Shown here: one piece after another, positions 1 to 56,408 of the stretch
Numbering within the stretch: the stretch's first letter is position 1
Layout: each line of letters begins with the position of its first letter
Source: Hyphomicrobiales bacterium
Lineage (GTDB): Bacteria; Pseudomonadota; Alphaproteobacteria; Rhizobiales; Beijerinckiaceae
Length of the DNA: 56,408 nucleotides
Reading direction: 5' to 3'
Assembly (NCBI GenBank): GCA_947447895.1
Contig: CANFLM010000009.1
Location: forward strand, 1-56,408
The notes under the pieces: model-generated
The model's database searches: none
What the model saw: the letters and a program-made list of their open reading frames with translations, nothing else
What the model was told of the DNA's origin: nothing
Translations under genes and position numbers: made by a program

Positions 1-1673
<1,673 letters not shown>

Positions 1674-1870
1674 TGCTCTGGACAGCTCCATCCGCGTACT
1701 TCAAACGAATTATTCCGTATCAACGAAAAAACAGGCCGCAACGAAAGCCGCTACGACCACTTCCCTTCATTGTTGCAGAACAAGACTCTTCATCGCCTTA
1801 TTCTGACATATAACACTTAATTCATCACTAAGGCCACTGGCCCCAATGACAAAATCGTGACAAATCAGGC

Positions 1871-3850
1871 TCAGGCCGTCGCCAAACCCTGATCGGAGCC
1901 TGCACCCGCCACCGTATTCAACCGGTCACGGTCAGCCTCCATGCCGTCCAAAGCGGACAATTGCAACTGCAGATCGCGAATCACAGCCAGATTTGATTCG
2001 CTGTCGTTCTCGGCCAGTGCCCGTTCGGCATCCATCAATTCTTTATGTAGTGTGATTGCACGGCGATGCAAGATCATCGCCTGTTTTAATGCACTATCAA
2101 TGTCAATTGACGGGAAATCATGGGCCAGACAGCGTCTGTCGCCGGGCCGCACAGCCAATTCGATCCGTATCAGGGCCTGTTCGAGGCCCGCACGCTGGAG
2201 ATGCTGGCGCAGCTGCTCGGCCGAATCCAGATCCTCCAGAGCCGCCAGATCGGCCAAAGCACGCGCCAGATCGGTGGAATCGGGGGAGGCAAAGTCCATA
2301 TTGGCCAATTCATCGGCGTAACGGCCCAGCAAATCGGGACGAGACGCCAGCACTGCCAGAATAAAGGCCTCGCGCGGCGAAATGCTGCGATGGGTCGAAA
2401 ACAGCGGGCTGCTGGTCAGGCTCTGGCTGGCACGGGCGGGTTCGCGCAGGTGAAACGGCGTGGCGCGCTGATTGCCGCCGGCCCGTCCCGTCCCGCGCCC
2501 GCCGAACGGGGCGGATTTTTGCGCCCGCGGATCACGGATCCAGTCGGTGCGCTGGCCCTGACTGGCCGACCGCCGCGCTCCCGAGGGCATCAGCTCGGCC
2601 ATCCGCTGGTCGATCTCGGCCTTGTAATGGCGGCGCAAATCCTCGTCCTTGAGGCTCGAGACAATGATCCGCACATCGCGCTCGAAAGCGGCGCGGCGCT
2701 CCGGCGTATCCAGCGTGTGCTTTTCCAGTTCGCGCGCCCACAAAAGATCGACCAGCGAGGTGGCGCGGTCCAGCACATCATCAATGGCCTTCTTGCCACC
2801 GGAACGGGCCAGATCATCGGGATCCTGCCCCTCGGGCAGTAGCGCGAAGCGCAGGGATTTGCCGGGCTTGAGATGCGGCAAAGCCGTGTCGATCGCCCGC
2901 CAGGCGGCGCGCCGGCCCGCCTTGTCACCGTCAAAGCACAGGATCGGCTCGTCGCACATGCGCCACAACAGGGCCAGCTGGTTCTCGGTCAGCGCCGTCC
3001 CAAGCGGGGCAACCGTTTCAGCAAAGCCGGTCACGCTCATGGCGATCACATCGACATAGCCTTCCACCGCAATCACCCGCCCCGTATCATGGGCCGCCTT
3101 GCGGGCATTGTGATGGTTGAACAGCACATCGCCCTTGTGGAACAACGGCGTATCGGGCGAATTGAGATATTTGGCCGGGGCATCCTTGTCCAGAGCACGA
3201 CCGCCAAAAGCAATCGGCCGCCCCCGGCTGTCGCAGATCGGAAACATCACGCGATTGCGGAAGCGGTCATAGGGGACCGGAATATCCTCGCCCGCAATCA
3301 GCAAGCCCGCCTCGATCATATCGGGCACGAGCACGCCTTTTCCGGTCAGAAAATGCTGCAGGGCATGGCGGTCGTTGGGGGCAAAGCCGATGCCAAAAGC
3401 GGCCCAGACCGTCCGGCCCATGCCGCGACCGTCGAGATAGGCGCGTGCCTGCGCACCGGCAGGGGCCATCAGCTGGGCCTGGAAGAACTCCTGCGCGAGG
3501 GCCATCACCTGGTGCAGGCCGGTGCGCTTGACCTCCTGTTCCTCGGCCTCGACGCTCATCTTGGGCAGGATCACGCCCGCATCGGCCGCCAGCCGCTCGA
3601 CGGCCTCGGGAAAGCTGACGCCTTCCGTTTCCATCAGAAACTTGAAAATATCGCCGTTTTTGCCCGAGGAAAAATCGTGAAAGAACCCTTTTTGGTCGTT
3701 CACAAAGAATGACGGGGACTTTTCGGCATTGAAGGGGGACAGCCCCTTCCATTCGCGCCCCACCTTGACCAGCTTGACCCGACGCCCGACCACCGCCGAC
3801 ACGGGCAGGCGGGCACGGATATCATCAAGAATGGAGGGTGGGTAACGCAT
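1871..3850 (-). CDS. dnaG: DNA primase DnaG with a degenerate zinc-ribbon motif
   Basis: Makes the RNA primers for replication. 659 residues. The order is an N-terminal zinc-ribbon-like region (about 30-65), the primase catalytic core, the TOPRIM fold (AVEGYVDVIAM near residue 265, FDGDKAGRRAA near 310) and a C-terminal DnaB-binding region. The zinc-ribbon area reads LSPFNAEKSPSFF and FFHDFSSGKNGD, so the Cys and His ligands of the canonical CPFH...CFGCG pattern are replaced by Ser, Asn and Asp. From family knowledge, alphaproteobacterial primases often lack these cysteines, so this is not decay. The TOPRIM acidic residues are intact. It lies between yqeY and rpoD on the same strand. The start at 3850 gives the family-typical MRYPPSILDDIRARLP opening. 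Confidence 0.97.
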   Translation of the reverse strand: MRYPPSILDDIRARLPVSAVVGRRVKLVKVGREWKGLSPFNAEKSPSFFVNDQKGFFHDFSSGKNGDIFKFLMETEGVSFPEAVERLAADAGVILPKMSVEAEEQEVKRTGLHQVMALAQEFFQAQLMAPAGAQARAYLDGRGMGRTVWAAFGIGFAPNDRHALQHFLTGKGVLVPDMIEAGLLIAGEDIPVPYDRFRNRVMFPICDSRGRPIAFGGRALDKDAPAKYLNSPDTPLFHKGDVLFNHHNARKAAHDTGRVIAVEGYVDVIAMSVTGFAETVAPLGTALTENQLALLWRMCDEPILCFDGDKAGRRAAWRAIDTALPHLKPGKSLRFALLPEGQDPDDLARSGGKKAIDDVLDRATSLVDLLWARELEKHTLDTPERRAAFERDVRIIVSSLKDEDLRRHYKAEIDQRMAELMPSGARRSASQGQRTDWIRDPRAQKSAPFGGRGTGRAGGNQRATPFHLREPARASQSLTSSPLFSTHRSISPREAFILAVLASRPDLLGRYADELANMDFASPDSTDLARALADLAALEDLDSAEQLRQHLQRAGLEQALIRIELAVRPGDRRCLAHDFPSIDIDSALKQAMILHRRAITLHKELMDAERALAENDSESNLAVIRDLQLQLSALDGMEADRDRLNTVAGAGSDQGLATA

Positions 3851-4034
3851 GGGCCATCATACCATTCTGTCACGCTTTTCGGTAGGGTTTTAGGAACAAA
3901 ACAGCTCGGATCGCCCCCGACCATGACCGTTTCTGTCACAGCAGAGGCCCCGGATCGCATATTCGGCGCGGATCGGCCCCTGCCCGCCCCTTGGACGGCC
4001 TGCCGGAACCGCGCTTATCCCCGTACTGCCAGCT

Positions 4035-4069
4035 TATCCCTGTGGACAAGCTGTGAATGGCTGTGGAAA
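4035..4069. promoter_or_regulatory. DnaA-box-like cluster between dnaG and yqeY
   Basis: The 284-bp gap upstream of dnaG contains TGTGGACAA (4041-4049, reverse complement TTGTCCACA, one mismatch from TTATCCACA), the overlapping TTATCCCTG (4035-4043), and TGTGGAAAG (4062-4070). Similar sequence lies at 4015. The match is by eye only; no replication role is shown. The gap may hold the dnaG promoter, and DnaA could in principle modulate it. Confidence 0.3.
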
Positions 4070-4134
4070 GACCGGCAACCAGACACAAGCCCCGGGAACC
4101 GGTCTTCCAAAGTCATATTCCTGCCTAGCATGCG

Positions 4135-4590
4135 TCAGGCAGACAGCTTGGTCTTGACGATGGCGCTGGCCTTGCCGAAATCCATCTGTCCGGCATGGGC
4201 CTGCTTCAGGGCCGCGACAACCTTGCCCATATCCTTGATGCCCGCCGCACCGGTCGAGGCAATGGCAGCGTCGATTGCGGCAGCCACGGCGGCCTCGTCC
4301 ATCTGCTGGGGCAAAAAGCCGGTGATCACGGCAATTTCACCGCGTTCCTGCTCGGCCAGATCCATGCGGCCGGCATCCTCGTAAATTTTCAGCGATTCCT
4401 GGCGCTGTTTGACCATTTTCTGCAGCAAAGCCAGAATATCGTCCTCGCCGATCTCCTTGCCGGTGCCGCGGGCTTCGATTTCGCGGTCTTTCAGGGATGA
4501 GGTGATCAGACGGATCGTCGACAGCCGCATCTTGTCGCCTGCCCGCATGGCGTCCTTGAGGGACGAGGAAAATTCATCACGCAGCGCCAT
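4135..4590 (-). CDS. GatB/YqeY domain protein
   Basis: A 151-residue helical protein of the YqeY family, related to the C-terminal tRNA-binding domain of GatB, a subunit of the tRNA-dependent amidotransferase. Its exact role is not established. The N-terminal MALRDEFSSSLKDAMRAGDK, the central LQKMVKQRQES and the C-terminal MGKVVAALK and KASAIVKTKL are characteristic, and the length matches the family. An AGGAAGG ribosome site precedes the ATG by 8 bases. The gene heads the yqeY-dnaG-rpoD set and is divergent from carA, an arrangement common in alphaproteobacteria. Confidence 0.92.
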   Translation of the reverse strand: MALRDEFSSSLKDAMRAGDKMRLSTIRLITSSLKDREIEARGTGKEIGEDDILALLQKMVKQRQESLKIYEDAGRMDLAEQERGEIAVITGFLPQQMDEAAVAAAIDAAIASTGAAGIKDMGKVVAALKQAHAGQMDFGKASAIVKTKLSA

Positions 4591-4678
4591 TGTTTCAAGC
4601 CTTCCTGTTTGCTCCCGCCCGGCACCCGATCAGGATGGAGTGGAAAATAAATGTTATTACAGGGCCAATCCGTCGCCG

Positions 4679-4724
4679 GTTGTTCACAACAGTGATTGAC
4701 CTTGGCGTGGTCTGCGCCTAATTT
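4679..4724 (+). promoter_or_regulatory. Predicted sigma-70 promoter of carA with an adjacent small palindrome
   Basis: TTGACC at 4696-4701 and TAATTT at 4719-4724 are separated by 17 bases, a good -35/-10 pair about 95 bp before the carA ATG. Immediately upstream is GTTGTTCACAAC (4679-4690), a 5-2-5 inverted repeat that could bind a regulator. It also resembles a DnaA box on one strand. Prediction from sequence only. Confidence 0.45.
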
Positions 4725-4817
4725 CCGGCGATATCAACAGATTCAGAGTGACACGCCACCCTTCGCGATGCGCTAACCACGTCGCAAGCGGGCTGTGCTG
4801 GCAGATTTAGGACGAAA

Positions 4818-6047
4818 ATGGCTCCGCTTCAAGATCAAGCTTCCAAAGATCAAGCCTCCAGAAATCAAGCCATCTTGTCGGGTTGGGAAGAACCGCGCGC
4901 CACAGCCTTGCTTGTGCTGGCCAATGGCATGGTGTTCGAGGGCATCGGCATCGGCGCGACCGGCGATGCGACCGGCGAGGTCTGCTTCAACACCGCAATG
5001 ACCGGCTATCAGGAAATTCTGACCGACCCGTCCTATGCCGGACAAATCATCACCTTCACCTTCCCGCATATCGGCAATGTCGGCACCAATGACGAGGATA
5101 TCGAGACCGTCAATATGGCCTCGGCCTCCGGTGTCCGCGGCGTCATTGTGCATGCCGATGTCACAACCCCCTCCAACTGGCGTGCGGCCAGACATCTCGA
5201 TGCCTGGCTGAAAGCCCGCGGCATTGTTGGCCTTGCAGGCATCGACACCCGTGCCCTGACCGCGCTGATCCGCGAGCATGGCATGCCGAATGCCGTCATC
5301 AGCCACCAGCCCGATGGCACGTTCGACCTGGCCGGGTTGAAAAAGCAGGCCAAGGACATGCCGAGCATGGACGGGCTTGATCTGGTGCCTTTCGTCACCT
5401 CGGCGCAACGCTTCTCCTGGGATGAAACCAGCTGGACCCTCGGCAAGGGCTATGGCCAGCGCGAGATCGAGAACTGCCACATCGTGGCGATCGACTACGG
5501 CGTCAAGCGCAACATCCTGCGGTTGCTGGCCGATCGTGGCTGCAAAGTGACCGTTGTGCCTGCCAATACTCCGGCCGAAGACATTCTGGCCCTCAAGCCC
5601 GATGGCGTGTTCCTGTCCAATGGCCCCGGCGACCCCGCCGCCACCGGTGTCTATGCCGTGCCGGTCATTCAAGCCCTGCTGGACAAGCATATCCCGACCT
5701 TCGGGATCTGTCTGGGTCACCAGATGATGGCACTGGCTGTGGGTGCCACCACGATGAAGATGCATCAGGGCCACCACGGCGCCAATCATCCCGTCAAGGA
5801 CTTCACCACCAACAAGGTGGAAATCGTCTCGATGAACCATGGCTTTGCGGTGGACCGCGACACCCTGCCACCCCATACCAAAGAGACGCATGTCTCGCTG
5901 TTCGACGGCTCCAATTGCGGCATTGCCCTGACCGACCGTCCGGCCTTCTCGGTCCAGCACCATCCCGAAGCCTCACCCGGTCCGCAAGACAGCCACTACC
6001 TGTTCGACCGGTTCTTCGACATGGTAATGGCTCACAAAGCGGCCTGA
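4818..6047 (+). CDS. carA: Carbamoyl-phosphate synthase small (glutaminase) subunit CarA
   Basis: Hydrolyses glutamine and channels ammonia to CarB for carbamoyl phosphate, the precursor of arginine and pyrimidines. 409 residues. An N-terminal CPSase small-chain domain (about 35-170) is followed by a class I glutamine amidotransferase domain with LSNGPGDP, the nucleophile Cys298 in GICLGHQMM, and His382/Glu384 in HHPEASPGP. The first 20 residues are an unusual low-complexity DQASKDQASRNQ segment from a short tandem repeat, absent from the core fold, so the real start could be slightly downstream. carB lies 2.1 kb further on with three genes in between. Confidence 0.97.
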   Translation: MAPLQDQASKDQASRNQAILSGWEEPRATALLVLANGMVFEGIGIGATGDATGEVCFNTAMTGYQEILTDPSYAGQIITFTFPHIGNVGTNDEDIETVNMASASGVRGVIVHADVTTPSNWRAARHLDAWLKARGIVGLAGIDTRALTALIREHGMPNAVISHQPDGTFDLAGLKKQAKDMPSMDGLDLVPFVTSAQRFSWDETSWTLGKGYGQREIENCHIVAIDYGVKRNILRLLADRGCKVTVVPANTPAEDILALKPDGVFLSNGPGDPAATGVYAVPVIQALLDKHIPTFGICLGHQMMALAVGATTMKMHQGHHGANHPVKDFTTNKVEIVSMNHGFAVDRDTLPPHTKETHVSLFDGSNCGIALTDRPAFSVQHHPEASPGPQDSHYLFDRFFDMVMAHKAA

Positions 6048-6155
6048 ATCAGCAGTTGTCACTGCTGTTTACATGAAACCATTGACCTTGGGGGGCTTGC
6101 TGTGTTTGCCTATGCTTCAGGCATGACAAACACAGTGCCCAACAAGGACCATTTG

Positions 6156-6542
6156 ATGACGGAAATCATCCAAACGACACCACCCCGTCAGGGACTTTAT
6201 GGAGCCGCAGGCTCAGGGGCGAAGCTGGCCTGCGTCCTCGTCCTTTTGACGGTTACGGCCAGTCACGCGGCTCCGAAAAACGATCCGATCAAACGCGGTG
6301 AAATGCTGGCCAAGGAGAATTGCTCCTCCTGTCATGCCATCGGGCTCAAGGGCGAAAGTCCCAATCCGAAATCGCCACCCTTCCGCACCTTGTCACAACG
6401 CTACCAGCTCGAAGCCTTGGAAGAAGCGCTGGGTGAAGGCATCACCATGGGCCATGGCGAAGCCAATATGCCGCATTTCATTTTCGAGCCCGATGATATC
6501 GGCGACCTGATCAGCTATCTCAAAAAAATAAATCGCAAATAA
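6156..6542 (+). CDS. Small secreted or membrane-anchored c-type cytochrome
   Basis: Single-haem cytochrome c, 128 residues from ATG 6156. An AAGGA ribosome site 7 bases upstream supports this start over upstream start codons at 6102 (GTG) and 6123. A hydrophobic segment at residues 22-38 ending in ASHAA is either a cleavable signal or an anchor. The haem site CSSCH is at 56-60 and the likely axial Met105 lies in ANMPHF. The C-terminal half is the usual class I fold (DDIGDLISYLKKI). The electron partner is unknown. It sits 108 bp after carA, possibly with its own promoter, and is followed by an AT-rich 55-bp gap before the methyltransferase. Confidence 0.88.
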   Translation: MTEIIQTTPPRQGLYGAAGSGAKLACVLVLLTVTASHAAPKNDPIKRGEMLAKENCSSCHAIGLKGESPNPKSPPFRTLSQRYQLEALEEALGEGITMGHGEANMPHFIFEPDDIGDLISYLKKINRK

Positions 6543-6625
6543 AAGACTAATAAGTAACGATAAAATAAATAAAATATCTAAATCCCGTAAAGTAAATGCG
6601 TATCGTCTTGGGGGAGAAAAACGCA

Positions 6626-7321
6626 TTGAACTGGCTTGATTTCTGGAATGGCAACCACAGCATCTATGTGAGCGAAACCCACCGCCTGCGCCACCACGAG
6701 CGCATCGGAGAGGATATTGTCAAACGGCTTTTGCCCGAAACCGGGATCGTGATCGATTATGGTTGCGGCGAAGCTCTGTCGGCGCAGCTTTTAGCCCGCC
6801 ATTGCGGCAGACTGATCCTGAGCGATGGAGCGCCCAGTGTGCGCGACAAATTGAGCGACCTCCATCAGGGCGCCCCCAATATTTCCGTCCTGGCTCCCGA
6901 CGAGGTGCTGGACCTTGATGAAGGCAGCGTCGATTGCATCATCATCAATTCGGTCCTGCAATATCTGGCGCCCGAAGATACCCAAGCCCTGCTGCAAGAT
7001 CTCACGCCTTTGCTGGCCGATCATGGCCGAATCATCATCGGCGACATCATCCCGCCGGATCACACCATGCTGGCCGATGCGGGAGCCTTGCTGCATTTTG
7101 CCTGGCAGGAACAATTCATGACCGACGCGATGATCGGATTGATGCGGACATTTCTGTCCGATTACCGCAAGATCCGTGCGACCTATGGCCTGACCTGCTA
7201 TTCAGCCCATGAAATGGAAACAATGGGCGCAAATCTGGGCCTTAAAACGCAGCGAACCGCCCTCAATATCGGTCATGACCAGGGGCGTATGACCTTCGAA
7301 ATGCAAAAGAGTGCAGCCTGA
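6626..7321 (+). CDS. SAM-dependent class I methyltransferase, substrate unknown
   Basis: Rossmann-fold methyltransferase of the Methyltransf_11/25 type, about 231 residues. Motif I is IDYGCGEALSAQ, followed by an acidic LILSDGAP (motif II) and IIINSVLQYL (motif IV region). No additional domain reveals a substrate. I favour a TTG start at 6626 because GGGGGAG lies 8 bases before it and the protein then begins MNWLDFWNGNHSIYV; an in-frame ATG at 6596 has only a weak ribosome site. The upstream gap is very AT-rich (6541-6600). It lies between a cytochrome c and a convergent GtrA-like gene, inside the carA-carB interval, which suggests cell-envelope or glycan chemistry but does not prove it. Confidence 0.85.
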   Translation: MNWLDFWNGNHSIYVSETHRLRHHERIGEDIVKRLLPETGIVIDYGCGEALSAQLLARHCGRLILSDGAPSVRDKLSDLHQGAPNISVLAPDEVLDLDEGSVDCIIINSVLQYLAPEDTQALLQDLTPLLADHGRIIIGDIIPPDHTMLADAGALLHFAWQEQFMTDAMIGLMRTFLSDYRKIRATYGLTCYSAHEMETMGANLGLKTQRTALNIGHDQGRMTFEMQKSAA

Positions 7322-7336
7322 ACGGGCAAAGCGGAT

Positions 7337-7729
7337 CTATTGATCGGCGGCAACGCCGAAGGTCCAGAGGCGGTTGGCGGTAAAGCTCCACACCATCACA
7401 AGCGTGGTGCAGAAAAGCTGCACCAGCAGGTAGTGGAAGCCCAGCACCTCATGCAGAAAATGCATGGTCACACCTGTCACAACGAAACCCACGCCCGCAA
7501 CTGCGGCAAACCGCCATGTGGCTTCGGCATGCGGACGCAAACTGTGGAAGGCATAACGGCGGTTCAACTGATAGGACAGCACACCGCCGACCAGATAGCC
7601 GGTGAGCGTGGCTGGCACTTCGTCCATCAGATCTGTCTCGACCAGACCAATCAACAAACCGTAATGCACGCATGTGACAATCACGCCAATCACGACAAAG
7701 CTGCTGAACTGTTTAGCTACGCTGGACAT
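7337..7729 (-). CDS. GtrA-like four-helix membrane protein
   Basis: Member of the GtrA family, small inner-membrane proteins linked to flipping or transfer of lipid-linked sugars. About 130 residues from the ATG at 7729, the usual family length, with four hydrophobic helices (FVVIGVIVTCVHYGLL, LTGYLVGGVLSYQLNRR, FAAVAGVGFVVTGVTM, LVQLFCTTLVMVWSF). The conserved NRRYAF and NRLWTF motifs are present. The frame stays open upstream to 7873, but that extension is not family-like and GGAAG precedes the ATG at 7729. It converges on the methyltransferase, with 15 bp between the stops. Confidence 0.85.
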   Translation of the reverse strand: MSSVAKQFSSFVVIGVIVTCVHYGLLIGLVETDLMDEVPATLTGYLVGGVLSYQLNRRYAFHSLRPHAEATWRFAAVAGVGFVVTGVTMHFLHEVLGFHYLLVQLFCTTLVMVWSFTANRLWTFGVAADQ

Positions 7730-8131
7730 CAGGGGACTTCCGAAAGACTTTCGCGCCGGATCCGCGCCAAAGTTGAGACGAGGTGAGCCATAACGATTTA
7801 TGGGGATGAAGTCATCTTTTTCCACAAGCTCTGCCCCCCGCAAAAGCGCGAACATGCTAGTATCAGATTGCATGGCTCTTCCCTCAGATGCGAAATTCGT
7901 CTAGAAGCGCACGACTTTCGGGCGAAACAGTCTCGCCGGATGAGTCATGCCAGATTGTCAGACGGGACCAGGTCCGAAACTCCGGTTTTGGCCAGAGCTC
8001 TCTGCAAGCCTGTCTATTGCCGCAACCGGACCTGTCGCAACAGGCCGGCCAAAGCAGGCCGATGGTGAAGGCCATAAACCACCTGAAGCCGGCCATCGTG
8101 CGCCGGATGTGATGAATGACAAGGGGCCGCT
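7730..8131. other. Divergent intergenic region between the GtrA-like gene and carB, with a hairpin
   Basis: About 400 bp without a convincing gene. It must hold the promoters for the GtrA-like gene (minus) and carB (plus). A hairpin at 8026-8048 (CCGGACCTGT, loop CGCA, ACAGGCCGG) lies about 80 bases before the carB start and has no T-run, so it is not a simple terminator. The frame of the GtrA-like gene remains open to 7873 without clear homology. Confidence 0.4.
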
Positions 8132-11100
8132 ATGCCGAAACGGACAGATATTTCCTCCATCCTGATCATCGGTGCGGGCCCTATTGTCATCGGGCAGGCC
8201 TGCGAGTTCGACTATTCCGGCACCCAGGCGGTCAAGGCGCTGAAGGAGGAAGGCTACCGGATCATTCTGGTCAATTCCAACCCCGCCACCATCATGACCG
8301 ATCCGGACATGGCCGACCGCACCTACATCGAACCGATCACTCCGGAAATTGTCGCTAAAATCATCGAAAAAGAGCGCCCCGATGCGCTGTTGCCGACTAT
8401 GGGCGGGCAAACCGCACTCAATTGCGCCCTGTCGCTCAAGAAAATGGGCGTTTTGGAAAAATACAATGTCGAGATGATCGGCGCGACAGCCGAAGCCATC
8501 GATAAGGCCGAAGACCGCGAATTGTTCCGCAATGCCATGACCAAGATCGGTCTGGAAACCCCGCGCTCCCATCACATCAAGACACTGGCCGGCGCGCTGG
8601 AAGCCCTCAAGGATATCGGCCTGCCCGCCATCATCCGCCCCTCGTTCACCATGGGCGGCACCGGCGGCGGCATTGCCTATAACAAGGAAGAATTCATCGA
8701 CATCGTCGAACGCGGCATCGATGCGTCCCCCACCAGCGAAGTGCTGATCGAAGAAAGTGTGCTGGGATGGAAAGAATACGAGATGGAGGTTGTGCGCGAC
8801 AAGGCCGACAACTGCATCATCGTCTGCTCGATCGAAAACATCGACCCGATGGGCGTGCATACCGGCGATTCGATCACGGTGGCCCCCGCTTTGACCCTGA
8901 CCGACAAAGAATACCAGATCATGCGCGATGCCTCGCTGGCGGTGCTGCGCGAGATCGGCGTGGAAACCGGCGGCTCGAATGTGCAGTTTGCCGTCGATCC
9001 GGCCACCGGCCGCATGATCGTCATCGAAATGAACCCGCGCGTGTCGCGCTCCTCGGCTCTGGCCTCCAAGGCCACCGGCTTTCCGATTGCCAAGGTCGCG
9101 GCCAAGCTGGCGGTCGGTTACACGCTGGACGAAATCGACAACGACATTACCGGCGGGGCGACGCCTGCCTCGTTCGAGCCGACAATCGATTATGTCGTCA
9201 CCAAAATCCCGCGCTTTGCCTTTGAAAAATTCCCCGGCGCGGAAAACACCCTGACCACCGCGATGAAATCGGTTGGCGAAGCGATGGCGATTGGCCGGAC
9301 CTTGCAGGAATCCCTGCAAAAGGCCCTTCGTTCGCTTGAAACGGGGCTGACGGGTCTGGATGAAATCGAGATCGAAGGCCTGGGCCTTGGTGATGACCGC
9401 AATGCCATCAAGGCCGCGCTCGGTACACCGACGCCCGACCGCCTGCTCAAGGTTGTCCAGGCCTTGCGTCTGGGCTTCTCGATCGAGGAAGTGCACGAAA
9501 GCTGCAAGATCGACCCGTGGTTCCTTGAACAGCTGCAGGGCATTGTCGATATGGAAGCCAAGGTGCGGGCCCATGGCCTGCCTACCACTGCCGCCAATTT
9601 CCGCCAGCTCAAGAGCATGGGCTTTGCCGATGCCCGCTTGGCGATGTTGACCGGCTTGACCGAGGCTGACGTGTCGCAACGCCGCCGCGCGCTTGATGTG
9701 CGGCCCGTGTTCAAGCGCATTGATACCTGCGCGGCAGAATTCGCCTCGCCCACCGCCTATATGTATTCGACCTATGCAGCCCCCTTCCAGGGCGTACCGG
9801 CTGACGAGGCCCATCCGTCCGACCGCAAGAAAGTCGTGATTCTCGGCGGCGGTCCGAACCGGATCGGCCAGGGCATCGAATTCGACTATTGCTGCTGCCA
9901 TGCCTGCTTTGCCCTGACCGAAGCCGGCTATGAAACCATCATGATCAACTGCAATCCCGAAACCGTCTCGACCGATTACGACACTTCGGACAGGCTCTAT
10001 TTCGAGCCGCTGACGGCCGAGGACGTGCTTGAAATCCTGACCAAGGAACAGGAGAACGGCACGCTGGTCGGCGTCATCGTGCAATTCGGCGGGCAGACCC
10101 CGCTGAAACTGGCCAAGGCGCTGGAAGCCGCAGGCATTCCGATCCTCGGCACCTCGCCCGATGCGATCGATCTGGCCGAAGACCGCGACCGTTTCAAGCG
10201 CCTGCTCGACAAGCTCGGCTTGCGCCAGCCCGAAAACGGCATTGCCTATTCGGTTGAACAAAGCCGCCTGGTGATTGCGGAGCTTGGTCTGCCGCTGGTA
10301 GTACGTCCCTCCTATGTGCTGGGCGGCCGCGCCATGGAAATCATCCATGACGAGGCGACCTTCGACCGCTACCTGCTCGGCACCCTGCCCGAACTGGTGC
10401 CGAACGAGATCAAGGCCCGTTACCCCAACGACAAGACCGGCCAGATCAACACGGTGCTCGGTAAAAATCCGTTGCTGTTTGACCGCTATCTGACCGATGC
10501 CACCGAAATCGACGTGGATTGCCTGTGCGACGGCAAGGATGTGTTTATCGCCGGCATCATGGAACATATCGAGGAAGCGGGCATCCATTCGGGCGACAGC
10601 GCCTGTTCGCTGCCACCCCATTCGCTGGCTCCCGAGATGATTGCCGAACTGGAACGCCAGACCAAGGCCATGGCGCTGGCGCTGGAAGTCGGCGGTTTGA
10701 TGAATGTGCAATTTGCCATCAAGGACGGCAAGATCTTCGTGCTGGAAGTCAATCCGCGGGCCTCGCGCACCGTGCCGTTTGTCGCGAAAGTCATCGGTAC
10801 GCCGGTCGCCAAAGTGGCAGCCCGCATCATGGCCGGCGAAGATCTCGCCTCCTTCAACCTCAAGCCCCATACGCTCGAGCATATCGCTGTGAAAGAAGCG
10901 GTGTTCCCGTTTGCCCGTTTCCCGGGCGTCGATGTGTTGCTTGGCCCCGAAATGCGTTCGACCGGCGAAGTGATGGGACTGGACCATTCTTTCGGCACGG
11001 CCTTTGCCAAAAGCCAGTTGGGATCGGGAACCCATGTGCCGAAATCCGGACGCGTGTTCGTATCGATGCGCGAGCAGGACAAGGCACGGATCCTGCCAAG

Positions 11101-11440
11101 CATCCAGACACTGGCCGAATTGGGCTTTACCATTGTCGCCACCAGCGGCACCCAACGCTATCTGGCCGAACACGGCGTCAAGGCCGAAAAAATCAACAAG
11201 GTGCTGGAAGGCCGTCCGCATGTGGTCGATGCCATCAAGAACGGCGGCATCCAACTTGTGTTCAATACCACCGAGGGCAAACAGGCTCTATCAGACTCAC
11301 GCTCGCTGCGTCGGGCAGCCCTCTTGCATAAAGTGCCCTATTACACCACTTTAGCAGGGTCTGTGGCGGCGACCCAAGGCATCAAGGCCTATCTGGCCGG
11401 CGATCTCGAGGTCTGCGCATTACAGGATTACTTTCACTAA
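8132..11440 (+). CDS. carB: Carbamoyl-phosphate synthase large subunit CarB
   Basis: Makes carbamoyl phosphate from bicarbonate, ammonia and two ATP. 1102 residues, slightly longer than the E. coli protein (1073). The two homologous halves are visible: the first begins [21 protein letters not shown] and the second [19 protein letters not shown]. Each has an ATP-grasp domain ([28 protein letters not shown]). An oligomerisation region separates them. The C-terminal MGS-like regulatory domain (from about residue 960, [10 protein letters not shown]) carries [12 protein letters not shown] and would sense UMP or ornithine. The start is fixed by [17 protein letters not shown] and an AAGGGG ribosome site. 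greA follows after about 215 bp. Confidence 0.98.
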
Positions 11441-11496
11441 GCCCGACGTCCGGATGGAATAGCGGGTTGGAATGGCCGAAAAGTCGGTTGACGGAA

Positions 11497-11534
11497 CAGG
11501 TGCTGACGCTGAAATCGCTTTCCATCAGCACCTG
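11497..11534. repeat. 10-bp perfect inverted repeat between carB and greA
   Basis: CAGGTGCTGA at 11497-11506 and TCAGCACCTG at 11525-11534, separated by 18 bases. There is no T-run, so it could be a weak transcript end for carB, a processing site or an operator for greA. Confidence 0.5.
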
Positions 11535-11654
11535 AGCGTGTCAAAAACCGGAACAAAGGCCAACACGAACATCATAATGCCCGAACCGTCCTAAGGCTTT
11601 TGATCCATAGGACCGGTGTGGTTTTTGTATTTTTGGGGTGACGGAAACAAGACG

Positions 11655-12128
11655 ATGGAAAAAGTCCCGATGACAGCCGAGGGCCACAAGGCTCTGGTTG
11701 AAGAACTCAAGCACCGTCAGCAGGTGGAGCGCCAGCGCATCATCCAGGCGATCTCGGAAGCGCGCGCCCATGGCGACCTTTCGGAAAATGCCGAATATCA
11801 TGCCGCCAAAGAGCAGCAATCCCTCAATGAAGGTCGTATCGCCGAGTTGGAAGACAAGCTGTCGCGGGCCGAAATCATCGATATCTCCAAATTGTCGGGC
11901 ACCGTGATCAAGTTCGGGGCCACCGTGCAACTGATCGACGAGGACACCGAAGAGCCACGCACCTATAAAATCGTCGGCGATATGGAAGCCGATGTGAAAC
12001 AGGGCCGCGTGTCGATTTCCTCGCCAATCGCCCGCGCGCTGATCGGCAAGACCATCGGCGACAATGTCGAGGTGAACACACCCGGCGGCGGCAAGAGCTA
12101 TGAAATCACCGGCGTGAAATTCATCTGA
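11655..12128 (+). CDS. greA: Transcription elongation factor GreA
   Basis: Rescues backtracked RNA polymerase by stimulating transcript cleavage. 157 residues from ATG 11655 ([19 protein letters not shown]), the family length. The N-terminal coiled coil carries [17 protein letters not shown] with the tip acidic residues. The C-terminal FKBP-like domain contains [13 protein letters not shown] and the GGGKSYEI ending. The frame extends to 11616 but that part is not conserved. carB-greA adjacency is typical of alphaproteobacteria. A terminator follows. Confidence 0.97.
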
Positions 12129-12155
12129 CCATTGCTTGCCAAACACGCTAATGCC

Positions 12156-12188
12156 AAGCCCGCTGCCCGGCGGGCTTTGTGCGTTTTG
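12156..12188 (+). terminator. Rho-independent terminator of greA
   Basis: 8-bp stem AAGCCCGC / GCGGGCTT (12156-12177) with loop TGCCCG, followed by an interrupted T-run TTTGTGCGTTTT. It lies between the convergent greA and Lrp genes. Confidence 0.75.
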
Positions 12189-12194
12189 GGGGCC

Positions 12195-12656
12195 TCACAG
12201 CGGGATCAGTGGCTCGTCTTTGACCTGCCCGAGCGTCAGGGCCGAACGAATGGTCCTGACATTAGGCAGGCCCGTCAATTCGCTGACCAGTGACTGGAAA
12301 CCGGCCAGATCGGGGGCCACGCATTTGAGCAGAAAATCGATGTCACCCGAGAGGGTCCAGCATTCGCGCACGGCGGGCCACGAGCGGATATGGGCGCGAA
12401 AGGCTTCGAGATCGCTCTCGGCCTGCGATTGCAGATGCACCATGGCAAACCAGACCACATCGACCCCAAGCTTTTTGGCATCGAGCTGGGCGCGGTAACC
12501 GGTGATGACCCCCGCCTCCTCCAGAGCGCGCACACGCCGCAGACAGGGGGGAGCCGACATGCCGATCCGCTTGGCCAATTCGACATTGGTCATACGGCCA
12601 TTGTTTTGCAATTCTTGCAAAATCGCGCGGTCTGTCTCGTCAAGTCTGATCGACAC
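12195..12656 (-). CDS. Lrp/AsnC family transcriptional regulator
   Basis: 153-residue feast/famine regulator. The N-terminal winged helix (LDETDRAILQELQNNGRMTNVELAKRIG begins at residue 5) has the recognition helix SAPPCLRRVRALEEAG. The C-terminal RAM ligand-binding domain is seen in the beta-strand pattern after residue 65. Its effector amino acid is unknown. It is divergent from the DUF1022 gene and close to trxB, a neighbourhood seen in other alphaproteobacteria. It converges with greA, sharing the terminator region. Confidence 0.92.
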   Translation of the reverse strand: MSIRLDETDRAILQELQNNGRMTNVELAKRIGMSAPPCLRRVRALEEAGVITGYRAQLDAKKLGVDVVWFAMVHLQSQAESDLEAFRAHIRSWPAVRECWTLSGDIDFLLKCVAPDLAGFQSLVSELTGLPNVRTIRSALTLGQVKDEPLIPL

Positions 12657-12762
12657 GGTTGACTCTCACCCTCTGTCAGTGCTCATCGCTTGTTTAGACG
12701 CGATCACGCATCAAGAACAACCTCTTTGTGACCCATTCTTTGTAACGATAAGGATATCAGGC

Positions 12763-13731
12763 GTGGCCTCACTGAAAACCGCTTGGATTATCACGGATGG
12801 CAAAGCCGGTGACGAGTTGCAATGCCTCGGGGTCACAGACGCCCTGCATCTGAAGCCAGAGATCAAGCGGGTCGCTCCGCGCAAGCCCTGGGTGTGGTTC
12901 GCTCCGTGGGGGCCGATGGATCCGAACGAGCATCCCGATACACCTGGTTCTATTCTCGCAGCCCCCTTTCCCGATCTGGTGGTGGCTTCGGGCCGCAGGG
13001 CGATCCCCGCTTTGCGGGCGATCAAGCGCGCCTCGCAAGGCAGGACCTTTACCGTCTGCCTGAAAGATCCCCGGACCGGCGCGGGCACCGCCGATCTGAT
13101 CTGGGTGCCCGAGCATGACAGGTTGCGCGGCCCCAATGTGCTGGTCACCCTGACCTCCCCGCACCGTTTGCAAATGGCGGCCATTCAGGCCGCCAGAGCC
13201 GAACCGCCACGCGCCCTGATGGCCCTGCCGCATCCACGTGTCGCCGTTCTGGTGGGAGGCGACAGCCGCAACCATCAGTTCACACCCGACGATATCGCCC
13301 GTTTTGTCGACCATCTGAAAAGCATCAGCCGGCAGGGTGCGGCACTGATTGTCACCCTGTCGCGCCGGACACCGCCTGCCCTCGCCGAAGCCGTGAAATC
13401 CGTGATTGCCGCTTCGGGCGGCTATATCTGGGATGGCACCGGCGCCAATCCCTATCTGGCCATGCTGGCTCTGTCCGACATGATCGTGGTCACCGCTGAT
13501 TCGGTGAACATGGTCGGCGAGGCCTGCATTACCGGCCATCCGGTTCTGGTTTTCGAGCCCTCGGCGCGACGTTTTGGCAATGCCGGGAAAATTAGACGCT
13601 TTATTCAGGGGTTAATTGACCACGGAGCTGTGCGTTTGTTTCAGGGCGGACTTGAAAGCTATGCATATGAGCCTTTAGACTCAACTCCGGTGATTGCGCA
13701 GGCCATCCGGCACGCCATATCCCACCGCTAG
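12763..13731 (+). CDS. ELM1/DUF1022 family protein (GT-B-like, mitochondrial-fission ELM1 homologue)
   Basis: 322-residue protein of the ELM1-like family, named after a plant mitochondrial fission factor; the bacterial function is not established. A GTG start at 12763 has AAGGA 8 bases upstream and gives the conserved opening ASLKTAWIITDGKAGDELQ. Other hallmarks are LVVASGRRAIPALRAIKR, VAVLVGGDSRNHQF and IVVTADSVNMVGEACITG, which resemble a UDP-sugar-binding glycosyltransferase-B fold. The open frame reaches further upstream, but that part lies antisense to the Lrp gene. trxB follows by 55 bp. Confidence 0.86.
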   Translation: MASLKTAWIITDGKAGDELQCLGVTDALHLKPEIKRVAPRKPWVWFAPWGPMDPNEHPDTPGSILAAPFPDLVVASGRRAIPALRAIKRASQGRTFTVCLKDPRTGAGTADLIWVPEHDRLRGPNVLVTLTSPHRLQMAAIQAARAEPPRALMALPHPRVAVLVGGDSRNHQFTPDDIARFVDHLKSISRQGAALIVTLSRRTPPALAEAVKSVIAASGGYIWDGTGANPYLAMLALSDMIVVTADSVNMVGEACITGHPVLVFEPSARRFGNAGKIRRFIQGLIDHGAVRLFQGGLESYAYEPLDSTPVIAQAIRHAISHR

Positions 13732-13786
13732 GCTTTGTTGACGATCCGACTGAACCGCCCCGACACTTGATTTGGAAACCATACCG

Positions 13787-14767
13787 ATGTCCTCGCCCGC
13801 GTCCAATCCGCATCACCATGCAAAATTGATCATTCTCGGCTCCGGTCCTGCCGGATATACGGCTGCGATCTATGCAGCACGTGCCATGCTGGAACCGATG
13901 CTGATTGCGGGGATGCAGCAGGGTGGACAACTGACCATCACCACCGATGTCGAGAACTATCCCGGCTTTGCCGATCCGATCCAGGGGCCCTGGCTGATGG
14001 AACAGATGCACGCCCAGGCTGTGCATGTCGGCACGACCATGGTGTCGGACCATATTCTGGAAGCCGACCTGTCGCAAAAGCCGTTCCGGCTGACCGGCGA
14101 TTCAGGGGCGACCTACAGCTGTGATGCGCTGATCATTGCCACCGGCGCACAGGCGCGCTGGCTCGGCATCCCCTCCGAAGAGGCCTTCAAAGGCTATGGT
14201 GTGTCGGCTTGCGCCACCTGCGACGGGTTTTTCTTCCGCAACAAGCAGGTCATCGTGGTCGGCGGCGGCAATACCGCAGTCGAAGAAGCGCTGTATCTGG
14301 CCAATCTGGCTGCCAAGGTCACCGTCGTTCACCGCCGCGACACCTTCCGTGCCGAAAAGATCCTGCAGGACCGTCTGTTCGCCCATCCGAAGATCGAGGT
14401 GATCTGGAACGCGGCCATCGACGAAATCACCGGCGACCAATCTCCGCCATCCGTCACCGGCGTGCGCCTGGTGGATACCCAGAACGGCAGCAAGCGCGAC
14501 ATTGCCGCCGACGGCGTGTTTGTGGCAATCGGCCACTCGCCGGCCAGCCAGCTGTTCGACACACAGCTGCGGATGAAGCAAGGCGGCTATATCTGGACCG
14601 CCGCCGATTCCTCGGCGACCTCGCTCGAAGGCGTATTTGCCGCGGGCGATGTCACGGATGATGTATTCCGCCAGGCCGTCACCGCTGCTGGCATGGGATG
14701 TATGTCTGCCCTGGAGGCAGAGCGTTGGCTGGCGGGCCATCAGGGTGAGCGTAAGGCAGCAGAATAA
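13787..14767 (+). CDS. trxB: Thioredoxin-disulfide reductase TrxB
   Basis: NADPH-dependent flavoprotein that keeps thioredoxin reduced. 326 residues from ATG 13787. FAD-binding [16 protein letters not shown] is at 18-33, the redox-active CATC at 142-145, NADPH-binding [14 protein letters not shown] follows near 160, and the C-terminal FAD motif is [10 protein letters not shown]. An in-frame TTG at 13772 would add five residues but has no support. The stop overlaps the start of the LysR gene (TAATG), so the two are probably co-transcribed and translationally coupled. Confidence 0.97.
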
Positions 14768-15693
14768 TGGGTATAACCAATCCGATTTACCAACCACCCG
14801 GCATCGACTGGGACAAGATCAGGATCTTTTACACCGCGGCCGAGGCCGGCAGCTTCACCCATGCGGGTGACAGCCTCGGCCTCAGCCAATCGGCGGTCAG
14901 CCGGCAGGTCGGCGCGCTCGAACGCGATCTCGGGGTCCCGTTGTTCCATCGCCATGCGCGTGGTCTGATCCTGACCGAACATGGCGAGCAACTGTTCCGC
15001 ACAGCCCGCGAGATGATGCTCAAACTGGAAACAACCCGCGCGCGTCTGACCGACAGCCGCGAACGCCCCAACGGCGATCTGCGGATCACCACCACTGTCG
15101 GCCTGGGCACCCATTGGCTGACCCCGCGGCTGGGCGAGTTCATGGATCTCTATCCCGAAGTGCGTGTGCAACTGATGCTGACCGACGAAGAACTCGATCT
15201 CTCGATGCGCGAGGCCGATATCGCCATCCGCCTGCGCCAGCCAACCCAGAGCGACCTGATCCAGCGCAAGCTGTTCACCGTGCATTTCCATGCCTGGGCC
15301 TCTGCCGACTATATCAAGGCCCATGGCGCGCCCAAGGATGTCGCCGATCTCGACAACCACCGCATCATGACCTTTGGCGGGATTGCCCCCTCTTATCTGG
15401 TCGGCGTGCACTGGCTGACCACGATGGGACGCGAGCCCCGCAATCCGCGCCTGCCCGGCCTGACCGTCAGCAATATCACCGCCTTGAAACGGGCTGTGGA
15501 ACGCGGTCTGGGCATTGCCGTGCTGCCCGATTATCTGGTGGAACCGGAATCGGGTCTCGTCCAGATTCTCACCAATATGGAAATGGCCACCCTCGACAGT
15601 TATCTCGCTTACCCCGAAGAGATGAAAACTGTCGCCCGCGTGCAGGTTTTCCGTGATTTTCTGGTCTCTAAAGCCCAACGCTGGACACATTGA
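14767..15693 (+). CDS. LysR-family transcriptional regulator
   Basis: 308 residues. The N-terminal winged helix-turn-helix (residues about 15-75) reads FYTAAEAGSFTHAGDSLGLS then SAVSRQVGALERDLGVPLF. The C-terminal periplasmic-binding-like effector domain follows from residue 95. The ligand is unknown. The gene overlaps the trxB stop by one base. LysR proteins often control nearby genes; the closest candidates are trxB itself and the possible small RNA immediately downstream, where a 7-bp inverted repeat lies 37 bp after the stop. Paralogues are abundant, so no symbol is given. Confidence 0.94.
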   Translation: MGITNPIYQPPGIDWDKIRIFYTAAEAGSFTHAGDSLGLSQSAVSRQVGALERDLGVPLFHRHARGLILTEHGEQLFRTAREMMLKLETTRARLTDSRERPNGDLRITTTVGLGTHWLTPRLGEFMDLYPEVRVQLMLTDEELDLSMREADIAIRLRQPTQSDLIQRKLFTVHFHAWASADYIKAHGAPKDVADLDNHRIMTFGGIAPSYLVGVHWLTTMGREPRNPRLPGLTVSNITALKRAVERGLGIAVLPDYLVEPESGLVQILTNMEMATLDSYLAYPEEMKTVARVQVFRDFLVSKAQRWTH

Positions 15694-15730
15694 CGGGATC
15701 ATGCGGCGGTTTGCTGCATTATTCATAAAA

Positions 15731-15757
15731 CGCATAACTGCCATGACGTCTTATGCG
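15731..15757. promoter_or_regulatory. Inverted repeat that may be a regulator site
   Basis: CGCATAA (15731-15737) and TTATGCG (15751-15757), perfect arms with 13 bases between. The size and spacing are compatible with a LysR-type site. It lies between the LysR stop and the RNA-like segment. Confidence 0.35.
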
Positions 15758-15789
15758 TTGCGCGCAGATCAGACTATTTGCTAGTCATG

Positions 15790-15954
15790 ATGTGTGGAAC
15801 ACAGCTTTTGTCCCTGTCATCCCCCCCTCCAGACGGGTCGATGAGAGCTCTTCCCTGGAAAGTGCCGTCCCCGCAAGGTGGCAGCCTTTTTCTCTAAGCC
15901 GGTTGTCCAAGACATGCTGTTTTCAGCGCGTTGTCTGGACGCCGGCTTTTTTTT
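15790..15954 (+). ncRNA. Candidate small RNA between the LysR gene and aspC
   Basis: An ORF-free segment with several possible hairpins and a strong intrinsic terminator, but no gene immediately upstream for it to terminate other than LysR about 200 bp before. Visible stems: TGTG-TGGAA-CACA (about 15791-15803), TCCAG...CTGGA (about 15829-15859), TGCC...GGCA (about 15863-15882), then the terminator. It lacks the SRP RNA core, tmRNA or RNase P RNA signatures as far as I can tell, and I do not recognise a riboswitch. The 5' end is a guess; no strong -10/-35 pair is visible. It could instead be the 3' untranslated region of trxB-LysR. Confidence 0.4.
15896..15954 (+). terminator. Strong rho-independent terminator
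   Basis: Long stem AAGCCGG...CCGGCTT with further pairing of TGTCCAAGAC with GTCTGGACG inside, followed by eight T residues (15947-15954). It ends plus-strand transcription before the convergent aspC. Confidence 0.82.
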
Positions 15955-15973
15955 GCTTCGTGCCATCCACCCA

Positions 15974-16003
15974 ACAAAAAACGCCCCGTTGTGGCGGGGC
16001 GTT
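15974..16003 (-). terminator. Rho-independent terminator of aspC
   Basis: 8-bp stem ACGCCCCG / CGGGGCGT (15981-16002) with loop TTGTGG; the A-run at 15975-15981 is a T-run on the minus strand. It lies 21 bp after the aspC stop. Confidence 0.85.
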
Positions 16004-16023
16004 GATTGGAAAGGGGATGGGGC

Positions 16024-17376
<1,353 letters not shown>

Positions 17377-17436
17377 TTATGGTGACAAGATTATCGCGTG
17401 CCGTTTTTAATCTAGTCATTGCTCAAGGATATTGTG

Positions 17437-18744
17437 ATGTCCCATTTGCCCCCGCCGGAGGCGGGTACTGATCCGTCCCTCCCTGGCGATCTCCGCCCCG
17501 ATGCGATCGTTCAAACAGCGGCCTTTTTTGACCGTTTCATCCGCTTTGCCGCCATGCCTCTGGGTGTGATTTTCAGCCTGTTTTCGTTAAAAATATTCCT
17601 GTCCTTGCTGCTGAATGGGATGGGCATTACCCATGCCGATTTGGGTCCCAACTGGCATGACTTCCAGTCCTTCTGGTCGGCGGGGGTCGCAGCCAGCGAG
17701 GGCAATGGCGGCAGGATCTATGATTATGCCTGGCATTCAGACCATATCAAACAGGTGTTCGGTGCCGATGGGCAGGATTTCGGCTGGCACTACCCTCCGC
17801 AATTGCTCCTGCTGCTGGCTCCGCTGACAGGGTTGCCGCTCCCGGTGGCCTTCGCGCTGTGGTACCTGTTGCCTCTGGCCGCTTTTGCATGGCTGGTCTA
17901 TCGGCTGATCCCCGATTGGCGCGCTCCGCTGATCGCCATGGGATGTCCTGCCGTCTTCATCAATACCAGCTATATGCAAAATGGCGTTCTGAGCACCGTG
18001 CTGATCGGCTTTGCCCTTTTGCCATTCATCGAGAACAAAAAGCCTTCGGCCTTGAGCACCGGCCTGCTGGCGTTCAAGCCCCATCTGGGCCTTGTCTTTC
18101 CGGTGGCCTATGTCGCTGGCGGCCTGTGGTCGAGCATCGCATGGACGGCCTTCTGGCTGGCGGTGCAAACAGGCCTGACCGCCCTGGTGTTCGGCCCACA
18201 GATCTGGTTGGATTTCTGGAATTCTCTGGCCCAAAGCAAGGATATTCTATTGAGTGAAGTCGGCGCCGGAGCCCATCATTATACCTCGGTTTTTGGTTCT
18301 GTCCGCCTGCTCCATGACAACGCCCCCTTGGCCTATCTGGCCCAGTTCTTCAGCGCGGGTCTCACGCTCTTTGTTCTATGGAACGTCTGGCGCTCGGATA
18401 CACCGCGCCCACTCAAAGCCGCCCTGCTGGTGGCAAGCATTGCGCTAATCGCACCCTATCTGATGCATTACGATATGGTTCTGTCGGTGCTGGCGGGTGT
18501 GCTGCTGGTCCAGCACCGCCGCTTCGAGCTCTGGGAGCAACGCGACCGCTTGCTTCTGGCAGGCCTGTGGCTCTGTGTCGCCTTCAATCATGAACTACAA
18601 AAAAACTATGGCATCCCCTCAGCATTGATCGGCAATCTGCTGCTGTATTTTCTGGTACACAGGATCATCAGCAGCGAGCAGGCCCGAAAGGGTGTCCACG
18701 CACTCAGCCATAACGCAACTTCAGGCCCAGGATCAGCGCATTGA
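17437..18744 (+). CDS. DUF2029/GT87-type polytopic membrane glycosyltransferase
   Basis: 435-residue membrane protein with about ten hydrophobic segments. The family (GT87, DUF2029) uses polyprenol-phosphate sugars as donors. Features seen: DFQSFWSAGVAASEG with a conserved Asp in the first periplasmic loop, GWHYPPQLLLLLAPL, LLAFKPHLGLVFPVAY and LMHYDMVLS. The ATG at 17437 has AAGGA 7 bases before it; a TTG at 17419 is less likely. The acceptor is unknown. Its last 41 bases overlap the end of the convergent SemiSWEET gene. Confidence 0.85.
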   Translation: MSHLPPPEAGTDPSLPGDLRPDAIVQTAAFFDRFIRFAAMPLGVIFSLFSLKIFLSLLLNGMGITHADLGPNWHDFQSFWSAGVAASEGNGGRIYDYAWHSDHIKQVFGADGQDFGWHYPPQLLLLLAPLTGLPLPVAFALWYLLPLAAFAWLVYRLIPDWRAPLIAMGCPAVFINTSYMQNGVLSTVLIGFALLPFIENKKPSALSTGLLAFKPHLGLVFPVAYVAGGLWSSIAWTAFWLAVQTGLTALVFGPQIWLDFWNSLAQSKDILLSEVGAGAHHYTSVFGSVRLLHDNAPLAYLAQFFSAGLTLFVLWNVWRSDTPRPLKAALLVASIALIAPYLMHYDMVLSVLAGVLLVQHRRFELWEQRDRLLLAGLWLCVAFNHELQKNYGIPSALIGNLLLYFLVHRIISSEQARKGVHALSHNATSGPGSAH

Positions 18745-18967
18745 GGCACAGTGTCACGCTGTTGGCCCAGATCAGCGGCCGGTCATCCATTTCCAGTCCG
18801 TAGACCAGCCACATGATGATGCCGGTGACCAGAATGGTCTGGGTCAGCAGAGAGATCGCGTGTGTATTGCGGGTGACGATGATCCGCAACGCCTGCGGCA
18901 CCCAGCACAGGGTGGTCAACACCGCCGCCGCCGTACCGATGGCGGGAACCCAATCTGCCGGTATCAT
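18704..18967 (-). CDS. SemiSWEET-type sugar transporter (PQ-loop/MtN3 family)
   Basis: 87 residues with three transmembrane helices: [40 protein letters not shown] and the C-terminal [20 protein letters not shown]. The PQ-loop motif WVPQALRI is present and TRNTHAISL matches the loop of SemiSWEETs, which work as homodimers moving sugars down their gradient. The start at 18967 has AGGATGG just upstream and gives the usual family length. Its 3' end overlaps the GT87 gene on the opposite strand by 41 bp. It is divergent from uvrB. Confidence 0.88.
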
Positions 18968-19137
18968 CGTCCATCCTGTCACACGTGACGCCCTGCCCGG
19001 GTCAGCCTGCGCAGTTTTCACATGGCGGGGGACGATTCGCAGTGGAATTTATCCAAAGGCGAAAAAGCCCGAGGAATGTTAACGGAATATTACCCCGCCC
19101 TCTTGCTCCCGCAACGGTTTCATCCCATTTACCTCTC

Positions 19138-21786
19138 ATGGTCAAATCCCCCAAAACGCCGCCCAAGGGCAAAAGCCCCAAGGCGGCCAAGCCCGAGCTG
19201 AAAGAACTGGGTCCGCATCTGGCGGCCCTGCTCAATCCTGCCCTGAACAGGCAGGACGAGGAGAACCAGCGCCGCAATAAGGCCATGCGGGGCTTTGCAG
19301 AAATCCCGCAGGCGCAATTCGACTCGGGCGAACCGGTCCCCGCCCTGTATATCGGCCGTGGCCGCGACACCGAACTGTCGCGCGAGGCCATGCTGTCTGA
19401 GAAACCGCGCAAGGTCCGGCAGGGCAATGTCAAACGCTACAGCGACGAACAGGAACCCGATTCCGGTCTGGAAGACAGCGGCACAGGTGCTGCCGCCACG
19501 CTCGATGCGCTGAAAGAATTGCTGGAACTCGGCGATCCGCAATTCCGCGACAAGAAGGAATGGACCCCGCACCGCCCCGTCCGCCCCGACAAATCGGAAG
19601 GCGGCAAGGCCTTCACCCTCGTGTCCGATTACGAACCCGCTGGCGACCAGCCCACGGCGATCGAGGAGCTGGTGGCCGGTATCCAGGCGCAGGACCGCGA
19701 CCAGGTCCTGCTCGGCGTGACCGGTTCGGGCAAAACCTTCACCATGGCGCAGGTGATTGCCCGCACGCAGCGTCCTGCTTTGATTTTGGCCCCCAACAAG
19801 ACGCTGGCCGCGCAGCTCTATGGCGAATTCAAGAGCTTTTTCCCCGACAATGCGGTGGAATATTTCGTCAGCTATTACGATTACTACCAGCCGGAAGCCT
19901 ATGTGGCGCGCACCGATACTTTCATCGAGAAGGAATCGACCATCAACGAGCAGATCGACCGGATGCGCCACGCCGCAACCCGTGCCTTGCTCGAACGCGA
20001 TGATGTGATCATCGTCGCCTCCGTTTCGTGCATTTACGGCATCGGGTCGGTCGAAACCTATACGGCGATGACCTTCGGCGTCAAAGTCGGCGAGGTGATC
20101 GAGCAACGGCAGTTGATTGCCGATCTGGTGGCCCTGCAATACCGCCGCAACAACGAGGATTTCAGCCGCGGCACCTTCCGTGTGCGCGGCGATCTGATCG
20201 AATTGTTTCCCGCCCATTACGAGGATCGCGGCTGGCGCATCTCGCTGTTCGGCGACGAGGTGGAATCGATCGTCGAATTCGATCCGCTCACCGGCAACAA
20301 GACCGCCGATCTCGAATTCGTCAAAGTCTATGCCAATTCGCATTACGTCACCCCGCGCCCGACCCTGAATCAGGCGACCAAGGGCATCAAGGACGAATTG
20401 CGCAAGCGTCTCGACGAATTGATCCGCGCCGGACGTCTGCTCGAAGCCCAACGGCTCGACCAGCGCACCAGTTTCGATCTGGAAATGCTCGAAAGCACAG
20501 GCGTCTGTGCGGGCATCGAAAACTATTCGCGTTATCTGACTGGCCGCCTGCCCGGCGAGCCGCCACCGACTTTGTTCGAATATCTGCCCGACAATGCGCT
20601 GGTCTTTACCGATGAAAGCCATGTGACCGTCCCGCAGATCGGCGGCATGTATCGCGGCGACTTCCGGCGCAAGGCGACGCTGGCCGAATACGGCTTCCGC
20701 CTGCCTTCCTGCCTCGACAACCGCCCGCTCCGCTTCGAGGAATGGGATGCGATGCGACCGCAAACCGTGCATGTCTCGGCCACGCCCGGCAAGATCGAGA
20801 TGGAGAAATCCGGCGGCGTGTTTGTCGAACAGGTGATCCGCCCCACCGGCTTGATCGATCCGGAAATCGACATCCGCCCCGCCCGCGCGCAGGTCGATGA
20901 TTTGCTGGGTGAAGTGCGCAAAGTCGCGCTCAACGGCTATCGCACGCTCGTCACCGTGCTGACCAAGCGCATGGCCGAACAACTCACCGAATATCTGCAC
21001 GAAAACAATGTGCGCGTGCGCTATATGCATTCCGACATCGACACGATCGAGCGCATCGAGATTTTGCGGGATCTGCGCCTCGGTGCCTTCGATGTGCTGG
21101 TGGGGATCAACCTGCTGCGCGAGGGCCTGGATATTCCCGAATGTGGTCTGGTCGCCATTCTGGATGCCGACAAGGAAGGCTTTTTGCGCTCCGAAACCTC
21201 GCTGATCCAGACCATCGGCCGCGCCGCCCGCAATGTCGACGGGCGGGTTATTCTCTATGCCGACAAGATCACCGGCTCGATGGAACGCGCCATTGCCGAA
21301 ACCAACCGCCGCCGCGAAAAACAGAAGGCCTATAACGAGGCCCATGGCATCACGCCCGAAAGCGTCAAACGCTCGATCGGGGACATCCTCGACAGCGTGT
21401 TCGAGCGCGACCATGTGCAGATCGATTTGGGCATGGCAGGCCAGCAAGCCGGCATCGGCCATAATTTCCAGGCCAATATTACCGATCTGGAAAAGCGCAT
21501 GAAGGCAGCCGCCGCCGATCTGGATTTCGAAACCGCCGCCCGCCTGCGCGACGAGATCAAGCGGTTGCAGGCGACCGAATTGATGCTGGCCAATGATCCG
21601 ATGGCCAAGCAATCCGACATCGAGCGCGGCGCGGGCCGCTTCGAGGGAGAGCGCCAATATGGCGAGCGCGCCAACACCCCCACCCGCGCCCGCAAGCCCA
21701 CCCTCGACGAAATGGGCCCCGACGGCATGGGTGGCGGTGCAAGACCAAAAGGCGCGGGCGAGAAGCCGTCACGGATGAAGCGGTAG
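19138..21786 (+). CDS. uvrB: Excinuclease ABC subunit UvrB with a long N-terminal extension
   Basis: DNA-damage verification helicase of nucleotide excision repair. 882 residues versus 673 in E. coli. The Walker A motif GVTGSGKTF is at residues 193-200, where E. coli has it near 39-46, so about 150 residues are added at the N-terminus; this part is rich in Lys, Pro and charged residues and probably disordered. The beta-hairpin region ([13 protein letters not shown]), [13 protein letters not shown] and TIGRAARN are intact, and a UVR motif ([24 protein letters not shown]) lies near 780-805. The ATG at 19138 has no clear ribosome site, so the start is less certain. I see no GTTC-N7-GTTC LexA box upstream. 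uvrC is 20 kb away. Confidence 0.96.
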
Positions 21787-21898
21787 GCTCGGGCTGCTAT
21801 CACGGGCGAGTTTTGCACTCGAAATGCAGAACAACAGCCCTATGTCCGGTTCCCCGCCTCATGTGCGGAAATAACAGTGGGTCTGATCAGGCTTTCAC

Positions 21899-21928
21899 CA
21901 AAAAAAACCCGCTCCGGAGAGCGGGTTT
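21899..21928 (-). terminator. Rho-independent terminator of ilvE
   Basis: 10-bp stem AAACCCGCTC / GAGCGGGTTT (21905-21928) with loop CGGA. The A-run at 21899-21907 is the T-run on the minus strand. It lies 30 bp after the ilvE stop. Confidence 0.88.
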
Positions 21929-21958
21929 CCAAATCTCGCACACTTTTACCAAAGCCCG

Positions 21959-22834
21959 TTATTTCGGGGTCACGGCTGCCGTGTAGGCGTCAATCAGCGT
22001 GCGTGAAATTGTGCCCGGGGCGAAGGTATAGGGGCCGATTTCGGACACGGGCGTGACTTCCGCGCCGGTGCCGCAGATGAAGCATTCTTCCAGATCCGAC
22101 AATTCATCCGGCATGATGCGGCGTTCGACCACTTCGATGCCATTGGCCTTTGCCAGATCGATCACCGTGTTGCGGGTGATGCCATTGAGGAAGCAATCGG
22201 CAATCGGGGTGTGGATCACGCCGCCTTTGGTGAAGAAGATGTTGGCGCCGGTGCATTCGGCGACACGGCCCTGCCAATCCAGCATCATGGCATCGGCATA
22301 GCCCTTGCGCTCGGCGCGGTGTTTGGAAATCGTGCAGATCATATAGAGACCTGCCGCTTTGGCGTGAACCGGAGCGGTGGCGGGATCGGGACGGCGGTAA
22401 TCGGCCACATCCAGACGGATACCCTTCATCTTCTGTTCCATGTCGAACATCGACGGCCAGTCCCACACCGCAATCGCCACATTGATGGTGGCATCCTGCG
22501 CGGCCACCGCCATCATCTCGCTGCCGCGCCAGGCAACAGGACGGACATAGCAGCTCTGGAAGCCGTTCTTGGTCACCACCAGATCTTTGGCGGCATCCAG
22601 TTCCGCAACCGAATAGGGAATGGTAAAATCCATGATTTCAGCCGAATTGTGGAAGCGCTGCGAATGTTCGGTGGTCTTGAAAATCTTGCCGCCATAGGCG
22701 CGCTCGCCTTCGAAAACGCTGGAGCCGTAATGCAAACCGTGGCTGAGCACATGCAGCTTGGCATCCTGCCATGGCACAAGCTTGCCATTGAGCCAAATCC
22801 AGCCGTCACGCAGATCAAATGGGATGATGGACAT
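21959..22834 (-). CDS. ilvE: Branched-chain amino acid aminotransferase (class IV PLP)
   Basis: Final step of Leu, Ile and Val synthesis, and first of their breakdown. 291 residues. The conserved opening is WIWLNGKLVPWQDAKLHVLSHGLHYGSSVFEG, seen here in pieces; LSHGLHYGSSVFEGERAY and the class IV signature region AECTGANIFFTKGG, TPIADCFLNGITR are present. The PLP lysine is in AKAAGLYM..SKHRAERKGYADAM. An AGAGGAGC ribosome site lies 8 bases before the ATG. It is divergent from the MarR-response regulator-kinase cluster, an arrangement known from other alphaproteobacteria, and shares the intergenic palindrome with it. Confidence 0.96.
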   Translation of the reverse strand: MSIIPFDLRDGWIWLNGKLVPWQDAKLHVLSHGLHYGSSVFEGERAYGGKIFKTTEHSQRFHNSAEIMDFTIPYSVAELDAAKDLVVTKNGFQSCYVRPVAWRGSEMMAVAAQDATINVAIAVWDWPSMFDMEQKMKGIRLDVADYRRPDPATAPVHAKAAGLYMICTISKHRAERKGYADAMMLDWQGRVAECTGANIFFTKGGVIHTPIADCFLNGITRNTVIDLAKANGIEVVERRIMPDELSDLEECFICGTGAEVTPVSEIGPYTFAPGTISRTLIDAYTAAVTPK

Positions 22835-22946
22835 TGCGGTCGCTCCTCTGGTTCATCGCCACACCCAACCGCGGATAACCAATGGTGAAGGCGGTTGATC
22901 ATTTTATGTCGTTTCTAGGTCTTGACGGGTAACAATCAAGCTGAAA

Positions 22947-22967
22947 TATGTCAATAACACTGACATA
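22947..22967. promoter_or_regulatory. Palindromic operator candidate before the MarR gene
   Basis: TATGTCA (22947-22953), 7-bp spacer ATAACAC, TGACATA (22961-22967): a perfect 21-bp dyad in the ilvE/MarR divergent gap, in an AT-rich setting. Size and shape fit a MarR dimer site, so autoregulation or control of ilvE is plausible. Confidence 0.5.
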
Positions 22968-23028
22968 AAATTTCTGTATTTCACCCTGCTTCCTGCTCTT
23001 TTTATCAATCCCGAAGGATGCGCGCTTG

Positions 23029-23556
23029 ATGGATGAGGCCACAAGACCCGAGAACCGGCCCCAGGCAACGGTCGATACCGGCACCCGCAATGTGCCGGTT
23101 GTAGGCGGGCCGGATGCCGCGGCGGTTCCGTATGATCTGATCGAGCTGTTCTTTTTTGCCTATCGGGATTTTGTGAGCGATCCCGACCGGATCCTCGAGA
23201 CATACAGTTTTGGCCGCGCCCATCACCGCGTGCTGCATTTCGTCAATCGTCGCCCCGGCATGACCATTGCCGCCCTGCTCGATATTCTGAAAATCACCAA
23301 GCAGAGCCTCAACCGCGTGCTCAAGGAATTGATCGAAAAGGGCTATATCGACAGCCGCGCCGGGGAAAGTGACAGGCGGCAACGCCTGCTGTTTCCCACC
23401 GATGCAGGCCGACAGCTGGCCGTCGATCTGGCCCTGCTGCAGGCCCGCCGCATCGACCGCGCTTTGTCGGAACTCGCCCCCGGGGCGCGCGCGGTAACCA
23501 AGGACTTTTTGCTCGCCATGATCAACCCCGAAGACCGGGATGTGGTCGCGAAATAG
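23029..23556 (+). CDS. MarR-family transcriptional regulator (PetP-like)
   Basis: 175 residues. After a variable N-terminus the protein reads LIELFFFAYRDFVSDPDRIL and FGRAHHRVLHFVNRRPGMT, the winged helix follows (IAALLDILKITKQSLNRVLKELI, then RAGESDRRQRLLFPT). This sequence pattern resembles the PetP group of MarR proteins, which in Rhodobacter lies beside the response regulator PetR. TTG at 23026 and ATG at 23029 are both possible starts with GAAGGA upstream. It is followed by the response regulator after 65 bp. The function here is inferred from family and neighbours. Confidence 0.88.
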   Translation: MDEATRPENRPQATVDTGTRNVPVVGGPDAAAVPYDLIELFFFAYRDFVSDPDRILETYSFGRAHHRVLHFVNRRPGMTIAALLDILKITKQSLNRVLKELIEKGYIDSRAGESDRRQRLLFPTDAGRQLAVDLALLQARRIDRALSELAPGARAVTKDFLLAMINPEDRDVVAK

Positions 23557-23621
23557 AATGCCTGTTACAATCCGGGTCCGGTTCTGGCATTTTCAGTCCG
23601 AAACCATGCTATGATGAACCC

Positions 23622-24353
23622 ATGACAAAAACGTCTGCCCAAGCCCTAGCTTCTGCCAAAGCCCTTGCCGATGACGCCCCGCATGTTCTGGTGGTCGATG
23701 ATGACCGCCGCCTGCGTGAATTGCTGGCCCGGTTTCTGGGCGATCACGGCTATCGGATCAGCGTCGCACGCGACACCACCGATGCCCGCGCGGCCCTCTC
23801 GGTGATTCAATTCGACGGGGTCATTCTGGATGTGATGATGCCGGGCGAAAACGGCTTCGATTTCGCCAAAAGCCTGCGCACCACCTCCGATGTGCCGATC
23901 CTGATGCTGACGGCCCGCAGCGAGACCGATGACCGGGTCCGCGGCCTGGAAATCGGTGTCGATGACTATCTGTCCAAACCGTTCGAGCCGCGCGAATTGC
24001 TGTTGCGCCTCAACAATATCCGCCGCCGCACCACGCAAGCGGCCGCCACGGTCGACACCGTCGAACAGGTCAGTTTCGGCCCCTTTGTCTATCACATCGG
24101 GCGGGGAGAATTGCGCAGCGACGGCGAGCCGGTGAAAATCAGCGAGCGCGAGCGCGATATTCTGACCCTGCTGGCCACGCGCCCGGGCCAGACCGTGCCA
24201 CGCGAGGATTTTGCCGCCCATGAGGATATTTCCAACGAGCGCACGGTCGATGTGCAGATCAACCGCCTGCGCCGCAAGATCGAGGCCGATCCGGCCAATC
24301 CCACCCATTTGCAAACCGTTCGCGGGGTAGGATATCGCCTTGTTGCCACCTGA
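23622..24353 (+). CDS. OmpR-family response regulator (PetR-like)
   Basis: 243 residues. The receiver domain (about 20-135) has the acidic triad VVDDD, phospho-acceptor Asp70 in VILDVMMPG, Thr97 in MLTARS and Lys119 in LSKPFEP. The DNA-binding winged helix (about 150-240) contains ISERERDILTLLATRPGQTV and NERTVDVQINRLRRKIE. Its partner is the histidine kinase that starts one base after its stop. The order MarR, response regulator, kinase next to ilvE is conserved in alphaproteobacteria, and PetR in Rhodobacter controls cytochrome bc1 genes; whether that holds here is untested. Confidence 0.94.
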   Translation: MTKTSAQALASAKALADDAPHVLVVDDDRRLRELLARFLGDHGYRISVARDTTDARAALSVIQFDGVILDVMMPGENGFDFAKSLRTTSDVPILMLTARSETDDRVRGLEIGVDDYLSKPFEPRELLLRLNNIRRRTTQAAATVDTVEQVSFGPFVYHIGRGELRSDGEPVKISERERDILTLLATRPGQTVPREDFAAHEDISNERTVDVQINRLRRKIEADPANPTHLQTVRGVGYRLVAT

Positions 24354-24354
24354 T

Positions 24355-25728
24355 ATGACCCAAGCAACACGCTCTGCCATCAAGCCCCTGCCGATCCGGC
24401 TCTGGCGATTGCTGACCGGCTGGCTGGGCAGGCAGATGCCGAGCGGCCTTCTGGCCCGCGCGCTCATTATCATCATCGCGCCGATGGTGATCCTGCAAAC
24501 CGTGATCGGTCTGGCTTTCATGGACCGGCACTGGCTGTCGGTGACGCGGCGGCTCTCGGCGGCTGTATCGCAGGATATTGCTGCGGTGATCGACGTGCTC
24601 GACACCTATCCGCAGGATGCCGAATTCGACCAGATCAGCCGTCTGGCGCTCGACCGCATGTTGCTGGACATCGATATTCTGCCGGCCGCCCCGTTGCCGG
24701 CTCCGGTGCAACGGCAATTCCTGTCGCGGTTTCACGATGTGTTTGCCGACCAGTTGAAACAGCGGATCGACCGCCCCTTCTGGCTCGACACCACCACCAC
24801 TCCCAGCATTGTCCGCATCCAGATCCCGATCAACAAGGGGGTTCTGGCGGTCAAATTCCGCAGCTCGCTGGCCTATGCCACCAATTCCCATATTTTCATC
24901 GTCTGGATGCTGGGCACCGCGCTGGTCCTGCTGGCGATTGCCATTATTTTCATGCGCAACCAGATCCGGCCGATCCAGCGGCTCTCGGAAGCGGCGGAAA
25001 GTTTCGGCATGGGCCGCGATGTCGATTTCTCGCCGCGCGGCGCGCGCGAGGTACGTCGGGCCGGTTACGCCTTTCTCGAAATGAAGCGCCGCATCGAGCG
25101 CACGATGCAGCAGCGCACCACCATGCTGAACGGCGTCAGCCACGATCTGCGCACCATCCTGACCCGTTTCAAGCTATCGCTGGCCATCATGGACGACAAT
25201 CCGGAAGTAGAGGCATTGCGCCGCGACATCGACGAGATGAGCCGGATGCTGGAAGGCTATCTGGCTTTTGCGCGTGGCGAGGACACCGTCAGCAGTGCCA
25301 GCGAAGTGGATATGATCCAGTTCCTCGAAGCATTGCGCGAGGACGCCGCCCGCACCGGCGATCATGTCACGGTCTCCTTTACAGGCGATCCGATGGTGAC
25401 ACTGCGCGCCGATATGTTCAAACGCTGCCTCCTGAACCTGCTCGCCAATGCCGCCCGCTATGGCGACAATCTGGCGATCGTCGCCGAACGCGACAGCCGC
25501 TGGCTCACCGTCCATATCGATGATGACGGGGTGGGGATTGCGGCCGACCAGCGCGAGGAGGTGTTCCGTCCGTTTGTGCGGCTCGACGAAGCCCGCAATG
25601 TCGATGAAGGCGGCTCTGGCCTCGGCCTGCCGATTGCCCGCGACATCGCCCGCGCCCATGGCGGAGACCTGTATCTCAATGACAGCCCGCTTGGCGGCTT
25701 GCGTGCCACCGTGCGGATCCCGATCTGA
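24355..25728 (+). CDS. Membrane sensor histidine kinase
   Basis: 457 residues from ATG 24355, one base after the response regulator stop. Two membrane helices (about 36-56 and 180-200) flank a periplasmic sensor region of some 120 residues, followed by a HAMP linker (IRPIQRLSEAAESFGMG), the H-box VSHDLRTILTR with His263, the N-box LLNLLANAARYGD, and the G-boxes DDGVGIAADQ and GGSGLGLPIARDIA. The H-box has Ile in place of the common Pro after HDLRT, which is frequent in this alphaproteobacterial group. The stop is directly abutted by the end of the opposite-strand CsaA-like gene. The signal sensed is unknown. Confidence 0.94.
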   Translation: MTQATRSAIKPLPIRLWRLLTGWLGRQMPSGLLARALIIIIAPMVILQTVIGLAFMDRHWLSVTRRLSAAVSQDIAAVIDVLDTYPQDAEFDQISRLALDRMLLDIDILPAAPLPAPVQRQFLSRFHDVFADQLKQRIDRPFWLDTTTTPSIVRIQIPINKGVLAVKFRSSLAYATNSHIFIVWMLGTALVLLAIAIIFMRNQIRPIQRLSEAAESFGMGRDVDFSPRGAREVRRAGYAFLEMKRRIERTMQQRTTMLNGVSHDLRTILTRFKLSLAIMDDNPEVEALRRDIDEMSRMLEGYLAFARGEDTVSSASEVDMIQFLEALREDAARTGDHVTVSFTGDPMVTLRADMFKRCLLNLLANAARYGDNLAIVAERDSRWLTVHIDDDGVGIAADQREEVFRPFVRLDEARNVDEGGSGLGLPIARDIARAHGGDLYLNDSPLGGLRATVRIPI

Positions 25729-26091
25729 TCAGAACATCCTGCCGCCCAGCGGCACGGCGCGGTCGGGGCTGAGCAAAATCACCGCGCCCTCGGCATCGGG
25801 CACACCAAGGGTCAGCACCTCCGACATGAAGGGCCCGATCTGGCGCGGCGGAAAATTGACCACGGCCATCACCAGCCGTCCCAATAAATCCTGCTCTGTA
25901 TAACGGGCAACCAGCTGCGCCGAGGAGCGTTTGGTCCCGATCCCGGGCCCGAAATCGATGGTGAGTTTCCAGGCCGGCTTGCGCGCCTGCGGAAAGGCTT
26001 CGACCGCCACAATCTTGCCCACCCGGATATCGACGACCTCGAATTGATCATAGGTGATGATCGGCTCGACCGCTTGCACCATCTCCGTCAT
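25729..26091 (-). CDS. CsaA-like tRNA-binding domain protein
   Basis: 120-residue protein consisting of one OB-fold tRNA-binding domain (EMAPII/MetRS C-terminal type). IITYDQFEVVDIRVGKIVAVEAFPQ opens the fold, and KLTIDFG, SAQLVARYT, LVMAVVNFPPRQIGPFMSEVLTLG and VILLSPDRAVPLGGRMF are typical of CsaA. CsaA has been described as a chaperone-like factor in Bacillus. It is the most downstream gene of a minus-strand run and its stop touches the kinase stop. Confidence 0.87.
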   Translation of the reverse strand: MTEMVQAVEPIITYDQFEVVDIRVGKIVAVEAFPQARKPAWKLTIDFGPGIGTKRSSAQLVARYTEQDLLGRLVMAVVNFPPRQIGPFMSEVLTLGVPDAEGAVILLSPDRAVPLGGRMF

Positions 26092-26097
26092 TCCTGC

Positions 26098-26769
26098 TCA
26101 GGCGGCTTCGTCATCGCGGCGCGAACGGCGCGGGCGCGGGGCCGGCCGGCCTGACTTCAAACGTTCGCACAGGGAGTGGAACGGACTTTTGGGACCGGCA
26201 AATCCCTCGATCCTGTGGATGATCTTGCCGGCCTGATCCAGTTCGCGGTCCAGCCGCGCCATGGTTTTGGCCATGTCCTTGTCCTCGTCATCCACCCAGA
26301 CTTCGACAACACGGGCAAACAACAGCACGCCGCCCTGGATCCGCAAGGCGCCAAGCGGACCCTCGGTATCGATCCCGGCGGCCGCCAGCATGAAGCGCAT
26401 GGAGTTTGCCGCCGTCTGGTTGAGCGCCAGCAGCATCAATGAATCGCGCCGGACTGCTGTCATGATCGAACGGATCGCTGCTTTATAGGGGGACATCGCA
26501 TCGAGCCGGCGCATGAGCACATCGAACAGACGTTCGCGGGCGGGTTCGTCGGCCATTTCCCTGGCCTCGTCGGCCAGCACGGCCTGATCGATGCGCCGCG
26601 CCAGACCTGCCAGCACGGCTCCTTTGGAGGGGAAACAATCCCGGAATTCGCCCAAACTCACTTCGGCCTGCCGCGCGACATCGGCCAGATCGAAGGACTC
26701 CCACTCGCGATGCGCGGCGAGAACCATGGTGGCATCAATGATGCGGTCACGGATTGAAGGGTGCTGCAT
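26098..26769 (-). CDS. TetR-family transcriptional regulator
   Basis: 223 residues from ATG 26769, with AAGGAACAGGA just upstream; an earlier in-frame start at 26799 is less likely. The N-terminal helix-turn-helix region reads IRDRIIDATMVLAAHREWES then LADVARQAEVSLGEFRDCFPSKGAVL, with a TetR-type tail Phe-Pro-Ser-Lys. The C-terminal half is helical and ends in a basic RPAPRPRRSRRDD tail. Ligand and targets are unknown. It lies 6 bp upstream of the csaA-like gene and 86 bp downstream of proC. Confidence 0.83.
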   Translation of the reverse strand: MQHPSIRDRIIDATMVLAAHREWESFDLADVARQAEVSLGEFRDCFPSKGAVLAGLARRIDQAVLADEAREMADEPARERLFDVLMRRLDAMSPYKAAIRSIMTAVRRDSLMLLALNQTAANSMRFMLAAAGIDTEGPLGALRIQGGVLLFARVVEVWVDDEDKDMAKTMARLDRELDQAGKIIHRIEGFAGPKSPFHSLCERLKSGRPAPRPRRSRRDDEAA

Positions 26770-26855
26770 GTCCTGTTCCTTTGCGAACAACGCTACCAAA
26801 ACAAGATAGGGCCAAGCGGACGGGATATCCAGTGCCGTCTTGACCAGAGATCGGG

Positions 26856-27680
26856 TTAGCCCGACAGCGCCACAGCGCGTTTGCGGGCGGCATCCACCGC
26901 CTCGACCATCAGCGGACCCAGCCCGCCCTCCGCCATCAGCACGTCGAGAGCCGCCGCCGTGGTGCCACCGGGCGAGGTCACATTCTGGCGCAAGGTGGCC
27001 GGTGACAGAGCGGATTGGTGCAGCAATTCTCCGGCGCCGGTGATTGTCATCCGCGCCAGACGCGCGGCCACATCGGCCGGCAGGCCTTGCGCCTCACCCG
27101 CTTTGGCCAGACATTCGACCAGCAGGAAGACATAGGCCGGACCCGAGCCAGAAACCGAAGTCACGGCATCGATCAGGCTTTCATCCTCCACCCATTCAAC
27201 CCCGCCAACGCAGGACAGCAATGTGGTGGTGGCGGCGCGCTGGGCGTCGGACACACCGGAGGCTGCATAGCAACCGGTCACTCCCCGCCCGACCGAAGCC
27301 GGAAGATTGGGCATCGCCCGCACGATGACGGGATGCGCTTTGTCCTGTGGCAGGCGCGCCGACAGATCGGCAACGGTTTTTCCGGCCAGCACCGAAACCA
27401 CCAGTGTCTTCGGGCCGATCATATGGCGGAAATGCGGAGCGGCCTCGTCGAGCATTTGCGGCTTGATCGCCAGCACCACCACTTCGGCGGCAGTAGGGGC
27501 ATCAGCGGGATTGAGCGCGAACCCGTATTGGCTGGCCAAAGCCACGAGGGTGTCGGCCGGCTTGGGATCGATGACGCTGATATGGCGGGGATCAAAGCCA
27601 CCGGCCAGCCAGCCCTCCAGCATCGCCCCGCCCATTTTTCCCGCGCCGACAAGAACCAGTGAAGCAGGAAAACGGGTCAT
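26856..27680 (-). CDS. proC: Pyrroline-5-carboxylate reductase
   Basis: Last step of proline synthesis, NAD(P)H-dependent. 274 residues. The Rossmann motif VGAGKMGGAMLEGWL is at the N-terminus. Downstream are VVLAIKPQMLDEAA, VRAMPNLPASVGRGVTG, VTSVSGSGPAYVFLLVECL and the signature SPGGTTAAALDVL, all diagnostic. Length is standard. Its start is 3 bp downstream of the YbjN-like stop (reading on the minus strand), so the two are co-transcribed. Confidence 0.96.
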   Translation of the reverse strand: MTRFPASLVLVGAGKMGGAMLEGWLAGGFDPRHISVIDPKPADTLVALASQYGFALNPADAPTAAEVVVLAIKPQMLDEAAPHFRHMIGPKTLVVSVLAGKTVADLSARLPQDKAHPVIVRAMPNLPASVGRGVTGCYAASGVSDAQRAATTTLLSCVGGVEWVEDESLIDAVTSVSGSGPAYVFLLVECLAKAGEAQGLPADVAARLARMTITGAGELLHQSALSPATLRQNVTSPGGTTAAALDVLMAEGGLGPLMVEAVDAARKRAVALSG

Positions 27681-27683
27681 GGC

Positions 27684-28187
27684 TCAAGCCTCTCCGACGG
27701 TCTCGAACATCGCGCTGGCCAGCGCATCGGCAGGGCTTTTGCCCGCCCACAACAGAAACTGGAACGCCTGATAATAGCGGTCACAGGCCTCGACCGCGAC
27801 CTTCAGCAGAGCCTGGCACTGGTGGCCATTGGGCTCGGCCCCACCGGCCAGCAGCAGCGAATGGCGGAACATCACCACATCATCCTTGGCCCAGAGATCG
27901 AAATGGCCGATCCACAAATGCTCGTTGATCAGCGAAACCAGCTCGTTCACATCGGCGCGGCGGCGCTGCGAGGTCTTGAGATCGAAAGCGCAACCGACAT
28001 GCAGGGCCTCCATCTCGTCGAGCCATGTGAAAGCGATCTGGTAATCGCACCAGCTGCCTTCCACCGTGATGGAAATTTCATTCTCGTCCGCCCGATCAAA
28101 CGACCAGTCGTGCAAAGCGGCGAGCCGTTCGACAATGTCGAGCGGATGCTCACTGCGTTCGCTGAGATCAAATTCGATGGCGGCCAT
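27684..28187 (-). CDS. YbjN-domain protein
   Basis: 167 residues of the YbjN family, which shares a fold with type III secretion chaperones; function is not established. Recognisable segments are IVERLAALHDWSFDRADENEI, ITVEGSWCDYQIAFTWLDE and HFDLWAKDDVVMFRHSLLLAGG. It precedes proC with a 3-bp gap, an arrangement common in alphaproteobacteria. I see no signal peptide. Confidence 0.86.
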   Translation of the reverse strand: MAAIEFDLSERSEHPLDIVERLAALHDWSFDRADENEISITVEGSWCDYQIAFTWLDEMEALHVGCAFDLKTSQRRRADVNELVSLINEHLWIGHFDLWAKDDVVMFRHSLLLAGGAEPNGHQCQALLKVAVEACDRYYQAFQFLLWAGKSPADALASAMFETVGEA

Positions 28188-28436
28188 TGCGGTCCCGTCT
28201 CCAGATCACCTGCTCTGGACGAGAACCGCCCACAACATGCCCGATCTGAAAGGGGTCACTGAGGCCTGTTGATCCAACTGGCCAGAGGCGACTCACATCG
28301 ACACCGAGCGAGATGGACACTCATGGATTCGCGCTCCATGCACAATCACTTCAAAACAATGTCCACACCCGATTGCGTTTTTTAATTTGGCCCGGCAGCA
28401 GACACAACGCGTGGTGCGGTGATCCAGCCCGAGGGC

Positions 28437-28697
28437 TTACTCTCCCGAAGCCTGAGGCAGTCTGGCTTCGAGAGCCTCAAGGCGCGCCAACAGCGCATCG
28501 TTTTCCTCGCGCGCTTTGACAGCCATATCGCGGACCGCCTCGAATTCCTCGCGGGTGACCAGATCCATATCGCGGATCATCCGCTCGAATTGCGATTTGA
28601 ACACACCTTCGGCTTCGCGCTTGACGCCCTGGGCCATTCCGGCGGCATCGGTCATCATGCGTGCGAAATCATCGAGAATCTTGTTGCCGCCTTGCAT
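28437..28697 (-). CDS. UbiK-like accessory factor (BMFP/YqiC family)
   Basis: 86 residues, mostly helical. KILDDFARMMTDAAGMAQG is followed by VTREEFEAVRDMAVKAREE and a terminal coiled coil DALLARLEALEARLPQ. This is the pattern of BMFP/YqiC proteins, one of which (UbiK) supports ubiquinone synthesis by binding the UbiJ lipid carrier. Start 28697 has AGGAG 8 bases upstream. Only the small frame is credible; a longer frame on the same strand covers part of lgt in antisense. It is divergent from lgt. About 250 bp of unremarkable sequence separates it from YbjN. Confidence 0.86.
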   Translation of the reverse strand: MQGGNKILDDFARMMTDAAGMAQGVKREAEGVFKSQFERMIRDMDLVTREEFEAVRDMAVKAREENDALLARLEALEARLPQASGE

Positions 28698-28889
28698 GAT
28701 CGTCTCTCCTGAACCGGTGTATCCCAGCCGATGTCTAGCATGACTGCGCGATGGTTTCACCCACAGGCGAACATTTTTCTTGCTTCCCCCAGCGGACGAC
28801 CGGCTTTTCTCACCCCAGACCGGCGAAGCGGCTTGACGAAGGCCTGCCGGAAGGGGCATCTCAGATGCAGACCTATGGGAGCCTGCCGA

Positions 28890-29732
28890 ATGCCGTTTTT
28901 CGTGATCCCCTTTCCCGCGATTGATCCCGTGCTGATCAGCGTCGGACCTTTTGTGATCCGCTGGTATGCGCTGGCCTATATCGGCGGCTTGATGCTCGGC
29001 TGGAAATTCTGCGTGCGTCTGGCCCAGCAATCCTTCCTGTGGGGGCAACGGACCCCGCCGAGCATCGCATTGCTCGATGACATGATTTTGTTCGCCGCCC
29101 TCGGGGTCGTGCTGGGCGGGCGCACCGGCTATGTGCTGTTCTACAATCTCGACCATTTTATCGCCCATCCCGAAAACATTCTCAGCGTCTGGCAGGGCGG
29201 CATGTCGTTCCACGGCGGGCTGGCCGGCTGCGCTTTGGGCTTGGCGATCAGCGCGCGCCGCCATGGCGAAGCGGTCGCAAGCCTGTTCGATGTGGCCGCC
29301 ACGGTGGCGCCGATCGGGCTGTTTCTGGGCCGCATCGCCAATTTCATCAACGGCGAATTATGGGGCCGCACCACCGATGTGGCCTGGGCGGTGGTGTTCC
29401 CCCTCGCCGGTCCCATGGCGCGCCATCCCAGCCAGATCTACGAGGCGGCTCTTGAGGGCCTGTTGCTCGGCCTGCTGCTGATCATCGCCGTGCGGCAGGG
29501 CGCGTTGAAACGTCCCTGGCTGGTGTCGGGCCTGTTCGGGATCGGCTATGGCCTTGCACGCATCGCCTCGGAATTTTTCCGCGAACCCGACCAGCAACTC
29601 GGCTTCCTGCTCGGCGGCGCCACCATGGGCATGCTGCTGTCGGTGCCTTTGGTTTTGCTGGGCCTTGCACTGGCCATCCATGCCCTCAGAAAGCCTGCAG
29701 CGTCCAACTCTCATGAAAGCCCCCTGGCATGA
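28890..29732 (+). CDS. lgt: Prolipoprotein diacylglyceryl transferase Lgt
   Basis: First enzyme of lipoprotein maturation; moves diacylglycerol from phosphatidylglycerol to the lipobox cysteine, in the inner membrane. 280 residues from ATG 28890, with GGGAG 8 bases upstream. The sequence contains FVIRWYALAYIGGLMLGW, GGRTGYVLFYNL, GGMSFHGGLAGC, the Lgt signature GRIANFINGELWGR and RHPSQIYEAALEG, with several membrane helices. Its last bases overlap midA by ATGA. lgt-midA-pgeF is a coupled operon. Confidence 0.97.
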   Translation: MPFFVIPFPAIDPVLISVGPFVIRWYALAYIGGLMLGWKFCVRLAQQSFLWGQRTPPSIALLDDMILFAALGVVLGGRTGYVLFYNLDHFIAHPENILSVWQGGMSFHGGLAGCALGLAISARRHGEAVASLFDVAATVAPIGLFLGRIANFINGELWGRTTDVAWAVVFPLAGPMARHPSQIYEAALEGLLLGLLLIIAVRQGALKRPWLVSGLFGIGYGLARIASEFFREPDQQLGFLLGGATMGMLLSVPLVLLGLALAIHALRKPAASNSHESPLA

Positions 29733-30853
29733 GCGCGCCGCTGATCCCTTTGCTGAAAGAACTGATCCGCACCGAGGGTCCGCTCAGCATCGAACGTTAT
29801 ATGGCGATCTGTCTGGGTGATCCGCGCTATGGCTATTACATGACGCGCGATCCGTTCGGCACGACCGGCGATTTCATCACGTCACCGGAAATCTCGCAGA
29901 TTTTCGGTGAACTGATCGGGTTGTGGGCCGGCGAATGCTGGCTGCAACTGGGTGCCCCCTCCACCGTCAATCTGGTTGAACTGGGGCCGGGTCGCGGCAC
30001 GCTGATGGCCGATGCCTTGCGGGTCTTGCGGGTCGTCCAAGGCTTCCAGCGCGCCATGCGGGTGCATCTGGTGGAAACCAGTCCGGTGCTGCGCCAGATG
30101 CAGGAACGCACCCTCGCCCCCTGGATCGACCAGATCGAATGGCACCAGAGCATCGAAACCCTGCCGAACGGCCCGTGCATCATCCTCGCCAACGAGTTTT
30201 TCGATGCCCTTCCGATCCGCCAGATGCAAAAGACCGTTCACGGCTGGCACGAACGGCTTGTCGGGCTCGATGATGACGGCTCGCTCTGTCTCGGCTTGTC
30301 GATGGAGCCCGATGCCTCGATCACTCTCGAGGCGCCGGTCGATGCCGTGCTGGAATTGCCGCGCATCGGCACCTTCATCATGGACCAGCTGGCGCGGCAT
30401 CTGGCGCAAAACCGCGGGGTCTGTCTGGCGATCGATTACGGCTATGCCAGCAAAGGCGCCAAGGACCATTCGACCCTGTTCGATTCATGGCAAGCCCTGA
30501 AAAACCACCAACCGGTCGACCCGCTCGATGCACCCGGTGAATGCGACCTGACCACCCATGTCAACTTCACCTTGCTGATGGAGACAGCGCGCGCGGCTGG
30601 TATCCGCCCCCAAAGCCTGCTGACCCAGCGCGAATTGCTCCTGCGTCTGGGACTGGAACCCCGCGTCGAACAGTTGAGCGCGGGCAATCCCGACCAGACC
30701 GAAACCATCCGCGAAGCCGCCAACCGGCTGATCGACGACACCACCCCCGTCTCGATGGGGCGTCTGTTCAAGGCGGCGGCAATGGCTTCGCCCGATTTCA
30801 AACTGGTTCCCGGTTTCGATCGGCCCGACCCCGCCCTGGCGACCCTATCATGA
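29729..30853 (+). CDS. MidA/NDUFAF7-type protein arginine methyltransferase homologue (DUF185)
   Basis: 374-residue SAM-dependent methyltransferase of the family that includes mitochondrial NDUFAF7, which methylates an arginine of a complex I subunit. The opening PLSIERYMAICLGDPRYGYYM, FGTTGDFITSPEISQIFGE, motif I VELGPGRGTLMADALR, and LANEFFDALPIRQ are characteristic. The bacterial substrate is not known; complex I is a reasonable guess. ATGA overlaps link it to lgt upstream and pgeF downstream. Confidence 0.93.
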   Translation: MSAPLIPLLKELIRTEGPLSIERYMAICLGDPRYGYYMTRDPFGTTGDFITSPEISQIFGELIGLWAGECWLQLGAPSTVNLVELGPGRGTLMADALRVLRVVQGFQRAMRVHLVETSPVLRQMQERTLAPWIDQIEWHQSIETLPNGPCIILANEFFDALPIRQMQKTVHGWHERLVGLDDDGSLCLGLSMEPDASITLEAPVDAVLELPRIGTFIMDQLARHLAQNRGVCLAIDYGYASKGAKDHSTLFDSWQALKNHQPVDPLDAPGECDLTTHVNFTLLMETARAAGIRPQSLLTQRELLLRLGLEPRVEQLSAGNPDQTETIREAANRLIDDTTPVSMGRLFKAAAMASPDFKLVPGFDRPDPALATLS

Positions 30854-31641
30854 CGATGCACCCATCCGCCCTCCAGCCGATCCTTGCCGCACCTCTGATG
30901 CAGGAGGGGATCCGCCATGCCTTTTTTACCCGTCAGGGCGGGGCTTCGAGCGGCATCTATGCCTCACTCAATGGCGGGCAGGGCTCGGATGACCATCCCG
31001 CAGCCGTGGCCGCCAACCGTGAGCGCATGGCCGGATTTATGGGCGTGACGCCAGATCATCTGTTGTCATGCTGGCAAATCCATTCAGCCGATGTGGTGAG
31101 CGTCACCAAGCCCTGGACCCGCGACCAGCGTCCCAAAGCCGATGGCATGGTCACGAACCGTCCCGGCCTGTGTCTGGCGGTCGCCACCGCCGATTGCGGT
31201 CCCGTGCTGTTTGCCGATCCCAAAGCACGGGTGATCGGTGCCTGCCATTCGGGCTGGAAAGGGGCCTTTACCGGTATTCTGGAGGCGACCCTTGACGGGA
31301 TGGAGGCTTTGGGGGCCAGACGCGCTGATATCCATGCGGTTCTGGGCCCGACCATTTCGGCGCGTGCCTATGAAGTGGGGCCGGAATTTGTCGCCCGCTT
31401 CATCGACACCAACCCCGACTTTGCAGTGTTTTTTACCCCCTCGACCAAGGCCGGGCACGCGATGTTCGATCTGCCCGCCTTGATTGGTCACAGGCTGCAA
31501 CTGGCCCAAGTCGGCTCCTTCACCAATCTCGACCGCTGCACCTATGGCGAGCCCGAGCTGTTTTTCAGCTATCGCCGCACGACCCATGCCAGTGAGCCCG
31601 ATTACGGGCGTTTGATGGCGGCCATTGCCCTTACATCATAA
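30850..31641 (+). CDS. pgeF: Polyphenol oxidase / purine nucleoside phosphorylase family protein (PgeF/YfiH)
   Basis: Laccase-domain protein of the YfiH group. Members cleave purine nucleosides or edit a peptidoglycan precursor error (PgeF). 263 residues from ATG 30850, overlapping the midA stop by ATGA. Metal-site motifs are present: the His in CWQIHSADVV, ATADCGPVLFAD, and GACHSGWKGAFTGIL with Cys and His, plus AVLGPTISARAYEVGPEF. An upstream in-frame extension to 30541 lies within midA and is not family-like. Stop is 3 bp from the end of the convergent SDR gene. Confidence 0.93.
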   Translation: MTMHPSALQPILAAPLMQEGIRHAFFTRQGGASSGIYASLNGGQGSDDHPAAVAANRERMAGFMGVTPDHLLSCWQIHSADVVSVTKPWTRDQRPKADGMVTNRPGLCLAVATADCGPVLFADPKARVIGACHSGWKGAFTGILEATLDGMEALGARRADIHAVLGPTISARAYEVGPEFVARFIDTNPDFAVFFTPSTKAGHAMFDLPALIGHRLQLAQVGSFTNLDRCTYGEPELFFSYRRTTHASEPDYGRLMAAIALTS

Positions 31642-31643
31642 AG

Positions 31644-32405
31644 CTAAAGAACGACATCGGGGGTTTTCCAGCCCAGATGCTGGCCGCCATCCACCGCAAT
31701 CATCTGCCCCGTGACCTGACGCGCATGCGCCAGATAGACCACGGCCTCGGCAATATCGGCGGGGTTCGGCCCGTGCGACAGCAGCAAGGCTGACCGCTCC
31801 TGCATCAAGCCGGCCTCCCCGTCATGCTGGTTGGCCAAAGTCGGCCCCGGCCCGACCCCGTTGACCCTGACGCGCGGCGCAAAGCTCTGCGCCATGGTGC
31901 GGGTCGCGGTCCACAGGCTCGATTTGGTCAAGGTGTAGGAGAAGAATTGCGGGTTGGGCCGCAAGACCCGCTGGTCGAGCAGGTTGATAATCGAGGCATC
32001 ATCCGTGCCATGCGGATCAAGACCGGCGACAAAGGCTTCGGCCAGCACGCAGGGAGCCCGCAGATTGACGGCGAATTGGCGATCCCACACGGCCTGATCA
32101 ATCTGTTCGGCCTGATCGGGTTCAAACAAAGAGGCACTGTTGACCAACAGGGACAAGGGTCCCAAAGCCGCCTGCGCCTGCCCGATCAGGTCTCTTGTGG
32201 CGCCGACATCGGCCAGATCGGCAGAGACCACAACAGCCCTCCGGCCCTTGGCGAGCAGGCTACGGGCCAGCTCGTCAGCCTCGTGCCGCGAGGTATGGCA
32301 ATGGATGGCAACATCAAACCCCGCTTGCGCCAGAGCCTCGACAATCGCCCGCCCGATCCGTTTGGCGCCACCCGTCACAAGGGCTGCCTTGGTGCTCTGC
32401 TGCAT
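31644..32405 (-). CDS. Short-chain dehydrogenase/reductase, pteridine-reductase (FolM)-like
   Basis: 253 residues. The NAD(P)-binding motif TGGAKRIGRAI is TGxxxRIG, as in pteridine reductases, and the NSASLFEPDQ segment replaces the usual NNAG. The catalytic pair appears as YTLTKSSLW (Tyr-x3-Lys) with an Asn-Leu-Leu-Asp-Gln region before it. The C-terminus VTGQMIAVDGGQHLGW is typical. The likely role is dihydrofolate or dihydrobiopterin reduction, inferred from family resemblance only. It converges with pgeF and is divergent from the outer-membrane gene. Confidence 0.82.
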   Translation of the reverse strand: MQQSTKAALVTGGAKRIGRAIVEALAQAGFDVAIHCHTSRHEADELARSLLAKGRRAVVVSADLADVGATRDLIGQAQAALGPLSLLVNSASLFEPDQAEQIDQAVWDRQFAVNLRAPCVLAEAFVAGLDPHGTDDASIINLLDQRVLRPNPQFFSYTLTKSSLWTATRTMAQSFAPRVRVNGVGPGPTLANQHDGEAGLMQERSALLLSHGPNPADIAEAVVYLAHARQVTGQMIAVDGGQHLGWKTPDVVL

Positions 32406-32604
32406 CTCGTTCTCCTGAAAGACCCCGCCCGCCGGACGGTGTCCGCCTTATTTCCGCCACGGGTTTTAACAAGCCCCTACCCGCCGCCCTCTGTGTTTAG
32501 AGACTGTTGACCCTGTTCCCAAGCTGTCCTTTGACCCGCCTCCCATCCGTTTTAGATGTGAGGAGGACAGGACCAACAGAGCCTGTCTGAAGGAGAAACA
32601 GGTC

Positions 32605-33273
32605 ATGACACAGTTTCGCATCTCGACAGCAATGGCAACATCACTGCTGGCCCTCTGCCTTGCAACAGGCGGCGCGGCAGCGGCTGACCTCTCCAAGAAC
32701 AAAGGATATGGCAGCAACCCTTATGGCAGTTCATACGGGAATTCGGGGTCTGGCGGATCATCCTCGAGCGGCAATTGGCAGGGAGCCTATTTCGGCGGCA
32801 ATGTCGGTGGGGGCTTTGGCAAAGCCGGCGTCAACCGCATTTCGGGCGTCGCAGGAGGCTTGCAGGGCGGCTATAACTGGCAATCGGACCGTTTCGTGTT
32901 CGGTCTGGAGGCCGACGGCACAGCCAGCGATGTGATCAGCCGCTCGGTCGCCGATACCTATCGCCAGAACTGGCTCGCCAGCGGGCGCGGACGCGCCGGG
33001 TACCTGATTGCCAACAATCTGTTGGGCTATGCCACTGGTGGGCTCGGCATGGCAGCCACCGAATATAAAAGCACGGCAGGCAGCAAGAGCATCACCGCGG
33101 TGGGCTGGGTCGCCGGTATCGGGGCTGAATTGCAAGTGGACCAGCATTTCTCGCTGCGCGGCGAAGTGCTGCATTACGACCTCAACCGTTACACCTATCC
33201 TGCATCCACGGGTCCGCAATCCATCAGCGCTACCAACAACCTGCTGCGGGTAGGCGGAAATTATCGTTTTTAA
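32605..33273 (+). CDS. Outer-membrane beta-barrel protein (Omp25/Omp31-like), first copy
   Basis: 222 residues. A Sec signal peptide (residues 1-27, ending AAA) is followed by a Gly/Ser/Asn-rich linker (GSNPYGSSYGNSGSG...), then an 8-stranded barrel with alternating hydrophobic residues: WQGAYFGGNVGGGFG, GGLQGGYNWQSDRFVFGLEAD, RGRAGYLIANNLLGYATGG. It ends in Phe (GGNYRF), as outer-membrane barrels do. An AAGGAG site lies 9 bases before the ATG. A TTGACC at 32531-32536 could be part of the promoter. It is related to the second copy downstream (about 225 bp on), but the two are clearly diverged. Confidence 0.85.
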   Translation: MTQFRISTAMATSLLALCLATGGAAAADLSKNKGYGSNPYGSSYGNSGSGGSSSSGNWQGAYFGGNVGGGFGKAGVNRISGVAGGLQGGYNWQSDRFVFGLEADGTASDVISRSVADTYRQNWLASGRGRAGYLIANNLLGYATGGLGMAATEYKSTAGSKSITAVGWVAGIGAELQVDQHFSLRGEVLHYDLNRYTYPASTGPQSISATNNLLRVGGNYRF

Positions 33274-33498
33274 TCAGTGGATCATGAATAATATTTACAC
33301 ATTATTCACGATCTTCTTATGCAAAAAACAATAATATGCCGCAATAGGTTCATATTTCCGCCACTTTTAAATATGAAAACCATCAGCAAGAGATTGCTTC
33401 TCATTCGACCGTTTTCTCAGTGATATTGAGAAAATATTGATCCTCTACGCAGAAGGACGTTAGTTCATCTGCTCCCTGAACTTTTGGAGACTGATACA
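33274..33498. other. AT-rich gap between two outer-membrane genes, with two hairpins
   Basis: The 225 bp here are much richer in A+T than the neighbours. GAATAAT (33286-33292) pairs with ATTATTC (33301-33307), loop 8, after the first gene. TTTTCTCA (33412-33419) pairs with TGAGAAAA (33427-33434), loop GTGATAT, about 65 bp before the second gene's ATG, in its probable 5' untranslated region. No terminator T-run follows either. Confidence 0.45.
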
Positions 33499-34134
33499 AT
33501 GAAAAAACTGCTTTCGCTTAGCTTAGCTGCTCTCGCCCTGACTGCCGGTGCTGCTTCTGCTGCCGACTTGCCAAACCGCAAGCAGGCTCCTGCACCTTAC
33601 GTTGCGGCCCCAAGCTATAACTGGTCGGGCAGCTATATCGGTGTTAACGCCGGCTACGGCTTTGGCTCCTTCTCAGGCTCCGCAGGTTCGCAGTTCAAAA
33701 ACCCGAGCAATTTTGTGGCAGGTGGCCAGATCGGCTACAACCAGCAGCTCGCCAACAAGGTGGTTGTCGGCGTTGAAGGCGACTTCGACTATAGCGGTCT
33801 GCAGGGCAAGGCTTCCTCCACTGGCTCCAAGGCCCGTCTGGATACCCTCGGCACCGTGCGCGGTCGTGTGGGTTACGCCTTTGACCGTGTGATGCCTTAT
33901 CTCACAGCCGGTTATGCAGGCGGCAACGAAAAGGTCACCATTCCGGGTTCGAACAATTCTTCGGGCTGGCGTAATGGCTATGCGGTCGGTGCAGGTGTTG
34001 ACTATGCCCTCACCAACAATGTCTCGGCCCGCGTCGAAGGCCTCTATGTCGCCCTCGAGAACAAGACCACCGCTGTCGGCAAGCTCGGCAACGATCTGGG
34101 CATTGTGCGTACGGCCCTCAACTACAAGTTCTGA
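33499..34134 (+). CDS. Outer-membrane beta-barrel protein (Omp25/Omp31-like), second copy
   Basis: 211 residues from ATG 33499 (MKKLLSLSLAALALTAG), signal peptide to about ASAAD. The barrel opens YNWSGSYIGVNAGYGFGSFSG, then FVAGGQIGYNQQLANKVVVGVEGDFDYSG, RGRVGYAFDRVMPYLTAGYAGGN, and it ends in TALNYKF with the terminal Phe. An ATG-distant GGAG is 12 bases upstream. Codons lean toward T- and C-ending forms (GGT, CGT, GTT), as in strongly expressed genes. A terminator follows. The first copy lies upstream; both are likely surface proteins. Confidence 0.88.
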   Translation: MKKLLSLSLAALALTAGAASAADLPNRKQAPAPYVAAPSYNWSGSYIGVNAGYGFGSFSGSAGSQFKNPSNFVAGGQIGYNQQLANKVVVGVEGDFDYSGLQGKASSTGSKARLDTLGTVRGRVGYAFDRVMPYLTAGYAGGNEKVTIPGSNNSSGWRNGYAVGAGVDYALTNNVSARVEGLYVALENKTTAVGKLGNDLGIVRTALNYKF

Positions 34135-34151
34135 TGATCCCGGGATCATCA
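34132..34151. repeat. 20-bp perfect palindrome overlapping the stop codon
   Basis: TGATGATCCCGGGATCATCA is fully symmetrical. It begins at the TGA stop of the second barrel gene and is followed at once by the terminator. It may strengthen transcript ends or simply be chance. Confidence 0.7.
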
Positions 34152-34155
34152 AGGA

Positions 34156-34184
34156 AAAAGCCCGCTGCGAAGCGGGCTTTTTTT
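34156..34184 (+). terminator. Rho-independent terminator of the second outer-membrane gene
   Basis: 8-bp stem AAGCCCGC / GCGGGCTT (34158-34179) with loop TGCGAA, followed by a T-run to 34184. Preceding A-run makes it partly bidirectional with the convergent GST gene. Confidence 0.92.
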
Positions 34185-34207
34185 GTTGACGGCCTCTATC
34201 GAGCCAA

Positions 34208-34816
34208 TCAGGCCGCAGGCGGGCGCGTCAGATCATAGGCCGGCACCGCAGCGGCAAAGTCTTTGAGCCAGGCCACCAGTTTGGGGTTGTCTTTGCGCCA
34301 GGCGCCCTGAAAGCGTAAATCCTGATAGCCCAAGGCACAAGCCAGCGCGATGGCTCCGACATCAGGCCGCGCGGAAATAACCGGCAGGACACTGTTTTCC
34401 AGAAAGGTCAGAGCGCGTTTGACCTTTTCGGCCTGGTATGAGATCCATCCGGCCTCGCGCCGGTCCTCGGCCCGGAAGCGGTTTTCGTAAACCTGCAGGA
34501 TCGAAGCATCGAGAATGCCGTCAGCGAGTGCCTGCATGCGCAATACGGGGAATTTGGCTTCCCCTGTCGGGATCACAGCCCCCTCACCGGCGAGATGGTC
34601 GAGATAATCGACAATCACGCGGGAATCATAGAGCGACGAACCATCCTCGAGCACCAGCACCGGCAATTTGCCGAGCGGATTATCAACCCGCAACGGATCA
34701 TTGGGATCTGACGGATCAGCGGTGGCGATGCCCAGCCGATCGAACAGACCAAGAATATGCGCGACCATAACCACTTTACGGCCGAACGGAGAGAAAGGAG
34801 ACGAACGCAATTTCAT
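34208..34816 (-). CDS. Glutathione S-transferase family protein
   Basis: 202 residues. N-terminal thioredoxin-like domain with SSPFSPFGRKVVMVAHILG and the GSH-binding NPLGKLPVLVLEDGSSLYDSRVIVDYL (Pro and Ser-Ser-Asp region); C-terminal helical domain from about residue 90 with a conserved DLRFQGAWRKDNPKL. Start 34816 has AGAGGG upstream and gives the usual length; the frame runs to 34849 without support. The substrate is unknown. It is convergent with the second outer-membrane gene. Confidence 0.9.
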   Translation of the reverse strand: MKLRSSPFSPFGRKVVMVAHILGLFDRLGIATADPSDPNDPLRVDNPLGKLPVLVLEDGSSLYDSRVIVDYLDHLAGEGAVIPTGEAKFPVLRMQALADGILDASILQVYENRFRAEDRREAGWISYQAEKVKRALTFLENSVLPVISARPDVGAIALACALGYQDLRFQGAWRKDNPKLVAWLKDFAAAVPAYDLTRPPAA

Positions 34817-34877
34817 GTGCAGCCCTCTTAACACGCGGCAAACCACCACTGGTTCCAGATGTTAAGCTGTAAACGGC

Positions 34878-35096
34878 TCACTCGGGCAACACAACCAGTC
34901 CGACAGCTTTCGGTCCTTTGCCCTTCTTGTCAGGTTCGACCTCGAAAGAGATTTTCTGCCCCTGATCAAGTCCTGACAGTCCGGCAGTGCTGACGGCCGT
35001 CACATGGACGAACACATCGGTTCCCCCGTCATCCGGCTTGATGAAACCATAGCCTTTATCGGTATTGAAGAATTTCACGACACCTGTACGCGGCAT
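34878..35096 (-). CDS. Cold-shock domain protein (Csp family)
   Basis: 72 residues, a single nucleic-acid-binding OB fold that melts RNA structure. The RNP motifs KGYGFIKPDD (RNP1-like) and VFVHVTAV (RNP2) are present. The C-terminus GPKAVGLVVLPE is typical of short alphaproteobacterial Csp proteins. AGGAG lies 9 bases before the ATG. A long leader is likely (about 250 nt upstream to a possible promoter). Confidence 0.95.
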   Translation of the reverse strand: MPRTGVVKFFNTDKGYGFIKPDDGGTDVFVHVTAVSTAGLSGLDQGQKISFEVEPDKKGKGPKAVGLVVLPE

Positions 35097-35470
35097 GCCT
35101 ATCGCTCCTGATCAGGGGACGGCCCCGAAAGACAGACCCGCCCCGAATGACGAACCAGAAGGTCAAACCCTAGATCCTACCGAAGATCCAACCGACCGGC
35201 CCCTGCATTCCCTCAGATCGCGCGAAGTGCCATCGCCCATCGAAACGTGCCCCTCGCGTGTCCTGTCCGGAATGCAAAACGAAATCTGCAATTCCCACTT
35301 TCTATGTTCTCCCCGCAGCCCGTTCGACCGGTTTGATGCTTTCGGAAAAACTTATCGTTAGAAACAGGATATGACGGCAATTCGCGGGCGTCCACCATCA
35401 AAAATGACTTTTTTTGAGGGTGTTTGGATCGAATAATCTCGGAAAAGTTGCATTTATGCGCGATTACGCG
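35097..35470 (-). promoter_or_regulatory. Cold-shock gene leader and candidate promoter in a 374-bp gap
   Basis: No credible gene lies here. On the minus strand, TTGCCG (35375-35380) and CGATAA (35352-35357) are 17 bp apart and could form the promoter, leaving an untranslated leader of about 250 nt, a size known for cold-shock genes where the leader controls translation. The match is weak and I see no further motif. Confidence 0.3.
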
Positions 35471-36319
35471 TCAAGAGGGTGTCAACCACGTCACCGACCA
35501 GCCACTGCCCGAAGCCTGCTTGAGAATGGCGAGCAATTCTGGCAGGAGCGCAGCCATCTGTTCGGCCAGCACGAAAGGCGGGTTGATCAGCATCAAACCA
35601 CTGCCCGAAAACAGGCCGCGATCCTGCTCCTCGCGCACCCGCAATTCGACGCAGAGCATCCGCGGAATAGCGCTGTCGCGCATGGTCTGGCGGAACTGGT
35701 CGCTGGCGCTTTTGTTTTTCAAGGGATACCAGACTGCATAAATCCCGGTCGGCCATTTGCGATAGGCCTTGACCACGTTCTGCGAAAGCTTCTCGAATTC
35801 GTCAGGCACTTCAAACGGCGGATCGACCAGCACCAGACCGCGCCGTTCTGGCGGCGGAATATAGGCTTTCAACGCGGTCCAGCCGTCGAGCTCGATCACT
35901 TTGATGCGTTCGTCACCCGCCATCGTGTCTTTCAATGTCTGGGCATCCCGCGGATGCTTCTCGACAAAGATCATCCGGTCCTGATCGCGGGTCAGATGCT
36001 GGGCAATAGCGGGGGAACCGGGATAGGCGGTCGGCTTGACCAGGCCTTTGACCGCAGCCACCGCTTCCAGAAAGGGCGCCAGCAGCGTGGCGGCTTCGGG
36101 CGACAAGTCGGCATCGAGCAGACGGCCAATGCCGGCATGCCATTCGCCGGTGCGTTGGGCCTCCTCGCCGGCCAGATCGTAAACACCAATGCCCGAATGG
36201 GTGTCGATGACCCGAAAGGCACTGTCCTTGCGCTTCAGATAATCAAGAATGAGGGCAAGGGCCGCATGTTTGACAACATCGGCAAAATTGCCAGCATGAT
36301 AAGCGTGTCTGTAATTCAT
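35471..36319 (-). CDS. rlmJ: 23S rRNA (adenine-N6)-methyltransferase RlmJ
   Basis: Methylates A2030 of 23S rRNA using SAM. 282 residues beginning MNYRHAYHAGNFADVVKHA, the family hallmark. The remaining RlmJ segments include VIDTHSGIGVYDL, AYPGSPAIAQHLTRDQDRMIF, the catalytic DPPFE motif in VLVDPPFEVPDEF, and IYAVWYPLKN. AAAGG lies 4 bases before the ATG. It is divergent from nothing near; the extensin-like gene starts upstream on the same strand. Confidence 0.95.
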   Translation of the reverse strand: MNYRHAYHAGNFADVVKHAALALILDYLKRKDSAFRVIDTHSGIGVYDLAGEEAQRTGEWHAGIGRLLDADLSPEAATLLAPFLEAVAAVKGLVKPTAYPGSPAIAQHLTRDQDRMIFVEKHPRDAQTLKDTMAGDERIKVIELDGWTALKAYIPPPERRGLVLVDPPFEVPDEFEKLSQNVVKAYRKWPTGIYAVWYPLKNKSASDQFRQTMRDSAIPRMLCVELRVREEQDRGLFSGSGLMLINPPFVLAEQMAALLPELLAILKQASGSGWSVTWLTPS

Positions 36320-36384
36320 GATGCCTTTGATGACAGAACCAGCCGCAAGGTCAATCTCTGAATCAATCCGGGCCTACGACCTTG

Positions 36385-37332
36385 TTAATACAATCCGCCC
36401 AGACGCGGTGGCCGCACCGGCGGCAGGAGCGTGTTGGGCGCGGGCATGCCGGAACCCGGCGCAGGATGGCGCGGCTCGGGAGCGCCGGTCCGGTTCATCT
36501 GTTGCGGGCCGGCAGGCGGCAGCGGAGAGGATTGGACGGCGGGGCGATTGGCCGCTGGCGGCTCGGCAAATTCACCCGAATTGTCCTCTTCCTCCTGAAT
36601 GGCCCGCTTTGTCGGCACTTTCATGCTCATCGGAGCCCTGACCATCGCCGGCGTCACGCGGGGCTCGAACTTGATGACCGGCTTGCAAATCTGGCGCCCG
36701 CCCGCATGACGTCCCAAATCCATATGCAGATGGTTGTAATGGAACATGTCGGATCCGGGCGCGAGCACGGTTGAAAACATCCGGCACCCGCCGACAAACA
36801 CTTCCCTCAGGAAATTCTGGTCCGCCGATGCCCCGCGCCAGCCGCGCTCGACAGTGAGCGTGCGGCCATCCTCGAATTTGAACGACATCACATCCACGGC
36901 ATTGCCATAGGAATGTTCGGATTTGTTGCCGCTCCACTGGTTGTTGACGTTACGGCAGGAATAGGAGCCCAGATTGACCTCCGCCAGTTCCGTCCCCAGA
37001 TAGAGCCGTGCCGCAGGCTGGACGACCTCGATCAGCCATTGGTCGAGCACACTGAGCATCGGACAGGCCAGCAAAGCGCGGCTTTTGAGCCCGACAGTGC
37101 CCTCGGCCAAAGCCGAAATCCGGAACGGTTTCAGCATCCCGCAGGAGCCCGGCCCATCGACCTCTCGGGCGGGCTCGACATAGGCGTTGATTTTGACGGC
37201 CCCCGCCGACAGGCATTCCCGCTCGGCCTGATCACGCCAGGGAGCGCGCTGCTCGAAACGGAACAGCCCACAGCCTGCCACACACAGCAGCACCAGCACG
37301 GCCAACCATTTGCCCACGAGACCGGATTTCAT
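36385..37332 (-). CDS. Extensin-like C-terminal domain lipoprotein
   Basis: 315 residues. A lipoprotein signal MKSGLVGKWLAVLVLLCVAGC with lipobox VAGC precedes the extensin-like domain (about 35-230). Domain hallmarks: CLSAGAVKIN, GPGSCGMLKPF, VNNQWSGNKSEHSYGNAVDVMSF, FLREVFVGGCRMFSTVLAPG and YNHLHMDLGRH, with conserved Cys and His residues. The C-terminal 80 residues are Pro-rich and probably disordered. The function of the family in bacteria is unclear, but a cell-wall role is usual to assume. No strong ribosome site; the ATG is preceded by AAAGG. It is divergent from the Tim44-like gene by 183 bp. Confidence 0.86.
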   Translation of the reverse strand: MKSGLVGKWLAVLVLLCVAGCGLFRFEQRAPWRDQAERECLSAGAVKINAYVEPAREVDGPGSCGMLKPFRISALAEGTVGLKSRALLACPMLSVLDQWLIEVVQPAARLYLGTELAEVNLGSYSCRNVNNQWSGNKSEHSYGNAVDVMSFKFEDGRTLTVERGWRGASADQNFLREVFVGGCRMFSTVLAPGSDMFHYNHLHMDLGRHAGGRQICKPVIKFEPRVTPAMVRAPMSMKVPTKRAIQEEEDNSGEFAEPPAANRPAVQSSPLPPAGPQQMNRTGAPEPRHPAPGSGMPAPNTLLPPVRPPRLGGLY

Positions 37333-37515
37333 CCTTTGTCTCTAACGCGATCCCCTTACTTTTTTACTAAGGAAAAACCGAAAGACCATCCCCGGGAAGA
37401 CCAAAAAAAACCAGACAATCCCTCAAAAACAGCCCTTGCACTTGGAGGGGAAGAACCCCATATCTTCCCTTATAATGAATCATGATCAAACATGATGAAA
37501 AGAGGGGAATTCCGG

Positions 37516-38484
37516 ATGAGACTTCAGGTCGCAGTCAAACAAGCAAGTGTGTTGAAACGCATGGGTGTGGTACTGGCCATCGCCTCGATGGTTTTCGCCC
37601 AGTCGCTGGCTCCGGTCGATGCCCGCCCCGGCGATGGCGGCAGCATGGGCAGCCGTGGCAACAGAACATTTTCGGCCCCTCCGGCCACCAATACGGCCCC
37701 GGGCGGGGCAGCCCCGATGCAGCGCAGCATCACCCAACCGAGCCCGTCCTCACCCTCCATGGGCGGACAGGCCCCTATGCAACAACCCGCAGCCGCCCCT
37801 TCCTTCGGGCGCAGCCTGCTCGGGGGACTGGCAGGCGGTTTCCTCGGAGCTGGCCTGTTCGGCATGTTGTCGGGACACGGCTTCATGGGCGGCATGGGCG
37901 GCTTCATGAGCCTGATCGGCATGGTGTTCCAGGCCTTGCTCGTGGTCGGGCTGATCTATTTGGTTGTGAGGCTCTTCCGCAAATCAAATCCCGAACCCGC
38001 TTATGCGGACCAGGGCTATGCACGCTCCCCGGTCACGATGATGCCAGCCTCGGGTGGCGGCAGCACGTCGAGCGCTCCGGTGCAGATCGGCGACAGCGAT
38101 TATGCGGCCTTTGAAAAGCTATTGGGTGCGGTGCAGGATGCCTATAGCCGCGAGGATCTTTCGGCTTTGCGCGGCATGGTCACACCTGAAATGGTGTCCT
38201 ATTTCGGTGATGATCTGGCCCGCAACAGCCAGCAAGGTCTTGTGGACCGTGTCTCGCAGGTCAAGCTGCTGCAAGGCGATCTGGCCGAAAGCTGGAATGA
38301 AAACGGCAGCGATTATGCCAGCGTCGCCATGCGCTTTTCCTTCATCAATGCCATGGTTGAACGGGCCACCAACCGCGTGGTTTCGGGCAACCCCGACCAG
38401 ACACAGGAAGCGACGGAAATCTGGACCTTCCGCCGTGTGCCCGGCGGTCCGTGGATGCTCTCGGCGATCCAGCAGACGCATTAA
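37516..38484 (+). CDS. Tim44-like domain membrane protein
   Basis: 322 residues from ATG 37516, with GAGGGG 8 bases upstream. Signal-like N-terminus (RMGVVLAIASMVFAQSLAPVDA), then a Gly/Pro/Ser/Met-rich low-complexity stretch, a membrane segment with Gly-rich GLAGGFLGAGLFGMLSGHG and FQALLVVGLIYLVVRLF, and a C-terminal Tim44-like domain (from about 195: AAFEKLLGAVQDAYSREDLSALRGMVTPEMVSYF split here; ends FRRVPGGPWMLSAIQQ). Such domains occur in mitochondrial import and in bacterial membrane proteins of unknown role. It converges with moaE. Confidence 0.87.
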   Translation: MRLQVAVKQASVLKRMGVVLAIASMVFAQSLAPVDARPGDGGSMGSRGNRTFSAPPATNTAPGGAAPMQRSITQPSPSSPSMGGQAPMQQPAAAPSFGRSLLGGLAGGFLGAGLFGMLSGHGFMGGMGGFMSLIGMVFQALLVVGLIYLVVRLFRKSNPEPAYADQGYARSPVTMMPASGGGSTSSAPVQIGDSDYAAFEKLLGAVQDAYSREDLSALRGMVTPEMVSYFGDDLARNSQQGLVDRVSQVKLLQGDLAESWNENGSDYASVAMRFSFINAMVERATNRVVSGNPDQTQEATEIWTFRRVPGGPWMLSAIQQTH

Positions 38485-38506
38485 AGGGAAGAAATCCCTC
38501 AGCCCG

Positions 38507-38995
38507 TCAATCCCTCTTGGCCGCGGACCAACGCTCTGCGGCCAGATCATCCAGCGCCTTGGCCTCGACCCAGCCTCCGCTTGATCCGTCCGCCGGATGT
38601 TCCTTTTTCCAGAACGGCGCACGGGTTTTCAAATAATCCATCAGAAAACTGGCGGCCTCGAACGCTGCGACACGATGGGCCGAGGCGGTGACCACCAGCA
38701 CGATCACCTCGCCCGGCCTGATCACCCCGAAGCGGTGGATCACTCCCACGGCCTGCAAGGGCCAACGCTGTTCGGCCTCGTCCACCACGCGGGTCACCTC
38801 GTCCTCGGCCATGCCCGGGTAATGTTCGAGCTCCAAAGCCGAGAGCAGGCCAGCCTCGTCGCGGCACAGGCCGGTAAAGGTGACCACCGCACCGATATCG
38901 GTCCGGCCACCGGTCAGCTTTTCGACCTCGGCGGCCAGATCGAAGGGGGCAGCTTGAACGCTGATATGGCGTGTGGTGCGTCCGGCCTCGCGCAT
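38507..38995 (-). CDS. moaE: Molybdopterin synthase large subunit MoaE
   Basis: Inserts dithiolene sulfur into cyclic pyranopterin with MoaD. 162 residues; the family hallmarks are GAVVTFTGLCRDE, LELEHYPGMAEDEV, VGVIHRFGVIRPGEVIVLVVTASAHR and the catalytic lysine in DYLKTRAPFWKKE. Its start is 4 bp downstream of the moaD stop, so they form a two-gene unit in the uvrC-pgsA-moaD-moaE run. It converges with the Tim44-like gene. Confidence 0.96.
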   Translation of the reverse strand: MREAGRTTRHISVQAAPFDLAAEVEKLTGGRTDIGAVVTFTGLCRDEAGLLSALELEHYPGMAEDEVTRVVDEAEQRWPLQAVGVIHRFGVIRPGEVIVLVVTASAHRVAAFEAASFLMDYLKTRAPFWKKEHPADGSSGGWVEAKALDDLAAERWSAAKRD

Positions 38996-38999
38996 CGGC

Positions 39000-39254
39000 T
39001 CAGCCTCCGGTCATCGGCGGGAAGAAGGCGATCTCGCGCGCGCCCTGCACAGAGGTTTGCGGAGAGACATGGTGCTTGTCGATCGCCGCCCGCACGACAT
39101 CGGGATTGGCAAAGGCCAGCGCCGCACCCTCGTCACGGCCTGCCAGCCAGAGCGCGAGATCGGCAATGGTTTGCACCGAGGCAGGCAGCTCGACCATTTC
39201 CTCGGCCATGCCCATTCTCTCGCGCACCCAAGCAAAATAAACCAGTTTGACCAT
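39000..39254 (-). CDS. moaD: Molybdopterin synthase sulfur carrier subunit MoaD
   Basis: 84-residue ubiquitin-like protein ending in Gly-Gly (FFPPMTGG), which carries the thiocarboxylate for MoaE. VKLVYFAWVRERMG and MVELPASVQTIADLALWLAG match the family. ATG 39254 has GGGGGAA 6 bases upstream; a longer frame begins at 39332 but overlaps pgsA without family support. Close to pgsA and moaE. Confidence 0.95.
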   Translation of the reverse strand: MVKLVYFAWVRERMGMAEEMVELPASVQTIADLALWLAGRDEGAALAFANPDVVRAAIDKHHVSPQTSVQGAREIAFFPPMTGG

Positions 39255-39279
39255 TGTCGTTCCCCCGGGGCCGGACGGA

Positions 39280-39906
39280 TTATCCACCATCCAAATCGAC
39301 GACATGACGGAAACCGACGCGGAAATAATCATAGCCGGTGTAGAGCGTCAGCACGGCCGCAATCGCCAGCAGCCACAGACCGATCTCGACGGTTTGCGGC
39401 AAAATCACCTTGCCCGCAGGACCGACAATCAGAAAACCCAGCGAAAACAGTTGCATCGCTGTTTTCCATTTGGCCACGGTCGAGACCGGCACGCTGACAT
39501 GCAGTTCGGCCAGAAATTCACGCAGGCCCGAGACCAGAATCTCGCGGCACAAGATCACGATGGCCGCCCAGAGCCACGGACCCTCGATGGTATGATCGGC
39601 CACCAGCATCAGCAGGCAGGAAGAGACCAGCAATTTATCGGCAATCGGATCGAGCATCCGGCCCAGCGAGGATTGTTGCGACCACAAGCGGGCCAGCCAG
39701 CCATCGAAAAAATCGGTGATTGCGGCAACGGTGTAGATCCCCAGCGCGATCCAGCGCATCGTGCCGTCTTCGGACCAGAACAGGCAGGCCACAACGGCCG
39801 GAACCGCCACGACCCGTCCATAGGTCAGCAGATTGGGCAGGCTCAGTGGCCCTCCCCCGCGCAATTTGCGGGGCGCGGCCGGCGATTGGCTGTTTTGCGC
39901 GCTCAT
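39280..39906 (-). CDS. pgsA: CDP-diacylglycerol-glycerol-3-phosphate 3-phosphatidyltransferase
   Basis: Makes phosphatidylglycerol phosphate, the first step of acidic phospholipid synthesis, in the inner membrane. About 208 residues with several membrane helices. The CDP-alcohol transferase signature DG..AR........G...D...D is clear in FFDGWLARLWSQQSSLGRML and DPIADK. The ending VLTLYTGYDYFRVG is typical. The start is uncertain: 39906 (MSAQNSQS) has no good ribosome site, and other in-frame starts lie at 39921 and 39957. It follows uvrC by about 60 bp. Confidence 0.93.
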   Translation of the reverse strand: MSAQNSQSPAAPRKLRGGGPLSLPNLLTYGRVVAVPAVVACLFWSEDGTMRWIALGIYTVAAITDFFDGWLARLWSQQSSLGRMLDPIADKLLVSSCLLMLVADHTIEGPWLWAAIVILCREILVSGLREFLAELHVSVPVSTVAKWKTAMQLFSLGFLIVGPAGKVILPQTVEIGLWLLAIAAVLTLYTGYDYFRVGFRHVVDLDGG

Positions 39907-39967
39907 GAAATGACAAAACATCGTCAAACGCCAAGCGTCAACGATGAATTTGAACAAAAGCTGCGGA

Positions 39968-41998
39968 TTAAGCGCCGCTGTCGTGGAAAAAATCGAAAAT
40001 CATCCGTGCCATGTTCAAATTGATGCCCGGGGTGCGCGCCAGATCCTCCAGCGAGGCCTGTTCCACGGCCTTGGCGGTACCGAAATACATCAGCAAAGCG
40101 CGCTTGCGCGTCGGGCCGATTCCCGCAATATCGTCCAGACTCGAGCGGGTAAAATCCTTCTTGCGTTTGGCCCGATGCGAGCCGATGGCAAAGCGGTGCG
40201 CCTCGTCGCGCAATCTCTGGATGAAATAGAGCGCAGGATCACGCGGCGGCAACCGGAACGGGGCCCGGCCGGGGATGATGAAGGTTTCACGCCCTGCATC
40301 GCGGTCTACCCCCTTGGCCACGCCGACCAGATGGACGCCCTCGACCCCCAATTCCTGAAAGACCGAGACGGCTACATCAAGCTGGCCCTTGCCGCCGTCA
40401 ACCAGCACAAGATCAGGCCAGGCAGGCATGGCATCGGCGCGCTCGTCCTGATCATCGCCCGCGGCTTTCGGATCGGCAACGAGTGGCGGCTTGGGCCCCT
40501 CTTTGACCAGCCGCGAAAACCGGCGGTGCAGCACTTCGCGCATCATCGCATAGTCATCGCCGGGGGTCAGTTCGGTCGATTTGATGGTGAATTGCCTGTA
40601 ATGCGGCTTGGAAAAGCCCTCGCGCCCGGCCACGATCATCGCGCCGACCGCATTGGTGCCCGATATATGGGAGTTGTCGTAGACTTCGACCCGATGGATC
40701 GGCCCGTCGAGCCCGAGGGCCTGCCCCATCGCCACCAGCAATTTCTGCTGCGAGGAGGTATCGGCCAGACGGCGGCCCAAGGCCTCGCGGGCATTGGTCA
40801 GGGCATGGTCGACCAGCACGCGCTTTTCACCGCGCTGGGGCACCTGGATCTCGACCTTCTCGCCCGATTTCGACGACAGCGCATCCTCCAGCACGCCGCG
40901 ATCCTCGATCTCGTGGGTCAGCAGGATCAGCGCGGGCGCAGGCTTGTCGTCATAGAATTGCGCCAGAAAGGCGCCCAGCACCTCGGCGGGCTCCAATGTC
41001 TGGTCGGCACGGGGGAAATAGGCGCGATTACCCCAATTCTGGAAGTTGCGGAAGAAAAACACCTGGATCGAGAACTGCCCCGCTTCCATGTGCAGGGCAA
41101 ACACATCCGCTTCCTCGACGGAATTGGGATTGATATCCTGTGATGACTGGATGGCCGACAGGGCCGCCAGGCGATCGCGCAGGCGGGCGGCGGTTTCGAA
41201 TTCCAGCGCATCGGACGCCGCCTGCATGTCCTCGGCCAGCATTTTCTTGATGCTGATCGAGCGGCCGCGCATGAAGTCACGTGCTTCCTTGGTCAGCTTC
41301 TGGTAATCCTCGATGCTGGTTTCGCCCGTGCAGGGCCCTGCGCACCGCTTGATCTGGTGGAGCAGACAGGGCCGCGTGCGGTTTTCATAGTAGCTGTCGG
41401 TGCAGGTGCGCAGCAAAAAGGCGCGCTGCAGCGCGGTCAGCGTGCGGCTCACCGCCCAGGTGCTGGCAAAGGGGCCGAAATACTGGCCCGGCCTGTTGCG
41501 CGCGCCGCGATGTTTGGTCAGTTGCGCCGCCTCGTGATCGGCACTGATCAGGATATAGGGAAAGCTCTTGTCGTCGCGCAGCAGCACGTTGAAACGCGGC
41601 TTGAGCTGTTTGATCAGATTGGCCTCGAGCAACAAGGCCTCTGATTCCGTGCCGGTGGTGATGAATTCCATCGCCGCCGTCAGCGAGATCATCCGCGCGA
41701 TGCGGTTGGAATGGCCCGATTCGCGCACATAATTGGACACCCGCTTTTTCAGGCTCTTGGCTTTGCCGACATAGAGCACATCCCCCGCCTGATTGAACAT
41801 GCGGTAGACGCCCGGCTTGTTGGGCAGTGTCGTGTGGCACTTGCGGATGACCTCGACACCGGCTGCCAGCTCGCCCGCAGCAGCGGGCTGGTCAAAGCCC
41901 AGATCGAGCGGCTCGGCCGCAGACACCGCCTCGACAGGCTCGTCGGGGTCGTCCGCATCCGGTTGGGGCAGATCGTGATCGGGGGTCGCTGTTGCCAT
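39968..41998 (-). CDS. uvrC: Excinuclease ABC subunit UvrC
   Basis: Makes the dual incisions of nucleotide excision repair. 676 residues. After a 50-residue variable acidic N-terminus, the GIY-YIG nuclease domain reads [34 protein letters not shown], seen here as PGVYRMF and [13 protein letters not shown]. The UVR motif falls near residue 240 ([22 protein letters not shown]), followed by the RNase H-like domain ([30 protein letters not shown]) and C-terminal helix-hairpin-helix motifs ([21 protein letters not shown]). It leads the uvrC-pgsA-moaD-moaE run. The start has weak ribosome-site support. Confidence 0.96.
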
Positions 41999-42188
41999 GG
42001 ACCAGATGTAGGGTGTGGCAGCCTGTCAGGAAAGAGGCGGCAGGCCGGCACGCCCGCTTTATCCCGTCATTTTATGGCAACGCTCATTTGATGATGCCTC
42101 CCTTTTATGATGCCGGCCTGCCGGCTTGGGTGCGCCCTGCCCATCCCAGCAGTTTCCCCGCTGGCGTGTCTGCTATATAACTGATCGG

Positions 42189-42644
42189 ATGACATACAGC
42201 TTTCGCCTTCTCTTCCGCCATTCTTGGATCCTGCCAGCGGTGTTGCTGGCCGCCTGTCAGGGCGCGGGCAACGGCTCCGGTCACGTGTCCGTCGGCGCGG
42301 GCTCTGTTGTGGTGATCGAGGGCATCGACGGTGTGCCCAAACCCATGCAGCAGGCTGTGCAGGACGGTCTGGAAAAGGGCGCGCAACGTTATGGCGTCAA
42401 ACTCACCAATACACCCGATCAGGCAGGCCTGCATCTGCGCGGCTATCTGACCACCGGTAGCCATCTGCCGCAGGGACAGGCCGCCACACTGGTCTGGGAT
42501 GTGTTCGATGCGCAGGAAAACCGCATCCAGCGCATCACCAGCACCCTGCCCGCCTCCTCCAGCGGAAACGGCCTGACCAGCCGCGAAGCCAGCCAGCTGG
42601 CCGAAACCAGCATGAACGATCTGGCTGGCTTTTTGAAAGAGTGA
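42189..42644 (+). CDS. Small lipoprotein of unknown function
   Basis: 151 residues from ATG 42189. A lipoprotein signal RHSWILPAVLLAAC with lipobox LAAC leads to a mature protein beginning CQGAGNGSGH. The mature part has GSVVVIEGIDGVPKPMQQAV, HLRGYLTTGSHLPQGQAATL, VWDVFDAQENRIQRIT and a C-terminal helix SETSMNDLAGFLKE. This layout suggests an envelope lipoprotein; I do not recognise the family confidently. It follows uvrC divergently. Codon use is like its neighbours. Confidence 0.78.
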   Translation: MTYSFRLLFRHSWILPAVLLAACQGAGNGSGHVSVGAGSVVVIEGIDGVPKPMQQAVQDGLEKGAQRYGVKLTNTPDQAGLHLRGYLTTGSHLPQGQAATLVWDVFDAQENRIQRITSTLPASSSGNGLTSREASQLAETSMNDLAGFLKE

Positions 42645-42697
42645 CGGATTTCTCATGCCGGACATTGACAGCATGTGCAGGCCACGCCCAACATAGC

Positions 42698-42715
42698 ACA
42701 TGTTCCAAAACATGT
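42698..42715. repeat. Short inverted repeat
   Basis: ACATGTT and AACATGT with a 4-base spacer. Could be an operator or a stem. Nothing else supports a role. Confidence 0.35.
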
Positions 42716-42750
42716 TGCGGCCATTGCGGCTTGCCATTGCAACAACAATA

Positions 42751-42783
42751 GACATGGATACCCGCCACAAGAGCGGGCATGAC
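42751..42783. repeat. REP-like palindromic intergenic element
   Basis: ATGGATACCCGCC-ACAAGA-GCGGGCATGAC: a stem of CCCGC/GCGGG with the flanks TGGAT and CATGAC. This matches a repetitive extragenic palindrome scattered through many alphaproteobacterial genomes, recognisable because its reverse strand encodes the peptide MPALVAGIHV in spurious ORFs. Only one copy lies in this window. Confidence 0.72.
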
Positions 42784-42988
42784 AGCCGGGGTTTCAGCCG
42801 GCCCCTTCAAAATAAACTGGCCTTCCCTCCCCTTTGCTTTTTCGCCGTTTGCCCGTTTTTGACTGTGGGTGTTGCGCCGCGCGATATTGAAGGCGGGGGT
42901 TGTGCCTGATAAGAGCAGGGTCACAGAGTCTGGCATCGGCGTGTGGCCCTGTCCGTGTTCTGATGTTCTGGTGAGAAGGACCACTGCC

Positions 42989-43933
42989 ATGAAAGCTGCG
43001 ATCAAGCTCGTCGCGGGAAATTCCAACCGCGCTCTCGCCGAAGCCATCGCTGCCTATCTGGAACTGCCGCTGGGCCAGTGCACGGTCCGCCGGTTTGCCG
43101 ATATGGAAATCTTCGTCGAAATCCAGGAAAACGTGCGCGGGCAGGATGTGTTCATCGTCCAGTCGACCTCGTTTCCGACCAATGACCATTTGATGGAGCT
43201 GCTGATCATCATCGATGCGATGCGCCGCTCCTCGGCCCGCAGAATCACCGCCGTCATCCCCTATTTCGGCTATGCCCGCCAGGACCGCCGCGCCTCGGGA
43301 CGCACGCCGATTTCGGCCAAACTGGTATCCAATCTGATCACCCATGCCGGGGCCGACCGCGTGCTGACGCTGGATCTGCATGCCGGACAGATCCAGGGCT
43401 TCTTCGATATTCCGACCGACAACCTGTTCTCCGCCCCGCTGATGGCCGCCGATATCAAGAAGCGGATCAACAACGGCAATCTGATGGTGGTGTCGCCCGA
43501 TGTCGGCGGCGTGGTGCGTGCCCGCGCGCTGGCCAAACGCATCGATGCGCCACTGGCCATCGTCGACAAGCGGCGCGAACGCCCCGGCGAGAGCGAAGTG
43601 ATGAACATCATCGGCGATGTCACGGGCCGCTCGTGTATTCTGGTCGACGATATCGTCGATTCCGGCGGCACGCTGTGCAATGCGGCTGAAGCCCTGCTGG
43701 AAAAAGGCGCCAAGGAAGTGTTTGCCTATATCACCCACGGGGTGCTGTCGGGCGGGGCTGTGGCGCGGATTGCCTCTTCCAAGCTCAAGGAACTGGTGAT
43801 CACGGATTCGATTCTGCCAACCGAGGCCGTCAAGGTGGCGCGCAATATCCGCGTGATCTCGATTGCCGACCTGTTGGGCGAAGCCATTGGCCGCACAGCG
43901 CTCGAACAGAGCGTTTCAAGCCTTTTCGACTGA
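42989..43933 (+). CDS. prs: Ribose-phosphate pyrophosphokinase
   Basis: Makes PRPP from ribose 5-phosphate and ATP, for nucleotides, His, Trp and NAD, and for Apt encoded downstream. 314 residues from ATG 42989 (AAGGA 9 bases upstream); the frame continues to 42869 without conservation. ATP and Mg binding: [54 protein letters not shown] and the PRPP loop [16 protein letters not shown]. Length is normal. rpmH follows 238 bp later. Confidence 0.97.
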
Positions 43934-44003
43934 AAAAGCCTTCCCGAACCAGAAAGCTTGCGTCAGAAAACCGATCTCGGCCCAAAGAAAACCGTCAGGT
44001 GCG

Positions 44004-44171
44004 TTGACTTTCTCGCGCCGATCCTTCATAAGCCCGCGATCATTCTTTCTCGTGATAAGGGTCAACAGGATGGATCGTGTCCTCCTGTCGTTCTTATCGT
44101 TTTGACATTTCACCTCTCTGATCAAGACATTCGGTCTTGGCGGAGACCAAGACTAAACCGGAGTACGCGCT
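44004..44171 (+). promoter_or_regulatory. rpmH promoter candidate and leader hairpin
   Basis: TTGACT (44004-44009) and CATAAG (44027-44032) are 17 bp apart, a plausible promoter giving a leader of about 130 nt. In the leader, GTCTTGG (44134-44140) pairs with CCAAGAC (44147-44153) around a 6-base loop, 18 bases before the GTG start, and the CCGGAG ribosome site follows it. Confidence 0.4.
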
Positions 44172-44306
44172 GTGAAACGCACCTATCAACCCAGCAAACT
44201 TGTGCGTAAACGCCGCCACGGCTTTCGCGCCCGTCTCGGCACCAAAAACGGCCGCAAGATCCTCGCTGCACGCCGCTCGCGCGGTCGCAAGCGTCTGTCG
44301 GCCTAA
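44172..44306 (+). CDS. rpmH: 50S ribosomal protein L34 (bL34)
   Basis: 44 residues, GTG start with CCGGAG 8 bases before it. The protein reads [17 protein letters not shown], then [18 protein letters not shown] and SRGRKRLSA: the highly basic bL34 sequence, with the usual length. Its gene normally precedes rnpA, and it does so here but with 271 bp between, rather than the overlap seen in many bacteria. Confidence 0.97.
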
Positions 44307-44577
44307 GCCCTAGCACCTGTTCCGGCGGGGTGGCTCTCAGGCCACCGCCAAGGTTTTAGAAGCCAGGGTTTTAGAGGCCAAAGCTTTGATGACAATGATC
44401 TGCGCGGAAACGGACCAATCTGTGCCGCGCCAATCAATCTTGAAGATCAATTCTGTGGATGACAGGATTTGTGGGCGCTGGACCGGCGCCTGATCACCAC
44501 AGGCAAGGTTACGCTTTCAACACAGCAAAACTTGCAAACAGGTCATTGGCGGCGACAAAGCGGGTTCACCAGCTCTC
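44307..44577 (+). other. Spacer between rpmH and rnpA with hairpin and short repeat
   Basis: GGTGGC-TCTCAG-GCCACC (44329-44346) is a hairpin just after rpmH, not followed by a strong T-run. AAGGTTTTAGAAGCCA is followed by the near-repeat GGGTTTTAGAGGCCA (about 44350-44380). No gene is evident. The hairpin may reduce readthrough to rnpA or protect the rpmH message. Confidence 0.4.
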
Positions 44578-45036
44578 ATGCCCAATCACAACGCCCCACC
44601 CGAAACATCACCAGCTGATAAACCGACCACCAATCCAACGCCGATCGGCTGGTTGACCGTCAGGCCGCAATTTCTGGCTGTCGGCAAAGGCAGACGGCTG
44701 CATACACCGCGCATGACGATGCAGTATCGCGCGCAGGCCCCTGTTGCCGGCGAAGCAGCCCCAAGGACCGGCATGCCGCGTTTCGGGCTGACAGTGACCA
44801 AAAAAACCGGAAATTCGGTCGAACGGAACCGCATCAAACGTCGATTGCGGGCCGCTTTGCTGCTTGCCCCACTCGACGGAAGCGTCGCAAACGACTATGT
44901 GCTTGTGGCGCGGCGGGATTGCCTCGCAGCACCCTTCGAGCAACTGATCGCCGATATTGTCGAGAGTTGCGCAAAGGCTGTTGCAAAATCCGCTCCGGCA
45001 ACGCACCTTCCACCCCGTCCGGATTTCCGATCCTGA
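44578..45036 (+). CDS. rnpA: Ribonuclease P protein component
   Basis: Protein subunit that helps RNase P RNA trim tRNA 5' ends. 152 residues; about 25 N-terminal residues (Pro/Thr/Asn-rich) are not part of the core fold. The core opens RPQFLAVGKGRRLHTPRMTM and carries the RNR signature GNSVERNRIKRRLR (residues about 78-91), then NDYVLVARRDCLAAPFEQL. The start lacks a clear ribosome site, so an internal start is possible. There is no yidD-like gene between it and yidC. Confidence 0.93.
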   Translation: MPNHNAPPETSPADKPTTNPTPIGWLTVRPQFLAVGKGRRLHTPRMTMQYRAQAPVAGEAAPRTGMPRFGLTVTKKTGNSVERNRIKRRLRAALLLAPLDGSVANDYVLVARRDCLAAPFEQLIADIVESCAKAVAKSAPATHLPPRPDFRS

Positions 45037-45087
45037 CAACACTATCCTGATGACCATCACGACCGCTGACAAGGATTGCTAGAGACC

Positions 45088-46875
45088 ATGCAAGACAACA
45101 AGAACCTTTTTCTAGCCATCGCCTTGTCCCTGGCTGTTCTGGTCGGCTGGAACGCCTTCTTCGGTTTGCCGAACCCTGAGGAACACAGGAAGCAGATCGA
45201 AGCCGCCAAGCAGCCCGCTTCGGGCGCGCAGGCTCCGTCCGCCGCAGCCCCGTCTGCTCCCGCGATCCTTCCTCTGGGTGAGGCTTTAAAGACATCGGCC
45301 CGCATCCAGATCGAAGCCCCCAAAATCATCGGCTCTTTCCCGCTGACCGGCGGCGAAATCGACGACATTTCTTTCCGCAACTACCACGAGACCGTTGACC
45401 CCAAAAGCCCGCTGATCCGCGTGTTGTCGCCTTATGGTAGCGAAGAAGCCTATTTTGCCGAATTCGGCTGGGCGGCTGCGGCTGGCGCTGGCACGGTCGT
45501 GCCTTCCCCCAAAACCGTCTGGACCGCCGACCACCAGAAGCTGACCCCGAGCCAGCCTGTGACGCTGAGCTGGAACAACGGCGCGGGTCTGGTGTTCAAG
45601 CGCAAGCTGACGGTGGATGACGGCTATGCCATCACCGTGACCGACAGCGTTGAAAACAGCTCTTCCGCGCCAGTGACACTGAACCCTTATGGCCTGGTGC
45701 GCCGCTATGGCACCCCGCCGACATCAGGTTATTACATCCTGCATGAAGGGCTTGTCGGCGTGGCTGGCGAACAGGGCTTGCAGGAATCCAACTATGCCGC
45801 CATCGACAAGGAGGCCCTGTTGCCCGGCAACAAGGGCCGCGGCAAGACCTTCAAAGAAGCGACAGGCGGTTTTGCTGGAATCACCGATAAATATTGGGCG
45901 GCTGTCATCGCTCCTGATCAGGCCGCCTCCTATGTGTTGACCTATTCGGGCAATAGCGGCTCCAGCACTGTGGCCAAGAGCTATCAGGTCGATATACTGA
46001 TGCAGCCGCGGGTATTGGCTCCTGCCAGCACCACCGAGATCACCTCGACCCTGTTTGTCGGCGCCAAGGAAGTCAAAACCCTCGCCGCCTATTCCGACAA
46101 ACTCGGCATCAAGAATTTCGATCTTCTGATCGATTGGGGCTGGTTCTATTTCATCACCAAGCCGATGTTCAAACTGCTGGAACTGTTCTTCAATCTGTTC
46201 GGCAATTTCGGTCTGGCCATTTTGGCTGTGACCGTGATCGTCAAAGCGATCTTCTTCCCGCTGGCCAACAAGAGCTATGTCTCGATGGCCAAGATGAAGG
46301 CGGTGCAACCACAAATTGTGGCGCTGCGCGAGCGCCATGGCGACGACAAGATGAAGCAGCAACAGGAAATGATGGAGTTGTACAAGCGCGAGAAGATCAA
46401 CCCACTGGCCGGCTGCCTGCCGATCCTGATCCAGATTCCGGTGTTCTTCTCGCTCTACAAAGTGCTGTTTGTGACCATCGAAATGCGGCACTCCCCTTTT
46501 TACGGCTGGATCCACGATCTCTCGGCTCCCGATCCCAGCACGCTGTTTAACCTGTTCGGCCTCATTCCATGGACCCCGCCACATTTCCTGATGCTGGGCG
46601 TCTGGCCGATCATCATGGGCATCACGATGTTCGTGCAGATGAAGATGAATCCAGAGCCACCCGATCCCGTACAAAAGATGATGTTTGCCTGGATGCCGCT
46701 GGTGTTCACCTTCATGCTGGCCTCCTTCCCCGCCGGTCTGGTGATCTATTGGTCTTGGAACAACCTGCTCTCGGTGTTGCAGCAATATGCCATCCTGAAA
46801 CGCCAGGGCGTGAAGGTGGAATTGTGGGACAACCTGCGCTCGATGACGGGCAAGCCCCCCAAAGCATCCGACTGA
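45088..46875 (+). CDS. yidC: Membrane protein insertase YidC
   Basis: Inserts and folds inner-membrane proteins. 595 residues from ATG 45088 (MQDNKNLFLAIALSLAVLVGW). The order is an N-terminal helix, a large periplasmic beta domain (about 60-350), and the Alb3/Oxa1 core with the helices starting DLLIDWGWFYFITKPMFKLL, then KMKAVQPQIVALRERHGDD (cytoplasmic loop), PLAGCLPILIQIPVFFSLYKVL, and MMFAWMPLVFTFMLASFPAGLVIYW. Start by ATG is preferred over TTG 45076. engB lies 68 bp further on. Neighbours follow the rpmH-rnpA-yidC-engB order. Confidence 0.97.
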   Translation: MQDNKNLFLAIALSLAVLVGWNAFFGLPNPEEHRKQIEAAKQPASGAQAPSAAAPSAPAILPLGEALKTSARIQIEAPKIIGSFPLTGGEIDDISFRNYHETVDPKSPLIRVLSPYGSEEAYFAEFGWAAAAGAGTVVPSPKTVWTADHQKLTPSQPVTLSWNNGAGLVFKRKLTVDDGYAITVTDSVENSSSAPVTLNPYGLVRRYGTPPTSGYYILHEGLVGVAGEQGLQESNYAAIDKEALLPGNKGRGKTFKEATGGFAGITDKYWAAVIAPDQAASYVLTYSGNSGSSTVAKSYQVDILMQPRVLAPASTTEITSTLFVGAKEVKTLAAYSDKLGIKNFDLLIDWGWFYFITKPMFKLLELFFNLFGNFGLAILAVTVIVKAIFFPLANKSYVSMAKMKAVQPQIVALRERHGDDKMKQQQEMMELYKREKINPLAGCLPILIQIPVFFSLYKVLFVTIEMRHSPFYGWIHDLSAPDPSTLFNLFGLIPWTPPHFLMLGVWPIIMGITMFVQMKMNPEPPDPVQKMMFAWMPLVFTFMLASFPAGLVIYWSWNNLLSVLQQYAILKRQGVKVELWDNLRSMTGKPPKASD

Positions 46876-46943
46876 TCCGCAGACGGGGCCTCCGATGAAC
46901 GGGGGCCTCGTGTTTGGGGTCTGCAAAGACAGATGGTGAGGCC

Positions 46944-47642
46944 ATGAGCAATTCGCGTCCCGACACCAACCGGCCAGCCATCCGCACCGATCTGCCACCC
47001 GCATTGATAGAAGCGGGCCGCAAGATTTTTGCGGGCGAAGCCGATTTCACCTGGGCAACCGCCAAGCTCGACGCACTGCCTCCGATGAAGGGGATGGAAA
47101 TCGCCTTTGCCGGCCGCTCCAATGTCGGCAAATCCAGTCTGGTCAATGCACTGACCAACCGCAATGCGCTGGCGCGCACCTCGCACACACCGGGCCGGAC
47201 GCAGGAACTGATTTTCTTCGACATCGGCGGCTGGCTGACACTGGTCGACATGCCCGGCTATGGCTATGCCGCGGTCGAGAAAGCCAAGGTCGCCTCGTGG
47301 AACCGCCTGATCCATGATTATCTGCGCGGCCGCACCAATCTGGCGCGGGTGTTTGTGCTGTTGGATTCACGCCACGGCTTCAAAGAGGTCGACGAAGCCA
47401 TCCTGAAAACGCTGGATGTGGCAGCTGTGTCCTACCAGATCGTCCTGACCAAATCGGACATGCTGAAAAAGCACGAAATCGATGCCCGTATCGCGTCGAC
47501 GCTGGAGGCAATCCACCGCCGGCCCGCAGCCTTCCCCGAAGTCCTGCTGACCTCGAGCCGTTCGGGCGACGGCATGGCCGATCTGCGCGCCAATATCGCC
47601 AAATTGCTGCAAGAACGCGGCGAACCGCTGCCCGCTGTCTGA
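46944..47642 (+). CDS. engB: Ribosome biogenesis GTP-binding protein EngB/YsxC/YihA
   Basis: Small GTPase needed for large-subunit assembly. 232 residues from ATG 46944. G1 [17 protein letters not shown]2 [15 protein letters not shown]3 [15 protein letters not shown]4 TKSDML, and [18 protein letters not shown] (G5 region) are present. An in-frame start at 46914 is not supported. The stop is followed by the DUF423-like gene 24 bp later. Confidence 0.97.
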
Positions 47643-47666
47643 TTGCCAACTGCCGGAGTGACACGC

Positions 47667-48059
47667 ATGAGCCAGTTGACCGCACGCCTTCTGGCGTTCC
47701 TGTCCTGCCTGCTGGGCGCCTTCGGCGTTGCGCTGGCGGCGGCGGCAAGCCATCTCGCGCCGGGCAAATCGCTGGAATCGGCCGCCACCATTGCCATGGT
47801 CACCGCGCCTGCGGTGCTGGCCATGCTGGCGATGACGCGCACCGGCCTGATCCGCCCTGCTTTGGGCCTGACCAGCGCGGTTGCAGCCTGGGCGGGTGCC
47901 TGGCTGTTTTCCGGCGCGATTGCCTTGCGGGCTTTTGCTCCGATGAGCGACTGGGCGGTGGTGCATATGCTGGCAACAATACCGATGGTTGCCCCGATCG
48001 GCGGCACACTGTTGATCGGCGCATGGGTGCTGGCGGCCGTGGCAGCTTTGTTCAGATAG
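47667..48059 (+). CDS. DUF423-like small membrane protein
   Basis: 130 residues with four hydrophobic helices: ARLLAFLSCLLGAFGVALAAAASHLAP, AATIAMVTAPAVLAMLAMTR, ALGLTSAVAAWAGAWLFSGAIALRAF and TLLIGAWVLAAVAALF. The GAFG opening and the APIGGTLLIGAWVL ending match DUF423/YgdD proteins, of unknown function. GGAG lies 8 bases before the ATG. It follows engB closely. Confidence 0.78.
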   Translation: MSQLTARLLAFLSCLLGAFGVALAAAASHLAPGKSLESAATIAMVTAPAVLAMLAMTRTGLIRPALGLTSAVAAWAGAWLFSGAIALRAFAPMSDWAVVHMLATIPMVAPIGGTLLIGAWVLAAVAALFR

Positions 48060-48230
48060 GACAAGCCTGCCGAAAAGCCGCCGGAACAGTTGTGTTTCCT
48101 GTCTTTTTCGGCTAACACACGCTCACGCTCGGCAGACACCCTTGGAGGCGCGGGCGTAATTCGTGAAAGCAGGCATGGCAAGCCCCGTTCTGGGCCCAGA
48201 TGAGCTGTTGTTATTAAAAGGAAAAAACCG

Positions 48231-48860
48231 ATGTCATCTGCAACAAAGCAGCTTCAGGCTTCGGCGCGTGCACAAGGCGGCAAGGGGGCCGCTCGTGCGG
48301 TTCGTCGCGCCGGTCGCATTCCAGCCGTGATCTACGGTGGTGGCGAAGCACCTCAGCCGATCTCCCTCGACTACAATCAGGCCCAGAAATTGATTTTCGC
48401 TGGTCACTTCCTGACCACGCTGTTCGAAATCGAGCTCGATGGCCACAAGATCCGCGCCATTCCGCGTGATTACCAGATGGATCCCGTGAAGGATCTTCCG
48501 ATGCATATCGATTTCCTGCGCCTGAAAGCCGGCCAGAAAATCCGCGTGGAAGTGCCTGTGCATGTCATCAACCAGGATGCCTCCCCCGGCGTGAAGCGCG
48601 GCGGTGCCGTGAACATTGTCGAACATTCCGTGCTGATGATGGTGCCGCCCGATGCGATCCCGACCTCGCTGAATGTCGATCTGACCGGTGTGGACATCAA
48701 CCACTCGATTCATATCTCGACCATCAAGCTGCCAGAAGGCTGCCTGCCGGTCGACAAGTCCGATTTCACGCTGGTGACCGTGGTCGCTTCCGCGGGCATG
48801 AAGGACGAGCCTACTCCTGCAGCCGCTGCGGCAGCCGCAAAGCCTGCCGGCAAGAAGTAA
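48231..48860 (+). CDS. rplY: 50S ribosomal protein L25/general stress protein Ctc (bL25)
   Basis: Binds 5S rRNA. 209 residues, the long Ctc/TL5 form: an N-terminal L25 domain (KGAARAVRRAGRIPAVIYGGGEAPQPISLDYNQAQK, in pieces) and a C-terminal TL5-like domain (RVEVPVHVINQDASPGVKRGGAVNIVEHSV) ending in an Ala/Pro-rich Lys-rich tail. AAGGA precedes the ATG. A terminator follows before pth. Confidence 0.96.
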   Translation: MSSATKQLQASARAQGGKGAARAVRRAGRIPAVIYGGGEAPQPISLDYNQAQKLIFAGHFLTTLFEIELDGHKIRAIPRDYQMDPVKDLPMHIDFLRLKAGQKIRVEVPVHVINQDASPGVKRGGAVNIVEHSVLMMVPPDAIPTSLNVDLTGVDINHSIHISTIKLPEGCLPVDKSDFTLVTVVASAGMKDEPTPAAAAAAAKPAGKK

Positions 48861-48883
48861 GCTCACAAGCGTTTGCACGCCTG

Positions 48884-48919
48884 AAACGCGCTGCGGGTTT
48901 TCCTGTGGCGCGTTTTTTT
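48884..48919 (+). terminator. Rho-independent terminator of rplY
   Basis: AAACGCGC (48884-48891) pairs with GCGCGTTT (48908-48915), with a T-run to 48919. The loop contains a smaller CGGG/CCTG pairing. Confidence 0.75.
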
Positions 48920-48950
48920 ATCTCTCAACCGATCAGGACAAGAAGTCGCG

Positions 48951-49517
48951 ATGCAGCTGTTTGTCGGCCTGGGCAATCCCGGCTCCCAATATGCGGGCAA
49001 CCGCCACAATATCGGGTTTATGGCGATGGAGCAGCTGGCGCGCCAGTTCCGCGCGCCGCCATGGAAAAAGAAGTTTTCCGGCCTCGCCACCGAAGTCACC
49101 CTCGGCACCGGCCGTGCCGTGCTGCTCAAGCCCGAAACCTTCATGAATCTGTCCGGACAGGCGGTCAATGATGCAATCCGGTTCTTCAAGATCGGCCTGA
49201 ATGATGTTGTGGTCTTCCATGACGAGCTGGATCTCGACCCCGGTGTCGTGCGCGTCAAAACCGGTGGCGGCAATGCGGGGCATAACGGATTGCGGTCGAT
49301 CAGCGGCATCTGTGGCAATGACTATCGCCGCGTCAGGATCGGCATCGGTCATCCGGGCGACAAATCGCTGGTGCATGGCTGGGTGCTGAGCAATTTTGCC
49401 AAGGACGAATATCAGGGCGTCGAAGACCTGTGCTGCGCGCTGGCCGAGAATGCGCCGCTGTTGATCGACAAGGCGGACACGGACTATCAAAGCAGGGTCA
49501 ATGCCGCGATGGACTGA
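48951..49517 (+). CDS. pth: Peptidyl-tRNA hydrolase
   Basis: Releases tRNA from stalled peptidyl-tRNA. 188 residues. The N-terminal FVGLGNPGSQYAGNRHNIGF (catalytic His20), KPETFMNLSGQAV, VVVFHDELDLDPGVVRVKTGGG with the catalytic Asp, and GHNGLRSI are diagnostic. It lies between rplY and ychF, the standard alphaproteobacterial order rplY-pth-ychF. Confidence 0.97.
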   Translation: MQLFVGLGNPGSQYAGNRHNIGFMAMEQLARQFRAPPWKKKFSGLATEVTLGTGRAVLLKPETFMNLSGQAVNDAIRFFKIGLNDVVVFHDELDLDPGVVRVKTGGGNAGHNGLRSISGICGNDYRRVRIGIGHPGDKSLVHGWVLSNFAKDEYQGVEDLCCALAENAPLLIDKADTDYQSRVNAAMD

Positions 49518-49532
49518 TCGGCCCCACCGCAT

Positions 49533-49564
49533 GGCCCAAGCAAAACTTGGCCCAAGCAAAACTT
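49533..49564. repeat. Tandem duplication of a 16-bp unit
   Basis: GGCCCAAGCAAAACTT is repeated twice exactly (49533-49548 and 49549-49564), in the pth/ychF gap. Confidence 0.85.
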
Positions 49565-49565
49565 G

Positions 49566-49592
49566 CCTTTTGCGGCAATCGACAGCAAAAGG
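49566..49592. repeat. Inverted repeat before ychF
   Basis: CCTTTTGC (49566-49573) pairs with GCAAAAGG (49585-49592) around 11 bases, 50 bp before the ychF start. It is without a T-run and lies just after the tandem repeat. Confidence 0.45.
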
Positions 49593-49642
49593 TCACTTCA
49601 ACTGGATAGACAGTTCCAACAAACGATAAAGGCGAGCGTCTC

Positions 49643-50740
49643 ATGGGATTCAAATGCGGTATTGTCGGCCTGCCCAATGTTGGCAAGTCCACCCTGTTCA
49701 ACGCGCTGACCCAGACAGCGGCCGCACAGGCGGCCAATTACCCGTTCTGTACCATCGAGCCGAATGTCGGCGATGTGGCGGTTCCTGACCCGCGTCTGGA
49801 CCAGCTGGTGGCCATTGCCGGTTCCAAGGAGATCATCCCGACCCGCATCACCTTTGTCGACATTGCCGGGATCGTGCGCGGTGCTTCCAAGGGCGAAGGC
49901 CTGGGCAACCAGTTTCTGGCCAATATCCGCGAGGTCGATGCCATCGCCCATGTGGTGCGCTGCTTCGAGGACGGGGACATTACCCATGTCGAAGGCAAGA
50001 TTGATCCGCTCGCCGACATCGAGACCATCGAAACCGAATTGATGCTGGCTGACCTCGACAGTCTCGAGAAACGCGTCAACGCGCTCGAAAAGAAAGCCAA
50101 GACCGGCGACAAGGAAGCCAAGGAGCAGCTCGATCTGGTCCAGCGTTGCCTGTCCCTGCTGCATGAGGGCAAGCCGGCCCGTCTGGTCGAACGTAAGACC
50201 GAGGAGGAGCGCGCCTTCGGGATGCTGAACCTGCTGACCTCCAAGCCCGTGCTCTATGTCTGCAATGTCGAGGAGGCCTCGGCCCATGACGGCAACGGCT
50301 TCTCGGCCCGCGTCATGGAGCATGCCAAAAAGGAAGGCGCCCGCGCCGTGGTGGTGTCCGCCCAGATCGAGAGCGAGATCGCGATCATGGCCATCGACGA
50401 CCAGAAAGACTATCTCGATGCCGTCGGCCTCGACGAACCGGGCCTGAACCGCGTGATCCGTGCGGGCTATGAATTGCTGGATCTGGTCACCTATTTCACC
50501 GTCGGGCCGAAAGAAGCCCGCGCCTGGACCATCATCAAAGGCACCAAAGCCCCCGCCGCAGCCGGCGTGATCCATACCGACTTCGAAAAGGGCTTTATCC
50601 GGTCCGAAACCATCTCCTATGCCGATTATGTCGCCCACAAAGGCGAAGCAGGCGCGCGCGAAGCCGGAAAATTCCGGCTGGAAGGAAAAGAATATGTTGT
50701 TGCCGACGGGGATGTGCTTCACTTCCGTTTCAACAACTGA
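49643..50740 (+). CDS. ychF: Ribosome-associated GTPase/ATPase YchF (Obg family)
   Basis: 365 residues. G1 GIVGLPNVGKSTLFNALTQ, G3 FVDIAGIVRGASKGEGLGNQFL, NVEE in place of the guanine-selective NKxD (typical of YchF and OLA1, which prefer ATP), a helical domain with LEKRVNALEKKAKTGD, and the C-terminal TGS domain (EARAWTIIKGTKAPAAAGVIHTDFEKGFI split here; ends in VADGDVLHFRFNN). The length is normal. It is followed by the MaoC pair after 21 bp. Confidence 0.97.
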   Translation: MGFKCGIVGLPNVGKSTLFNALTQTAAAQAANYPFCTIEPNVGDVAVPDPRLDQLVAIAGSKEIIPTRITFVDIAGIVRGASKGEGLGNQFLANIREVDAIAHVVRCFEDGDITHVEGKIDPLADIETIETELMLADLDSLEKRVNALEKKAKTGDKEAKEQLDLVQRCLSLLHEGKPARLVERKTEEERAFGMLNLLTSKPVLYVCNVEEASAHDGNGFSARVMEHAKKEGARAVVVSAQIESEIAIMAIDDQKDYLDAVGLDEPGLNRVIRAGYELLDLVTYFTVGPKEARAWTIIKGTKAPAAAGVIHTDFEKGFIRSETISYADYVAHKGEAGAREAGKFRLEGKEYVVADGDVLHFRFNN

Positions 50741-50761
50741 TCCCGACAGGAGCAGCAGAGC

Positions 50762-51223
50762 ATGCCGCGTCTGACCTTTGAGGATTTCAAGCCCGGAACA
50801 GCCATGACCTATGGCCGTTACGCCGTAACCCTTGACGAAATCCGCGCCTATGCCTCCGAATACGATCCCCAGCCCATGCATCTGGATGCCGAGGCGGCAC
50901 AAAGAAGCCTGCTGGGTGGCCTTGCCGCCTCCGGCTGGCACAGCTGCTGCATGATGATGCGGATGCTGACTGACGGCTTCCTGACGAACACCTCGTGCAT
51001 GGGAGCGCCCGGGGTGGACGAGGTGCGCTGGCTCAAGCCGGTTTTTCCCGGCGATGTCCTGTCGATGCGCCACACGGTCATCTCGGTGCGCGCCTCCCAA
51101 TCCAAACCCGATCGCGGCTTTGTGTCGTTCCATTTCGAAATGCTCAACCAGAACGGCGATGTTGTGCTGGACCAGCGCAATGCCATCATGTTCGCCCTCA
51201 AAGACAAGGGGGCCGAAGCATGA
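50762..51223 (+). CDS. MaoC-fold dehydratase, first of a coupled pair
   Basis: 153-residue hot-dog fold protein of the R-specific enoyl-CoA hydratase (MaoC) family. The catalytic loop YASEYDPQPMHLD (residues about 31-43, Asp and His) is intact, followed by GLAASGWHSCCMMMRM and EVRWLKPVFPGDVLSM. The substrate is probably an acyl-CoA, but it is unknown. It overlaps the second copy by ATGA, so the two are translationally coupled and may form a heterodimer. They follow ychF. Confidence 0.88.
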   Translation: MPRLTFEDFKPGTAMTYGRYAVTLDEIRAYASEYDPQPMHLDAEAAQRSLLGGLAASGWHSCCMMMRMLTDGFLTNTSCMGAPGVDEVRWLKPVFPGDVLSMRHTVISVRASQSKPDRGFVSFHFEMLNQNGDVVLDQRNAIMFALKDKGAEA

Positions 51224-51696
51224 GCGTCTATTTCGAGGAGATCGAGGTCGGCACCGAGGAGTTGTACGGCTCCTTCACCTTCACCGAAGAGCATATCATC
51301 CGCTTTGCGACCGCATTTGATCCGCAGGCATTCCATCTCGACCACGCCGCCGCCGAGGCCTCGCATTTCGGTGCGCTGTGCGCCTCTGGCTGGCACACGG
51401 CCTCGATCTGGATGAAGCTCTATGTGCAACATCACCAGAAGCTGCAAATAGCGGCCCGCCAGCGTGGCGAAACCCCTGCGGAACTCGGCCCGGGCCTGGG
51501 CTTCAAGAACCTCAAATGGATCAAACCGGTCTATGTCGGCGACCGCTTGAGTTACGGCTCGAAAATCACCGCCAAACGCATCTCCGAGCATCGCCCGCGC
51601 TGGGGCGTGGTGACGTGCGACAATTGGGCTGTGAACCAGAACGGCATCACGGTTTTCGAATTTTCAGCGACCGTGATGCGCGAAAGACGGCCATAA
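51220..51696 (+). CDS. MaoC-fold dehydratase, second of a coupled pair
   Basis: 158 residues from ATG 51220, overlapping the first copy's stop. The same layout: FATAFDPQAFHLDHAAA with the catalytic Asp and His, GALCASGWHTASIWMKL, a loop QRGETPAELGPGLG, and LKWIKPVYVGDRLSY. It differs from the first copy enough to be an old duplication. Acyl-CoA hydration or dehydration is a family-level guess. A terminator follows. Confidence 0.88.
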   Translation: MSVYFEEIEVGTEELYGSFTFTEEHIIRFATAFDPQAFHLDHAAAEASHFGALCASGWHTASIWMKLYVQHHQKLQIAARQRGETPAELGPGLGFKNLKWIKPVYVGDRLSYGSKITAKRISEHRPRWGVVTCDNWAVNQNGITVFEFSATVMRERRP

Positions 51697-51712
51697 GCCT
51701 GCCAGAAGAGCC

Positions 51713-51744
51713 CATAAAAAAAACGGCCCCTTGCGGGGCCGTTT
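51713..51744 (-). terminator. Bidirectional rho-independent terminator
   Basis: 10-bp stem AAACGGCCCC / GGGGCCGTTT (51721-51744) with a TTGC loop. The A-run upstream (51716-51723) is a T-run for the minus-strand SDR gene, and TTTCTGTCTTTT serves the plus-strand MaoC pair. Confidence 0.88.
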
Positions 51745-51768
51745 CTGTCTTTTGAAAGCCTGTAGGCC

Positions 51769-52533
51769 TTAAGGCATCAACTGGCCGCCATTGACTTCCA
51801 TCACCTGGCCGATCATGTAGCCCGACAGCTTGTCGGAGGCGAGGAACAGGAATGCGCCGACGCATTCATGCGCTTCAGCCAGATAGCCCATCGGCACGGT
51901 TGCCCGCATGGCTTCCATCTGCTGGGCATTGGAATAACGCTCATGGAACGGGGTGGTGATCACGCCGGGGGCCACGGCATTGACGCGGATCTTGTCGGCC
52001 CACAATTCCTTGGACATGCCGCGGGTCCATGTCGAGACAAAGCCCTTCGAGGCGGCGTAAAGCACCGCGCCACCGCCGCCGCCATTGCGGGCAGCAATCG
52101 AGGTGGTGTTGATGATATTGCCGCCGCCCTGCTTGCGCATGATCGGAGCGACTTCACGGGTGAAGGCCATCACGGACCAGGCGTTCAGATCCATCACCTT
52201 GTCATATTGCTCGTCGGTCAATTCAGCCAAAGGCTTGCGGCCCAGCATGCCACCGGCATTGTTGATCAACACATCGATCCGGCCAAAAGCCTTGACGGTG
52301 GCATCGACAATCTTTTTGGGCTGGCTGCGGTCGATCACATCGCCTTTGACCATCTGTGCGACGCCGCCTTTGGCGGTAATGGCATCGACAACCGCTTTGG
52401 CGTCGGCTTCGCTGGCATTGTAATGCACCATGACCTTTGCGCCATTGGCTGCAAATTCCTTGGCGACTTCGGCCCCGATCCCGGTCGAACCACCGGTCAC
52501 CAGCACAACTTTGCCCTTCAGATCTTCAATCAT
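51769..52533 (-). CDS. Short-chain dehydrogenase/reductase, 3-oxoacyl-reductase-like
   Basis: 254 residues. Cofactor motif TGGSTGIGAEVAKEF, NNAGG, the Ser in NTTSIAARNGGGG, the catalytic pair YAASKGF (Tyr-x3-Lys) and VNAVAPGVITTPF are classical SDR features. The C-terminus SGYMIGQVMEVNGGQLMP is typical of this family, with many substrates possible. It lies 94 bp after apt and ends at the shared terminator. Confidence 0.92.
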   Translation of the reverse strand: MIEDLKGKVVLVTGGSTGIGAEVAKEFAANGAKVMVHYNASEADAKAVVDAITAKGGVAQMVKGDVIDRSQPKKIVDATVKAFGRIDVLINNAGGMLGRKPLAELTDEQYDKVMDLNAWSVMAFTREVAPIMRKQGGGNIINTTSIAARNGGGGGAVLYAASKGFVSTWTRGMSKELWADKIRVNAVAPGVITTPFHERYSNAQQMEAMRATVPMGYLAEAHECVGAFLFLASDKLSGYMIGQVMEVNGGQLMP

Positions 52534-52627
52534 ATCGTCTCTCCCTGGGTTATCGGCTTGATTGCCAAAATCTTATCGGATCAGACTTTAGAATGAAAAC
52601 AGCCGACTGACACCACCCAAAAAAGCA

Positions 52628-53173
52628 TCAGTGCCCCTCGAAAGCCATGAGGCTCAACACAGGCACTCCCAGAGCCCGCACTTTGGCCGCACCACCCAGA
52701 TCAGGCAGGTCGATGACAAACACCGCAACCACCACTTCGGCTCCGAGCCGTTGCAGCAACTGAACTGCGGCCGTGGCCGTACCGCCAGTGGCAATCAGAT
52801 CATCCACCAGGATCACCCGTTCGCCCTGCACCAGCGCATCCTCGTGGATTTCCATCTCGTCGATGCCGTATTCGAGCGAATAGGCAATCGAGACCGTGGC
52901 ATGCGGCAATTTGCCTTTCTTGCGGATCGGGATGAAGCCTGCGGAGAGCTGGTGCGCGACGGCCCCGCCCAGAATGAACCCGCGCGCCTCCATACCGGCG
53001 ACCTTGTCGATCTTGGTGCCGGAAAACGGCTGCACCAGTTCGTCGACCGCACGTCTGAACGCGCGGGGATCACCCAGCAAGGTGGTGATATCGCGGAACA
53101 TGATGCCGGGCTTGGGATAATCCCTGATCGTGCGCACGGAATCGGACAAAGGAGGATTGCGGTCAGCGTTCAT
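52628..53173 (-). CDS. apt: Adenine phosphoribosyltransferase
   Basis: Converts adenine plus PRPP to AMP. 181 residues from ATG 53173, with AAGG just before it; an in-frame GTG at 53185 would overlap that site. Domain features: [48 protein letters not shown] and the PRPP loop [20 protein letters not shown]. mtnP starts 49 bp upstream, so the two form an operon for salvaging adenine from methylthioadenosine. Confidence 0.96.
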
Positions 53174-53222
53174 GATGGCCTTCACGGTTGGCGGGACACA
53201 AGATCATTGCAGTTCGAAAATC

Positions 53223-54098
53223 CTAAAGCACACGCCCTGCCACGGCATCGAGCTTGGCCAGCACAGCCGGATCACGCGTCGCGGGGGCGGTCATGATGGC
53301 ATGATCGAGCGCGTGATGGCTGCCGACCGGACAGGCCTCGCGCTGGCGCGGAAAATCCAGGGCCAGACGCCCGACAATCTTGCGGGCCTTGTCGATATTG
53401 CCCTTCATCACCGACAGCACGGAGGCGACATCGACAGCGTCATGGTCGGGGTGCCAGCAATCGAAATCGGTCACCAGAGCCAGAATGGCATAGGTCATCT
53501 CGGCCTCGCGGGCCAGTTTGGCCTCGGGCATCGCCGTCATGCCGATCACGTCGAAGCCCTGCGCGCGATAGAGCAGCGATTCCGCGCGGGTGGAAAATTG
53601 CGGCCCCTCGATGCAGACATAGGTTCCACCGGCATGCACCGGCACCTGCTCGGCCTCGGCTGCCGCTTGCAGGCGGGCCGACAGAGCGGGGCCGACCGGA
53701 TGCGCCAGCGAGACATGGGCGACACAGCCCGACCCGAAAAACGAACTCTCGCGCCGCCGCGTCAGATCGACGAACTGGTCAACCAGCACAACCATGCCGG
53801 GCGGCAGATCCTCGCGGAAGGAACCGCACGCCGACAGCGACACCAGATCGGTCACCCCTGCCCGCTTCAGCACATCGATATTGGCGCGGTAGTTGATCTG
53901 GGAGGGTGACAGACGGTGCCCCTCGCCATGGCGGGGCAGGAACACGATCTCTGTCCCGCCGATCCGGCCGCGATGCAGCACGCTGGACGGCTCGCCCCAC
54001 GGCGAACCAACCGCTTCCGTGCGCTTGTCCAGAAGGCCGGGCAGATCATAGATGCCGCTGCCCCCGATAATCCCCAAAACCGCATTACCCGATGCCAT
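53223..54098 (-). CDS. mtnP: S-methyl-5'-thioadenosine phosphorylase
   Basis: Releases adenine and methylthioribose 1-phosphate from methylthioadenosine. 291 residues. GIIGGSGIYDLPGL, FLPRHGEGHRLSPSQINYRANI, YVCIEGPQFSTRAESLLYR and the MTAP-type VIGMTAMPEAKLAREAEMTYA are seen. A GGAGGGG-like site lies upstream. The following apt salvages the adenine. It lies 105 bp after petC, across a terminator. Confidence 0.94.
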   Translation of the reverse strand: MASGNAVLGIIGGSGIYDLPGLLDKRTEAVGSPWGEPSSVLHRGRIGGTEIVFLPRHGEGHRLSPSQINYRANIDVLKRAGVTDLVSLSACGSFREDLPPGMVVLVDQFVDLTRRRESSFFGSGCVAHVSLAHPVGPALSARLQAAAEAEQVPVHAGGTYVCIEGPQFSTRAESLLYRAQGFDVIGMTAMPEAKLAREAEMTYAILALVTDFDCWHPDHDAVDVASVLSVMKGNIDKARKIVGRLALDFPRQREACPVGSHHALDHAIMTAPATRDPAVLAKLDAVAGRVL

Positions 54099-54146
54099 TG
54101 CGTCCCCTCCATCCGTTGCCGGATCAAATCCATAAAAAAGACAAAA

Positions 54147-54177
54147 TATAAAAAAAGGCTCCCGTCAGGGAGCCTTT
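54147..54177 (-). terminator. Rho-independent terminator of petC
   Basis: 10-bp stem AAAGGCTCCC / GGGAGCCTTT (54154-54177) with loop GTCA; the A-run at 54150-54156 is a T-run on the minus strand. It lies 27 bp after the petC stop, ahead of mtnP. Confidence 0.92.
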
Positions 54178-54203
54178 GATTTCAACCGAACACCGATACA
54201 AGA

Positions 54204-55073
54204 TCAAGCGTGGGCGTGATGATCTTCGATACGGGCCCAGATCTTTTTCTTGGTGAAATAGAGCAGGCCAGCCAGCACGATCAGGAAGGCGATGGCTTTG
54301 AAACCAGTTTCCTTGCGCTTTTCGAGATGGGGCTCGGCCGCCCACATCAGGAAGGCCGAAACATCCTTGCTGTATTGCGCAACTGTTTCAGGAGCCTGCG
54401 GACGACCATCCGCACCCTTCACATATTCGACCTGGCCATCATTCAACGGCTTGGGCATCGCAATAATATTTCCGGGGAAATAGGTATTGTAATATTTGCC
54501 GGCTGGAACTTGCACGCCGTGCGTATCGTCACTGTAGCCATCCAACAGGGCTGCGATGTAATCCACACCATGTTCCTGATACTGGGTGAACATGTCGACG
54601 AGGAACCATGGGAAGTCACGCGGATAGGTGCGTGCCTTGGCGATCACAGAGAAATCGGGAGGCAGTGCGCCGCCATTGGCCGCAGCAGCAGCCTGCTTGT
54701 TGGGGAATGGCGAAGGCCAGCGGTCGGCCGGACGGCCTTCACGCTCGAACATGTCACCCGCATCATTCGGGCCGTCCTTGATCTTGAAGGTGGCAGCAAG
54801 CGCCTTCACCTGCCCCTGCGAGAAGCCCGGACCGCCGGCTTCACCGAGATTGCGGAAAGCAAGCAGGTTGATCGAATGGCAGTTTGCGCAGACTTCCTTG
54901 TAGACTTTGAAACCGCGCTGCAACTGGGTCTTGTCGAATTTGCCGAAGGGTCCGGCAAAGGACCATTCGTTGCGCGGTGGTGTCGCCAGTTCATGCGCGT
55001 GTTGCGCCTGAGCGACCCCACCCAAAAAGCCTGACACAAGTGCGGCAGCAGCAATGAGCTTGAAGGTTTTCAT
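54204..55073 (-). CDS. petC: Cytochrome c1 of the bc1 complex
   Basis: Electron-accepting subunit of complex III, carrying haem c to the soluble cytochrome. 289 residues from ATG 55073, with GGGGA 7 bases upstream. Signal peptide MKTFKLIAAAALVSGFLGG to AQAQ. The haem site CANCH is at 62-66; downstream are PNDAGDMFEREGRPADRWPSPFPNKQAA (in pieces), PDFSVIAKARTYP and the axial Met in NIIAMPKPL. A C-terminal anchor GFKAIAFLIVLAGLLYF ends the protein. It lies 25 bp after petB and is not fused to it, unlike in some alphaproteobacteria. Confidence 0.96.
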   Translation of the reverse strand: MKTFKLIAAAALVSGFLGGVAQAQHAHELATPPRNEWSFAGPFGKFDKTQLQRGFKVYKEVCANCHSINLLAFRNLGEAGGPGFSQGQVKALAATFKIKDGPNDAGDMFEREGRPADRWPSPFPNKQAAAAANGGALPPDFSVIAKARTYPRDFPWFLVDMFTQYQEHGVDYIAALLDGYSDDTHGVQVPAGKYYNTYFPGNIIAMPKPLNDGQVEYVKGADGRPQAPETVAQYSKDVSAFLMWAAEPHLEKRKETGFKAIAFLIVLAGLLYFTKKKIWARIEDHHAHA

Positions 55074-55098
55074 AACCATGTCCCCGATCTGTTGCCCG

Positions 55099-56376
55099 TC
55101 AGCCTTTGGTATTGGGTGAAGCAGCCACTGATCCCGCCATAGCGGAAGCCGAGCCTGAAGTCCCCAAAACCGCTTCGGCAATCGATGCCGGAAGAGGCCG
55201 TGTCCGTTCGAACTTGCCCAGCAGCGGCAAGATCACGATGAAATAGGCGAAGTAATAGAGCGTGCAAAGACGCGAAGCATGGACATACAGGCCTTCGGGT
55301 GGCTTGCCTCCGAGCCAACCGAGCACGATCGCATTGGCGATAAACACCCAGAAGAACACCTGGAAGGCCGGACGGTAGCTACCCGAGCGAACCTTCGAGC
55401 TGTCGAGCCATGGCAGGAACACGAGGATCGCGATCGAACCGAACATGGCCAGAACCCCAAGCAATTTATCGGGAACAGCGCGCAGGATGGCGTAGAATGG
55501 CAGGAAGTACCATTCAGGCACAATGTGCGATGGCGTTACAGCCGCATTGGCCTCGATATAGTTGTCGGCATGGCCAAGATAGTTCGGGATGTAGAAGGCG
55601 AACCAGCAGAAGAAAATCACGAAGCAGACGACAGCAAACGCATCCTTGACCGTAAAGTAGGGATGGAATGGCAAGGTGTCCTTGTCAGTCTTCTTCTCGA
55701 TGCCGGCCGGATTGTTGGAACCGGGGACATGCAGCGCCCACACATGCAGCACCACAACTCCGGCAATCATGAAGGGCAGCAGGTAATGCAGGGAGAAGAA
55801 CCGGTTCAGGGTCGGGTTTCCGACCGAGAAACCACCCCAGAGATAGGTCACGATGGTTTCACCGACGCCTGGCAGAGCCGAGAACAGATTGGTGATCACG
55901 GTCGCACCCCAGAAGCTCATCTGGCCCCATGGCAGCACATAGCCCATGAAGGCGGTGGCCATCATCAACAGGAAGATGATCACGCCCAAAATCCACAGCA
56001 CCTCACGCGGCTCCTTGTAGGAACCGTAATAGAGGCCGCGGGCGATATGCACATAAACAGCCACAAAGAACATCGATGCGCCATTGGCATGCAGATAACG
56101 CAGCATCCAGCCGTAATTCACATCACGCATGATGTGTTCGACCGAGTTGAAGGCCAGATCGACATTGGCCACATAATGCATGGCCAGCACGACACCGGTC
56201 AGAATCTGCGAGACCAGCATGAAGGCAAGAATGCCGCCGAAGGTCCAGTAATAGTTCAGGTTCCGCGGGTTCGGGAACACCACGAAAGATGAATGGATGA
56301 GGCCCATGATCGGCAGCCGGCTTTCGAACCAGCGCCCTATGGCACTCTTTGGAACGTAGGTTGAATGTCCGCTCAT
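55099..56376 (-). CDS. petB: Cytochrome b of the bc1 complex
   Basis: Membrane-embedded quinol-oxidising subunit of complex III. 425 residues with eight or so transmembrane helices. The haem ligands His96, His110, His197 and His211 are present in the expected helices, and the Qo-site PEWY motif is at 287-290. The C-terminal tail after the last helix is Ala/Ser/Gly-rich and probably disordered. The Rieske gene petA would normally lie just upstream, to the right of the window; only 32 bp of that side are visible here. Confidence 0.97.
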
Positions 56377-56408
56377 GGTGTCAATCCGTCACTCTGGGGC
56401 AAACGATA

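Follow-up and report, generated by a model that had tools for sequence, protein, structure and literature searches.

A probable, strongly diverged AbcR-type small RNA downstream of a cysteine-free LysR-type regulator in a Beijerinckiaceae genome

What does a long intrinsic terminator serve when it closes a gap of about 260 bp behind a LysR gene, with no credible ORF in between? The first-pass annotation of a 56,408-nucleotide stretch of DNA from a Hyphomicrobiales bacterium of the Beijerinckiaceae (the window, by which we mean this whole stretch) raised the question and proposed an unannotated small RNA, with the LysR gene, a dyad and the RNA forming possibly a regulator and its target. Our analysis supports both ideas: the RNA body is conserved, is preceded by a promoter-like layout and is matched by a covariance model, and a VtlR/LsrB box lies inside the dyad at the published promoter distance. 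We conclude that 15793-15954 very probably encodes a strongly diverged trans-acting sRNA of AbcR type, and that the neighbouring LysR protein, the VtlR/LsrB orthologue, probably switches it on.

The locus and its regulator

On the plus strand, trxB, which encodes thioredoxin reductase (13772..14767; TIGR01292, 406.9 bits for a cut-off of 343.45), runs into lysR (14767..15693; 308 amino acids, PF00126 and PF03466), the stop codon TAA of the former overlapping the start of the latter (TAATG). Upstream of trxB lie an Lrp/AsnC-type regulator gene (12198-12656, minus strand) and an ELM1-like gene (12502-13728, plus strand); lrp-trxB-lsrB is presumably also the gene order in Sinorhizobium. On the other side of the gap, an aspartate aminotransferase-like ORF converges on lysR (16024..17367, minus strand, likely start near 17229; PF00155, 279.3 bits), its nearest NCBIfam model being aspartate transaminase with 561.4 bits, under that model's cut-off of 617. 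This convergent gene has its own separate terminator (15980..16003, minus strand), and the long intrinsic terminator with T8 (15896..15954, plus strand, from sequence and folds) therefore serves something on the plus strand.

We assign the window LysR as the VtlR/LsrB orthologue from its position directly after trxB and its closeness to the LsrB linked to ar15: the LysR that neighbours the ar15 pair of L096 shares 174 of 303 residues (57%) with it. Its best solved relative is 9hh1 (400.8 bits). Its close relatives (93-99% identity) belong to Rhizobiales/Hyphomicrobiales MAGs (L016-L019); more MAGs come next, together with Chelatococcus, Camelimonas, Microvirga, Salinarimonas and Methylobacterium.

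The gap opens with a small hairpin (ATGCGGC...GCTGCAT, 15701..15719, plus strand, from sequence and fold), possibly a weak lysR terminator, which is kept in the congeners L016 and L018 with G-C replacing a G-U pair, but not in L017. The perfect 7-bp inverted repeat pointed out by the first-pass annotation follows, with CGCATAA at 15731-15737 and TTATGCG at 15751-15757, forming the strandless dyad CGCATAA-N13-TTATGCG (15731..15757). Such repeats are common in this DNA, at least one being present in 78 of the 211 stretches of 267 bases tiling the window and three in the gap, so that the dyad matters only for its contents and conservation. The hairpins and the terminator with eight T (15947-15954) are likewise there as claimed; fold z-scores are -4.16 for 15694-15960 and -3.65 for 15770-15956, with 0 of 200 shuffles as good in either case. 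As for ORFs listed across the gap (43, 147, 41, 49, 72 and 80 amino acids), we rejected a coding reading because the C-run in the middle of the gap is C7 or C6 among relatives, a one-base difference, which bears out the earlier view that the gap holds no credible gene.

Promoter, seeds and likeness to the AbcR RNAs

In Agrobacterium the genes are ordered trxB-vtlR-abcR1-abcR2 and the VtlR box reads GCAT-N3-TG-N3-T (extracts of PMC7486931), and in S. meliloti the abcR1 promoter has the box at -61 to -49 (extracts of PMC8844928). The window box GCATAACTGCCAT (15732..15744, plus strand) fits the published consensus perfectly, inside the dyad. It is followed by a -35-like TTGCGC (15758..15763, plus strand) and, 17 bases 3' of that site, by a weak -10-like CTAGTC (15781..15786, plus strand), which would place the start of transcription near 15793. 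A box followed by 12-14 bases and TTGC occurs once in the 2.54-Mb genome and 0 times in the reversed control; per genome, the other four of the genus yield 1 to 8 matches, among them the orthologous site in G001 and G002, that of G003 ending in TTGT and so being unmatched.

The layout (a 13-base box, 13 further bases, TTG at offset 26 and the -10 at offset 49) was checked at 12 sites outside the genus, picked for a recognisable box: the box is perfect in 9 of them (changed in L026, L027 and the second copy of L096), TTG is at offset 26 in 11 (the exception being L103), and CATATC or GATATC is at offset 49 in 9 (the exceptions being L023, L103 and L047). The window and L016-L018 all possess the perfect box and TTG, and their offset 49 reads CTAGTC, CTACCC, CTAAGT and CTAGGT, so that the -10 is weak and variable in the genus. 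Changed boxes are found at many loci of other genera (the first copy of L024, L028, L029, L031, Microvirga, Salinarimonas and Camelimonas).

The putative RNA of about 160 nt (15793..15954, plus strand) was delimited from its conservation and from a covariance-model match at 15796-15954. The four-species consensus fold predicts stem-loop 1 (15803..15849, plus strand, with one pair compensated on both sides) bearing a 13-nt C-rich loop, stem-loop 2 (15858..15890, plus strand) and the terminator, whose outer stem is kept and whose inner part varies in length; changes on both sides affect 3 of the 53 pairs. AbcR1 and AbcR2 (alpha-r15, RF02345) carry the anti-Shine-Dalgarno motifs CUCCUCCC (aSD1) in loop 1 and UUCCCCUC (aSD2) between loops 1 and 2 (extracts of PMC8844928). 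Neither 8-mer occurs in 15793-15954, and C-rich counterparts occupy both places: the aSD1-like loop AUCCCCCCCUCCA (15819-15831, plus strand), containing C7-UCC, stands for the AbcR loop CUCCUCCC, and the linker UUCCCUGG (15851..15858, plus strand, predicted to pair in part with 15796-15799) stands for UUCCCCUC(UGG). The window RNA shares with the AbcR pair its place downstream of trxB-vtlR/lsrB on the same strand, a VtlR box of AbcR1 type with the promoter spacing, and the succession of stem-loop 1 with a C-rich loop, UUCCC linker, further stem-loop and terminator. It differs by a longer terminator stem (an RNA of about 160 nt versus 114-121 for AbcR), by the single copy found in this genome and by the lack of an RF02345 match; since both seeds are altered, we did not file it as a member of that family.

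Rfam gave no family at gathering score in the window, in agreement with the first-pass annotation, which had recognised no known RNA family. RF02345 itself, run over this genome with strict filters, had no match, and in 15640-16060 it stayed silent at E<=10; permissive matches there to BcKCsr2, asX2, Hrs1 and RNase MRP were far under cut-off and taken as chance. Of 16 family lysR loci scanned with Rfam, none gave a match above cut-off, and in the seven of them searched at E<=10 ar15 did not appear. RF02345 finds three copies in G058 (same order), of which two stand in tandem behind a trxB-LysR pair (L096), and weaker, sub-cut-off matches in five other genomes (L097-L101). The sites it found share with the lysR-linked RNAs of four genera a (C)CTCCC loop, then GTTCCCCTCTGG, then the terminator. 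In Microvirga, Chelatococcus, Salinarimonas and Camelimonas, where we found AbcR-like RNAs after lysR with no Rfam match in the loci scanned, the locus, the element order and the matching models (R1 and R2, below) are those of the window; these RNAs keep the CCTCCC loop and the GTTCCC(C)TCTGG linker, whereas the window genus has drifted from both. The RNA probably resembles a known kind (AbcR, ar15), by a likeness that lay beyond the reach of Rfam here and beyond the view of the first-pass annotation. A lesser likeness concerns suhB/mmgR (RF00519), which matches the RNA weakly (22.0-29.2 bits for a cut-off of 41) in 4 of the 7 outgroup loci scanned; a review notes, in the extract available, partial homology of ar15 to suhB/mmgR. 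RF00519 differs in having no match in the window region.

The training set of the covariance model R1 consisted of 20 family RNAs (19 loci) selected on the motif TTCCC(C)TCTGG, with zero sequences from the window genus or found by RF02345. Its top match in the 56 kb is the window site (15796-15954; 19.8 bits, E 4.7e-4, the next best reaching 9.7), a score that comes partly from the terminator, and the equivalent sites of L016-L018 gave E values of 1.1e-4, 4.1e-4 and 9.2e-3. When searched over all 88 sources, the window-genus values were 5.1e-4 to 0.042, the weakest lying close to a chance match at 0.063. R1 also finds 8 of the 8 RF02345-found sites given to it (E 1.3e-7 to 3.8e-14), and it matches downstream of lysR at 48 of the 80 lysR-orthologue loci among the 88 sources, 19 of these positives being its own sources, hence 29 of 61 among the others. 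The 32 misses comprise 26 loci of Methylobacterium or near it, and L019-L022, L052 and L059; L059, like L095, has fewer than 80 bases after lysR and is hence uninformative. Across 60 matches, in a model-fitted alignment that leans to structure and comes mostly from other genera, 94.2% of cells are paired and 23 of 24 pairs have changes on both sides, 0 of 500 shuffles scoring as high. A sequence-only model of the promoter and the 5' half, leaving out the terminator (R3), ranked the window site first in the 56 kb, marginally (11.8 bits, E 0.0088, against 11.2 for a chance match); with default filters it found only L016 among the four genus loci, and with filters off L016 and L017, and L018 by the promoter part only.

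Could the RNA then be activated by the LysR protein and yet have no AbcR descent, its C-rich loop and UUCCC having arisen independently? Its mode of action would then differ little, and we hold this origin to be improbable, if the best of the alternatives. The silence of RF02345, the altered seeds and the marginal result of R3 once the terminator is left out speak for it, as does the precedent of VrsA, an sRNA under a VtlR box, which VtlR drives in Agrobacterium through a site of the same consensus (extracts of PMC7486931); likened here by its description, VrsA differs in its length of about 300 nt and its place between other genes. However, the gene neighbour, the element order and the promoter layout match those of the lysR-linked AbcR-like RNAs of the family, and the R1 match spans the full length.

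Conservation within the genus

The window was compared with its congeners L016, L017 and L018. Identity is, respectively, 95, 86 and 89% from the box to the -10, 67, 44 and 22% in the 9 bases after the -10, 88, 92 and 91% in the RNA body, 58, 88 and 76% in the terminator, 48, 72 and 60% in the spacer 3' of it, and 73, 76 and 74% at lysR third codon positions. Box and RNA body are held tighter than the spacer and the silent sites, and mostly tighter than the terminator. The strong terminator that the first-pass annotation stressed is present, but its sequence is less conserved than the RNA body in all three congeners, and the box region surpasses it in two of the three; a conservation limited to the terminator, which that annotation had named as the outcome contrary to its proposal, is the opposite of what we find. 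The element stands in the gap of 4 of the 5 genus genomes examined, each of the 4 carrying the dyad core GCATAA...TTATGC, and is absent from G004 (same genus, LysR 93% identical), whose short gap has one terminator. A DNA search of 60 genomes with the whole gap found it in 4 of them, all in the genus and including the window's own genome, and in none beyond.

These comparisons bear on an origin as the lysR 3'-UTR, or by processing of the trxB-lysR message, in which case the long terminator would be there but a dedicated promoter would not. The first-pass annotation had rated a 3'-UTR origin equally possible. The RNA does share the strand of lysR, whose stop codon is about 100 nt upstream, and the -10-like site is weak. 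We nevertheless regard this origin as very improbable: a conserved VtlR box and promoter spacing lie within the gap, the 9 bases separating the -10 from the RNA body are variable (22-67% identity) between conserved flanks, and in Chelatococcus L025 the RNA has two tandem copies with a perfect box in each. A mere terminator with an incidental dyad and nothing functional between is hardly credible, even though 7-bp inverted repeats are common (78 of 211 stretches) and G004 manages without the element, since the RNA body and box region beat lysR third codon positions in conservation in three species and the structure and layout are common to other genera.

We retain the AbcR-type reading because of the same place, strand and regulator, the promoter layout, the R1 match, the conservation, the covariation, the presence of hfq (in 5 of 5 genus genomes) and the unique combination of box and TTGC. 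Counting against it are the silence of RF02345, the marginal R3 result, the altered seeds, the weak -10, the changed boxes elsewhere and the case of G004.

Spread, proposed function and meaning for the family

A further model, R2, includes the window genus, and some of the genomes searched with it may be the same as source genomes. At E<=1e-7, a cut-off chosen after reading the weak genus matches, it hit 69 of 199 family genomes and 19 of 43 genera; at E<=0.001 it hit 84 of the 199. Beyond the lysR-linked site of G000-G003, it gave at most 28.9 bits in the five genus genomes. Six weak matches (L108-L113) were set aside: each finishes in a plain GC terminator, and a VtlR box is lacking altogether in L113 and, for the other five, in the stretch reaching from 200 bases upstream to 180 bases downstream. 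With these discounted as plain terminators without a box, we count a single copy in this genome and zero in G004. Two of them, L109 (G000:C73:1899-1985) and L111 (G003:C89:23186-23276), mark the conserved 3' end of one same gene, with CCCTCC/CTCCC before a GC terminator, 24.9-28.9 bits with R2 and no VtlR box; we read them as 3' ends, possibly with a 3'-UTR RNA.

Elsewhere in the family, Chelatococcus L024 and L025 have two tandem RNA copies within about 550 bases after lysR, like abcR1-abcR2 of the Rhizobiaceae. Three or four separate R2 matches occur in each of G019, G148 and G191, mostly strong in the first two, which suggests that the RNA family has expanded in some genera. The Methylobacterium loci among L064-L095 keep the lysR orthologue, with no adjoining element found by R1; VtlR there therefore has other targets or the RNA lies elsewhere. 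In an AT-rich MAG (L047, 4994-5112) the perfect box, a TCCTCCC loop and the terminator are kept and the second seed is mostly lost. Literature searches for AbcR1 with Beijerinckiaceae or Methylobacterium, and for AbcR with Microvirga, found nothing; the alpha-r15 survey PMC3346310 lay outside this search, and an earlier report is possible. Some S. meliloti sRNA families reach the Beijerinckiaceae, AbcR not being named among them in the extracts of PMC3927594 and PMC7143759, and AbcR and ar15 are both absent from the main text of a Methylosinus transcriptome paper (PMC12403871).

By site, layout and orthology, the LysR protein would bind GCATAACTGCCAT and recruit RNA polymerase to the promoter at 15758-15786. 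An RNA of about 160 nt would be made, with the predicted stem-loop 1, linker, stem-loop 2 and terminator. By analogy with AbcR, whose RNAs quiet nutrient-uptake genes in rhizobia, the C-rich loop 1 and the UUCCC linker would pair, together with Hfq, with G-rich ribosome-binding sites of mRNAs, and the paired mRNAs, probably including those of uptake-system genes, would be translated less. We compared the leaders of binding-protein genes in five genomes (the 30 best loci for each of three Pfam families, 89 of 90 giving a start) with 82 background genes. Pairing is better in the leaders, both for aSD1 (p=0.06) and for aSD2 (p=2.5e-4) of the window RNA, and the difference is clearer with a plain anti-16S sequence (p=8e-7); the stronger Shine-Dalgarno sequences of the binding-protein genes are enough to account for their better pairing. 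G-runs occur in 9 of 60 leaders and in 3 of 75 background genes (p=0.027, the orthologues being non-independent), and in 5 of 18 in G004, which is without the RNA.

Finally, the regulator itself departs from its characterised relatives. LsrB of Agrobacterium is described as a thiol switch, its redox-active C144 and C273 being common to the LsrB of S. meliloti and B. abortus (extracts of PMC11975290). The window LysR has zero cysteines. When 33 family LysR proteins (within L016-L095) were compared over the matched stretch, 29 proved free of cysteine, and the one cysteine in each of the remaining 4 lies away from the three columns (147, 247 and 276) at which the L096 LsrB carries its own; at those columns, which from their position would correspond to Agrobacterium C144, C244 and C273, 0 of the 33 has a cysteine. 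With all three absent in 33 of 33, the signal to which the regulator responds is probably not thiol redox, and the sRNA link appears to be kept here without the thiol switch. More tentatively, and with the balance of our judgement somewhat against it, the VtlR-AbcR circuit may be separable from thiol redox sensing and perhaps older, the cysteine-free regulator reading another signal and the RNA being re-seeded, through its poly-C loop and shortened second seed, to a different target set in this apparently freshwater genus.

Together, these results indicate a well-studied rhizobial riboregulatory circuit across much of the family, where Rfam is silent in the loci scanned. Two roles of VtlR/LsrB come apart, the link to the sRNA being kept and the cysteines not, and the seeds altered in one genus would allow the co-evolution of seeds and targets to be tested.
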